Assembly: GCA_001918745.1 (NCBI GenBank)
Contig: MNGN01000052.1
Span: 1 to 35,885 of the forward strand
Reading direction: 5' to 3'
Origin: Crenarchaeota archaeon 13_1_40CM_3_52_17
GTDB taxonomy: Archaea > Thermoproteota > Bathyarchaeia > 40CM-2-53-6
Length of the DNA: 35,885 nucleotides
This document shows, piece by piece, positions 1 through 35,885 of the stretch (positions within the stretch are counted from its first letter, which is position 1; each line of letters opens with the position of its first letter). The translations under genes and the position numbers were made by a program. The notes under the pieces were generated by a model. It was not told the origin of the DNA. It saw only the letters and a program-made list of their open reading frames with translations, and did not search any database.

Positions 1-184
1 TTGCTAGTGGTGTTGCTCGAACCGTACCATCACGAGAATGAGGAAGCAATCTGAAGAAAGAGCTGTACCAGAAAGCCTCTAAGAAAAGGGTGTATGGGTT
101 ATGTGTACCAAACGCTACTAGCAACGTGAATTATTCGCTACTAGGCTCCGAGTGTCTCGATTGAAGTCTCTGAACCGAGTCCTT
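1..184. other. Non-coding stretch downstream of the FKBP gene
   Basis: No convincing gene is visible. Bases 1-10 can pair with bases 114-123 (ten pairs, one of them G-U), which could close a structured RNA cut by the window edge, and CGCTACTAG occurs twice (113-121 and 136-144). The pairing arms lie more than 100 nt apart and the region matches no RNA family I recognise, so this is only a description of what is there. Confidence 0.2.
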
Positions 185-1057
185 CTATCTCTGGTTTTCG
201 GATCCCATCTTAGCGCGCTTTCGAGAAGTGCTCGTTGAAGGCTTCTTTGTCGATGCTTCTTTCTTTTTTGCGGGGGATCTCGGTTTCTTGGGCGCTGACA
301 AGGGTTCTGCCTCCGCTGTCTCTGGAGAAACCTCTGCTGATTTCAAGGTGGCAGGAGGCAATTCTGGTTTTGGCTCGGACCTCTTGAAGACTTCTTGGAA
401 GGCGACCGTATCTATGTCTGGAAAGAATTTCTGCAGGTCCGATGTGACAGCTTTCTTGGCTACTTGTAGTCCGCTTAGATAGAAGGCCTCCTCAGGCACT
501 TCGATTGTGAGATCGGTTTGATGCTTCTTTAGGGCGAATTTTTCCTTAGGTACCTCAGGGATTCTCAGGGCGATCAGATTGAGTATCTTCTCGTTCTCGT
601 TGTCTAGGACTTTGTCGATGGATACGTCGTATACCAGGGTTCGTCCTGCAAGGGGGTGATTGTAGTCGACTTGGACTCGTCCTGCACCTACCGCCCGCAC
701 AACGGCAGGCCTTCCATCAAACTCAACCTGCTGACCGGGAGTCGGGTATTCCTTGTCCCTGAATCGTCTTAGCGGGACTAACCTCATCTTTTGCGGGTCC
801 CGATTTCCGAAACCCTTCTCAGGGGAAAGCTCTACTGTCTTGTTTGTCCCAGGGTCTAGGCCGACGAGAGACTCTTCGAGCCCCTTAGGTAGCCATCCTT
901 CCCCAAGGATGATGAATTTTGGACCAAAAGTTGAGTCTTCTCGATGGATGTGGGATTCCTTGGCGACAGAGTCGAAGGTGGTGTCTACGGTCTCTCCGCT
1001 CTCTTTCACTTTGAGGGTGTAGTTGACTAGGAGGAAGTCTCCTGGTTTGACTGCCAT
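185..1057 (-). CDS. FKBP/SlyD-type peptidyl-prolyl cis-trans isomerase with basic C-terminal tail
   Basis: Cytoplasmic prolyl isomerase and chaperone of the archaeal long-FKBP (SlyD-like) class. The N-terminal half holds the FKBP core, with the GxGxxxPKGLEESLVG-type strand near residues 52-66, interrupted by the insert-in-flap chaperone domain, whose signature VDYNHPLAGR is at residues 130-139. A further alpha/beta C-terminal domain, as in long archaeal FKBPs, runs to about residue 228. The last 60 residues are low-complexity and rich in Lys, Pro, Ser and Thr, presumably disordered. The ATG lies 5 nt after the stop of the aminotransferase gene, so the two are almost certainly cotranscribed. 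Family assignment is secure; client proteins are unknown. Confidence 0.93.
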   Translation of the reverse strand: MAVKPGDFLLVNYTLKVKESGETVDTTFDSVAKESHIHREDSTFGPKFIILGEGWLPKGLEESLVGLDPGTNKTVELSPEKGFGNRDPQKMRLVPLRRFRDKEYPTPGQQVEFDGRPAVVRAVGAGRVQVDYNHPLAGRTLVYDVSIDKVLDNENEKILNLIALRIPEVPKEKFALKKHQTDLTIEVPEEAFYLSGLQVAKKAVTSDLQKFFPDIDTVAFQEVFKRSEPKPELPPATLKSAEVSPETAEAEPLSAPKKPRSPAKKKEASTKKPSTSTSRKRAKMGSENQR

Positions 1058-1062
1058 GGTTC

Positions 1063-2232
1063 TCAGTTCACCTTTCCGGGTAGTCTTGATAGGGTTTCTC
1101 TTGCTGCTTCTAACCCTTCGTCAACTTTGGCCTTGAAACCTAGTTCTGATGTTGCGGATCCTATGGCGCCGACTGTTGTCATTATGTCGGCTGATCCGAC
1201 GTTGCCCATGATTCCAACTCTGAACATTTTTCCTTTCGCTTTCCCGAGGCTTCCGCCGAAGTCTATTCCATACTTCGTTCTTATGAGTTCCCTCACTTTC
1301 CCCTCATCCATCCCCGTAGGACTGTTCACCGCAGCAACAGTATGAGATCGGGATTCCTTCTCCGCGTACAACCCAAGCCCCATCGCTTCCATTCCATTGT
1401 AGACCGCCTCTGCACATATCCTGTGCCGTTCGTAACGAGAGGGGAGACCTTCTTCGAGTATCATGTCGCAAGCCTCGTTGAGAGCGTAGAGAAGACTGAC
1501 AGCCGGGGTGAAGGGAGTGTAGCCATCTTGGATGTATTTCTGATACATCAGAAGGTCGAGGTAGTAGGACCGATTGACCTTTTTCGATTTTATCTTCGTC
1601 CACGCTTTGTTGCTGATTGAGATGAAGGCCAACCCCGGCGGAGTCATCAAACATTTCTGGCTCGCCGTCACACAAATATCCACATTCCAATCATCGACCG
1701 GTAACTTATCGCCGCCCAGAATAGAGATGGCATCCACCATCAAGAGCATGTCGTGGTCCGCGCACATCTCTCCAAGATGTTCGAGCGCCCTGGCCGTTAC
1801 ACCGGTAGAGGTCTCGTTGTACACGACTGCAAGCGCCTTCGCGTCAGGGTTTGCCTTGACAATCTTATCGAAGTCTTCGACTCGTGGTGCTTTACCCCAT
1901 TCCGAGCCCAGAACGACGGGTTTTCCTCCGTAGGCTTTGATGGCCTCGCTCAGCCTTTCGCTGAAGAACCCGTTCACGTTTACGATTATCTTGTCGCCGT
2001 CATCCGTTATGTTTTGGAGAGCGGCCTCGGTGGCTCCGGTACCTGAGGACGTAAGAATGAACATGTCCCCTTTGGTCTCGAAGACTTTCTTGGTCTTACC
2101 GAGAAGCTTGTTGAAGAGTTCCTTGAATTCTGGACCTCTATGACCAATAAGGGGCTTCAGCATTGCCCTCATCACTCGAGGAGGAACGTTGGTGGGACCA
2201 GGTAACATCAGAAGTTTTTGGGTCTCACTCAC
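1063..2232 (-). CDS. Class V aminotransferase (serine-pyruvate / alanine-glyoxylate type)
   Basis: PLP-dependent fold-type I aminotransferase of 389 residues, the usual length for the archaeal serine-pyruvate/alanine-glyoxylate/aspartate aminotransferase family. The N-terminal LPGPTNVPPRV motif (residues 10-20), the SSGTGATEAAL phosphate-binding loop (62-72), the cofactor-ring aspartate in MVDAIS (D167) and the Schiff-base lysine in TASQKCL (K193) are all visible. The likely role is transamination between serine or alanine and glyoxylate, pyruvate or hydroxypyruvate; substrate cannot be read from sequence. It starts with GTG. It is first of a two-gene operon with the FKBP protein, behind a promoter carrying a small palindrome. 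Confidence 0.93.
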   Translation of the reverse strand: MSETQKLLMLPGPTNVPPRVMRAMLKPLIGHRGPEFKELFNKLLGKTKKVFETKGDMFILTSSGTGATEAALQNITDDGDKIIVNVNGFFSERLSEAIKAYGGKPVVLGSEWGKAPRVEDFDKIVKANPDAKALAVVYNETSTGVTARALEHLGEMCADHDMLLMVDAISILGGDKLPVDDWNVDICVTASQKCLMTPPGLAFISISNKAWTKIKSKKVNRSYYLDLLMYQKYIQDGYTPFTPAVSLLYALNEACDMILEEGLPSRYERHRICAEAVYNGMEAMGLGLYAEKESRSHTVAAVNSPTGMDEGKVRELIRTKYGIDFGGSLGKAKGKMFRVGIMGNVGSADIMTTVGAIGSATSELGFKAKVDEGLEAARETLSRLPGKVN

Positions 2233-2253
2233 AAAGTAACCCTGCCGCTAACA

Positions 2254-2286
2254 TTTCGCGAAACGAAGCCGTGATTCTTTTAAGCC
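2254..2286 (-). promoter_or_regulatory. Promoter of the aminotransferase operon with TTTCGCGAAA palindrome
   Basis: Read on the minus strand, a GGCTTAAAAG-type box A lies around 2277-2286. About 20-25 nt downstream, where transcription should start, is the perfect 10-bp palindrome TTTCGCGAAA (2254-2263). A dyad at the start site is a typical repressor position in archaea. Box and dyad are seen; regulation is inferred. Confidence 0.4.
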
Positions 2287-2308
2287 TTAGTCCCGCTTTG
2301 TGAGTTTC

Positions 2309-2330
2309 GCGTCCATTTCACTTTGGACGC
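2309..2330. other. Inverted repeat (7-bp stem, 8-nt loop)
   Basis: GCGTCCA (2309-2315) and TGGACGC (2324-2330) are perfect inverted repeats. The element lies downstream of the small membrane ORF and upstream of the aminotransferase box A, both on the minus strand. It lacks a T-run, so it is either a weak terminator or mRNA end structure, or a protein-binding dyad. Confidence 0.35.
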
Positions 2331-2373
2331 TGCTGTGGCGGACTTGGCACCGAGACCTGTGAACAAGCTCAGA

Positions 2374-2529
2374 TCAGGCTTCTCCCCATGCCAGGAACTC
2401 TCGCTGTCTCTTCTTCCGTTTCGCGAACCTGTGTCTCATGTAAAACGCGTACCCTCCAAGGATAACGAAGACGTCTCCTAGAACGAACGCCAAATCATTG
2501 AGAGATATGATCATGGCGTGTCGAGACAT
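2374..2529 (-). CDS. Possible small single-pass membrane protein (51 aa)
   Basis: An ATG-started frame encodes 51 residues. After a short N-terminus comes a hydrophobic stretch, roughly residues 9-31 (SLNDLAFVLGDVFVILGGYAF), and then a strongly basic segment (MRHRFAKRKKRQREF). That is the expected layout of a small membrane protein with its basic end in the cytoplasm. A second in-frame ATG (M6) would shorten it by five residues. I recognise no family. The gene sits in an otherwise empty 380-nt interval and is followed by an inverted repeat. Only the hydrophobic/basic pattern supports it, so confidence is modest. Confidence 0.38.
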   Translation of the reverse strand: MSRHAMIISLNDLAFVLGDVFVILGGYAFYMRHRFAKRKKRQREFLAWGEA

Positions 2530-2582
2530 TGACCTAGACCATCTCATCTCTGTAACAGTGGATACGTGAACCGGGTGACGCG

Positions 2583-2588
2583 TTTAAG
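2583..2588 (+). promoter_or_regulatory. Box A (TTTAAG) of the SAM hydroxide adenosyltransferase gene
   Basis: TTTAAG preceded by a GC-rich BRE-like stretch lies 27 nt before the ATG at 2616. With archaeal initiation about 25 nt after box A, the transcript would be essentially leaderless. The same arrangement recurs at RtcA, Tag, Kae1, Rpo7 and S27e in this window. Confidence 0.5.
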
Positions 2589-2615
2589 TCCCAGATCACC
2601 TCCCTCGACTCTCTG

Positions 2616-3407
2616 ATGAAAATCGTCACGCTTCTCTCCGATTTCGGATTAAGAGACGGCTACGTTGCACAGATTAAAGGAACTATTCTCGAAGATTGTC
2701 CTGATACCACTATCGTGGACATTTCGCACGAAATCGAACGCCACAATATTCCGATGGGATCGTTCGTTCTTGAAACTACAACTCCATACTTTCCTAAAGA
2801 TACGATACATGTGGCAGTCGTAGATCCCGGAGTCGGAAGCGCTAGAAAGTCGATCGTAGTCGAGTGCGAAACGGCAATCTTTGTCGGACCCGACAATGGG
2901 CTGATGGCCCGAGCAAGCGAAAAGTCAGGACTGGAGTCGATTTATGAGATCCGTGCGCAGGAGTTCCTAAGGAAGCCTTTGTCATCGACGTTTCATGGGA
3001 GAGACGTGTTCGCGAGAGTTGCTGGCATGATCGCTTCTGGTCGGAGACCAGGGGAAGTGGGACCAAGGATCTCCGAACTGGAAAAATTGCCGATATCTCC
3101 GCCTAGACTCCTAGAGAAGAAACTCTTCTGCCAAGTACTGCACGTGGACACGTTTGGGAACATTATCACTGATGCTGACGACAAACTCGTCCGAAGAATA
3201 CCCTTGGAATTCGGAGAACATGTCAATATCTGGTTAGGAAAGCGAAAGTTGCATGCTCAGTACGCAAGATCCTACTCTGAGGTTGGCAAGGGGGCATTGG
3301 CAGTTTTGCTTGGGAGTCAAGGATTCTTGGAAATTGCGGTTAGAGAAGGAAGTGCGAGAGACAAGCTCGACGTGAACCCGTTGGACAAACTGGAACTTCG
3401 ATTCTAG
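2616..3407 (+). CDS. SAM hydroxide adenosyltransferase (DUF62 family)
   Basis: Member of the DUF62/duf-62 family, related to fluorinase and chlorinase, which hydrolyses S-adenosylmethionine to adenosine and methionine using water or hydroxide. At 263 residues it has the normal archaeal length. The N-terminal TLLSDFG motif with D9, the loop HVAVVDPGVGS, the GPDNGL motif and the STFHGRDVFA motif with the catalytic-triad histidine are all present. The C-terminal OB-like domain begins near residue 170 and includes the HVDTFGNIITD motif. It lacks the halogenase insertion loop. The gene stands alone behind its own box A and converges with the NMN adenylyltransferase gene, the two stop codons sharing one CTAG. 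Confidence 0.93.
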   Translation: MKIVTLLSDFGLRDGYVAQIKGTILEDCPDTTIVDISHEIERHNIPMGSFVLETTTPYFPKDTIHVAVVDPGVGSARKSIVVECETAIFVGPDNGLMARASEKSGLESIYEIRAQEFLRKPLSSTFHGRDVFARVAGMIASGRRPGEVGPRISELEKLPISPPRLLEKKLFCQVLHVDTFGNIITDADDKLVRRIPLEFGEHVNIWLGKRKLHAQYARSYSEVGKGALAVLLGSQGFLEIAVREGSARDKLDVNPLDKLELRF

Positions 3408-3928
3408 TTCACTTTGTCAGTCTGGGCTATCTCTCTCATTCGTTCCTCTCCCTTGATCTGCTTGACGTAAGCGGAAACAGATTTTGGCAGGAGTTCTTCC
3501 CAGATTCTTCCCTCTATGATTCTCTTTCTCACTTCTGTTGCAGTAAACGAGGTTCGGTTGAACATGGGTATCTTCTCAACTCGCATGCCTGCCTCTTTGA
3601 GAAGCCTACCTGTCAGAGGCTCGTTCGTGAACACTAGATCAAAACTCGGTGTTTGGGAGAGAAGGTGGGAGACCCATACTTTGTGGAACTCGGCGTCGGG
3701 AAGAGGCAAAACCGTGTATCGGTTCGCATCTATCTTCGCCTCCTTCAGAGCAAGCCGAATCATGGTAATCCGTTCCCCGGCCGTGAACGGGTTCTCGACA
3801 GTGTGACTATCATGCGCGCTTCCCACGACTATGACTAGCTCGTCTACCTTGGTGAGGATGTGTTTTACCGCTTCAAGGTGTCCGAGGTGGAATGGCTGGA
3901 ACCGGCCCACATAGAGGCCAGTCGTCAA
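3404..3928 (-). CDS. Nicotinamide-nucleotide adenylyltransferase (archaeal type)
   Basis: Makes NAD from NMN and ATP, the last step of NAD synthesis. At 174 residues it is the size of the archaeal NadM-like enzymes. The nucleotidyltransferase signature GRFQPFHLGH is at residues 8-17 and the second signature SFTATEVRKR, corresponding to ISSTxxR, lies in the C-terminal third. Start is TTG, three nt after the MGMT stop, so the two genes are translationally close. The stop codon shares the palindrome CTAG with the stop of the convergent SAM hydrolase gene. The start fits the family, since the first strand TTGLYVGRF begins immediately. Confidence 0.94.
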   Translation of the reverse strand: MTTGLYVGRFQPFHLGHLEAVKHILTKVDELVIVVGSAHDSHTVENPFTAGERITMIRLALKEAKIDANRYTVLPLPDAEFHKVWVSHLLSQTPSFDLVFTNEPLTGRLLKEAGMRVEKIPMFNRTSFTATEVRKRIIEGRIWEELLPKSVSAYVKQIKGEERMREIAQTDKVN

Positions 3929-3931
3929 GTC

Positions 3932-4516
3932 TCAGACCCCGGTCGGGATCCAAAGGGCCTCCGCGGAAATCCGATCTCCTTCGATAGGAACGCCCTCTCG
4001 CTCCAGAAGGACTCGCTTCATCTCGCAACCGTAATCGGAAAGGGCTCCTCCAATGGAGTAGTTGCCGATCTCGAGGCTTGCTGGGACTACTCGATGACAT
4101 GGGACGAATAGTGGCCAGGGATTCCTTGCGACACCGGTCCCAACTGCTCTTGGACCAGATTGGATTCGCTTGGCCAGCATTCCATAACTCGCCACCTTTC
4201 CCCTGGGAATCTCCTTCATGCTTTGACAAATGCTTTTCTCGAATTCTGACACACGCTCCCAGTCGAGACGCGTCTTGCTAGCGGTCGGCTTCCCCTCATA
4301 GAAGTCGATCATCTCGTTCAGTGGAACGTTCGACTCGTTCGTGAAACTCTGAATTGGTTGTCCAGGAGCATCAGCACGAAGGTGTCTTACCAAGTTTTTC
4401 TGCGATTTTGAGAATGATGAGGCAAGTAATTTGTCCTGATTACCGATAACCACGCCAAACCAGGTTCCGCCGTGCTCTTTCGTTGCGAGAGTCAGCGTCT
4501 TCATCCGTTGCTTCAC
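3932..4516 (-). CDS. Methylated-DNA--protein-cysteine methyltransferase (MGMT/Ogt)
   Basis: Suicide repair protein that takes the alkyl group from O6-alkylguanine. The first 75 residues form the poorly conserved N-terminal domain. The C-terminal domain has the helix-turn-helix region EIPRGKVASYGMLAKRI, the Asn-Pro hinge ARNPWPL and the acceptor cysteine C140 in VPCHRVV. It is followed by GNYSIGG and the terminal LLEREGV motif. At 194 residues it is slightly longer than E. coli Ogt. Translation can begin at GTG (4516) or at the in-frame ATG four codons later. It precedes NMN adenylyltransferase by 3 nt on the same strand. A second alkylation-repair enzyme, Tag, is encoded at 15.6 kb. Confidence 0.93.
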   Translation of the reverse strand: MKQRMKTLTLATKEHGGTWFGVVIGNQDKLLASSFSKSQKNLVRHLRADAPGQPIQSFTNESNVPLNEMIDFYEGKPTASKTRLDWERVSEFEKSICQSMKEIPRGKVASYGMLAKRIQSGPRAVGTGVARNPWPLFVPCHRVVPASLEIGNYSIGGALSDYGCEMKRVLLEREGVPIEGDRISAEALWIPTGV

Positions 4517-4593
4517 TATTCCTTCAAGAACAGCTCCTTAAAGAATAATATTGCGAGGTTCTCGCTACTGGCCTTGCTTCGTGCCTTTCCGCG

Positions 4594-4923
4594 TTAAATC
4601 CCCAGTTCAGCCCGGAGAAATTCCTTGACGCCATCGTCTCCCCTTGCCTTTAGCCAGACGGGTCCTTGATCATGGTGCAGTTCTAGGGTGAGTGTGAGGA
4701 AGGGGCAGCAGAGTTGTTCGAGAGTAGCCCACTCCGATAATGCGGTGAAGAGCGACGGGTTGTACGGGAAGCGAATTCCATAGCCGTCAGGTAGTTCCTC
4801 AATTTCAAGATGTTTCGCCAGCACGTCTTTCGTCAAGATGTCGTATCGTTTTCTCTGCTCCGTGTCTAGTGCTGACATGTTGCAATAAAGAGAAGAGACA
4901 TCTCTCGTCTGCTGGTTGCTCAT
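4594..4923 (-). CDS. Uncharacterised protein with conserved-looking Cys and CCPF motif
   Basis: A 109-residue soluble protein without signal peptide or membrane segment. It has a CNMSALD stretch (Cys at residue 14), a predicted alpha-beta middle, and an LEQLCCPFLTL segment with adjacent cysteines near residues 72-73. The last third looks like beta-strand followed by a GVKEFLRAELG helix. Three cysteines in such a small protein suggest metal or thiol chemistry, but I do not recognise a named family. It is transcribed divergently from RtcA, and the shared 160-nt promoter region carries spaced ACAGTTA-like repeats. It starts with ATG. Confidence 0.75.
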   Translation of the reverse strand: MSNQQTRDVSSLYCNMSALDTEQRKRYDILTKDVLAKHLEIEELPDGYGIRFPYNPSLFTALSEWATLEQLCCPFLTLTLELHHDQGPVWLKARGDDGVKEFLRAELGI

Positions 4924-4944
4924 CGTCTACCGCATTTCCCACAA

Positions 4945-5033
4945 TCAGTTACTTTTCTAGAGTAGTTAAGCAGCGAAGTTCCTGCACAGTAACTTGGTTA
5001 CGCTACAGTTAGGATAATCCGACAACAGTTACC
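4945..5033. repeat. Cluster of ACAGTTAC-like motifs, about 20-nt phased
   Basis: Related motifs occur at 4945 (TCAGTTAC), about 4962 (AGTTA core), 4986 (ACAGTAAC), 5005 (ACAGTTAG) and 5025 (ACAGTTAC). Starts are 17, 24, 19 and 20 nt apart, close to two helical turns, and GTTAC also appears inverted within 4989-5001. The cluster lies upstream of the RtcA box A in a divergent promoter, so cooperative binding of a regulator is a fair inference. Confidence 0.45.
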
Positions 5034-5050
5034 ACCCAAATCCGAGGAAG

Positions 5051-5077
5051 ACTTAACAGAGCGTCCCGGGGACGCTC
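5051..5077 (+). promoter_or_regulatory. RtcA promoter: box A plus 19-bp palindromic operator candidate
   Basis: Box A ACTTAACA (5051-5058) lies 27 nt before the ATG at 5086, implying an almost leaderless transcript starting near 5080. Directly after box A, 5059-5077 reads GAGCGTCCCGGGGACGCTC, a perfect palindrome of two 9-bp arms around one central base. A dyad between box A and the start site would block polymerase if bound. If instead transcription begins upstream, it would form a strong hairpin beside the start codon. Confidence 0.5.
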
Positions 5078-5085
5078 GGCGAAAG

Positions 5086-6138
5086 ATGATCGAGGTAGAC
5101 GGGAGCTACGGCGAAGGAGGGGGACAAGTTCTCCGAACGGCAGTCGCTCTCGCGGCAGTATTATCGAAGGAGATCCATGTTTTCAATATCCGCGCGGGCA
5201 GAGCCGAACCCGGAATAAGACCGCAACACATGACTGGTGTCAAAGCAGCAGCTCAACTTTGTTCTGCTGATTTGAGCGGGTTAGAGGTTGGTTCTACAGA
5301 GTTTGTCTTCAAACCTGGAAAACTGAGAGCCGGGACCTTCCGGTTTGATGTGGGCACCGCGGGAAGTGTCACCCTCGTCCTTCAAACGCTCATGCCTATC
5401 CTTGCGTTTGCGCCAGGACCAGTCCAATTGGAAATTGCGGGGGGAACAGACGTGAAGTGGAGCCCACCCATCGACTACCTCCGTTTCGTCACATTACCCA
5501 TCCTCAAGAAAGTCGGCTACCACGCTGAGCTTGAGCTAATCAGAAGGGGACATTATCCAAAGGGAGGAGGACTCGTCAAGTTTTCAACCGGAGGCGCGTC
5601 CAAGCTGCAAGCGATGATCTACGAAAAGCCTGGGTCAATCTCGAACATCTACGGGATGAGCCATGCTGTTGCCCTGCCCAGACATGTCGCGGAGCGACAA
5701 GCAGCCGCTGCAGGGAAGAATCTCGAGGAAGCAAAGCTCCCGTCCGCCTCAATAGACGTTGAGGTCGCAAACTATGGGAGACAGTTGAGTCCAGGGAGCG
5801 GGATAGTGTTGTCTGCTGAGACGCAGAATAGGAACATTCTAGGGTCCGACGCTCTCGGCGAGAGAGGAAGACCCGCGGAGGAAGTAGGCTCGACTGCTGG
5901 AAGAATCCTGGTCGAAGAGGTCGAGTCGGGAGCAATGCTGGATCGCCATATGGGAGACATGATGATACCATATCTCCTTCTGGCAAAAGGGGCATCCGAA
6001 GTCTCAGTCTCGCGAGTCACACAGCATGCACGAACGAATGTCAAAGTAGCTGAGTGGCTCACCGGAGGAAGACTGGAACTCCAAGGAGAAATCGATCAAC
6101 CGGGTCGGTTGCGGGTCGAAGGACAAGGCTCTATGTGA
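5086..6138 (+). CDS. rtcA: RNA 3'-terminal phosphate cyclase
   Basis: Converts RNA 3'-phosphate ends to 2',3'-cyclic phosphates through an enzyme-AMP intermediate. The 350 residues match the archaeal RtcA length. Visible are the N-terminal DGSYGEGGGQVLRTAVALA motif, the RPQHMTGVKAA segment, the GGTDVKWSPPIDYL segment around residues 119-132, the HYPKGGG motif, and the catalytic histidine H288 in DRHMGDMMIPYLLLA, where the adenylate forms. The start is the ATG that leads directly into IEVDGSYGEGG. The gene has its own promoter with an unusual palindrome and upstream repeats, and its last bases overlap the end of an inverted, decayed membrane-protein gene. Confidence 0.95.
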   Translation: MIEVDGSYGEGGGQVLRTAVALAAVLSKEIHVFNIRAGRAEPGIRPQHMTGVKAAAQLCSADLSGLEVGSTEFVFKPGKLRAGTFRFDVGTAGSVTLVLQTLMPILAFAPGPVQLEIAGGTDVKWSPPIDYLRFVTLPILKKVGYHAELELIRRGHYPKGGGLVKFSTGGASKLQAMIYEKPGSISNIYGMSHAVALPRHVAERQAAAAGKNLEEAKLPSASIDVEVANYGRQLSPGSGIVLSAETQNRNILGSDALGERGRPAEEVGSTAGRILVEEVESGAMLDRHMGDMMIPYLLLAKGASEVSVSRVTQHARTNVKVAEWLTGGRLELQGEIDQPGRLRVEGQGSM

Positions 6139-6826
6139 TAGCTGACTTTTGTTCGTCTAAAGCTTTCCAGATGCCGCGTGTAATTCCGATCCCTGCTCCG
6201 AAAAAGGAGTATTCCGCCTAGGAGCCAAACAATGGGAACGTAATGTGGGTCCAATTCAAGGGGGCTGAGATAGCGTAAGCAAGAGCCGACCATTTTGGCA
6301 GCTTTCCGGATCGCCAGATGGCCATGGAGAAAAGAATCGCCCCAAAAACCGAGAATAGAACGGAGACGCCGCCGAGCAAGGGCAGCAGTGTTCGATGTGC
6401 CCGTTGCTTCTGAGATTATGTTGACTGCCTGGGGATCACCGCTGAGATAGAATCTCCCTGCGACAGGTGCAGCAAACGCAAAGATGGCCAAAAACGGAAG
6501 GAACAGGCAGAGACCGATCACGCTGAGAACCATGCCTGCAAATGCCCATCTATCGATAGAATTTCTTTCAAGAAACGCGCGCAAGGCTTGGAAGCCGAAC
6601 AGCAAGAAGATCAGGTTGACTATGCCGACGAGGTTTGCGAGATCCACATAGCTTGCAGCCTGAGCGAAACCGGCGGGTCAACAGCAGGGTTGATACCGAT
6701 GCCCGGAACTAGAGCTGCCGAAGCTGCAATGAGGCCCGAGATTGGAAAGGCTAGAGTGCCTATGCGAGTTCGATTCGCGCGTGCGACGTCTAAGGGCGAT
6801 TTGGCCGTCACTGATGAAACGCCCAC
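6131..6826 (-). pseudogene. Broken multi-pass membrane protein gene (two frameshifts and an amber stop)
   Basis: Three reading-frame pieces join into one coherent membrane protein. Piece one (6826 to about 6690) reads IGTLAFPISGLIAASAALVP and ends near NPAVDP. Piece two (about 6690-6395) reads GFAQAASYVDLANLVGIV, then hydrophobic segments to EATGTSN. Piece three (about 6395-6131) reads LLGGVSVLFSVFGAILF and MAIWRSGKLPKWSALAYAIS, then meets an in-frame TAG, after which GAGIGITRGIWKALDEQ continues to a normal stop at 6131. Hydrophobicity and protein-like texture persist in every piece, so decay is recent. It resembles small integral membrane proteins of unknown function. One unbroken frame, 6096-6647, also covers the middle piece but reads a non-membrane-like sequence after residue 85. 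Sequencing error is the alternative, though three lesions would be needed. Confidence 0.72.
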
Positions 6827-6862
6827 ACATCGCTCCTGATTGAATTAATTGATTCTGTGAGG

Positions 6863-8110
6863 TTACTTCACTCTGGCCTTTGATGGGACGTCTGCTCTGA
6901 CTATCGCTCCAGGGCCAATCCAGGCGTCCGCGCCGATCTTTATTCCGGGAAAGACGGAGACGTTGATGCCTGTCTTTGCTCCGTCTCCGAAGATTGCGCC
7001 CAGTTTTCGTTGTCCGCTGTCGACCAGACGCCCTTTCACCTTTGACCGTATATTGGAGTCGTTGAATTTCAGATTGGCAGTGATTGTACCTGCTCCAAGC
7101 GATACCCCGTTGCCGAGAATGCTGTCTCCAATATAGCATAGGTGGGGGATCTTAGCGTCGTCGTCCATGACGATACTGTTCTTGACTTCGCAACCTGCAC
7201 CAACCTTTGCTCCTTTTCCAAGCGAGGTTCCCGGTCGAAGGTACGCGTTAGGGCCCACTACTGCACCCTCACCGACGTAGACGGGACCCTCGATGTACGA
7301 TCCAGACTTCACGAATGATCCTTCCGCCAAGCTGACACTGCCCTTCAAGTGTACCCCCGGTTCCGTGTGTCCATCTCGAATCTCCTCATCGGAATCCAGG
7401 GCTGATCGATTTGCCTCCAGAAGGTTCCAAGGGTAGCTAATGCCAACCCACTCCCCCTTGCCGAAGGGAATCGTCCGAATTCGTCTCCCGTCGGCCAGCA
7501 GCAGGCTCAGTGAATCGGTGAGCTCGAACTCTCCTCGTCGAGACTTACGCGTCTTCCTTATTGCAGAGAAAATAGAATTATCAAGAACGTAGATGCCTGC
7601 GTTAACGACTCCGACATTTCCACTAGCCACTTTCTCGCGGATCGAGACAATGTTCCCCTTCCGGACTTGCAAGGTGCCAAAGCGAGAGGGATCTTTCACT
7701 TCTGCGGCGCCCATTAGCAGATCTTTGGACTTCGATGAGCTGACGAATTTGTCGAGAGCCTTCTCGTTGTAGTAGTTGTCGCCGTAGACGATGAGGAAGC
7801 GGTCTTGTCCTTCTAACTCGTTCTCGCAGGTTCTTACTGCATCCGCGGTCCCTCCCAGCGTCTTCTGTTTCACGTATCTGATCTTGCAACCAAGCCGTTG
7901 GCCATCTCCGAAGAAATTCTTGATCTTTTCCGCTTCAAACTGGACTACCATGACGATATCGCGGACGCCAGCTTGAACCAGCGCCCTGACTGTTCTTTGC
8001 AGCAGAGGCTCTCCAGCGATCGGGAGCAAATGCTTCGGATTTTTCTCAGCAAGCGGCCAGAGACGTTCTCCTCTACCCGCCGCGAGAATCGCTGCCTTCA
8101 ATTCTGTCAC
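6863..8110 (-). CDS. Bifunctional sugar-1-phosphate nucleotidylyltransferase / acetyltransferase (GlmU-like)
   Basis: The N-terminal nucleotidyltransferase domain (about 1-230) has the signature LAAGRGERLWPL with the lysine of NPKHLLPI, plus VYGDNYY at the metal site. From about residue 250 to the end come hexapeptide repeats of a left-handed beta-helix, including GAGTITANLKF and the terminal GADAWIGPGAIV. In archaea such proteins make UDP-GlcNAc from glucosamine-1-phosphate, or NDP-glucose/galactosamine variants. The gene follows the phosphohexosamine mutase gene with a GTGA overlap, which supports the amino-sugar route to N-glycan and surface polysaccharide precursors. 415 residues is typical. 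It is the last gene of a six-gene operon. Confidence 0.9.
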   Translation of the reverse strand: MTELKAAILAAGRGERLWPLAEKNPKHLLPIAGEPLLQRTVRALVQAGVRDIVMVVQFEAEKIKNFFGDGQRLGCKIRYVKQKTLGGTADAVRTCENELEGQDRFLIVYGDNYYNEKALDKFVSSSKSKDLLMGAAEVKDPSRFGTLQVRKGNIVSIREKVASGNVGVVNAGIYVLDNSIFSAIRKTRKSRRGEFELTDSLSLLLADGRRIRTIPFGKGEWVGISYPWNLLEANRSALDSDEEIRDGHTEPGVHLKGSVSLAEGSFVKSGSYIEGPVYVGEGAVVGPNAYLRPGTSLGKGAKVGAGCEVKNSIVMDDDAKIPHLCYIGDSILGNGVSLGAGTITANLKFNDSNIRSKVKGRLVDSGQRKLGAIFGDGAKTGINVSVFPGIKIGADAWIGPGAIVRADVPSKARVK

Positions 8111-9438
8111 CGTGCCTTCAGGACTTGCCTCAAGAGCCGAAGCGTCTCTCTCATAACTCTCGTTGCCTCAGACTTATCTTTCGATTCTCCGGTCACGCGT
8201 ATCACAGGCTCTGTCCCACTGTCCCGGACGAGAACCCAGGCAGCCTCGGTGCTCACCCTCAACCCAAACTTCGTCTCAACAGACGAGTTCTTGCCAAGGA
8301 TCTTTTTCAAGCCCGTAGCCAGTGTGGAAAATTTGCCCCGGGATAGCTTTCCTGAATACTTCATCCCCTCTCTAATCATATGATATTCCGGAACATCCTT
8401 GACCATTTCTGAGACACGGAGACCAAGGGTTTCTGCCGCTTTGAGAAATAGCAGTCCAGATAAGGGGCCGTCAGGACAGCCGTTGTAGTCTCGGTGAATC
8501 CACGCCCCAGACGGCTCTCCGGCGAAGTTCGCGCCTAATCGCTTCGCTTCTCGTAGAAGCTTAGCATCACCCACTGGTCCCCGAACCAATCTCGCGCCGG
8601 TCTTCTGAGCTATCTCATCAACAACCATCGAGGCGTCGAGCGGGATCACAAAGGGACCCTTGGAGCGTTTTGCGAGGAAGGCGATGTAGGATGCGAGGAT
8701 TCTATCCTGCAAGGGACAAACTCCCTTCTCGTCAACGACGTACATTCTGTCTGCATCACCATCAAACGCGATTCCTCCATCAAAATGAGTCTCAATTACC
8801 ATGCTACCAAGAGTTCGCACGCTATTCCTTGTGGGCTCAGAGCCGCGACCGGGGAATCCACCATCAGGGTAGGAATTGATTGTCGTAACCTTGTCCAGTC
8901 TCTCTCGATAGATTGCGGGAGCGAGAGCTGAGGCGGCTCCGTTGCCACAATCGAGTACAACTTTCCATTTCTTCTTGAAGACGACCCGTGCCAGCAATTC
9001 CTTGTACTCCCTCGGGTCCGCAGGTTCAAGACTGGAAGCTTTCCCATCGTAAGGAAGCTTCTTTGGATTCTTCAAGCTCAATCTCGTTTCGTCGTCGAGA
9101 GCCTCTCCAAGCTTGTTGAACACCTTGAACCCGTTGTACTCCGGCGGGTTGTGGCTAGCAGTAATCATTACACCCGCCGATCGCCCCCGAGACTTCGTCT
9201 GATAGGCGAGTGCAGGTGTCGGAATCAAACCATAATCCAGAACTTTCGCTCTGTTCTCAAGAGCAGCTGCAAGAAAAGCCGCCTTCAGAACCGGCCCTGA
9301 GTATCGCGGATCGTTTCCAAGAGCCAGCTCTTCCCCCATAATCCTTGGAACGAGCCTCCCTAGCTCGAAGGCAACTGAGGAATTTACAGTTTCAGGATAT
9401 TTGCCTCGGATTCCGGAACTGCCGAATTGCAGGTTCAA
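8107..9438 (-). CDS. Phosphoglucosamine mutase / phosphohexomutase
   Basis: Alpha-D-phosphohexomutase interconverting sugar 6- and 1-phosphates, by context glucosamine phosphate. Family motifs are intact: the phosphoserine loop TASHNPPEYNG (S95), the metal loop DGDADR (residues 226-231), the sugar-binding GEPSGAW and the phosphate-binding RDSGTEPVIRV near the C-terminus. At 443 residues the protein has the archaeal GlmM/ManB length. It starts with TTG and follows eS1 by 11 nt, and its stop overlaps the GlmU-like start, so the two consecutive sugar enzymes are translationally coupled. Whether it prefers GlcN, Glc or Man phosphates cannot be decided here. Confidence 0.93.
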   Translation of the reverse strand: MNLQFGSSGIRGKYPETVNSSVAFELGRLVPRIMGEELALGNDPRYSGPVLKAAFLAAALENRAKVLDYGLIPTPALAYQTKSRGRSAGVMITASHNPPEYNGFKVFNKLGEALDDETRLSLKNPKKLPYDGKASSLEPADPREYKELLARVVFKKKWKVVLDCGNGAASALAPAIYRERLDKVTTINSYPDGGFPGRGSEPTRNSVRTLGSMVIETHFDGGIAFDGDADRMYVVDEKGVCPLQDRILASYIAFLAKRSKGPFVIPLDASMVVDEIAQKTGARLVRGPVGDAKLLREAKRLGANFAGEPSGAWIHRDYNGCPDGPLSGLLFLKAAETLGLRVSEMVKDVPEYHMIREGMKYSGKLSRGKFSTLATGLKKILGKNSSVETKFGLRVSTEAAWVLVRDSGTEPVIRVTGESKDKSEATRVMRETLRLLRQVLKAR

Positions 9439-9449
9439 GAGTGGCAGCG

Positions 9450-10127
9450 CTACGCTGCTGGCTCTGGAGTAACCGCGGCGATTTCAGGAATAGCTTCGAT
9501 GACTTCCTCGGGGGCCTTGCTCTTGGGCTCTGCTCCTTCCAGGGTCAATGGCATGGAGAGCAGTTTCGATTTGCGCACACCGATATGACGCAAGGGGCAG
9601 ACTTTCTTCGCTTCGTTATAGACGTCGGATCCCATTTTCCCGAGAACCATCTCATGGCAAAGCTGCGAGTAAGTCAGCTTCGACGCCTTTTCTGCAACGA
9701 TCTTGCCCATGACCTGTCGTATCCCATGCTCCTGCGACCCGTTTATTCTGCCGTGGCTGAATCCCACGATGTAGACTCGTGTAAGATAGTTGTCAACTGT
9801 TCGACCGGTGAAAATCCCATCGCAGCGAGTACTTCCACGCCTGACAAGGCTTCTGAGATAGTCAGTAGAGTACTCGTGGCTCTTGAGAATTGTATCAGCC
9901 CGGTCGCCCGTTATGGAGGTGATTAGGAAGTAGAGTTTGATGGACTGGTGGGAGAAATCATTCGTAATATCGTAAAGCGTGGTTTCCACGACTCGGCCGA
10001 TAAGTTTCTTTGGATCCTCGCAAGGAATTCCGGCGACGTTTTGTTCTCCAAAGTAGGCGGGGGTGTACACGGAGTACCACTCCTTGGTTCTCCACTTGTC
10101 CCGCACTTTCTTGGTGGTCTTTGACAC
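9450..10127 (-). CDS. Ribosomal protein eS1 (S3Ae)
   Basis: Small-subunit protein shared by archaea and eukaryotes, located near the mRNA exit. The 225 residues carry the family N-terminus (KKVRDKWRTKEWYSVYTPAYFG), the GRVVETTLYDI segment and RGSTRCDGIFTG, and continue to an acidic, Ala/Pro/Glu-rich C-terminal tail of about 25 residues. Start is GTG, 18 nt after the Pcc1 stop. It belongs to the uS15 - DHH nuclease - Pcc1 - eS1 group whose order is commonly conserved in archaeal genomes. Confidence 0.95.
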   Translation of the reverse strand: MSKTTKKVRDKWRTKEWYSVYTPAYFGEQNVAGIPCEDPKKLIGRVVETTLYDITNDFSHQSIKLYFLITSITGDRADTILKSHEYSTDYLRSLVRRGSTRCDGIFTGRTVDNYLTRVYIVGFSHGRINGSQEHGIRQVMGKIVAEKASKLTYSQLCHEMVLGKMGSDVYNEAKKVCPLRHIGVRKSKLLSMPLTLEGAEPKSKAPEEVIEAIPEIAAVTPEPAA

Positions 10128-10145
10128 AGTCTCTATTCCATTTTC

Positions 10146-10388
10146 TTAGTTTGATACTTTTGTCAGCGTCTCCTTTGCTGCTTGGAGACAGCGGAGGAGG
10201 TCGTCCAAGGTGAATATGAATGTTTCAATCTTTCCCTCGAATTCGAGCCCGAAAGATGCTGAGCGGTCCAACGCTTTTCCCTTCACTGTGAGACCTTTCA
10301 TGTTCAAGTTATCCGGCTGGACCGATGCTACAAGCGACCTGGATGTTGCCCTGTTCGGTGTCGAGATCTTGATCTGTGCCTTGATCAC
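10146..10388 (-). CDS. KEOPS complex subunit Pcc1
   Basis: Small dimerising subunit of KEOPS, which with Kae1 makes the t6A37 modification on tRNAs that read ANN codons. The 80 residues show the Pcc1 pattern: an N-terminal strand (KAQIKISTPN), a SVQPDNL motif, a GKALDRSASFGLEFEG hairpin and the terminal TLDDLLRCLQAAKETL helix. It starts with GTG in a 4-nt GTGA overlap with the upstream DHH nuclease gene. Two other KEOPS subunits, Kae1 and Bud32, are encoded at 16.3-17.9 kb in this window; Cgi121 is not seen. Confidence 0.85.
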   Translation of the reverse strand: MIKAQIKISTPNRATSRSLVASVQPDNLNMKGLTVKGKALDRSASFGLEFEGKIETFIFTLDDLLRCLQAAKETLTKVSN

Positions 10389-11890
10389 TTGATTGTCGAC
10401 TCGATAGTCTTTTCGAATTGTGTGAGGAATGATTCGAGGCTCTGACGCTCTACGGTTGCGCCTGCGGCTATCGCGTGACCGCCTCCGTAACCTCCGTACT
10501 TTGGAGAGAGGTCCTGAAGAATCTTCCCAAGATTAAGTCCCTTCTCGATCAACTGATCAGTTCCACGCGCGGAGACTTTTGACTCGCCCTCCTTTGTCGC
10601 GGTCACGACCAAAGTTACCTTCGATCCACCGAAGAGGTTCGAAGAAGAGAGTATTGAAGAGACGGCTCCCGTCATGTTTTCATCGATCACTCCCTCGCCC
10701 CTAACAATTACCAAGTGTCCCTTCTGAACCAGTGACTTGGGATCAGAGGTTATCCAGTTCATGTATTTTGACAAGAATTTTCGGTACTCTGAGTAGACTC
10801 CTTGGGCTTCCTCGAACGCTGCTCCACGGTCCCCGAGGCCCAATGCTACCCCAAGACCCGGTTTACCCATGCGGCCGCAAGCGTTCAGGAGAGATCCGTA
10901 TTCCCTGGCGTCGCGAAGCGGCGTTGAAGGTTCTTCCTTGCTCAAGGTGTAAACAGACCCTATCAGCTCAAGCGCCACCTCTCCACTGAGCTTCAGGGAG
11001 ATCATGTGTTGAATGATCTTGTCGACAAGCCGCTTCTTCTCTTCAAGCGAGAGATCAGAGATTGTTCTCCAACGATCGTCAACTTTGGTGGGAATGTTTA
11101 CGGAATCAAGAAGAGCTAGACAGCGGTCTTCCTCACCGCTTAGGCCTGGCAGGAACGGTGTCGTGGTTGATGCGATTGCACGATGAATGGGTCTTGTTTG
11201 TCGTCCGAACAGGACCAGGTCCTGGGTGACTTCGACCAGTTTCGTTTTGACCGCGTCTTCTAGAATCTCAGTGTTGAGGCCGATTAGAGATCTCTTGGGA
11301 CCCTTATCCTGTTGGTCCCCAAGACATCCAACAATAGCTAGGGGGGAAAGATCTACGTTCTTCTGGTCTATGGCTTTTGCGAGGAGATAGGCTGTTCCTG
11401 CCCCGCTGATCTCTTCCGAGCCGTTGAAACCCATTAGGTGAGTGTTGAAATGATGGAGATTCGGCGGAGGCTCACCCAACACTTGATGATGGTCGGCAAT
11501 AACGATCTCCCGATTCTTGAGCCCTTTCGATACAATGTCGAGATAACCGCTGCCTATGTCTGAAAACATGATGAAGTCAGCGTCAACTGCTCCGATCTCC
11601 TCAATCGTTCTCTCGCTGAGATTCTCCACTATTCGCATGTGAACAATCGTATTGAGACGTTTTACAGCTTCAAACGATATTGCGCCGGCTGTTAGACCGT
11701 CGGCGTCGAAATGCGTTACTGTCAGGATCGTTGATTCTTTAGAAGCTGCTTCTCGGATTATCGACGCGGTTTCGTCGGCGGTTCGCTGGAGGTCTAGTCG
11801 ACGCTCGTTGAGGCTAGTCGAGTGAGGCTGCAATTGGCTTGTATGTCCAATCTTTAGGAATTCTTCCAATCTTATGATAATAAAATACAA
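10385..11890 (-). CDS. RecJ-like DHH/DHHA1 single-strand nuclease (GAN family)
   Basis: Archaeal RecJ homologue, related to the GINS-associated nuclease of the replisome. Motifs in order are HFDADGLTAGA, SDIGSGYLD, the DHHQ triad in IADHHQVLG, GCLGDQQDKGP, and the DHHA1 substrate-binding GGYGGGHAIAAGA near the C-terminus. These residues bind two metal ions and the 5' end of single-stranded nucleic acid. The far upstream ATG would place the first 25 residues within the uS15 coding region. A start at the in-frame TTG around 11835, or close to it, is more natural, so the true protein is probably about 480 residues. It overlaps Pcc1 by 4 nt downstream. Confidence 0.92.
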   Translation of the reverse strand: MYFIIIRLEEFLKIGHTSQLQPHSTSLNERRLDLQRTADETASIIREAASKESTILTVTHFDADGLTAGAISFEAVKRLNTIVHMRIVENLSERTIEEIGAVDADFIMFSDIGSGYLDIVSKGLKNREIVIADHHQVLGEPPPNLHHFNTHLMGFNGSEEISGAGTAYLLAKAIDQKNVDLSPLAIVGCLGDQQDKGPKRSLIGLNTEILEDAVKTKLVEVTQDLVLFGRQTRPIHRAIASTTTPFLPGLSGEEDRCLALLDSVNIPTKVDDRWRTISDLSLEEKKRLVDKIIQHMISLKLSGEVALELIGSVYTLSKEEPSTPLRDAREYGSLLNACGRMGKPGLGVALGLGDRGAAFEEAQGVYSEYRKFLSKYMNWITSDPKSLVQKGHLVIVRGEGVIDENMTGAVSSILSSSNLFGGSKVTLVVTATKEGESKVSARGTDQLIEKGLNLGKILQDLSPKYGGYGGGHAIAAGATVERQSLESFLTQFEKTIESTIK

Positions 11891-12260
11891 GCCGATGGAT
11901 CTTCGACTCGATCAATGCCAGGTCCCTCTTGTTTGGGTAGTCTTTCCGGTTCTTTTCAAGGTGTCTTGTCGCGCTTGTCGCTTTTTTCAGTAGATTGTCT
12001 AGGTCTTCAGGAAGCTTTGTGCGACTTTCTACTGGGAGGATGTGTTCAAGGCGACGGCCGGCAATTTGTGAAACGAGAGGAATGCCGTACTTGTCTCGGA
12101 GGATCTGCCCGACGAGGCTTGGGGTGTTTCCCTCTTTGGACAGTTTCAGAACAAGGGCTTCTACCTCTTCAGGCTCGTATTTGAACCAGGCAGGCGGACG
12201 TCTACTAACAGGTCTTGTTGACCCTGAACTTCCTCTCTTACCAGAGTAGAGCCTTGCCAA
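11814..12260 (-). CDS. Ribosomal protein uS15
   Basis: Primary 16S rRNA-binding protein of the small-subunit platform, in its 148-residue archaeal form. The N-terminal extension typical of archaea and eukaryotes is present (GSSGSTRPVSRRPPAWFKY), as is the segment LVGQILRDKYGIPLV. The rRNA-binding core follows, with the KRDLALIESKIHRLVFYYHKIGRIP region. Start is TTG. It opens a six-gene operon that continues through the DHH nuclease, Pcc1, eS1 and two sugar enzymes, and its 3' end overlaps the nuclease reading frame. Confidence 0.95.
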   Translation of the reverse strand: MARLYSGKRGSSGSTRPVSRRPPAWFKYEPEEVEALVLKLSKEGNTPSLVGQILRDKYGIPLVSQIAGRRLEHILPVESRTKLPEDLDNLLKKATSATRHLEKNRKDYPNKRDLALIESKIHRLVFYYHKIGRIPKDWTYKPIAASLD

Positions 12261-12280
12261 ACTATTGATCCCTTGATTAC

Positions 12281-12308
12281 ACCGCGGTCCCCGGGTCGGC
12301 GTTATTTA
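12281..12308 (-). promoter_or_regulatory. Promoter of the uS15 operon
   Basis: On the minus strand a CTTAAATAAC box A (12299-12308) lies 38 nt before the TTG start of uS15. The palindrome ACCGCGGT (12281-12288) is placed at or just before the expected start site. The box overlaps the end of the PIN-domain gene, so the operon would be transcribed independently of it. Confidence 0.4.
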
Positions 12309-12740
12309 AGTCGAACTGGGAGAAACCTTCTTTGAAATCAACAACCCTCGACGACGCATTGGACAGATCACTGGTAAGCCAAGCTTGGCTAGAGCGGTCC
12401 TCAATTTGCGATCAACGGTCGCGACGGCTAATGGCTCATTCTTGGTTAATGAGAAAGAAAGTATCGCAGCGTCTGTATCCGAGGTGTCTACTCCGGATGC
12501 GAAGATCGGGTATTTTCTGGATTTCAAGAGTTCAAGAGCGGCACCCGCGAGACCGCCAGTTTTCGAGGACCGAGTTCTTCCGAGGCGTTGGAGTTCGCGT
12601 TCTACCATGTCGAGAGTCGCGACCCGGACCGGGCCTTTGATGAGGTCTCGTACTTCCTCGTCGATATCTCTTCTCTGTTCAAGCATCGCAATGAGAAAGC
12701 TGGTATCGAGAATAACTGTGAGAGGCTGGTTGGTTCTCAT
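12306..12740 (-). CDS. PIN-domain protein of the archaeal Fcf1/Utp24-like family
   Basis: Small PIN endoribonuclease-fold protein. From the ATG at 12740 the first acidic residue is D12 in TVILDTSFL, followed by the glutamate of MVERELQRLG, then DTSDTDAAILSF and ATVDRKLR, together giving the metal-binding acidic set of active PIN domains. In archaea this single-domain family commonly lies beside aIF2-gamma and ribosomal genes and is related to Fcf1/Utp24, the pre-rRNA cleavage factor. An rRNA-processing role is therefore more likely than a toxin role, and no antitoxin gene is adjacent on this strand. An in-frame TTG at 12791 would add 17 residues of non-conserved character; I prefer the ATG. 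Confidence 0.85.
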   Translation of the reverse strand: MRTNQPLTVILDTSFLIAMLEQRRDIDEEVRDLIKGPVRVATLDMVERELQRLGRTRSSKTGGLAGAALELLKSRKYPIFASGVDTSDTDAAILSFSLTKNEPLAVATVDRKLRTALAKLGLPVICPMRRRGLLISKKVSPSST

Positions 12741-12821
12741 CGAATGGTTCCGAGTCCTATGAGTTTTCTCATATGTATCCACCTTCTTCAACCCAAAGCT
12801 AAGATGAATTGTTGATAGACT

Positions 12822-12989
12822 ATGAAAAGCATGAGCAGTCGAACAGCGGCTGCGTCAATAACAAGCATGCTGGAAATTTACTTGTGCAGAAATCCCTGCG
12901 TCATGGCCACAAATGCTGCGCTCAAGTGGCTCGAAGACTGGAGTGTGGGTCGAGGGGTTGAAGTTGCCTCTTCTCCGCCAGAGCACTAG
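12822..12989 (+). CDS. Possible 55-aa protein with CRNPC motif
   Basis: ATG-started frame of 55 residues with protein-like composition (MLEIYLCRNPCV, then NAALKWLEDWSVGRG). It contains a CxxxC pair and no membrane segment. It starts in the 130-nt gap between the PIN gene and the 4-TM gene, both on the other strand, and runs 68 nt into the end of the 4-TM gene. A second ATG lies three codons later. I do not recognise the sequence. The overlap counts against it and only composition speaks for it. Confidence 0.25.
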   Translation: MKSMSSRTAAASITSMLEIYLCRNPCVMATNAALKWLEDWSVGRGVEVASSPPEH

Positions 12990-13422
12990 CAAGGATTCCG
13001 AGGAGCACCATGCCAAAACCCAAGGCCCCTAGCCAGAGAAATTGGTGAACATAGCCATATTGTAAGCATGTTCGCGCTGGCCCGAATCCAGCTGGTGGGT
13101 TCACACACACTAGCGTGTCCGTTGCCACTTCTATGATCACGAAGACAAAGCCCAGAACGATCAACCCAAAAGCCAGGACGAGTCTGCGAAGGAGGATAGC
13201 GGAGGCCCGAAGCTTGGACCATTTGATCTGGGCAAGAGCTCCTATTACTATCAGAACGGCTCCGCTCGCGATCTCAAAAAAATCCCAGAGTAAGGCCGTA
13301 AAGCCTGACGGGTCACCGAGAACTGCAAAACGGTTGTAGTAGTAGTAAAAGGTCGCGACGCCTGCGGCGAGAATAGCTAATCCCGGAACAGGCGCCAAGA
13401 CGCTGAAGCAACGAAGTCGCAC
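12922..13422 (-). CDS. Uncharacterised four-helix membrane protein
   Basis: The 166 residues contain four strongly hydrophobic segments, near residues 8-28, 43-64, 80-100 and 128-148, with short polar loops. Between segments three and four is an extracytoplasmic-looking loop holding two cysteines (CVNPPAGFGPARTC), which could form a disulfide. The C-terminus is polar. It begins with GTG. I know no family name. It lies between aIF2-gamma and the PIN gene, a pair often adjacent in archaea, so it may be a later insertion here. Confidence 0.7.
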   Translation of the reverse strand: MRLRCFSVLAPVPGLAILAAGVATFYYYYNRFAVLGDPSGFTALLWDFFEIASGAVLIVIGALAQIKWSKLRASAILLRRLVLAFGLIVLGFVFVIIEVATDTLVCVNPPAGFGPARTCLQYGYVHQFLWLGALGFGMVLLGILASALAEKRQLQPLDPHSSLRAT

Positions 13423-13473
13423 GTCTCGCCTTCAACCAATTGTAGTTAACTCCTCCGCGGAAATTAGGGTTTG

Positions 13474-13499
13474 CGTTTGTAAAGGGAGTTCTACAAACG
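13474..13499. other. Inverted repeat (8-bp stem, 10-nt loop)
   Basis: CGTTTGTA (13474-13481) and TACAAACG (13492-13499) form a perfect 8-bp stem around AAGGGAGTTC. It lies between the aIF2-gamma stop and the 4-TM protein start on the minus strand. It could mark the end of the aIF2-gamma transcript or act as a binding site for the membrane-protein promoter. The rest of 13423-13608 shows no gene. Confidence 0.4.
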
Positions 13500-13608
13500 G
13501 GTGGTTTGGTGAAGACACGATTACCCCTGATTACGTCGCCTCGTCGACATGCTCATTGAGAGTATCCGCAATCCTCTGGCTCTGTATAGGCCATGATCAG
13601 ATGTAATA

Positions 13609-14874
13609 CTACCTTATTGTTCCGAATCCTATCAAGCGCCAACTCTCCCCAATCCTTCGACTTAGGGCGACTTTGGATCCGGGGTCAGCACAGATAGGTT
13701 TCTTTAGTTGGACGTCCGCTATGTCTTCCCTTGCTGATACTACCAACCCTGAAGTAACCGCGGTTCCTGCGTTGAGCACTAGAGGTTCGTTCATCTTGAT
13801 CTTCTGCACAGGGACCAGCTGTTCAGTCCCGACAGCTCTTTCGAATAGATCAACATCAAGGCTGACCTTTTCCAGAATATCGGGCAACGTGCCTGATCTT
13901 CCGAGGACATTTCCTACAAGCCCGTCCGATTTTGTTATTGATGGATCCAAGTCGAGTCCAACAGCGACTAATCCGCCCGGTGTTGCCTGTTTTACTTCTC
14001 CGTCGCCAGCTTGCAATGTCTCTACGTTCGCGATGAGCTTTTCGTAGGTGACCCGGTTCGACTCGCCCACCTTGATTCCAGGTTTGATCTCGATCTCCTC
14101 TCCTCTCTTGAAAATCCCCTGGACCACAGACCCTCCAACAACTCCTCCCAGAATATCCTCCACTTCGGTACCTGGCTTGTTGACGTCAAATGATCGAAGA
14201 ATGGACATTCTCGCCGCAACTGATGAATCACGTTTGGGAGTGGGAATCTTTTCTTGGATCGCGGCAATCAAGACATCCATGTTCAATTTGTGCTGTGCTG
14301 AAACCGGTATCACCGGAGCATCCCCAGCAACCGTGTCCTTCGTAAATTCACGAATCTCCTGATAGTTCAATCTAGCTCGGGCCCGATCTACCACGTCGAT
14401 CTTGTTCTGCACTACCACCATCTTGCGCAACCCGACCATTTGCGCGGCCAGCATGTGCTCTCGATCCTGTGCTTGCGGACACTTGACGTTGGCTGAGATA
14501 ACGAACATTGATCCGTCCATGATCGCCGCCCCGGACAGCATTGTAACCATTAGGCTGTGGTGACCCGGACAATCGACGAAACTAACTGATCTCAGGAACT
14601 TGGTCTCGCTCTTGCAGTTCGGACAAATCTTGCTCGTTGAATAGTTGAAAGGAGGCTCGCAAGACGGGCACTCGTAGAATGAGGCGTCAGCATATCCAAT
14701 ACGGATCGTGATTCCTCGTCGCAGCTCTTCAGAGTGTCTAGCAGTCCAAACCCCTGTCAGCGCTTGGACGATGGTGCTCTTCCCATTGTCGACATGGCCA
14801 AGGGTGCCTATGTTGATTTCAGGCTGCAGACTAATGCCACCTATGCGTAAGAGGTGCTCCGGAAGGATATACAG
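13609..14874 (-). CDS. Translation initiation factor aIF2, gamma subunit, with no standard start codon
   Basis: GTPase that carries initiator Met-tRNA to the ribosome. The region 14551-14874 supplies the G domain: INIGTLGHVDNGKST (P-loop, with Asn and Ser where the family usually has DHGKTT), the switch RHSEELRRGITIRIGYADA, a zinc knuckle with CPSC and CPNC, and FVDCPGHHSLM. The remainder carries NKID, domains II and III and the C-terminal RLIGFGTIR. Between the in-frame TGA at 14930-14932 and the P-loop there is no ATG, GTG or TTG. Near-cognate candidates are CTG (14874, giving LYILPEHLLRIGG; used here, 421 residues) and ATT (14835, 408 residues, about 30 nt after a TATATC stretch). An internal ATG at 14550 would remove the whole GTP-binding front, so it cannot be the real start. 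Family certain, start open. Confidence 0.93.
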   Translation of the reverse strand: MYILPEHLLRIGGISLQPEINIGTLGHVDNGKSTIVQALTGVWTARHSEELRRGITIRIGYADASFYECPSCEPPFNYSTSKICPNCKSETKFLRSVSFVDCPGHHSLMVTMLSGAAIMDGSMFVISANVKCPQAQDREHMLAAQMVGLRKMVVVQNKIDVVDRARARLNYQEIREFTKDTVAGDAPVIPVSAQHKLNMDVLIAAIQEKIPTPKRDSSVAARMSILRSFDVNKPGTEVEDILGGVVGGSVVQGIFKRGEEIEIKPGIKVGESNRVTYEKLIANVETLQAGDGEVKQATPGGLVAVGLDLDPSITKSDGLVGNVLGRSGTLPDILEKVSLDVDLFERAVGTEQLVPVQKIKMNEPLVLNAGTAVTSGLVVSAREDIADVQLKKPICADPGSKVALSRRIGESWRLIGFGTIR

Positions 14875-14890
14875 GCTTGCTTTATCGAGA

Positions 14891-15520
14891 TCACTGTTTC
14901 GAGGGCTTGAGTTCTCTTGTTTGATTACTCAAGTCAAAGGTTCCAGTTTTGATCTCTCCGTCTCGTCGATATGTGGCTACAATAATGCCCGCAGGGGAGG
15001 TCTTACTTTCAAGAACCTTGAAAGAAGCCGGTATGGTGTCGGCGCCGAAGAGACGCTTGCCATGTCCTATGGTAATAGGATAGATTTTCAACCAGAACTC
15101 ATCAACGAGATCGTGTTTTAGAAGAGTTTGGATAAGATCGGAACTACCGTGAACCTGCAATTCAGGTCCATCCTGTTTCTTAAGTTTCCTCATCTCTTCT
15201 GGGATGTTACCCTTGACGAGCGTGGAATTCTCCCAGTCAAGTTTCCTAAGCGTTTTCGAGACGACGTATTTCTTAGCCTTGTTCAGTCTGTCCGCGAACG
15301 GATCGTTTTTTGCTTTTGGCCAGTAGGATGCGAATATCTCGTAGGTCTTCCTGCCAAGCAATAGGTCGTACGGGTTTCCCATCTGCCCACCCATGACCTT
15401 TTCCATAAAACCGTCCCAGTAGCCGACAGACCATCCTCCATGCTTGAAATTGCCACTCGTATCCTCCTCGGGTCCGCCTGGGGCTTGCATAACTCCATCA
15501 AGCGTTACAAATGATAACAC
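14891..15520 (-). CDS. RibD C-terminal / dihydrofolate-reductase-like protein
   Basis: NAD(P)H-binding reductase fold of the RibD-C/YwjB type, about 210 residues. Diagnostic are the N-terminal FVTLDGVMQAPGG, LLLGRKTYEIFASYWP around residue 54, YVVSKTL, LQVHGSSDLIQTLL and the C-terminal GIIVATYRRDGEI. Such proteins are frequent in bacteria, mostly without known substrate; this one could be a bacterial acquisition. From GTG at 15520 the protein begins MLSFVTLDG. The expected family start, MRKLVVLSFV-like, would fall on ATC at 15535, two codons after a stop, so the present start may be an internal substitute. It lies 16 nt before the CTG candidate of aIF2-gamma. Confidence 0.82.
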   Translation of the reverse strand: MLSFVTLDGVMQAPGGPEEDTSGNFKHGGWSVGYWDGFMEKVMGGQMGNPYDLLLGRKTYEIFASYWPKAKNDPFADRLNKAKKYVVSKTLRKLDWENSTLVKGNIPEEMRKLKKQDGPELQVHGSSDLIQTLLKHDLVDEFWLKIYPITIGHGKRLFGADTIPASFKVLESKTSPAGIIVATYRRDGEIKTGTFDLSNQTRELKPSKQ

Positions 15521-15583
15521 AACTAGTTTTCTGATGGTTCACTCCTCCAATATCTGGAGACCGTATTTGTCCCACAGGCAAAA

Positions 15584-15589
15584 TTTAAC
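15584..15589 (+). promoter_or_regulatory. Box A (TTTAAC) of the Tag gene
   Basis: AAATTTAACC centred on 15584-15589 lies about 17-22 nt before the GTG at 15606, within an 85-nt divergent intergenic region. The transcript would be leaderless or nearly so, which supports GTG at 15606 as the start of Tag even though it gives a longer N-terminus than in E. coli. Confidence 0.45.
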
Positions 15590-15605
15590 CTTTGCAAGAT
15601 AACTA

Positions 15606-16217
15606 GTGGAAACTGCCCAGTCAGCTTGTAGAGACGAATTGAAAGAAACTACGCTTCAGAGGTGTCAGTGGGCGACTATGGGCAACAGCCCGCTCATGGT
15701 TGAGTACCACGACAAGGAATGGGGCGTCCCGGTGCACGATGACAGGACTCTGTTCGAATTTCTTGTATTGGAGGGTGCACAAGCAGGGCTCAGCTGGCAG
15801 ACAGTTCTGAACAAACGCGAAAACTACCGCAAAGCATTCCAGGCCTTCGAGCCTGCGAACATTGCACATTACAAGAACAAGGACGTCCAACGTCTTCTTC
15901 GAGACCCTGGAATCATACGTAACCGTCTCAAGATCCAGGCCACCATCAACAACTCACGACAAATCCTAGAGATACAGAGGGAACTCGGTTCTTTTGACAA
16001 ATACATCTGGCGATTTGTGGGCGACAAACCAATCAAGCACGCATTCAAGTCCCTCAGCGAGATTCCTGCGACGACCAATGAGTCCGATGCTATGAGCAAA
16101 GACCTTCGCAAAAGGAGCTTACGGTTCGTCGGCCCTACGATCTGTTATGCGTTCATGCAGGCTGTTGGAATGGTGAACGACCACGCAACTAACTGCTTCA
16201 GATATGACGCGGTCTAA
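15606..16217 (+). CDS. tag: DNA-3-methyladenine glycosylase I
   Basis: Base-excision repair enzyme removing 3-methyladenine. It reproduces the Tag pattern: RCQW (first zinc Cys, C20), EYHDKEWGVP (zinc His H35), LEGAQAGLSWQTVLNKRENY with the base-pocket residues, and the C-terminal VNDHATNCF giving the last zinc His and Cys. The C-H-H-C zinc snap is therefore complete. At 203 residues it has about 16 extra N-terminal residues relative to E. coli Tag. Tag is mainly bacterial, so transfer into this lineage is likely. It lies alone between the RibD-like gene and Kae1. Confidence 0.94.
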   Translation: METAQSACRDELKETTLQRCQWATMGNSPLMVEYHDKEWGVPVHDDRTLFEFLVLEGAQAGLSWQTVLNKRENYRKAFQAFEPANIAHYKNKDVQRLLRDPGIIRNRLKIQATINNSRQILEIQRELGSFDKYIWRFVGDKPIKHAFKSLSEIPATTNESDAMSKDLRKRSLRFVGPTICYAFMQAVGMVNDHATNCFRYDAV

Positions 16218-16230
16218 ACCGTGAGAAATA

Positions 16231-16238
16231 ACTTAACC
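16231..16238 (+). promoter_or_regulatory. Box A (ACTTAACC) of the Kae1 operon
   Basis: ACTTAACC lies 28 nt before the TTG start of Kae1 and nearly matches the RtcA box (ACTTAACA), which sits at the same distance from its start. It predicts a leaderless transcript for the Kae1-Bud32-HAM1 run. Confidence 0.45.
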
Positions 16239-16266
16239 AAGTGAACTGTACTCAATCCCAAGATCA

Positions 16267-17256
16267 TTGTATTTCCTAGGAATAGAGTCGACCGCTCATA
16301 CCTTCGGGGCGAGTATGATCGACGATCAGGAGCGGATACTCACTAACGTGAACTCTACCTACCGGCCTCCGACCGGGATCGGGATCCATCCCAGAAAAGC
16401 GGCCGAGCATCACAATGAGGTCTCAAGCGGTGTGATAGAGAAAGCCCTCCAAGGAGTTGAAGATGGAGTCTCTCCGGACGCCGTCTGCTATTCCGCAGGA
16501 CCGGGTCTTGGACCATGCCTCAGAATAGGAGCCACGATATCGAGGGCTCTTGCTCTTTACTTGGACAAGCCTCTTGTCCCCGTGCATCATGGTGTCGCTC
16601 ATCTCGACCTAGCCATGGCTGCTGGACGATCACATGATCCTCTTGCAGTTCTAGTCTCCGGCGGACATACCGCAATCGCCGTTCACCTGAACAAACGATG
16701 GCGAATATACGGTGAAACCGAAGACATTACTCTTGGAAACCTTCTTGATATGTTTGCGAGGGAGTCGAAACTCCCATCCCCTGGAGGGGTCGCTGTTGAG
16801 TCAACAGCGAAGGATGGTCGTACCCTACTTCCGTTACCCTATACTGTAAAGGGAAATGACGTCGCATATTCGGGACTGCTGACCGCTGCAATTCGACTTC
16901 TAAGCGAAGGTAAGTCTCTGGCAGACATTTGCTTCTCGATCCAAGAGGTCTCCTTCGCGATGCTCGCGGAGGCCGTTGAGCGCAGCTTGGTTCAGACAAG
17001 GAAGAAAGAGGTCCTTCTTGCCGGAGGAGTCGCCGCGAACCAGCGTCTTAGAGAGATGATCCGGTTAGTCGCAGCGGATCACGGGGCGACGTTTCACCCT
17101 GTTCCGCTCCAGTACTCTGGAGATTGCGGTGCTCAGATCGCTTGCTCTGGAAGACTGGCCTTCGAATCCGGCATTACAGTTCCTGTTCCAGAAAGCTTTG
17201 TCAATCCACGATGGCGTCTAGACGAAATTGATGTTCCATGGATTCCTCGACCTTAG
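16267..17256 (+). CDS. KEOPS catalytic subunit Kae1 (tRNA t6A threonylcarbamoyltransferase)
   Basis: ASKHA-fold enzyme that transfers threonylcarbamoyl to A37 of tRNA. 329 residues, the usual size. Visible are IESTAHTFG at the N-terminus, the metal-binding HxxxH in VHHGVAHL (H108 and H112), SGGHT (131-135), the AGGVAANQRL nucleotide motif (252-261) and the metal aspartate D286 in SGDCGAQIA, where many homologues read DNG. Start is TTG, producing the expected MYFLGIEST. The 3' end overlaps the separate Bud32 gene by 19 nt, so the two proteins, fused in many archaea, are split but translationally coupled here. Confidence 0.96.
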   Translation: MYFLGIESTAHTFGASMIDDQERILTNVNSTYRPPTGIGIHPRKAAEHHNEVSSGVIEKALQGVEDGVSPDAVCYSAGPGLGPCLRIGATISRALALYLDKPLVPVHHGVAHLDLAMAAGRSHDPLAVLVSGGHTAIAVHLNKRWRIYGETEDITLGNLLDMFARESKLPSPGGVAVESTAKDGRTLLPLPYTVKGNDVAYSGLLTAAIRLLSEGKSLADICFSIQEVSFAMLAEAVERSLVQTRKKEVLLAGGVAANQRLREMIRLVAADHGATFHPVPLQYSGDCGAQIACSGRLAFESGITVPVPESFVNPRWRLDEIDVPWIPRP

Positions 17257-17894
17257 ACCTCCAACCGCTACACCGAGGCGCCGAGGCGGACCTCTTTCTC
17301 TCGCAGTTGCCTCCATGGAAAGTTGTTGTAAAGCGAAGAGTTCGAAAGGGCTACCGTCACGAACAGCTAGATGCAAATATCAGAAAGGAAAGGACCATCA
17401 AGGAATCAGCCGCAATCCGAGACGGCAAGGTTGCGGGAGCCAGGCTTCCTAGTATTCTCGGGCTCGATCTCGAACGGTCTACCATCATTATGACGTTCAT
17501 CGATGGATTGCTCGCCAGAGACATCATTGATACGATGAGTAACGCACGCCGAGCCTCTCTTCTCGAAGAGTTAGGTAGACAGGTCGGCTACCTTCATTCG
17601 GCAGGAATTACACACGGCGACCTCACGACATCAAACATCATCGTGCCAGTAGACGAAAAGCCGTTCATGGTAGATTTCGGGATGGCCCGCAAATCAACGG
17701 ACCGTGAAGACCATGGAAGCGATTTGCACCTACTCCAAAGATCGCTGATTGCTACTCATGCTCTCGACGCTACAAGTTCGCTCAGAAGGGTCGCGAAGGG
17801 CTATCGCGAAGTCGTTGGTGAAGAGATGGCGAGATCGAGTCTTCGGAAAGCCGCGGAGATAGCACGGAGAGGCAGATACTTCGCCATCCGATAA
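17238..17894 (+). CDS. KEOPS atypical kinase Bud32
   Basis: Small RIO-like kinase/ATPase that activates Kae1 within KEOPS. 218 residues without the extended activation segment of protein kinases. The ATP-anchoring lysine is in VVVKRRVRKGYRHEQLD (K32), the catalytic loop is HGDLTTSN (D128, N133), and the metal-binding DFG is in VDFGMAR (D146). The C-terminus ends RRGRYFAIR, which matches the conserved Bud32 tail that contacts Kae1. It begins with ATG inside the Kae1 gene, 19 nt before the end of Kae1. Confidence 0.95.
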   Translation: MDSSTLDLQPLHRGAEADLFLSQLPPWKVVVKRRVRKGYRHEQLDANIRKERTIKESAAIRDGKVAGARLPSILGLDLERSTIIMTFIDGLLARDIIDTMSNARRASLLEELGRQVGYLHSAGITHGDLTTSNIIVPVDEKPFMVDFGMARKSTDREDHGSDLHLLQRSLIATHALDATSSLRRVAKGYREVVGEEMARSSLRKAAEIARRGRYFAIR

Positions 17895-17910
17895 ACGAAC
17901 ACTCTGGTTC

Positions 17911-18456
17911 GTGACCCAGAACCGTCACAAGTACCAGGAAGCACGGAGAACTCTTGATCCATTCGGAATAAAGATCCGAATGCTGGCTTCTCCGAAGACC
18001 GAGATCCAGAGCACCAACTTGAGTAAGATAGCCAAGTTCGCCGCGGAAGAAGCCGCCAAAAAATACAACCGCACGGTGTTGCTGGAAGACTCGGGTCTCT
18101 TCGTCAAAGTCTTGAACGGTTTTCCCGGTCCCTTCTCATCATACGTCCACGACACCATTGGTGTTAGAGGACTCTTGCGCCTGATGGCTCGACAGACTCG
18201 ACGAGACGCATATTTTCAGGCCTCTCTGGCCGTCGCATCTCCCCGGGATTCGACTCAAGAGTTCTCGGGAAAAGTGGACGGGACGATATCGCACAAGCCT
18301 GCTGGAAAGCAGGGCTTTGGATTTGACCCAATATTCATCCCAAGGGGCGCTCGGAAGACATTTGCCCAAGGCGGAACCGAATTCAAGGACAAGTACTCGC
18401 ACCGAGCCATCGCCTTCAGGAAACTTGCTCTCTGGTACATCCGAACCAAGACCTAA
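17911..18456 (+). CDS. XTP/dITP diphosphatase (HAM1/RdgB family)
   Basis: House-cleaning pyrophosphatase that hydrolyses XTP, ITP and dITP to monophosphates. The family motifs TQNRHKYQEAR (substrate loop), LLEDSGLFVKVLNGFPGPFS and KQGFGFDPIFIP are clear. The GTG start used here begins at the V of the first strand, whereas the in-frame sequence just upstream (TLWF) looks like the rest of that strand. No ATG, GTG, TTG or obvious near-cognate codon lies between the preceding in-frame stop and that strand. The start is therefore unresolved and the protein may be a few residues longer. It follows Bud32 by 16 nt. Confidence 0.9.
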   Translation: MTQNRHKYQEARRTLDPFGIKIRMLASPKTEIQSTNLSKIAKFAAEEAAKKYNRTVLLEDSGLFVKVLNGFPGPFSSYVHDTIGVRGLLRLMARQTRRDAYFQASLAVASPRDSTQEFSGKVDGTISHKPAGKQGFGFDPIFIPRGARKTFAQGGTEFKDKYSHRAIAFRKLALWYIRTKT

Positions 18457-18486
18457 ACTTGGATCCAGGCGAGTGCCGAGCGGAGC

Positions 18487-18497
18487 CCTAAAATAAC
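18487..18497 (+). promoter_or_regulatory. Box A of the Rpo7-Spt4 operon
   Basis: CCTAAAATAAC lies 23 nt before the ATG at 18521. The spacing supports leaderless initiation at that ATG rather than at the in-frame GTG at 18515. Confidence 0.45.
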
Positions 18498-18514
18498 GCG
18501 TTCAGCCGCCTTCC

Positions 18515-19099
18515 GTGAATATGTTCAGAATAGTGACAGTCGAGGACGTCGTACGGATTCCTCCACAAAAGTTCGGGCAACCCATCGATGAAGTTGCTCG
18601 CGAGCAGATCAAGCTCAAGTACGAGAACTATGTGGACGAAGAACTCGGGTACGTCATCCTAGTCACCGATGTTGACGTCGAGACAACCGGTAAGATCCTC
18701 CCCGGCGACGGCTCAACCCATCACAAATCAGTCTTCAAACTGCTCACCTTCTTCCCAGAACTCCACGAGGTTGTGGAGGGAGAAATCGTCGAGGTTACCG
18801 ACTTCGGAGCATTCGTCAGAATAGGCCCAGAAGATGCTCTCCTACATGTGTCACAGATTATGGACGATTTCATTACCTACGATGAGAAGCACGGCGTACT
18901 CGCCGGACGCGAGAGTCACCGAAATCTTGGAAAAGGAAACATGGTCAGGGGACGAATAATCGCCGTCAGCTTTCCCAGAGGCGGTTCAGGAGGAAAGATT
19001 GGAATCACGCTACGTCAACCGTTTCTAGGCAGAATAGAATGGATCGAAGAGGACCTCAAAGGGAAACCGCCGAAGCTGGAGCGTAAAGCAGCAGCTTGA
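18515..19099 (+). CDS. RNA polymerase subunit Rpo7 (RpoE', Rpb7 homologue)
   Basis: Stalk subunit of the archaeal RNA polymerase, binding emerging RNA together with Rpo4. The N-terminal tip domain (FRIVTVEDVVRIPPQKFG, LKYENYVDEELGYVI) is followed from about residue 80 by an S1/OB domain with GEIVEVTDFGAFVRIGPEDALLHVSQI. The 194-residue length is normal. Family members usually begin MF(R/K)IVTVEDV, so the ATG at 18521 is preferred over the GTG at 18515. Its TGA overlaps the TTG of Spt4. No Rpo4 gene is present in the window. Confidence 0.96.
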   Translation: MNMFRIVTVEDVVRIPPQKFGQPIDEVAREQIKLKYENYVDEELGYVILVTDVDVETTGKILPGDGSTHHKSVFKLLTFFPELHEVVEGEIVEVTDFGAFVRIGPEDALLHVSQIMDDFITYDEKHGVLAGRESHRNLGKGNMVRGRIIAVSFPRGGSGGKIGITLRQPFLGRIEWIEEDLKGKPPKLERKAAA

Positions 19100-19281
19100 C
19101 AGACAAAGCATGCAAGAACTGCCGCATGATCAGCGCTGGTCCCGTGTGCCCAAACTGCAAGTCCACCAACCTAAGTGATGACTGGACGGGCTTCGTTGTT
19201 GTGCTCGAACCGGCAAACTCTGAAGTCGCCCATCTCATGCAGATCAAGGTTCCCGGAAAGTTCGCCATCAGAGTTCGATAG
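19096..19281 (+). CDS. spt4: Transcription elongation factor Spt4 (RpoE'')
   Basis: Zinc-ribbon partner of Spt5/NusG that promotes RNA polymerase processivity. The 61 residues contain the four zinc cysteines (ACKNC and CPNC), then STNLSDDWTGFVVVLEPANSEVA and the terminal PGKFAIRVR. Start is TTG in a TTGA overlap with Rpo7, so the pair is coupled. The Rpo7-Spt4 order is the standard archaeal arrangement; here eS24 and eS27 have moved elsewhere. Confidence 0.94.
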   Translation: MTDKACKNCRMISAGPVCPNCKSTNLSDDWTGFVVVLEPANSEVAHLMQIKVPGKFAIRVR

Positions 19282-19338
19282 AATCCGACAGAACTAGTTG
19301 TCCTAGCCGCAACGCGTCTTGTGGAAAAATAGACTAGG

Positions 19339-19575
19339 TCATTTAGGCCCGTAATCGGTGAAGCTACAGGCCCCGCAAACCCATCTCTGGGTCGGTTGTT
19401 TGTGAGACGCCATAACTGAGCCGCACCGTGGACACTTCCGATTCTTCAGCTTCGTCGTCGAGCCGGAAATCTCGTAAAGCTCGCTCCTCATCCGGAGCTT
19501 CTTCTGTTTCGGCTTTGCTGCGGCTGGCGCTGGCGCCTTTGGTTGCGCCGGTGGCTTTGGCGGTGCTTGGGACAT
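19339..19575 (-). CDS. Ribosomal protein eS31 / S27ae with Pro-Ala-Lys N-terminal tail
   Basis: Small-subunit zinc protein of the S27ae type. The C-terminal half carries KCPRCGSVMASHKQPTQRWVC-type spacing, with Cys pairs near residues 48-51 and 66-69, and ends CSFTDYGPK. The first 25 residues are a Pro/Ala/Lys repeat (PPKPPAQPKAPAPAAAKPK), unusual for this short protein and similar in composition to the S24e tail. It is read opposite to Spt4 and diverges from L7Ae. A CTAAATAT box on the minus strand (19601-19608) lies 25 nt before the ATG. Confidence 0.9.
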   Translation of the reverse strand: MSQAPPKPPAQPKAPAPAAAKPKQKKLRMRSELYEISGSTTKLKNRKCPRCGSVMASHKQPTQRWVCGACSFTDYGPK

Positions 19576-19600
19576 ATCTGCGACGCATCAGCCCCGCGCC

Positions 19601-19643
19601 ATATTTAGTGTTGTTTCCATCGCTGTCGAAACGTTCATAAAAG
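19601..19643. promoter_or_regulatory. Divergent promoters for S27ae and L7Ae
   Basis: The minus-strand box CTAAATAT at 19601-19608 serves S27ae and predicts a leaderless mRNA. On the plus strand TTCATAAAAG (19634-19643) lies 42 nt before the L7Ae ATG, allowing a leader of roughly 20 nt that includes GATGAGAGTGAG. L7Ae binds kink-turns and can control its own mRNA in some archaea, but no kink-turn is evident in so short a leader. Confidence 0.4.
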
Positions 19644-19685
19644 CCGGGCACCGCCCAGCCTGCTGGCCGATGAGAGTGAGTCTGG

Positions 19686-20075
19686 ATGGCACAAAAATCC
19701 GTTTACGTACGATTCCAAGTTCCCAAAGAAGCCGTTGACAAGGCCTATCAACTTCTACAGGTAGCAAAGGACACCGGAAAACTCCGGAAAGGCACAAACG
19801 AATCAACCAAGGCAATAGAGCGAGGAATCGCCAAACTAGTAGTTATTGCAGAGGATGTTGAGCCTCCGCAAGTAGTCGCCCATCTACCCATCTTGTGCGA
19901 AGAGAGAAAGATCGCATACCTCTACGTTCCCAGCAAGCTTGAGCTAGGCAAATCCGCTGGACTAGACGTTGGATCCGCTGCGATCTCAGTCGTCGAGCCT
20001 GGCGACGGTGCGCAATCTCTCAAGGATATCTTGAAGATAGTTGAGAATATCAAGAAGACCGGCGCAGGCAAGTGA
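19686..20075 (+). CDS. Ribosomal protein eL8 / L7Ae
   Basis: Kink-turn-binding protein of the large subunit, also a core protein of C/D and H/ACA sRNPs and of RNase P in archaea. The 129 residues contain the RNA-contact loop [22 protein letters not shown] at about residues 38-59, written here only as landmarks G38 and D59 of that loop, then [14 protein letters not shown] and the specificity loop AAISVVEPG. It starts with ATG and opens the conserved L7Ae-S28e-L24e-NDK-aIF5B run. Its TGA overlaps the GTG of S28e. Confidence 0.95.
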
Positions 20076-20296
20076 GCAAGGGAAAAGACAGGTCCGACGA
20101 ACCACTCATCCCGGCCGAAGTCACACAAGTCATCGGACGGACCGGGGTTACGGGAGAAGTTATTCAGGTTCGAGTCAGAGTCTTAGAAGGCCGCGATAAA
20201 GGACGAATTATCACTAGAAACGTGAAGGGACCTATTCGGCTTAACGACGTTCTCATGCTTCGAGAGACTGAGAGAGAAGCGAAAAAGATCAGGTAG
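20072..20296 (+). CDS. Ribosomal protein eS28
   Basis: Small-subunit OB-fold protein near the mRNA channel. The 74 residues include [38 protein letters not shown] and the invariant ending [19 protein letters not shown] start in a 4-nt GTGA overlap with L7Ae. Ten bases separate its stop from the apparent ACG start of L24e. Confidence 0.95.
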
Positions 20297-20306
20297 GGCG
20301 TAAGCG

Positions 20307-20501
20307 ACGCCAAAGACGTTTAAGTGCAGCTTCTGCGGGAAGAATTTTCCCAACTCCACGGGCATAATGCACGTGAAGAACGACGGCACGATACTCTACT
20401 TTTGCTCGCGCCGTTGCAGAGTCAGCACTTTGTCCTTCAAGAGGGATTCTCGTAAGCTGAAGTGGACTGCTTACTACGGGAAGAGAGAGAGAGGACGCTG
20501 A
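20307..20501 (+). CDS. Ribosomal protein eL24, apparent ACG start
   Basis: The frame 20307-20501 encodes a complete L24e of 64 residues: zinc cysteines in CSFCGKNFP and FCSRRCR, the core GIMHVKNDGTILYF and the ending RKLKWTAYYG. An in-frame TAA stands at 20301-20303. Between it and the first cysteine are only GCG ACG CCA AAG ACG TTT AAG, so no ATG, GTG or TTG is available. ACG at 20307 gives (M)PKTFKCSFCG, exactly where family members begin. The gene lies between S28e and NDK as in other archaea, and its TGA overlaps a CTG that probably starts NDK. The product is certain, the start codon inferred. Confidence 0.9.
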   Translation, partial: TPKTFKCSFCGKNFPNSTGIMHVKNDGTILYFCSRRCRVSTLSFKRDSRKLKWTAYYGKRERGR

Positions 20502-20920
20502 GCAGCCACTCCAACAACAAGACATTCGCTTTCCTCAAACCTGAAGCCCTCCAATCGAGGGTTGCCGGTGAAGTTCTGTCGAGGCTGGAGAGGAAAGGAT
20601 TCGCGATCAAACAGTTACGTCTACACAACATATCGAGAAAGGAAGCAGAGACGCTTTACGCGGTTCACAAGGGAAAACCCTTCTTCCAAGAACTCGTAGA
20701 TCATGTCACTTCGGGGCCTGTCGTGCTGATGATTCTTGAGGGCTCGAACGCTGTTGACGTGCTGCGTAAGGTCATCGGCGCCACCAATCCGCAGACAGCT
20801 GAGCCAGGCACGATAAGAGGCGACCTATCGTTATCGATAACGGCCAATATCATTCATGCATCTGATAGCCTCTGGAACGCGAAGAAAGAATCATCAATAT
20901 TCTTCCACGACCCGATATAG
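20498..20920 (+). CDS. ndk: Nucleoside diphosphate kinase, probable CTG start
   Basis: Transfers phosphate from NTPs to NDPs via phosphohistidine. The sequence KTFAFLKPEAL, SRLERKGFAIKQLRL, HKGKPFF, GATNPQTAEPGTIRGD and the active-site histidine in ANIIHASDS are all present, about 140 residues. The only standard upstream start is GTG at 20462, which would sit 40 nt inside L24e and add 12 odd residues. A CTG at 20498 forms a CTGA overlap with the L24e stop, just like the GTGA and TTGA overlaps of neighbouring genes, and gives a normal length. I therefore prefer CTG, with the GTG as the conservative alternative. Confidence 0.92.
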   Translation: MSSHSNNKTFAFLKPEALQSRVAGEVLSRLERKGFAIKQLRLHNISRKEAETLYAVHKGKPFFQELVDHVTSGPVVLMILEGSNAVDVLRKVIGATNPQTAEPGTIRGDLSLSITANIIHASDSLWNAKKESSIFFHDPI

Positions 20921-21002
20921 CCTCAAGGGCTCCTTCGAAGAACAATCAAGGTTTTAATGCAGACATGGGAAAAATGGAGGGCAATGTGGAGCCTTCCCAG
21001 AT

Positions 21003-22781
21003 ATGGCAATTCGTTCACCCATCGCAGTCGTCCTCGGACACGTGGACCATGGGAAGACCACGCTCCTCGACAAGATTAGAGGCACCTCGGTAGCCGCCCG
21101 AGAACCGGGCCAGATCACTCAGTGGATCGGCGCCAGCCTCATTCCCGCTCAAACTATAACGAAGATCTGCGGACCCCTTCTGGCCAGGTTTAACCTCAAG
21201 ATCGAAGTTCCCGGAATCCTATTCATCGACACTCCAGGTCACGAGACTTTCAGCAATCTGCGCAAGCGAGGGGGATCCGCTGCAGACGTCGCCGTCCTCG
21301 TAATCGATCTAACCAAAGGAATCGAGCCCCAAACCGTCGAATCCCTGAACATCCTCAAGGCTCGAAAAACACCTTTTCTGGTATGTTGCAACAAGATCGA
21401 TGCGGTTCCAGGATGGAAGTCATCCCCTGATGGCTCATTTCTCGCCAATACAGAAAAGCAGAGACCCGAAGTCTTGACGGATTTAGATAATAGAATCTAC
21501 ACGATGATGGGAACTCTGTCCCGATATGGCTTCCGCGCTGATCGATTCGACAGGATCAAAGACTTCTCCAAAACGATCGCCCTCGTACCCTCAAGCGCCA
21601 AGACAGGAGAAGGCCTGCCGGAACTGATGGCCATGCTGGTCGGGCTCACCCAGATCTTCATGAAGGGAGAACTAACGACTAGTGCGGGTCCGGCGCAAGG
21701 CACCGTTCTAGAGGTGAAAGAGGAACCTGGCCTCGGAGTCACTATTGACGCTATGATCTATGACGGAACGGTCAAGGTAGATGACGAAATAGTACTCGCT
21801 GGACGGAACGGGATCCTACGAACACGGGTCCGAGCTCTACTCGTACCGAAGCCCCTTGACGAGATCCGCGATCCCAGGGATAAGTTCAGCCACGTGGAAC
21901 ATGTCGATGCCGCCGCGGGAATCAAGATCGCAGCTCAAGGTCTCGATGACGCGATTGCAGGTTCTCCCATCTACGGAGTAGACAACCCGTCGAAGCGAGT
22001 GGATCTAGAGAAGAGGGTGCTTGGCGAGGTCGAGTCGGTGAAGGTTAGTACTGATCGAACTGGAGTTATCGTGAAAGCTGACGCCCTCGGTTCCTTAGAG
22101 GCTCTCACAACCTCCCTTTCCATTTCCAAGGTACCCATACGTCTCGCAGACGTAGGCGAAATCTCTAGACGAGATGTCGTGGAGGCTGAGGTCGTTCGAG
22201 CGAAAGACCCGTACCTGGCCGCGATTCTCGGGTTCAACGTCAAGTTGTTGCCTGACGCGGAGGAAGAGATCAAAGAAAGAGGAATTCCGGTATTCAGGGG
22301 CGACATAATCTATCGCGTTTTGGAAGACTACTCAAGATGGGTTGAGGCTCAGAGAAGTGCGGGCGTCAAGGCGGAGATGGAGCTGCTTATCCGTCCGGGT
22401 AAGATGAAGATTCTCAAGGGATTTGTCTTCCGCAGAAACGACCCGGCTATAGTTGGGGTCGAGATCCTCGAGGGAATCGTCAAACCGAAGTATCCGGTGA
22501 TCAACAGCAGCGGGAAGCGCATTGGCATAGTCCTAAGAGTCCAAGACCAGGGGAAAGACGTAACAGAAGTGGGAAAGGGAAAACAAGTTGCAGTTTCCAT
22601 CGACAAGCCGATCGTTGGTAGACATATTTTCGAGGGAGACGTTCTCTATGTCGATGTTCCCGTAAAGCATGCGACGACCCTTTCTACAAAGTTCAGAGAC
22701 CACCTCTCCCCAGGAGAGCTCACGTTACTTGACGAGCTGGCTGGTATCTCGGCAAAAAGTGCCTTGGGAGTGGTGTCATGA
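21003..22781 (+). CDS. infB: Translation initiation factor aIF5B (aIF2-like IF2 homologue)
   Basis: GTPase that promotes subunit joining, homologue of eIF5B and bacterial IF2. The 592 residues begin directly with the G domain, as in other archaea: GHVDHGKTT (12-20), DTPGHE, and CNKID, followed by the beta-barrel domain II, the domain III region around DALGSLEAL, and a C-terminal domain IV. The ATG at 21003 is the only start after an in-frame TAA. It lies downstream of NDK and 83 nt away with a TTTTAAT box between, so it may have its own promoter. Confidence 0.96.
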   Translation: MAIRSPIAVVLGHVDHGKTTLLDKIRGTSVAAREPGQITQWIGASLIPAQTITKICGPLLARFNLKIEVPGILFIDTPGHETFSNLRKRGGSAADVAVLVIDLTKGIEPQTVESLNILKARKTPFLVCCNKIDAVPGWKSSPDGSFLANTEKQRPEVLTDLDNRIYTMMGTLSRYGFRADRFDRIKDFSKTIALVPSSAKTGEGLPELMAMLVGLTQIFMKGELTTSAGPAQGTVLEVKEEPGLGVTIDAMIYDGTVKVDDEIVLAGRNGILRTRVRALLVPKPLDEIRDPRDKFSHVEHVDAAAGIKIAAQGLDDAIAGSPIYGVDNPSKRVDLEKRVLGEVESVKVSTDRTGVIVKADALGSLEALTTSLSISKVPIRLADVGEISRRDVVEAEVVRAKDPYLAAILGFNVKLLPDAEEEIKERGIPVFRGDIIYRVLEDYSRWVEAQRSAGVKAEMELLIRPGKMKILKGFVFRRNDPAIVGVEILEGIVKPKYPVINSSGKRIGIVLRVQDQGKDVTEVGKGKQVAVSIDKPIVGRHIFEGDVLYVDVPVKHATTLSTKFRDHLSPGELTLLDELAGISAKSALGVVS

Positions 22782-22843
22782 CTCGAACGACGTTTATTAA
22801 CGGCCTCAGGGAACTCGCTTCCAACGGAGTCTATTAACAAAAC

Positions 22844-23221
22844 ATGGCCAAGTTCCAGCTCATCGTATCGGATCCTGTGAGCAAGACATCGAAAGCCGCT
22901 ACGATCGAGGGAGCGAAGGCGCAGGCCCTTGTCGGAAAAGCGATCGGGGATGAGGTTGATGGAAAACTTCTCGGGATTGGAAACATGAAGCTCAAGATCA
23001 CTGGTGGCACTGACAAGGATGGCATTCCGATGCGTTTCGATATTCAGGGAGGGGCCAAGAAGAGAGCGATGCTCTCGGGTGGAGTCGGCTTCAAGCCAAG
23101 TGATCGTGGGGAAAGGCGGAGGAAGCTTGTTCGCGGGCGGATCGTCGGAGAAGATACCCTACAGATCAACAGTGTAGTTATCGGAGAGGCAGCTCAGAAG
23201 CCGGTGGAGGCTAAGAGTTGA
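22844..23221 (+). CDS. Ribosomal protein eS6
   Basis: Small-subunit protein in the 125-residue archaeal form, lacking the long phosphorylated tail of eukaryotes. It shows AKFQLIVSDPVSKTSK, DGKLLGIGNMKLKITGGTDK, DGIPMRFDIQGG and SGGVGFKPSDRGERRRK. ATG start. A TTTATTAAC box (22793-22801) lies 42 nt upstream. The stop overlaps the TTG of S24e, giving a coupled S6e-S24e pair directly after aIF5B. Confidence 0.95.
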   Translation: MAKFQLIVSDPVSKTSKAATIEGAKAQALVGKAIGDEVDGKLLGIGNMKLKITGGTDKDGIPMRFDIQGGAKKRAMLSGGVGFKPSDRGERRRKLVRGRIVGEDTLQINSVVIGEAAQKPVEAKS

Positions 23222-23751
23222 GCGTCGAGATAATCGCCGAACACATCAATCCGCTTCTGGGCCGAAAGGACGCAAAACTAATCGTCCACCATGAAGGTTC
23301 TGGGACTCCCGACCGTTTGGCCATTCGAAAGATCGCCTCTGATCACTTCAAGACTCAGCAGGACAAGGTATACGTTCGAAGCGTCCGAACCCGGACCGGT
23401 GGATCCTCAGCGGTATGCCAGGTGGAAGTCTATGGCGATTCGAAACTTGCCGACAAGATGGTTCCAGCTTACATAAAGAATAGAAATCTTCCCAAGGAAC
23501 AGAGAGTCTCGAGGAAGAAGGGAGCAGAAGAAGAGAAGCCTGCCCCTGCAGCCCCCAAGCCTGCGGCACCTAAGCCTGCGGCTCCGGAAAAGAAAGCTGA
23601 GCCAGCTAAACCAGCCTCGGCCAAGGAGTCAAAACAAGCGCCTGCTAAAGATTCAAAGCCGGCCCCAGCCGAAACGAAAACACCCGCCAAACCGGAAGCA
23701 AAACCCGCTGCAAAGCCTCCGGCAAAACCAGACTCCAAACCGAAAGCCTAG
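23218..23751 (+). CDS. Ribosomal protein eS24 with long Lys/Pro/Ala-rich C-terminal extension
   Basis: The first 100 residues are a normal S24e (NPLLGRKDAKLIVHHEG, HFKTQQDKVYVRSVRTRTGG). The remaining 77 residues are a low-complexity extension made almost entirely of Lys, Pro, Ala, Glu and Ser, with tandem PKPAA units and later KPxAKP spacing. Archaeal S24e is usually near 100-110 residues, so this tail nearly doubles it. It should be disordered and strongly basic, perhaps contacting rRNA. Start is TTG in a TTGA overlap with S6e. Confidence 0.93.
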   Translation: MSVEIIAEHINPLLGRKDAKLIVHHEGSGTPDRLAIRKIASDHFKTQQDKVYVRSVRTRTGGSSAVCQVEVYGDSKLADKMVPAYIKNRNLPKEQRVSRKKGAEEEKPAPAAPKPAAPKPAAPEKKAEPAKPASAKESKQAPAKDSKPAPAETKTPAKPEAKPAAKPPAKPDSKPKA

Positions 23752-24025
23752 ACAACTGCCTCCGCAGAATACAACATCCAGAAATCCCGCATTATCAGCC
23801 CCTGATCTTGGAAAGGGGAGGGGCTTTCTAGATTTCCTCTAACCGTTCGGGGATGACCCGTTAGAACCTCTAGATTCGCAATGCCATCCAAGCCTGGATT
23901 GTGCCATGAATCGGCCGTCTCGCCCAGAAACTCTGCCAGACAAGAAATCGTTCCTGGGGGAGGGGGGTCTTGCACAGAACACCTCACAACGCAGAAGTGG
24001 TGAATGCTCCTCTCCTGTTTTCGTT
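23752..24025. other. Convergent intergenic region with CCCCT/AGGGG hairpin
   Basis: No gene is convincing between the S24e and OBG-GTPase stops. AGCCCCT (23797-23803) can pair with AGGGGCT (23819-23825), or its inner CCCCT with AGGGG at 23814-23818, two mutually exclusive stems followed by TTTCT. This may terminate the ribosomal transcript. Nothing else was recognised. Confidence 0.35.
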
Positions 24026-25222
24026 CTACGCCCTTTTCGCGGCGCTGACAATGCTTACAACGTCTTGCGTTTTGAGTACGTAGTTGTCGGATAGACGCAT
24101 ACCGCTTCGAGCATTGATCCCATAGAGCATTTGTTCGCCTATTTCCGTATGGATTTTCAGAGCAAGTTCTTTGAGAGTTGTCCCGTTCGGAACCAGATAC
24201 GCGTCTGGGAGAACATTTCCATCGTGGTCGCTGAACTTCTCGGGATTCTCCACGGGGTATACCACGATCATATTGAGGAGGTTGAGAAAGGCGGAGTTGA
24301 TGCACGCCTGAACTCCAGTTGATCCGATAGGTTTCAGGACTTTTTCTCGAATCATTTCAAGGGCAGCCTTCTGCTCAGGACTAACGGCTCCAAGGACCCG
24401 AAAGTCCGGGTCTCCTGGCTTGTACTCTATCAACCGTTTTTCCGCGGCCCTCCGCAGTGCCAGCTCTGCCTCCGCGGACACCGGTATTGTCAGCTCGCCC
24501 ATCTGTTTCAATCGATTGACATTTCCAGTGGAGGTCGGAAGATCAATCTTGTTAGCCGCGAGCAGCAACGGTTTCGTTTCTTTTCTGATGATATCAACAA
24601 GCTTCAGTAGGTCTTCCTTGGTCCACGCGCTCGGTTTTCCCCTGAGGTTTGCTTTCTTGATCCCGTTCTCAGCTTGGCCTTTATTGACCCCAAGCCCGCT
24701 GAGACGCTCAGCCACCAAGGACGCTGGGTCCTCTCCAGCCAACTCGGTCTTCTTAGCGGTCTTTTCCCAGTCTTTTCCAACTATACGTAACATCCACATC
24801 TTCAGTTCCGTCTCGAGAAAAACCACGTCGTCAACCGGATTGTGGGCGCCAGGTTGAGTGAGTTTGCCCTCGGAGTTCGTTGACCCTGAAGCATCAACGA
24901 CGTGGATAAGCGCGTCAGCCTTCCTCAGCTCGTCAAGAAACTGGTTTCCAAGCCCTCTACCCTCCGATGCGCCTGGCACCAGTCCTGGGAGATCGATGAT
25001 GTCTATCGGTATGAATCGTTCCCCATCGATGCATTTCGAGTTCTGGGGATTATCTTCGACTCCAAGCTCTGTGTGGATGCACTGTGTTCGGAGGTAGGAG
25101 ATTCCGTGGTTTGGTTTGATGGTGGTGAATGGATAGTTCGCTATCGGAACGAGCGTTAGTGTTGCGGCGCTGAAGAATGTGCTTTTTCCCGCGTTGGGCT
25201 TGCCGACGATCCCGACCTGCAC
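24026..25222 (-). CDS. OBG-family GTPase (archaeal YchF-like, TGS domain)
   Basis: TRAFAC-class GTP-binding protein of the Obg/YchF group, 398 residues as usual in archaea. The P-loop GKPNAGKST is at residues 7-15. The switch region GLVPGASEGRGLGNQFLDEL and NKIDLP (G4) follow, with a helical insert between, and the C-terminal TGS domain ends around YVLKTQDVVSIVSAAKRA. Bacterial relatives bind ribosomes and respond to stress; the archaeal role is not settled. The protein starts with GTG. It lies 13 nt after the F420-type reductase gene on the same strand and is probably cotranscribed with it and the malic enzyme. Confidence 0.93.
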   Translation of the reverse strand: MQVGIVGKPNAGKSTFFSAATLTLVPIANYPFTTIKPNHGISYLRTQCIHTELGVEDNPQNSKCIDGERFIPIDIIDLPGLVPGASEGRGLGNQFLDELRKADALIHVVDASGSTNSEGKLTQPGAHNPVDDVVFLETELKMWMLRIVGKDWEKTAKKTELAGEDPASLVAERLSGLGVNKGQAENGIKKANLRGKPSAWTKEDLLKLVDIIRKETKPLLLAANKIDLPTSTGNVNRLKQMGELTIPVSAEAELALRRAAEKRLIEYKPGDPDFRVLGAVSPEQKAALEMIREKVLKPIGSTGVQACINSAFLNLLNMIVVYPVENPEKFSDHDGNVLPDAYLVPNGTTLKELALKIHTEIGEQMLYGINARSGMRLSDNYVLKTQDVVSIVSAAKRA

Positions 25223-25235
25223 ACTAGACCACGAG

Positions 25236-25922
25236 TCATGAAGGGTGAGAGATACCTGTTATTCTCAGGCCGGCGTTCTTTACCTTGTACCTGATATTCA
25301 GCGATACCAAGAGCGCGGTTATTTGCTCAATGGTCCGCGAATTTTCAAGCGGGCCCGCATCGATCCCACGCGCCCCCGCGATGCTCTTGACAAGATCAAG
25401 AGTAATCCTCTTCGCGTTATCATCATTCGAACATACAAGAACATCGCACTCAACTTGCTTAGTGGGATCCTTGAGGAGTTCTGCGCTCACATTGTTGAAC
25501 GCAGTCGCAACGCCAACAGTTTTCGGTACAACCGATGCGGCAAGTTCTCCAGCTGACCCTGCCCAGACCCCGACAGTTCTAGTCGCCCGTCCGCCGACCG
25601 AGGTCTCAAGGGGCACCGACACGTTCACCAAGACTTGGCCAGGCTTGAAATTGGGCTTGACTGTCTTTAGAGTCTCGAGTAAGGCTGTGAAAGGCACCGT
25701 TAACACGACCACATCTGCTTGTGAGACAGCATTCTCGTTGGTCAAACCTGACACGCGAACCGGACGCCCAGCTGTATGAGCAATTGTCTTCGCAGCCTCT
25801 ACCGCTCTATCCAGGCTTCTAGAACCTACGATTACTTGGTGTCCTGCCATCGCCCATCGAAGAGCGAGACCGAACCCCTCTTCACCTGCTCCGCCTAGTA
25901 CTGCTATTTTGCGATTTTCCGT
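25236..25922 (-). CDS. NADPH:F420 oxidoreductase-like protein, apparent ACG start
   Basis: Rossmann-fold protein of the F420-dependent NADP reductase family, exchanging hydride between NADP and coenzyme F420. The dinucleotide motif KIAVLGGAGEEGFG and the adjacent ALRWAMAGHQVIVGSR, which binds the NADP phosphate, lie at 25910-25820. The remainder includes DVVVLTVPF, GVATAFNNV and DVLVCSND. The first ordinary start is an ATG at 25850, but it would delete the GxGxxG motif. Upstream in frame, after a TAA, the only plausible initiators are ACG at 25922 (giving 228 residues, MENRKIAVLGG) and ATA at 25907. The ACG lies inside the last codons of the malic-enzyme gene, overlapping by 19 nt. Confidence 0.87.
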   Translation of the reverse strand, partial: TENRKIAVLGGAGEEGFGLALRWAMAGHQVIVGSRSLDRAVEAAKTIAHTAGRPVRVSGLTNENAVSQADVVVLTVPFTALLETLKTVKPNFKPGQVLVNVSVPLETSVGGRATRTVGVWAGSAGELAASVVPKTVGVATAFNNVSAELLKDPTKQVECDVLVCSNDDNAKRITLDLVKSIAGARGIDAGPLENSRTIEQITALLVSLNIRYKVKNAGLRITGISHPS

Positions 25923-27277
25923 TTGGCTCCACTCTTACCTGAACCGTGAGGGAGCGGCTTGATGAGTCCCTTTCGCATGAGCAGTTCCGTCGACTTCCGC
26001 GCATGACCTATGATCGTCTTCGCCCTCTCGTAGAGTTCTCTCCGGGTTGCCTTTACTCTTGCCAGGCCCTGTCTGACCGCCTCAGCTCCAACGGCAGCCG
26101 CCTCCCGCGGGAATACCTCCCAGTCGCTCATACTCGGGAGAATCCTCTTTTCATCAATACCCTTCTCCTCCGCAATCTTAGCTAGCTCGTTTGCCGCGGC
26201 GATGCACATTTCGTCGCTAATCGCCTTGGCTCTAACGTCGAGAGTTCCTCTGAAGATCCCGGGGAACCCGAGAGAGTTGTTGACCTGGTTCGGAAAGTCC
26301 GATCGACCTGTGGCGACAATCTTTGCGCCCGCGTCCTTGGCCTCCCAGGGCCAAAGCTCGGGAATCGGATTGGCACACGCGAAGATAATCGAGTCATCCG
26401 CCATGGTCGATATGAGTCCTTTTGGAACGACGCCTGGTCCCGGTGTCGACATTGCAATCAGGACATCTGCTCCCTTCACCGCTTCCTTCAGCCCACCTGT
26501 ACGTCCTTCCGAGTTTGTCCTCAAGCAAATCTCCCATTTCGCGTGATACTCCTCCTCCAGTTCTGTGCGCTGGCGGTTGAGGATTCCTTCCCTGTCCACC
26601 ATGGTGATGTTTCCAGGCGTCACTCCTGCCTCGATTATGATCCGTGCAACTGCAATGTTCGCCGCTCCCGCCCCAAGCATGCAGACCGACGCGTTTCCGA
26701 TTTTCTTCCCAACAACCTTTAGCGCGTTGATGAGACCTGCGCAGACAACCGTTCCCGTTCCCTGTTGATCGTCATGCCAGACGGGAATCCGAAGATCCAC
26801 TCTCAAGGCATCAAGGATGTCAAAACACTTCGGCTGTGAAATGTCTTCAAGATTTACCCCGCCGAACGACGGCTGCAACCACCTGACAGCATTCTCGATC
26901 TCGTCGGGCTTCCTCGTCCCGAGACAAATAGGGTATGCATCAACTCCGCCTAGATACTTGAACAGCAGGCTCTTTCCCTCCATCACAGGAAGTCCCGCCT
27001 CCGGCCCGATATCTCCCAGCCCGAGAACCCGCGTGCCGTCCGTAACTATCGCGATATTGTTCCACTTGTTAGTATAGTCATAGACCCGCTCTGGATTTTT
27101 CTGAATCTCCTTGCAAGGATCCGCAACACCTGGAGTATACCAGATCGCGAAATCATCATACGAGTCGACTGGAACCTTCGACACAATCTCGATCTTTCCC
27201 TGATAGAAAGGGTGATACTTCATTGCAAGCCGAGCGGGAGCGTAAGCTCGTTTCAGCAAAGCTGTATCTTGAGCCAA
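25904..27277 (-). CDS. NAD(P)-dependent malic enzyme
   Basis: Oxidative decarboxylation of malate to pyruvate. The short 457-residue prokaryotic form shows IWYTPGVADPC (catalytic Tyr), GKSLLFKYLGGVDAYPICL (catalytic Lys region), EDISQPKCFDIL (metal-binding acidic residues), and the NAD(P) motif LGAGAANIAVARIII, then ACANPIPEL. The last 30 residues are basic. Translation starts at TTG. A TTAAGTAAGG-type box lies about 50 nt upstream on the minus strand. It leads an operon with the F420-type reductase, so NAD(P)H made here could be linked to the F420 pool by its neighbour; that link is inferred. Confidence 0.94.
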   Translation of the reverse strand: MAQDTALLKRAYAPARLAMKYHPFYQGKIEIVSKVPVDSYDDFAIWYTPGVADPCKEIQKNPERVYDYTNKWNNIAIVTDGTRVLGLGDIGPEAGLPVMEGKSLLFKYLGGVDAYPICLGTRKPDEIENAVRWLQPSFGGVNLEDISQPKCFDILDALRVDLRIPVWHDDQQGTGTVVCAGLINALKVVGKKIGNASVCMLGAGAANIAVARIIIEAGVTPGNITMVDREGILNRQRTELEEEYHAKWEICLRTNSEGRTGGLKEAVKGADVLIAMSTPGPGVVPKGLISTMADDSIIFACANPIPELWPWEAKDAGAKIVATGRSDFPNQVNNSLGFPGIFRGTLDVRAKAISDEMCIAAANELAKIAEEKGIDEKRILPSMSDWEVFPREAAAVGAEAVRQGLARVKATRRELYERAKTIIGHARKSTELLMRKGLIKPLPHGSGKSGAKRKIAK

Positions 27278-27401
27278 CCCCGAGCAATCACTTCTTGAGA
27301 AAAACCCGTTCGCAACCTAGCCTTACTTAACGCTGTTGAAAGCCAAAGTTCCCAGTAACCCTTATCAGGGATTCACCAGTCGAAGCGTCAGCGGATAGGA
27401 A

Positions 27402-27896
27402 TTGTCGTATTCCCACCTAGCAAACCAATGGAGAGAGAAAAACCCCGAGCTGAAGGAATGGCTGCGGCTCTCCGTCGTTGGTTGGAGAAAGGAACCCGTC
27501 GTCAAACGGATTCCATACCCGACAAGGCTAGATCGCGCACGAAGCCTCGGGTACAAAGCAAAACAAGGGATCATACTCGTCAGAGTGCGAGTAAGAAGAG
27601 GCGGCGCTAGGAAACCGCGTCCAGTTTCGGGAAGGCGACAGAAAGCTATGGGAGTGTCGAAATTCACCAGGAGCATCTCTCTACAGAGAATAGCGGAGAA
27701 ACGTGCAAACCGAAAATATGTCAATCTGACCCTCCTCGACTCCTACTACCTGTACTCGGACGGTATTCACCACTGGTACGAGGTGATTCTTGCGGACAAG
27801 AGTCATCCCGCGCTAGCGGAATGGTCAAGAGAGAAACCCCATCGAGCGCCATCACCGCAAACGGTTGCGGTTGAGAAAATCCCCGAAACCCGATAA
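27402..27896 (+). CDS. Ribosomal protein eL15
   Basis: Large-subunit protein with the classic archaeal L15e pattern: WREKNPELKEWLRLSVVGW, the R/K-rich VVKRIPYPTRLDRARSLGYKAKQG, RVRVRRGGARKPRP, the segment ISLQRIAEKRANRKYVNLTLLDSYY, and a terminal HPALAEWSREKP. 164 residues; starts with TTG. It precedes the prenyl synthase gene by 35 nt. Confidence 0.95.
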   Translation: MSYSHLANQWREKNPELKEWLRLSVVGWRKEPVVKRIPYPTRLDRARSLGYKAKQGIILVRVRVRRGGARKPRPVSGRRQKAMGVSKFTRSISLQRIAEKRANRKYVNLTLLDSYYLYSDGIHHWYEVILADKSHPALAEWSREKPHRAPSPQTVAVEKIPETR

Positions 27897-27931
27897 ACGG
27901 CACGCCCACCTGGCCACTGTCTACGCAAGGC

Positions 27932-28948
27932 ATGCAGATGACACCGGACCCGCTGACCAAAATAGTCAAGATGGGTCGAAAAGTAGATCCCATAATCTTC
28001 GAGACGTTAGCCCATGCTTCTTCTTCCACGTTTCAATCCCCTGTAGCTTACCACTTCAGAACCGGCGGCAAGAGGATGCGAGCAACACTTGTCCTTCTCG
28101 CATGCGCCGCCTGCGGCGGCAGAACCCAAGACGCAATGAATCCCGCAGCCCTAGTCGAGATGATTCACAACTATTCACTAGTAATGGACGATCTGATTGA
28201 TCGGGGACTTGTGAGGAGAGGGAAACCAACCGTGAGAGTCCAATATGGAGACTCAATTGCCCTATTGATCGCGATGCTGTACCGCGAAGCCCTAGACGAT
28301 CTAATCGGGAAATGTATCTCTCCGAACAAGATAAGGCTGGTCGCAGTCAAGTCGATGAAGGACATCATTGAAGGTGAGAGATTAGACCTCCTGCTCGAGC
28401 AGGCTGGAAGGGAGGATTCTTACCTGAAAAGCCAGCGCATTCTTAACCCGAGCTTCTCAATCTACGTGGAAATGATAGGAAAGAAGACCGCGGCCCTGTT
28501 CAAGGCTGCCTCCCAAATAGGAGCATATTCGGCACGAACGAAATTCACGATCGTAAAGTCGTTAGGAGAATTCGGATGGAAGGCGGGACTTGCGTTTCAG
28601 ATAATGGATGACGTGCTGGACATATGTGGACAAGAAACAGGGAAACAGATTGGCAAAGACATTCTTGAACACAAGCTTGGAAACGCGGTAATCTTGACAG
28701 CCCTCAAATATCTACCCCAAAACAAGAAATCCGAGGTTCTCGCAGCCCTAAGGTCGGAACAGGTGTCGCAAGCCATGGTGATGCGGACGAGACGACTGGT
28801 TATGGAGACCCCCGCTGAGAAGGATTGTAGAGAAATTGCGGAAAAGTACCTCAACGAAGCTAAGGCTCATCTCTCGGTTCTACCAAAATCTGTATATCGA
28901 GACGGGTTGGCTACGCTTTCCGACGCGATTGTCTCAAGGACCTTCTAG
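27932..28948 (+). CDS. Isoprenyl diphosphate synthase (geranylgeranyl type)
   Basis: Trans-prenyltransferase adding isopentenyl units to allylic diphosphates, providing the C20 chains of archaeal lipids. Both aspartate-rich motifs are present: MDDLID (first, about residue 86) and IMDDVLD (second, about 230), with GGKRMRATLVL before the first. The residues ahead of the first motif (NYSLVMDD) set product length but I cannot predict C20 versus C15 reliably. 338 residues; start ATG, with another in-frame ATG two codons later. Its 3' end overlaps the convergent isopentenyl phosphate kinase gene by 38 nt. Confidence 0.92.
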   Translation: MQMTPDPLTKIVKMGRKVDPIIFETLAHASSSTFQSPVAYHFRTGGKRMRATLVLLACAACGGRTQDAMNPAALVEMIHNYSLVMDDLIDRGLVRRGKPTVRVQYGDSIALLIAMLYREALDDLIGKCISPNKIRLVAVKSMKDIIEGERLDLLLEQAGREDSYLKSQRILNPSFSIYVEMIGKKTAALFKAASQIGAYSARTKFTIVKSLGEFGWKAGLAFQIMDDVLDICGQETGKQIGKDILEHKLGNAVILTALKYLPQNKKSEVLAALRSEQVSQAMVMRTRRLVMETPAEKDCREIAEKYLNEAKAHLSVLPKSVYRDGLATLSDAIVSRTF

Positions 28949-29741
28949 AGCTCGTCCAAGGGACGAATCTGGTCCCGGTGATCCTGTTCCCTTCAAGGAT
29001 CTTTCTAAGCGCGTTCTTTTCCTTCAAGTTGAAAATGTAACACTCGCAACCATTCTTCGCCAGTTGAAGAGCCTGTCTGACTTTCTCCCCCATACCACCG
29101 GTAGCATCGCCAGAAGGGCCTCGTGATGCCCTCAATACCGAGCGGAAGTTCCCAGGAGTGACCTCGGCGATGAGAGTAGCACCCGGAAACGTCTTCGGAT
29201 TCCGGGAGTATACCCCATCGACATCGGACCCCAGTAATACTCGGGAAGCTCCCAGTCTAAGTCCAACCAGAGAAGCGATACGATCTCCAGAGAGCACCCC
29301 GATACCTTGCGACTCGTCAAATACCAAGTCCCCATGAAGCAACGGGGCAAGCCGGGACTGCAACGCCTTTCGTATAGGGTCCAACATGATTCTCTTCACC
29401 TTCCCATTGTCGAAGGTCACGAAGCTCATCGGATGAAACGGAACCGGGAGTTTACCTCGCAACAGCAGGGATGCGCAAATGATCCTCGTGAGCTGCCCCA
29501 GATAGAATTCAGTCTCCGAAATGAAACGGAGTTGAGATCGATTGCGGAGGCCTTTTCCCAAGCCAGATTCGGCGACAAACGGGTGAGCGTATGACCCACC
29601 GCCATGAATTAGGATCAAGGGAAGATCGTAGCCTCTTAGTTGATCAGCCACGCTCTGAATCGTGGGGATATCAGGAGTGCATTCTCTAGCCTTGTCGGTA
29701 ATAGCCGAACCTCCAAGCTTCAGAATGGTAAGCTGCTGCAT
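28911..29741 (-). CDS. Isopentenyl phosphate kinase
   Basis: Amino-acid-kinase fold enzyme phosphorylating isopentenyl phosphate to IPP, the terminal step of the archaeal alternative mevalonate pathway. LKLGGSAITDK (residues 8-17) and the loop IHGGGSYAHPF, with the conserved substrate histidine H53, are diagnostic. Later come GDLVFDESQGIGVLSGD, LLGSDVDGVYSRNP and DATGGMGEKV. The last 15-20 residues, rich in Arg and Ser, lie in the overlap with the prenyl synthase. The ATG is 25-30 nt after a GGCTAAAAG box on the minus strand. Kinase and prenyl synthase being neighbours groups two steps of lipid synthesis. Confidence 0.94.
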   Translation of the reverse strand: MQQLTILKLGGSAITDKARECTPDIPTIQSVADQLRGYDLPLILIHGGGSYAHPFVAESGLGKGLRNRSQLRFISETEFYLGQLTRIICASLLLRGKLPVPFHPMSFVTFDNGKVKRIMLDPIRKALQSRLAPLLHGDLVFDESQGIGVLSGDRIASLVGLRLGASRVLLGSDVDGVYSRNPKTFPGATLIAEVTPGNFRSVLRASRGPSGDATGGMGEKVRQALQLAKNGCECYIFNLKEKNALRKILEGNRITGTRFVPWTSSRRSLRQSRRKA

Positions 29742-29819
29742 TCACTGAATTCCGAGCAAAGCTTGCTTTTAGCCGCTTCGGGGTGACTTTGACGATGATT
29801 CGAAGGTAACACCCGACTT

Positions 29820-30086
29820 ATGATTAGCACTAGTGCTGATTTGACCCGGAAGTCATTGTTGAACATCAACGATTCCCCGAATGGCACACTCCTGCTCGAA
29901 GTCATCGAGGAACGGATAATAAGTTCACTGGGCGACAAGCCAAATAGTTCAATCAGCGAAATCGCAAAAGATCTCAAAGTCAATAGGTCAACAGCGTCGA
30001 AATACCTGCATGTTCTCCGCGCAAAAAAGAAAGTCGCATTTCGACAAGTAGGGCCAGTCAAGCTCTGGTCGTTGGAGGTGCAATAA
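29820..30086 (+). CDS. Winged-helix (ArsR-like) transcription regulator
   Basis: 88-residue DNA-binding protein. After about 20 variable residues it shows LLEVIEERIISSLGDKPNSS-type first helix, then the helix-turn-helix SISEIAKDLKVNRSTASKYLHVLRAKK and a wing VAFRQVGPVKLWSL. No metal-binding cysteines of the classical ArsR sensors are present. Its TAA overlaps the ATG of the following KaiC gene by one base (TAATG), so the regulator and ATPase are produced together. It may control this locus; that is inference. Confidence 0.85.
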   Translation: MISTSADLTRKSLLNINDSPNGTLLLEVIEERIISSLGDKPNSSISEIAKDLKVNRSTASKYLHVLRAKKKVAFRQVGPVKLWSLEVQ

Positions 30087-30826
30087 TGGAAGTCAGAAGG
30101 GCAGTCGCCCCAAGTATCCAAGAATCAGACGATCGAGTACCCACTGGGATTCCCAGTCTAGACAAGATAATCGAAGGCGGGCTCCGACGAGGCGACTGCA
30201 TTATCGTTGCCGGCCAGCCCGGAACCGGCAAGACAACCCTCGGACTACAATTCCTTTACCATGGCGCAACCCGATGCGGAGAAAACGGGGTCTACGCATC
30301 TGTCATAGAGAGCGGGGAAAAACTGAAACGTAACGGTTTGAGGTTCGGATGGGACCTCAACCGACTCGAAACAGAAAACAAGCTACGCCTAGTCTCTCTC
30401 CAATCCACCATGAAAGCCGGCGTTAGCACGGCACTTGAAACGGTTCTGGAAGCCTTGCACAGCACGAACGCCAAGAGGCTCGTATTCGATTCACTCTCAG
30501 CACTAATGACTGCCTTCGAGAGCAATGCCGAGGCCAGAAGCTTTCTCCATATCATGGTGAAATTCTTAGAGGCTGCAAACTGTACAACGCTGATGATAAG
30601 CGAGATCCCTTGGGGAAAGCAACAACTTGGCACCAACTTCGAAGAATTTCTGGGAGACGGCCTTGTGATATTGGACGCGAGCTTCGACAATTCGAGGGTC
30701 CGCCGAAGGGTCTACATTCCAAAGATGCGAGGAACTGAGCACAGATTAGAAGGATATGACTACTACATAACAAGAGACGGCTTCTCCCTGGCACCGACGC
30801 CCATTCCCCCCGACAAAATACGATGA
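30086..30826 (+). CDS. KaiC-like RecA-superfamily ATPase (1)
   Basis: Single-domain KaiC/RAD55-type ATPase of 246 residues. The KaiC opening VPTGIPSLDKIIEGGLRRGD leads into the Walker A GQPGTGKTT (K49, T50). The segment VYASVIESGEKL occupies the position of the KaiC catalytic glutamates but retains only part of them. The Walker B aspartate is in RLVFDSLSALM. Near the C-terminus, RRRVYIPKMRGTEHRLEGYDYYIT matches the common KaiC tail. Such archaeal proteins act in signal transduction with little known about partners. It is coupled to the HTH gene upstream and followed by a T6 tract. Confidence 0.9.
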   Translation: MEVRRAVAPSIQESDDRVPTGIPSLDKIIEGGLRRGDCIIVAGQPGTGKTTLGLQFLYHGATRCGENGVYASVIESGEKLKRNGLRFGWDLNRLETENKLRLVSLQSTMKAGVSTALETVLEALHSTNAKRLVFDSLSALMTAFESNAEARSFLHIMVKFLEAANCTTLMISEIPWGKQQLGTNFEEFLGDGLVILDASFDNSRVRRRVYIPKMRGTEHRLEGYDYYITRDGFSLAPTPIPPDKIR

Positions 30827-30856
30827 TCCAAGAATAAGCAAACCAATGCTTCAGCC

Positions 30857-30862
30857 TTTTTT
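30857..30862 (+). terminator. T6 tract after the HTH-KaiC pair
   Basis: CCTTTTTTG lies 31 nt after the first KaiC stop and 33 nt before the next gene. Archaeal polymerases terminate at T-runs without requiring a hairpin, so some termination here is plausible. Nothing in the following 30 nt is a strong box A, and part of the transcript may read through. Confidence 0.35.
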
Positions 30863-30894
30863 GTCGCCTCTCAAGGACGGTTGCGGACAATCAA

Positions 30895-31932
30895 ATGCCC
30901 CCGCTTAGGAGCGATCTCCTTGAGAAGCTCATCGGGTCGGAAACCAAAGCCGAGCTCCTGATGTATTTCCACGACAACCCCGACACAACAGATTCAGTAG
31001 AGGGAATCGCCGCAAAGATCCGGCGAAACCCAAAGGAAATCGAGCGCGACGTGTCAGATCTCGTTGAGCTAGGCTTGCTTCAGGAGGTGCGAGTCATCTC
31101 ATTCAGCAAAGACCGAGATCAAGAGTTACAGAGAGAGATCTCGCAACGACTTGTGTCTGCCGGCTCGTTCGAGGAGCAATCAACCTCCTCGAATAGAGAC
31201 CTGACAGGAGTCGGGATGATTGACTCGCTCTTACCCGATGGTTATCCCTCGTCATCGGTCGTACTTGTCATGGGGGATCCTGCAACAGGGAAAACAACCC
31301 TTCTGATCCAGCTTGTCGCCGAGGCTTTGAAAAAAGGCAGAAACGTCGTCTACGCGGCCTTAGACGATTTTCCAGACAGCATCAGAGAGTCCATGAAACT
31401 AATGGGGGCTAATCCGAGAGACTATGAAGTTGAAGGAAGGAGAAAACTAGTCTTCATAGACTGTTACTCGTTCCTCGTGGGCGTAAAAAGCCAGGAACAA
31501 TATAGCGAAGATCCTCAACGCCTGTCTGACCTCAGTATCGTCGTGACAAAAGCCCTGTCCGAAGCTCGCGACTCTGGCAACGTCCTGCTTGCGATGGACT
31601 CACTAACGACTCTCATCCAAAGAAGCGGAGTAAGGCCCTCATTCGATTTCTTACATACCTTGATTGCAAAGATAAGGAGCAATCGAGCTAGCTGTGTAAC
31701 ATCACTTTCGAGGAAAGCATTTCATCCAGCCATAATCGCCGCGATACAAGACAAGGTTGATGGTGTGATTGAGATGAAGGTGGAAGACACAAAGGATGGA
31801 TTGGCACGTTTCATTAGGGTTTCGAAGATGAAGGGCGCCCAACACATAACCACATGGACTCCTTACAATCGAGACCCCTCGATGGGTCTGATTATCCCCT
31901 ATGAAGAGTCTAACGTGAAGAAATCAGTTTAG
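30895..31932 (+). CDS. KaiC-like ATPase with N-terminal winged helix (2)
   Basis: 345 residues in two parts. Residues 1-90 form a predicted winged-helix domain (ETKAELLMYFHDNPDTT, SVEGIAAKIRRNPKEIERDV, LGLLQEVRVISF). After a linker, residues 101-340 form a KaiC-type ATPase with Walker A GDPATGKTT (K133, T134), the segment VYAALDDFPDSIRESM in the usual glutamate region and Walker B LLAMDSLTTL. An ATP-driven switch joined to a DNA-binding module suggests a regulator whose DNA contact depends on nucleotide state, but no partner is known. It starts with ATG and converges with the third KaiC gene, the stops only 5 nt apart. Confidence 0.85.
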   Translation: MPPLRSDLLEKLIGSETKAELLMYFHDNPDTTDSVEGIAAKIRRNPKEIERDVSDLVELGLLQEVRVISFSKDRDQELQREISQRLVSAGSFEEQSTSSNRDLTGVGMIDSLLPDGYPSSSVVLVMGDPATGKTTLLIQLVAEALKKGRNVVYAALDDFPDSIRESMKLMGANPRDYEVEGRRKLVFIDCYSFLVGVKSQEQYSEDPQRLSDLSIVVTKALSEARDSGNVLLAMDSLTTLIQRSGVRPSFDFLHTLIAKIRSNRASCVTSLSRKAFHPAIIAAIQDKVDGVIEMKVEDTKDGLARFIRVSKMKGAQHITTWTPYNRDPSMGLIIPYEESNVKKSV

Positions 31933-31937
31933 TTCTG

Positions 31938-32702
31938 TCACAGAACGCTTTCGCGTGGAAAGACTTCAATTCCCGTATCAGTAATCCTGTACGGCCTCGG
32001 TTGGTTGTCTAACGGGGTTTTGCGCATTTTCTCCACCTGAATCACCCGTAGTAGCGACTTACCGACTTGCAATTGCTGGAGAAGTATGACTCCGTGAGCG
32101 AGATACTCTTCGTAATCGAGGCTTCTTTCGAAACCCGGCCTTCGAAGTTCAGTTGTAATCAAGCACGTCGCGCCAGTGTCTGCTAGCGCCTCCATAAGTT
32201 CAACCAAGGCGTTCCGTTGGGCCGCCACTCCTTCGTATTGAAAAACCAATGTTGTCACGGGGTCGACAACTATTCTCTTAGCCCCGATCTCCCGAACGCT
32301 CGTCTTGATCATCTCAATCAACGTTGCCATAGAGAACTCCTTTCGGCCGACGGTTAATTTTCCAACCTTAATCTCGGCAGGAAGATATCTGATTGGCGAA
32401 GCTTCGAGAAAAATTAGTTTCTTGTTATTCTCAAGATCCTGAAAGTCCCAACCGAAGTCAAGCATTTCCTCGAAGACGTGTTGTTTGTTTTCGTCGAGGC
32501 TGACATAGACACCGGTTTCCTCGTAGTCCAAGATCCCATTGACGAGATACTGAGAGGACAGTATCGTCTTGCCCGTCCCGGGTCCTCCTGAGAGGAGAAT
32601 GGTTCTGTTCTTAGGCAATCCACCTGTGAGCAACTTATCGAGGCCTGGAATCCCAGTGGGAGTTCTAGAACTAGCGTTCGGATTGCCCGAGGAGTCACCC
32701 AA
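31938..32702 (-). CDS. KaiC-like RecA-superfamily ATPase (3)
   Basis: Single-domain KaiC family ATPase of 254 residues on the opposite strand. TPTGIPGLDKLLTGGLPKN precedes Walker A GGPGTGKT (K45, T46). VYVSLDENKQHVFEEML covers the KaiC glutamate region and RIVVDPVTTLVF is the Walker B segment. The C-terminal LLRVIQVEKMRKTPLDN and PYRITDTGIEVFP match typical archaeal KaiC. TTG start. It is divergent from the TackOD1 gene across a 149-nt region with a 15-bp inverted repeat. Among the three KaiC proteins it has the most canonical sequence. Confidence 0.9.
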   Translation of the reverse strand: MGDSSGNPNASSRTPTGIPGLDKLLTGGLPKNRTILLSGGPGTGKTILSSQYLVNGILDYEETGVYVSLDENKQHVFEEMLDFGWDFQDLENNKKLIFLEASPIRYLPAEIKVGKLTVGRKEFSMATLIEMIKTSVREIGAKRIVVDPVTTLVFQYEGVAAQRNALVELMEALADTGATCLITTELRRPGFERSLDYEEYLAHGVILLQQLQVGKSLLRVIQVEKMRKTPLDNQPRPYRITDTGIEVFPRESVL

Positions 32703-32795
32703 TAGTGTTCAAAAACGGTGGAGACAACTCGCAACCATATTCGTTCTGATACGTCTAGTGTCTCGAACAAGATACAACTCCCGAATATCCATCGA

Positions 32796-32810
32796 CAGGC
32801 GTCTCGCCTG
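32796..32810. promoter_or_regulatory. 15-bp inverted repeat between KaiC(3) and TackOD1
   Basis: CAGGCG-TCT-CGCCTG is a perfect dyad in the divergent promoter region, 41 nt before the TackOD1 ATG. No strong box A is evident close to it. A regulator binding site is possible, for example for one of the winged-helix proteins of the locus, but this is conjecture from symmetry alone. Confidence 0.35.
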
Positions 32811-32851
32811 CGAATAGCCAGAGGCACCTAGGAGGGGTAGAGTCAATAGGA

Positions 32852-33862
32852 ATGACATCCAAGGATAGGCTTACCCTATACCAGGATCAAGGTGTCCAGC
32901 TACTCCTAGGCAGATTTGTAAAAGGGGAAATCGTCGAACTCGTGCCCAGCTTTGATCTCAGCCAAACAGCTAGATATCCTGAAGTGGAGGAAGTCGTCGA
33001 TGGTGATACGACCGCTGCGAAGCAACTGGTTGAGAAACTTTGGGACGTTGGAATATTCAAACGCAAGTTCCATGAAAAAATCTTGGTTTGTCCGAGTTGT
33101 TTGTCTGCAAATGTCAGCAATGATTATGTCTGCCCCAATTGCAATTCAATTGACATAGAACGCAAGACTCTTCTAGAACACACAGCTTGCGGGACAATAG
33201 ACAGCGTAGACAACTTTCTGGTCGCAGGCAGCCTTTATTGTCCCAAATGCAATAAGGAGCTGATCGAAGCCGGGGTGGATTATCAGAAGCTCGGTGCCTG
33301 GTTTCAATGCTCTCAGTGTGGAAAGAGGTCGGATTTGCCAAGCCCGATTCACAGATGCAGAAGTTGCGGACACATCTTCACTATCAAAGACACGGGGTTT
33401 GTGAACGTCTATAGTTACCGTATTAGTTCTGATTCAGAAGAAGAATTCAAGCGGACCTTTCTAGTAATGAAGCCTATCGGTGCTACGCTTGAGGATTTCC
33501 AATACAAAGTCGAGATGCCCGGACAGGTCGCGGGCCATTCCGGTGCCCTCCACAGATTTGACGCAGTTGCCTCAAAGGGCTCATCGGAGCTGGTTGTTCT
33601 CGACGTGATCGCCAGTGAACGGGAGATCGAAGAGACCCCCATTGCATCGCTCTACGCCAAAGTGTTTGACGTAAGTCCTACTCAAACAATCCTTGTGGCG
33701 ATTCCAGGGCTAACGGAGAAGGCGAGGAAGCTGGCGTCTCTGTACAGAATCTCTGTCATCGAAGCAAGTGACTCGCAGCAGGCAGCGGACCTCCTAAAGG
33801 GGCATTTTGGCTGGACAGGCCTTTCGGGAAATGAAGAATCGATAGATGACTTGCAATTGTAA
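32852..33862 (+). CDS. TackOD1 (thaumarchaeal output domain) zinc-ribbon protein
   Basis: Residues 1-75 are an alpha/beta region. A cysteine-rich core follows: C80/C83 with C94/C97, H110/C113 with C130/C133, and C153/C156 with C169/C172, separated by LLEHTACGTIDSVDNF, GVDYQKLGAWFQC and HRCRSCGHIF. This is the TackOD1 pattern, known as an output module of thaumarchaeal signalling proteins, here without a receiver domain. The C-terminal part, residues 225-320 (GALHRFDAVA, VVLDVIASE, YAKVFDV, ILVAIP), resembles a PD-(D/E)xK nuclease-like fold in outline, but the catalytic ExK lysine is not evident, so it is perhaps inactive. Function unknown. Start ATG. Confidence 0.82.
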   Translation: MTSKDRLTLYQDQGVQLLLGRFVKGEIVELVPSFDLSQTARYPEVEEVVDGDTTAAKQLVEKLWDVGIFKRKFHEKILVCPSCLSANVSNDYVCPNCNSIDIERKTLLEHTACGTIDSVDNFLVAGSLYCPKCNKELIEAGVDYQKLGAWFQCSQCGKRSDLPSPIHRCRSCGHIFTIKDTGFVNVYSYRISSDSEEEFKRTFLVMKPIGATLEDFQYKVEMPGQVAGHSGALHRFDAVASKGSSELVVLDVIASEREIEETPIASLYAKVFDVSPTQTILVAIPGLTEKARKLASLYRISVIEASDSQQAADLLKGHFGWTGLSGNEESIDDLQL

Positions 33863-33905
33863 CCTTGTCACTACTAGCAAAGGTTACACCAATCTCAAGG
33901 TGAAC

Positions 33906-33923
33906 AGCCACTTTGCGGTGGCT
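33906..33923 (+). other. Hairpin upstream of the AbrB-like gene
   Basis: AGCCAC (33906-33911) and GTGGCT (33918-33923) form a 6-bp stem with loop TTTGCG. It lies 43 nt after the TackOD1 stop and 13 nt before the GTG of the AbrB-like gene. It may form a weak terminator, an operator, or an mRNA structure affecting that start. Confidence 0.3.
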
Positions 33924-33936
33924 AAGTTGACTCCTC

Positions 33937-34134
33937 GTGCCATTGAAGGTCAAACCTGTCAAGCTTAGAGACAGCCTTTACTTGCTAATCCCCGTGGATA
34001 TAGCAAGGTTGCTAGGAGTCGCGGCGTCGTCTCATTTTCAACTGAGTTTGAACGAGAATCAAGAGTCTGTCAGGCTCGTCTATGAAATGAGGAAAGACGA
34101 ACCGCCAAAGGAAGTCATTACGAAAGACGAGTGA
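33937..34134 (+). CDS. AbrB/SpoVT-fold DNA-binding protein
   Basis: 65-residue swapped-hairpin protein. The core VKPVKLRDSLYLLIPVDIARLLGV is a typical AbrB strand-loop-helix pattern (RKxGxSlxvtiPxxiaxxLgl), written here with Leu-Arg-Asp-Ser and Ile-Pro as landmarks near residues 10-19, and FQLSLNENQESVRLVYEM completes the fold. A short charged tail follows. Start is GTG, or TTG two codons later. No toxin gene is adjacent, so it is more likely a regulator of this locus than an antitoxin. The next gene begins about 27 nt downstream. Confidence 0.82.
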   Translation: MPLKVKPVKLRDSLYLLIPVDIARLLGVAASSHFQLSLNENQESVRLVYEMRKDEPPKEVITKDE

Positions 34135-34160
34135 GGCGGTGAAAATTAGTTCATCAGATC

Positions 34161-35885
34161 TTGGACCTGCTAGCGCTCGGCGCTTCTGGCATGGCCTTGC
34201 TCTTCACAATTCGAGCCAAGAAAACCTATTTTCTGGACTCGGTTTTCTTCATCATCGCGGCAAACATTGGTTTCATCCTGTTTCTCTCTGATACTACGTT
34301 CTCAGATCTCATTAACAGGCCTCCCAACCCATACCTCGACACCATTTTCATAGCGTTGACGGCAATTTCGATCGGTTTCGCAAGTTACCTTTTGAAGGAA
34401 AGCGGGGGAAAGGGAGGATTCACGGAGTTTACGACGTTCCTCAAGATGCTTCCGAGAGCATTACTCGCGTTCCTTCTCATCTCAATAGTCTGGGCAACGG
34501 CAACTCTAATTTGGCGGCCGTTTACCGTGAACAACTTGATCACCAACGGGGAGTCCATCTACTATTTTTCCTATGACGGCTGGTACATACTAGTCAGCTC
34601 TTTGTTGTTGGCCTCGTTCATAGCACTTCCCGTCTTGGCCTTTTACAGGCAGTCGAGACGAGTACAAGATCCGAAAGCCTCGAGCTCGATCAGACTCATT
34701 AGCATCTGCTGGGCTTGTTTCGGTCTCATCACTTTCTTTCAGCAAGCATTTGCCGGAGCCTTCGCCAGTTTGGTCAAGAGTTTCAGTATCGTAGCAGACG
34801 GGGCCCTATTCGTCCTCGTGTCCTTTGCTCTTAGGGAGCCCACCATCCTGAGCAGAATTGTCACCGGTGGCGAGATGATCTTCCAAGCTGTAAGTTCGAG
34901 TACGGAAGAGGACACGGTGGTGTTGTACAACTCGGAATCTGACAGGAAGAGGCTCGTTGAAAGGTTCGTAGAAGATGGACTAGCAACTGGACAAGAGTTG
35001 GTCTTTTACGCAATAAAGTCAGAAGTCCCTTTTTACAGAGCAATTGTGAAGGGAACTACGCCTGATCATTCGCGACAAAAGAGTCCACAGATGATGATTC
35101 AATCCATTGATTTCGGAAGCGGCGAAGCACCAACTGATCTCGCCGTTCCTCCCGGATTTCACCGGACCAAGAGAGAACTGGTTGACCTTGGGGAATTGAG
35201 CTTGGACCAATGCAACATGATAATATCCAAGGTCAGGTCCCTCGACAGTCTTCCCGGTCCTCGGCGAAGACCGCGGATATGGGCTCTCAATGTCGAGGAG
35301 GCACAATCTGGTACACTTCAGGCCTTACGTGAAGCGAACCCTAAGGCTCGAGTCCGCGACCTCGCACTTCAACAAGACAGTTTTTCGAAACTGCTCAATA
35401 CAAGGCATCAAGCTCTTTCAAAAAGTAGAATCCTGCTAGAATACGATCCTACGAGCAACTATGAAGATGCAGTGCAGAAATTTGCCCGAGAATTCCAAGC
35501 GAACGTCGAGCCAATTGCAATATTCACTAGCATGGGAAGTCCAACGTTTCGACAGTTTAGAGGGCAACATAACTTGCGATTGTTCACCTTCAGTGCAAAA
35601 ACGTCAACTCCTTCCAAGGTTTCTGAAGAACATGTTCTGCTGCCTGAGAGGGACACCTCCTTGCTCCTTGATGCAGTCGATAAGCTGCTACAGGCAAACC
35701 ATGGCCGTTTGGTCGGAATGGTTTTCGACGTATTCACTGACTTGATCCTCTTTCAAGGATTCGAAAAGGGCTATGGCGTCTTGTCATCTGTTGTTGAGAT
35801 GTCCGAGTCAGAATCCGCTTCAACACTTGTGTTGATTAACTTCACGGCTCTCGATGAGAGGTCTCTGAACGGAATAAGAGGTCTT
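34161..35885 (+). CDS. Seven-helix membrane sensor with MEDS-like and DUF835-like cytoplasmic domains (partial)
   Basis: An open frame runs from a TGA at 34140 to the window end (575 codons from TTG 34161; C-terminus missing). Residues 1-225 hold seven hydrophobic segments, near 1-17, 24-42, 58-78, 97-118, 139-160, 175-195 and 205-222. A cytoplasmic region follows, beginning at M239 (EEDTVVLYNSESDRKRLVERFVEDGLATGQELVFY). That is the opening of a MEDS-type, KaiC-derived sensory domain, without a visible Walker A. From about residue 425, PIAIFTSMGSPTFRQF, GMVFDVFTDLILFQGFEKGY and STLVLINFTALDERSL resemble DUF835, also KaiC-related. Start is TTG 34161 or ATG 34191; no clear ribosome site fits either. 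A membrane input for the KaiC cluster is a reasonable inference. Confidence 0.8.
   Translation, partial: MDLLALGASGMALLFTIRAKKTYFLDSVFFIIAANIGFILFLSDTTFSDLINRPPNPYLDTIFIALTAISIGFASYLLKESGGKGGFTEFTTFLKMLPRALLAFLLISIVWATATLIWRPFTVNNLITNGESIYYFSYDGWYILVSSLLLASFIALPVLAFYRQSRRVQDPKASSSIRLISICWACFGLITFFQQAFAGAFASLVKSFSIVADGALFVLVSFALREPTILSRIVTGGEMIFQAVSSSTEEDTVVLYNSESDRKRLVERFVEDGLATGQELVFYAIKSEVPFYRAIVKGTTPDHSRQKSPQMMIQSIDFGSGEAPTDLAVPPGFHRTKRELVDLGELSLDQCNMIISKVRSLDSLPGPRRRPRIWALNVEEAQSGTLQALREANPKARVRDLALQQDSFSKLLNTRHQALSKSRILLEYDPTSNYEDAVQKFAREFQANVEPIAIFTSMGSPTFRQFRGQHNLRLFTFSAKTSTPSKVSEEHVLLPERDTSLLLDAVDKLLQANHGRLVGMVFDVFTDLILFQGFEKGYGVLSSVVEMSESESASTLVLINFTALDERSLNGIRGL

Follow-up and report, generated by a model that had tools for sequence, protein, structure and literature searches.

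A KaiC gene cluster with a seven-transmembrane receptor-like protein in one archaeal family: a candidate membrane-to-gene-expression signalling module

The window analysed here, 35,885 nt in length, is one whole contig of a Bathyarchaeota genome (assembly 80% complete). Its region 29820-35885 encodes a winged-helix protein followed by KaiC1 and a winged-helix/KaiC2 protein, then the convergent KaiC3, then TackOD1, a 65-residue protein and a 7TM protein (Table 1). Are these genes the parts of one system in which a membrane protein acts on KaiC ATPases and, through them, on DNA-binding partners, as a sequence-only reading of the DNA had proposed? On balance, we take the cluster to be a KaiC-centred membrane-to-gene-expression signalling module, of a kind already proposed in 2017 and in a new arrangement.

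Table 1 Features of the cluster in the window
Feature	Position	Strand	Remarks
wH1, stand-alone winged-helix protein, 88 aa	29820..30086	+	HTH_5 PF01022 23.8 bits, cut-off 22
KaiC1, single-domain KaiC-like ATPase, 246 aa	30086..30826	+	PF06745 188 bits; GQPGTGKT, Walker B D
KaiC2, N-terminal winged-helix-like region and KaiC-like ATPase, 345 aa	30895..31932	+	PF06745 93.6 bits
KaiC3, KaiC-like ATPase, 254 aa	31938..32702	-	PF06745 219.8 bits; GGPGTGKT
TackOD1 protein, 336 aa	32852..33862	+	PF18551 124 bits, cut-off 32
Inverted repeat CTTTGC-N5-CNAAG just 5' of the 65-aa gene	33911..33926	+	candidate operator or hairpin
Small 65-aa protein, earlier a candidate AbrB-like protein	33937..34134	+	conserved in cluster
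7TM receptor, MEDS-like and DUF835-like dead-KaiC domains	~34161..35885	+	cut by contig end

KaiCs with intact P-loops, a dead-KaiC membrane protein and TackOD1

All three KaiC-like proteins score above the curated PF06745 cut-off of 26.6 bits (20 places in the assembly match this model in a profile search), and wH1, whose stop overlaps the start of KaiC1 by 1 base, scores above that of HTH_5. Thus, the HTH-KaiC couple and the third KaiC seen in the sequence-only reading are both borne out. Of the winged-helix-KaiC fusion that it also named, the ATPase part stands while the winged helix of KaiC2 is a sub-threshold match (PF25212, E 0.0017). GxxxxGKT and the Walker B aspartate are kept in KaiC1, KaiC2 and KaiC3 and in the orthologs aligned with them. 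Each of the three chains holds one KaiC domain, as against the two that are the criterion for the cyanobacterial KaiABC clock. KaiC3, which is convergent to KaiC2 and divergent from TackOD1, is 85-100% identical across the named loci, and the best match of KaiC2 is at least 73% identical in 20 of 21 genomes of the family (own genome included) and 43% identical in the remaining one, G019.

The window holds 575 of the ~620 residues of the 7TM protein, so named for the seven hydrophobic segments of a full-length ortholog (locus L073), which also has seven long helices in a structure model of modest confidence (pLDDT 69.6, pTM 0.42). The first PDB match of this model is a two-domain KaiC, the full-chain match having an rmsd of ~17 and a TM of 0.2-0.3; a profile of the receptor retrieved no match among PDB sequences. 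Among 16 members, single copies gave weak matches to MEDS (PF14417; 13 members, best E 0.0012) and to DUF835 (PF05763; 7 members, best E 8.9e-4), and a receptor paralog of the same genome, encoded beside a TFB gene, reaches 43.4 bits for MEDS, where the cut-off is 29.8. Both domains are listed as inactivated KaiC in PMC5847659. GxxxxGK[ST] is absent from all 16 aligned copies, the cut copy in the window included. The earlier picture of a 7-TM protein with KaiC-derived soluble domains lacking Walker motifs, set beside Walker-intact KaiCs, is therefore upheld on both counts.

The TackOD1 protein, well above the PF18551 cut-off, contains five CxxC motifs and one HxxC motif (CPSC, CPNC, HTAC, CPKC, CSQC and CRSC), confirming its description as a zinc-ribbon protein; the same set of motifs enters the definition of TackOD1 in PMC5847659. 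The cysteine motifs are followed, at residues ~193-318, by a domain resembling PD-(D/E)XK in the structure model, in Foldseek and in profile comparison. In Foldseek on the model, EndoMS, AF1548 and MspJI were the three matches with E up to 0.001, all at low TM (0.19-0.44 on target), comparison of the C-terminal profile placed AF1548 first (E 0.058), and Mrr_cat matched this part in 5 of 12 members (best E 0.001). None of the 12 aligned members has the catalytic lysine of (D/E)xK. From model and alignment, the C-terminal part of TackOD1 looks like a PD-(D/E)XK fold without its catalytic lysine, an assignment that is new here. Zinc ribbons together with a dead nuclease fold would point to nucleic-acid binding rather than cutting, which provides a concrete hypothesis for a domain whose function is termed obscure in PMC5847659.

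The AbrB identity once suggested for the 65-residue protein did not hold: it matches no Pfam AbrB model, its one match being a weak one to PF24397 (VNG_1110C-like). The inverted repeat in front of its gene is invariant in 11 of 11 aligned sequences, chosen from the loci at hand. The window contains three matches to it, two of which are the same site on both strands, against 1.2 expected, and 15 of 100 shuffles reach three, so the number of matches is compatible with chance. A palindrome between KaiC3 and TackOD1 (CAGGCG-TCT-CGCCTG) was rejected because it is not conserved. A defence system was likewise considered and rejected, PADLOC matches being confined to winged-helix types (Csa3, CasR, CARF3) and weak mad8 hits.

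Neighbourhoods within and beyond the family

A neighbourhood not conserved in relatives had been set beforehand as grounds for refuting the proposal. At family level the order is kept: among 16 named loci, nine are complete, six are collinear up to their contig ends and one lacks the first three genes, and the same order is found in G018, a member of another genus. Conservation at this level indicates that the gene order is more than chance. The seven genes do not form a single inseparable block. In genome G020, wH-KaiC2 lies on a separate contig, with TackOD1, the 65-aa gene and the 7TM gene together (locus L039); locus L083 keeps KaiC3, TackOD1, the 65-aa gene and the 7TM gene, with the wH-KaiC unit missing upstream of KaiC3; and G019 (67% complete), the source of the 43% identical KaiC2 relative, yielded no TackOD1 match. 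The wH1/KaiC1/KaiC2 unit is thus separable.

A search past the contig end for further members, as had been advised, retrieved an eighth gene. It is present in all 15 named loci that extend beyond the 7TM gene and overlaps that gene by 4 bases in 14 of them. Its product is 38% identical to a NitrOD5-like protein in BLASTP (hhalign 99.4%); PF11537 (NitrOD5) has no match in the three copies scanned, and the label NitrOD5-like rests on seven reference proteins that all fall below the PF11537 cut-off. Directly downstream of the cluster lie exosome-type, PF01877 RNA-binding and PTH2 genes, and in each of the four loci read the cluster is succeeded by exosome/proteasome genes.

At loci outside the family, a KaiC gene is no more than 500 b away from 5 of 11 DUF835-like genes, as against 3 of 70 TackOD1 loci (p 0.0008), the latter counted as places over the PF18551 cut-off among the matches listed, with G019 counted inside the family. 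At two of the five, KaiC and a membrane-DUF835 gene share one strand, in two other families: the membrane-DUF835 protein of L159 has seven segments, and in L138 the membrane part is interrupted by a stop. At another locus, L157, a protein with a receiver and a DUF835-like domain (the latter by an HMM built here) is encoded beside KaiC. The other six DUF835-like loci have no KaiC within 500 b, some of them being on short contigs. In a tree of a selective set, the nearest relatives of KaiC1 are the KaiCs adjoining DUF835-like genes in L159, L155 and L138.

Two candidate pairings fared less well. TackOD1-KaiC as a general pair was rejected, given the 3 of 70 TackOD1 loci above and 1 of 30 KaiC3-type loci. 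As for the NitrOD5-like protein as partner of KaiC1-type ATPases, such a gene is found near 11 of 30 KaiC1 best-match loci versus 0 of 30 for KaiC3; it stands near 10 of 16 two-domain KaiCs (~475 aa) versus 1 of 14 shorter KaiCs resembling KaiC1. Of the 11, at least two (L191, L192) adjoin proteins used to build the NitrOD5 model. With 10 of the 11 KaiCs being two-domain, the link to KaiC1 is weak; the pairing was set aside as a finding and kept as weak support.

Further 7TM-DUF835 receptors exist in the family, a finding also new here: one kind is encoded beside a TFB gene in 16 of 18 places and another beside SdhA in 16 of 18 (at L152 the contig continues and has no SdhA). None of the 33 loci of 7TM paralogs in the family, among the matches listed, adjoins KaiC, indicating that such receptors need no KaiC neighbour.

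A possible route from membrane to genes, and its rivals

The sequence-only reading had also proposed signalling without phosphotransfer. Its statement about the locus is correct: none of the seven cluster proteins is a histidine kinase or receiver. A profile search of the own assembly (80% complete) detected no receiver domain and a single HATPase_c match, which we take, from its sequence and neighbours, to be topoisomerase VI B. At the level of the genus the claim does not carry over: 10 of 18 genomes (own among the 18) hold 1-2 receiver domains, so components of phosphotransfer do occur in the lineage. The cluster itself would probably provide a kinase-free route from membrane to genes, unlike what is usual in bacteria.

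The favoured signalling module has an observed basis, namely gene content, domains, loss and retention of P-loops, order, the 4-base overlap and the recurrent neighbourhood of KaiC and dead KaiC. In our model, the 7TM protein would be the receptor, and its cytoplasmic end, a catalytically dead KaiC-fold pair (MEDS-like and DUF835-like), would change in response to a ligand or a membrane state. The changed domains may then influence one of the active KaiC-like ATPases, KaiC1 being the likeliest, by way of the RecA-fold surface, of the NitrOD5-like protein (co-translated, and a putative adaptor) or of both; the receptor domains might also hetero-oligomerise with KaiC and seed or cap its rings, as the sequence-only reading had suggested. 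The state of the ATPase would in turn set the action of wH1, of the winged helix fused to KaiC2 and of TackOD1 on presumed target genes. KaiC3, a second ATPase divergent from TackOD1, is perhaps a feedback arm. Several results count against the module: the 33 paralog loci and the six DUF835-like loci that have no adjoining KaiC, the separability of the wH1/KaiC1/KaiC2 unit, the weak link of the NitrOD5-like gene to KaiC1, the rarity of KaiC beside TackOD1, the selective set behind the KaiC tree, and the modest confidence of the receptor model with its poor full-chain fit to KaiC.

Alternatively, the genes might be unrelated neighbours, two or three regulators in all, with wH-KaiC forming one unit and TackOD1/7TM/NitrOD5-like another; their conserved order would then stem from the stability of the region adjoining the exosome-proteasome block. 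The loci of G020 and L083, the absence of a TackOD1 match in G019 and the exosome/proteasome genes in the four loci read all speak for this reading. We nevertheless consider it unlikely, if still a serious contender, because KaiC recurs beside DUF835-like genes (5 of 11 loci), because two other families have it adjacent to a membrane-DUF835 gene, and because the order is kept across two genera. The adjacent exosome-type, PF01877 and PTH2 genes would also suit an RNA-side function, in which TackOD1 works on RNA with the exosome block and the receptor tunes TackOD1; this appears improbable, because TackOD1 is known from response regulators, in which it is an output domain (PMC5847659).

Two further alternatives start from KaiC-DEATH pairs. 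KaiC (arCOG01174) and DEATH-like (arCOG03758) gene pairs, and KaiC near type IV pilus genes, are reported in PMC4858521, which links both TackOD1 (arCOG06883) and these pairs to pili. That the cluster controls type IV pili or another kind of surface structure is nonetheless very improbable, since no PF00437 match exceeds the cut-off in the own assembly (80% complete) and no pilus gene was found among the Pfam-scanned neighbours. The same paper suggests a KaiC oscillator for such pairs; one with a DEATH-like protein in place of KaiB would be equally far-fetched at this locus, given that KaiC1 and KaiC3 are single-domain and that NitrOD5-like genes elsewhere adjoin two-domain KaiCs (10 of 16).

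The cluster is fixed and combines a receptor whose tail is a dead KaiC with active KaiCs, a candidate adaptor and candidate outputs, so that the KaiC-hub proposal could be put to the test in vitro using a handful of small proteins. With the sister receptors beside TFB and SdhA, the finding extends from the cluster to a receptor class. Tentatively, and with more doubt than confidence, 7TM-(MEDS)-DUF835 proteins might constitute an archaeal receptor class with a dead KaiC tail as transducer, of three kinds in one soil-archaeal family (with the KaiC/TackOD1/NitrOD5-like cluster, with a divergent TFB and with succinate dehydrogenase), the tails engaging KaiC rings or an effector. Were this true, membrane signalling would proceed by ATPase assembly instead of phosphotransfer, and the use of a TFB would to some extent resemble that of a sigma factor under regulation.

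Comparison with known systems

Archaeal hubs with active KaiC, dead DUF835/MEDS domains, winged-helix outputs and DEATH-like adaptors were reportedly described by Makarova, Galperin and Koonin in 2017 (mBio 8:e01959-17), and the present cluster has counterparts of these components. The KaiC hub idea is already in print, cited as Makarova et al. 2017 in PMC5847659 and PMC13286277. Judged by titles and the starts of abstracts, none of the papers among the matches listed describes the present arrangement; the 2017 paper may contain part of it. Published precedents that favour the module are the KaiC homologs ArlH and CirA, which act in the control of motility (PMC13286277), the KaiC-DEATH pairs and the KaiC genes near pilus genes (PMC4858521), and the inactivated-KaiC status of DUF835 and MEDS (PMC5847659).

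REC-DUF835 and REC-TackOD1 response regulators (PMC5847659) have the DUF835-like and TackOD1 domains in common with the cluster, whose proteins differ in having no receiver and in carrying the DUF835-like domain on a 7TM-MEDS part. The KaiC-DEATH pairs (PMC4858521) likewise consist of an ATPase of KaiC type and a small DEATH-like protein. In the present cluster it is the receptor gene, not an ATPase gene, that the gene of the small partner overlaps, and the assembly has no pilus ATPase over the cut-off. AF1548, EndoMS/NucS and Mrr appear to share fold and motif layout with the C-terminal domain of TackOD1, whose 12 aligned members differ from these PD-(D/E)XK proteins by lacking the (D/E)xK lysine. 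What sets the present case apart from the 2017 hubs is that the components stand, together with TackOD1 and a 7TM receptor, in a fixed cluster of eight genes within one archaeal family, and that sister receptors are encoded beside TFB and SdhA genes.

Layout and conservation of the cluster

The sequence-only reading had described a signalling hub of KaiC and winged-helix (wH) genes with TackOD1 (PF18551), an AbrB-like gene and a 7TM sensor, and most of it is borne out. ORFs and Pfam matches confirm all seven genes: wH1, KaiC1, KaiC2, KaiC3 (minus strand), TackOD1, the small 65-aa gene and 7TM. KaiC2 carries an N-terminal extension, and the 7TM gene is truncated by the contig end, the right end of the window having no further sequence (L021; L numbers denote loci, G numbers genomes). 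The assembly itself comprises 1.78 Mb in 66 contigs at 80% completeness, the window being contig 34. Its nearest named relatives are Bathyarchaeota MAGs, presumably from soil, in agreement with the depths in the MAG names.

Sixteen named loci from 15 genomes were compared (L071-L086; L087 is a weak match in a Bacteroidetes MAG). The complete seven-gene order was observed in 9/16, while 6/16 end with their contig and are collinear as far as the sequence goes; L083 is missing wH1-KaiC1-KaiC2 upstream of KaiC3 and keeps the remaining genes. G018, from another genus of the same archaeal family, has all seven genes and an eighth. Thus, the neighbourhood is conserved. Of the 21 family genomes (own included), 20 have a best wH-KaiC2 match of at least 73% identity, and G019 has one of 43%. 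The match in G020 and TackOD1 + 7TM lie on different contigs.

From wH1 to 7TM, the intergenic gaps are, in order, -1, 68, 5, 149, 74 and 26 bases, and gene orientation divides the cluster into no fewer than three transcription units: one with wH1-KaiC1-KaiC2, one with KaiC3 and one with TackOD1-small gene-7TM. Within the divergent KaiC3/TackOD1 gap, TGATAC is invariant in all 14 aligned sequences, with a G-N-TACA stretch 18 bases beyond it, together a possible promoter or operator. An inverted repeat, CTTTGC-N5-CNAAG, lies upstream of the small gene and is invariant in 11/11 aligned sequences.

The sequence-only reading had suggested looking downstream for further members, and a gene of 125-135 residues indeed follows 7TM in all 15 named loci that reach past it. 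Its overlap with 7TM is 4 bases in 14 of these loci; in L083, at the start taken, it is 19. The three copies scanned gave no match to PF11537 (NitrOD5). The protein is 38% identical to a NitrOD5-like protein (BLASTP, one pair) and aligns to such proteins with an hhalign probability of 99.4%, but every one of the seven proteins in the reference set is itself below the NitrOD5 cut-off. NitrOD5 is assigned to an archaeal "Death domain-like" family in PMC5847659. Pfam, run on one copy of each, identifies the genes further downstream as PTH2, a PF01877 protein that binds RNA, and proteasome alpha. Genes that we take from their sequence to be of exosome type are also found there, and in the four loci read (L073, L075, L078, L083) the cluster is directly upstream of this exosome/proteasome block.

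Active KaiCs and receptors with a dead KaiC fold

KaiC1, KaiC2 and KaiC3 all retain GxxxxGKT and the Walker B aspartate, while GxxxxGK[ST] is present in 0/16 receptor copies, in line with the sequence-only reading that the KaiC-derived domains of the 7TM protein appear to lack Walker motifs. The receptor has seven hydrophobic segments, and in its model (pLDDT 69.6, pTM 0.42) seven long helices are accompanied by two alpha/beta regions. Two-domain KaiC chains head its PDB matches, aligned over ~450 columns at E values from 2.6e-5; over the full chain, rmsd is ~17 and TM 0.2-0.3. The fourth match is a rhodopsin-GTPase chimera, and among the matches listed the highest TM per target is that of Pyrococcus PH0250 (0.64 over 210 columns). 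This fits a model in which the domains are right and their arrangement is uncertain. The MEDS (PF14417) and DUF835 (PF05763) models match single receptor copies weakly; the own-genome paralog adjoining TFB is over the MEDS cut-off. Since no MEDS-like domain was found in the G018 and G050 receptors, where 7TM is joined directly to a DUF835-like domain, 7TM-DUF835 looks like the constant core.

Outside the family, the 12 receptor matches listed fall in 11 loci, and a KaiC gene lies within 500 b in five of them (L138, L155, L157, L158, L159; matches listed); the other six, some of which are short contigs, have none within that distance. As a control, 73 over-cut-off TackOD1 places listed outside the family gave 71 loci, and of the 70 in which the TackOD1 gene was read, three had KaiC within 500 b (L136, L246, L256; Fisher p = 0.0008). 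L164 holds an additional DUF835-KaiC pair; it is a locus of G019, which belongs to the family but lacks the cluster TackOD1. KaiC and the membrane-DUF835 gene share one strand in L138 and L159; the L159 protein has seven segments, and the membrane part in L138 is interrupted by a stop, three segments being read. Against a tie between KaiC and the dead-KaiC proteins stand the six outside loci mentioned above and the family's own 7TM-DUF835 paralogs, where KaiC lies within 500 b in 0/33 loci (34 taken, one without a DUF835 part).

In a tree of a selective set (own-genome KaiCs and neighbours of the loci taken), KaiC1 groups with the KaiCs of L159, L155 and L138; the KaiCs that group with KaiC3 come from L164, L158, L157, L136 and L122. 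For a wider comparison, the best KaiC1 match and the best KaiC3 match were taken in 30 genomes each, 55 genomes being searched. A DUF835-like gene adjoins 2/30 and 1/30, respectively, and TackOD1 0/30 and 1/30. A NitrOD5-like gene is near 11/30 best KaiC1 matches versus 0/30 for KaiC3 (p = 0.0003). However, such neighbours accompany two-domain KaiCs of ~475 aa (10/16) and not the shorter, KaiC1-like ones (1/14), and the tie of this NitrOD5-like candidate adaptor to KaiC1 is therefore unproven. KaiC-DEATH pairs have already been published (PMC4858521).

A predicted nuclease-like fold in TackOD1

The zinc part of TackOD1 contains five CxxC and one HxxC, the composition described in PMC5847659. 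The whole model has a pLDDT of 48.2; in the remainder beyond the family model (~201-320), ten-residue blocks range from 61 to 86, with one at 44. The modelled C-terminal part follows an alpha-beta-beta-beta-alpha-beta order, and its top Foldseek matches are EndoMS, AF1548 and MspJI, at E values between 5e-5 and 7e-4; their TM-scores on target are low (0.19-0.44), and rmsd is 8.6-13.4. Further restriction enzymes rank below these, as do RPB5 and ancillary nucleases of CRISPR systems. A 12-member profile ranked AF1548 first (E 0.058), and Mrr_cat was matched by 5/12 members (best E 0.001). The domain is matched in 36 of 38 scanned TackOD1 loci outside the family. The lysine of (D/E)xK is missing in 12/12 members, and the predicted fold without this residue suggests that TackOD1 is likely a nucleic-acid binder rather than a nuclease.

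Features with coordinates
Feature	Location	Basis
Divergent KaiC3/TackOD1 gap	window 32702-32852	alignment
PD-(D/E)XK-like domain, catalytic lysine absent	TackOD1 residues ~193-318, window 32852-33862	model, Foldseek, profile
Inverted repeat	window 33911-33926	alignment
G018 receptor	L099 7317-8792	
TFB gene directly followed by 7TM-MEDS-DUF835 paralog, own genome	L140 2645-5699 (G000:C26)	
7TM-DUF835 paralog directly followed by SdhA, own genome	L139 2981-6589 (G000:C29)	

Sister receptors and signalling

Among the matches listed, the family has 36 other 7TM-DUF835 places, all examined, 18 of each of two types. In type 1, a TFB gene is directly upstream on the same strand in 16/18 places, L169 and L287 stopping at contig ends; the own-genome TFB concerned has the lowest score among three TFBs. 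Type 2 is directly upstream of SdhA in 16/18 (L166 by weak partial match alone); L286 stops at a contig end, and L152, a further G013 copy, has no adjoining SdhA. No mention of either receptor type was found in the portions of the literature searched.

Signalling without phosphotransfer had also been proposed. In the own assembly, 80% complete, no receiver is found at E 0.001, and the sole HATPase_c protein resembles what we take to be topoisomerase VI B. Of the 18 genomes of the genus (own included), 10 hold one or two receivers each, and the lineage is thus poor in two-component parts, not free of them.

These genes are best read as a signalling cluster based on KaiC, within which ring capping, contacts, ligand and targets would be putative elements. 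This reading agrees with the published proposal of a KaiC hub; apparently new are the fixed eight-gene arrangement, the recurrent pairing of KaiC with membrane-DUF835, the probable dead nuclease fold in TackOD1, and the sister receptors wired to TFB and SdhA.
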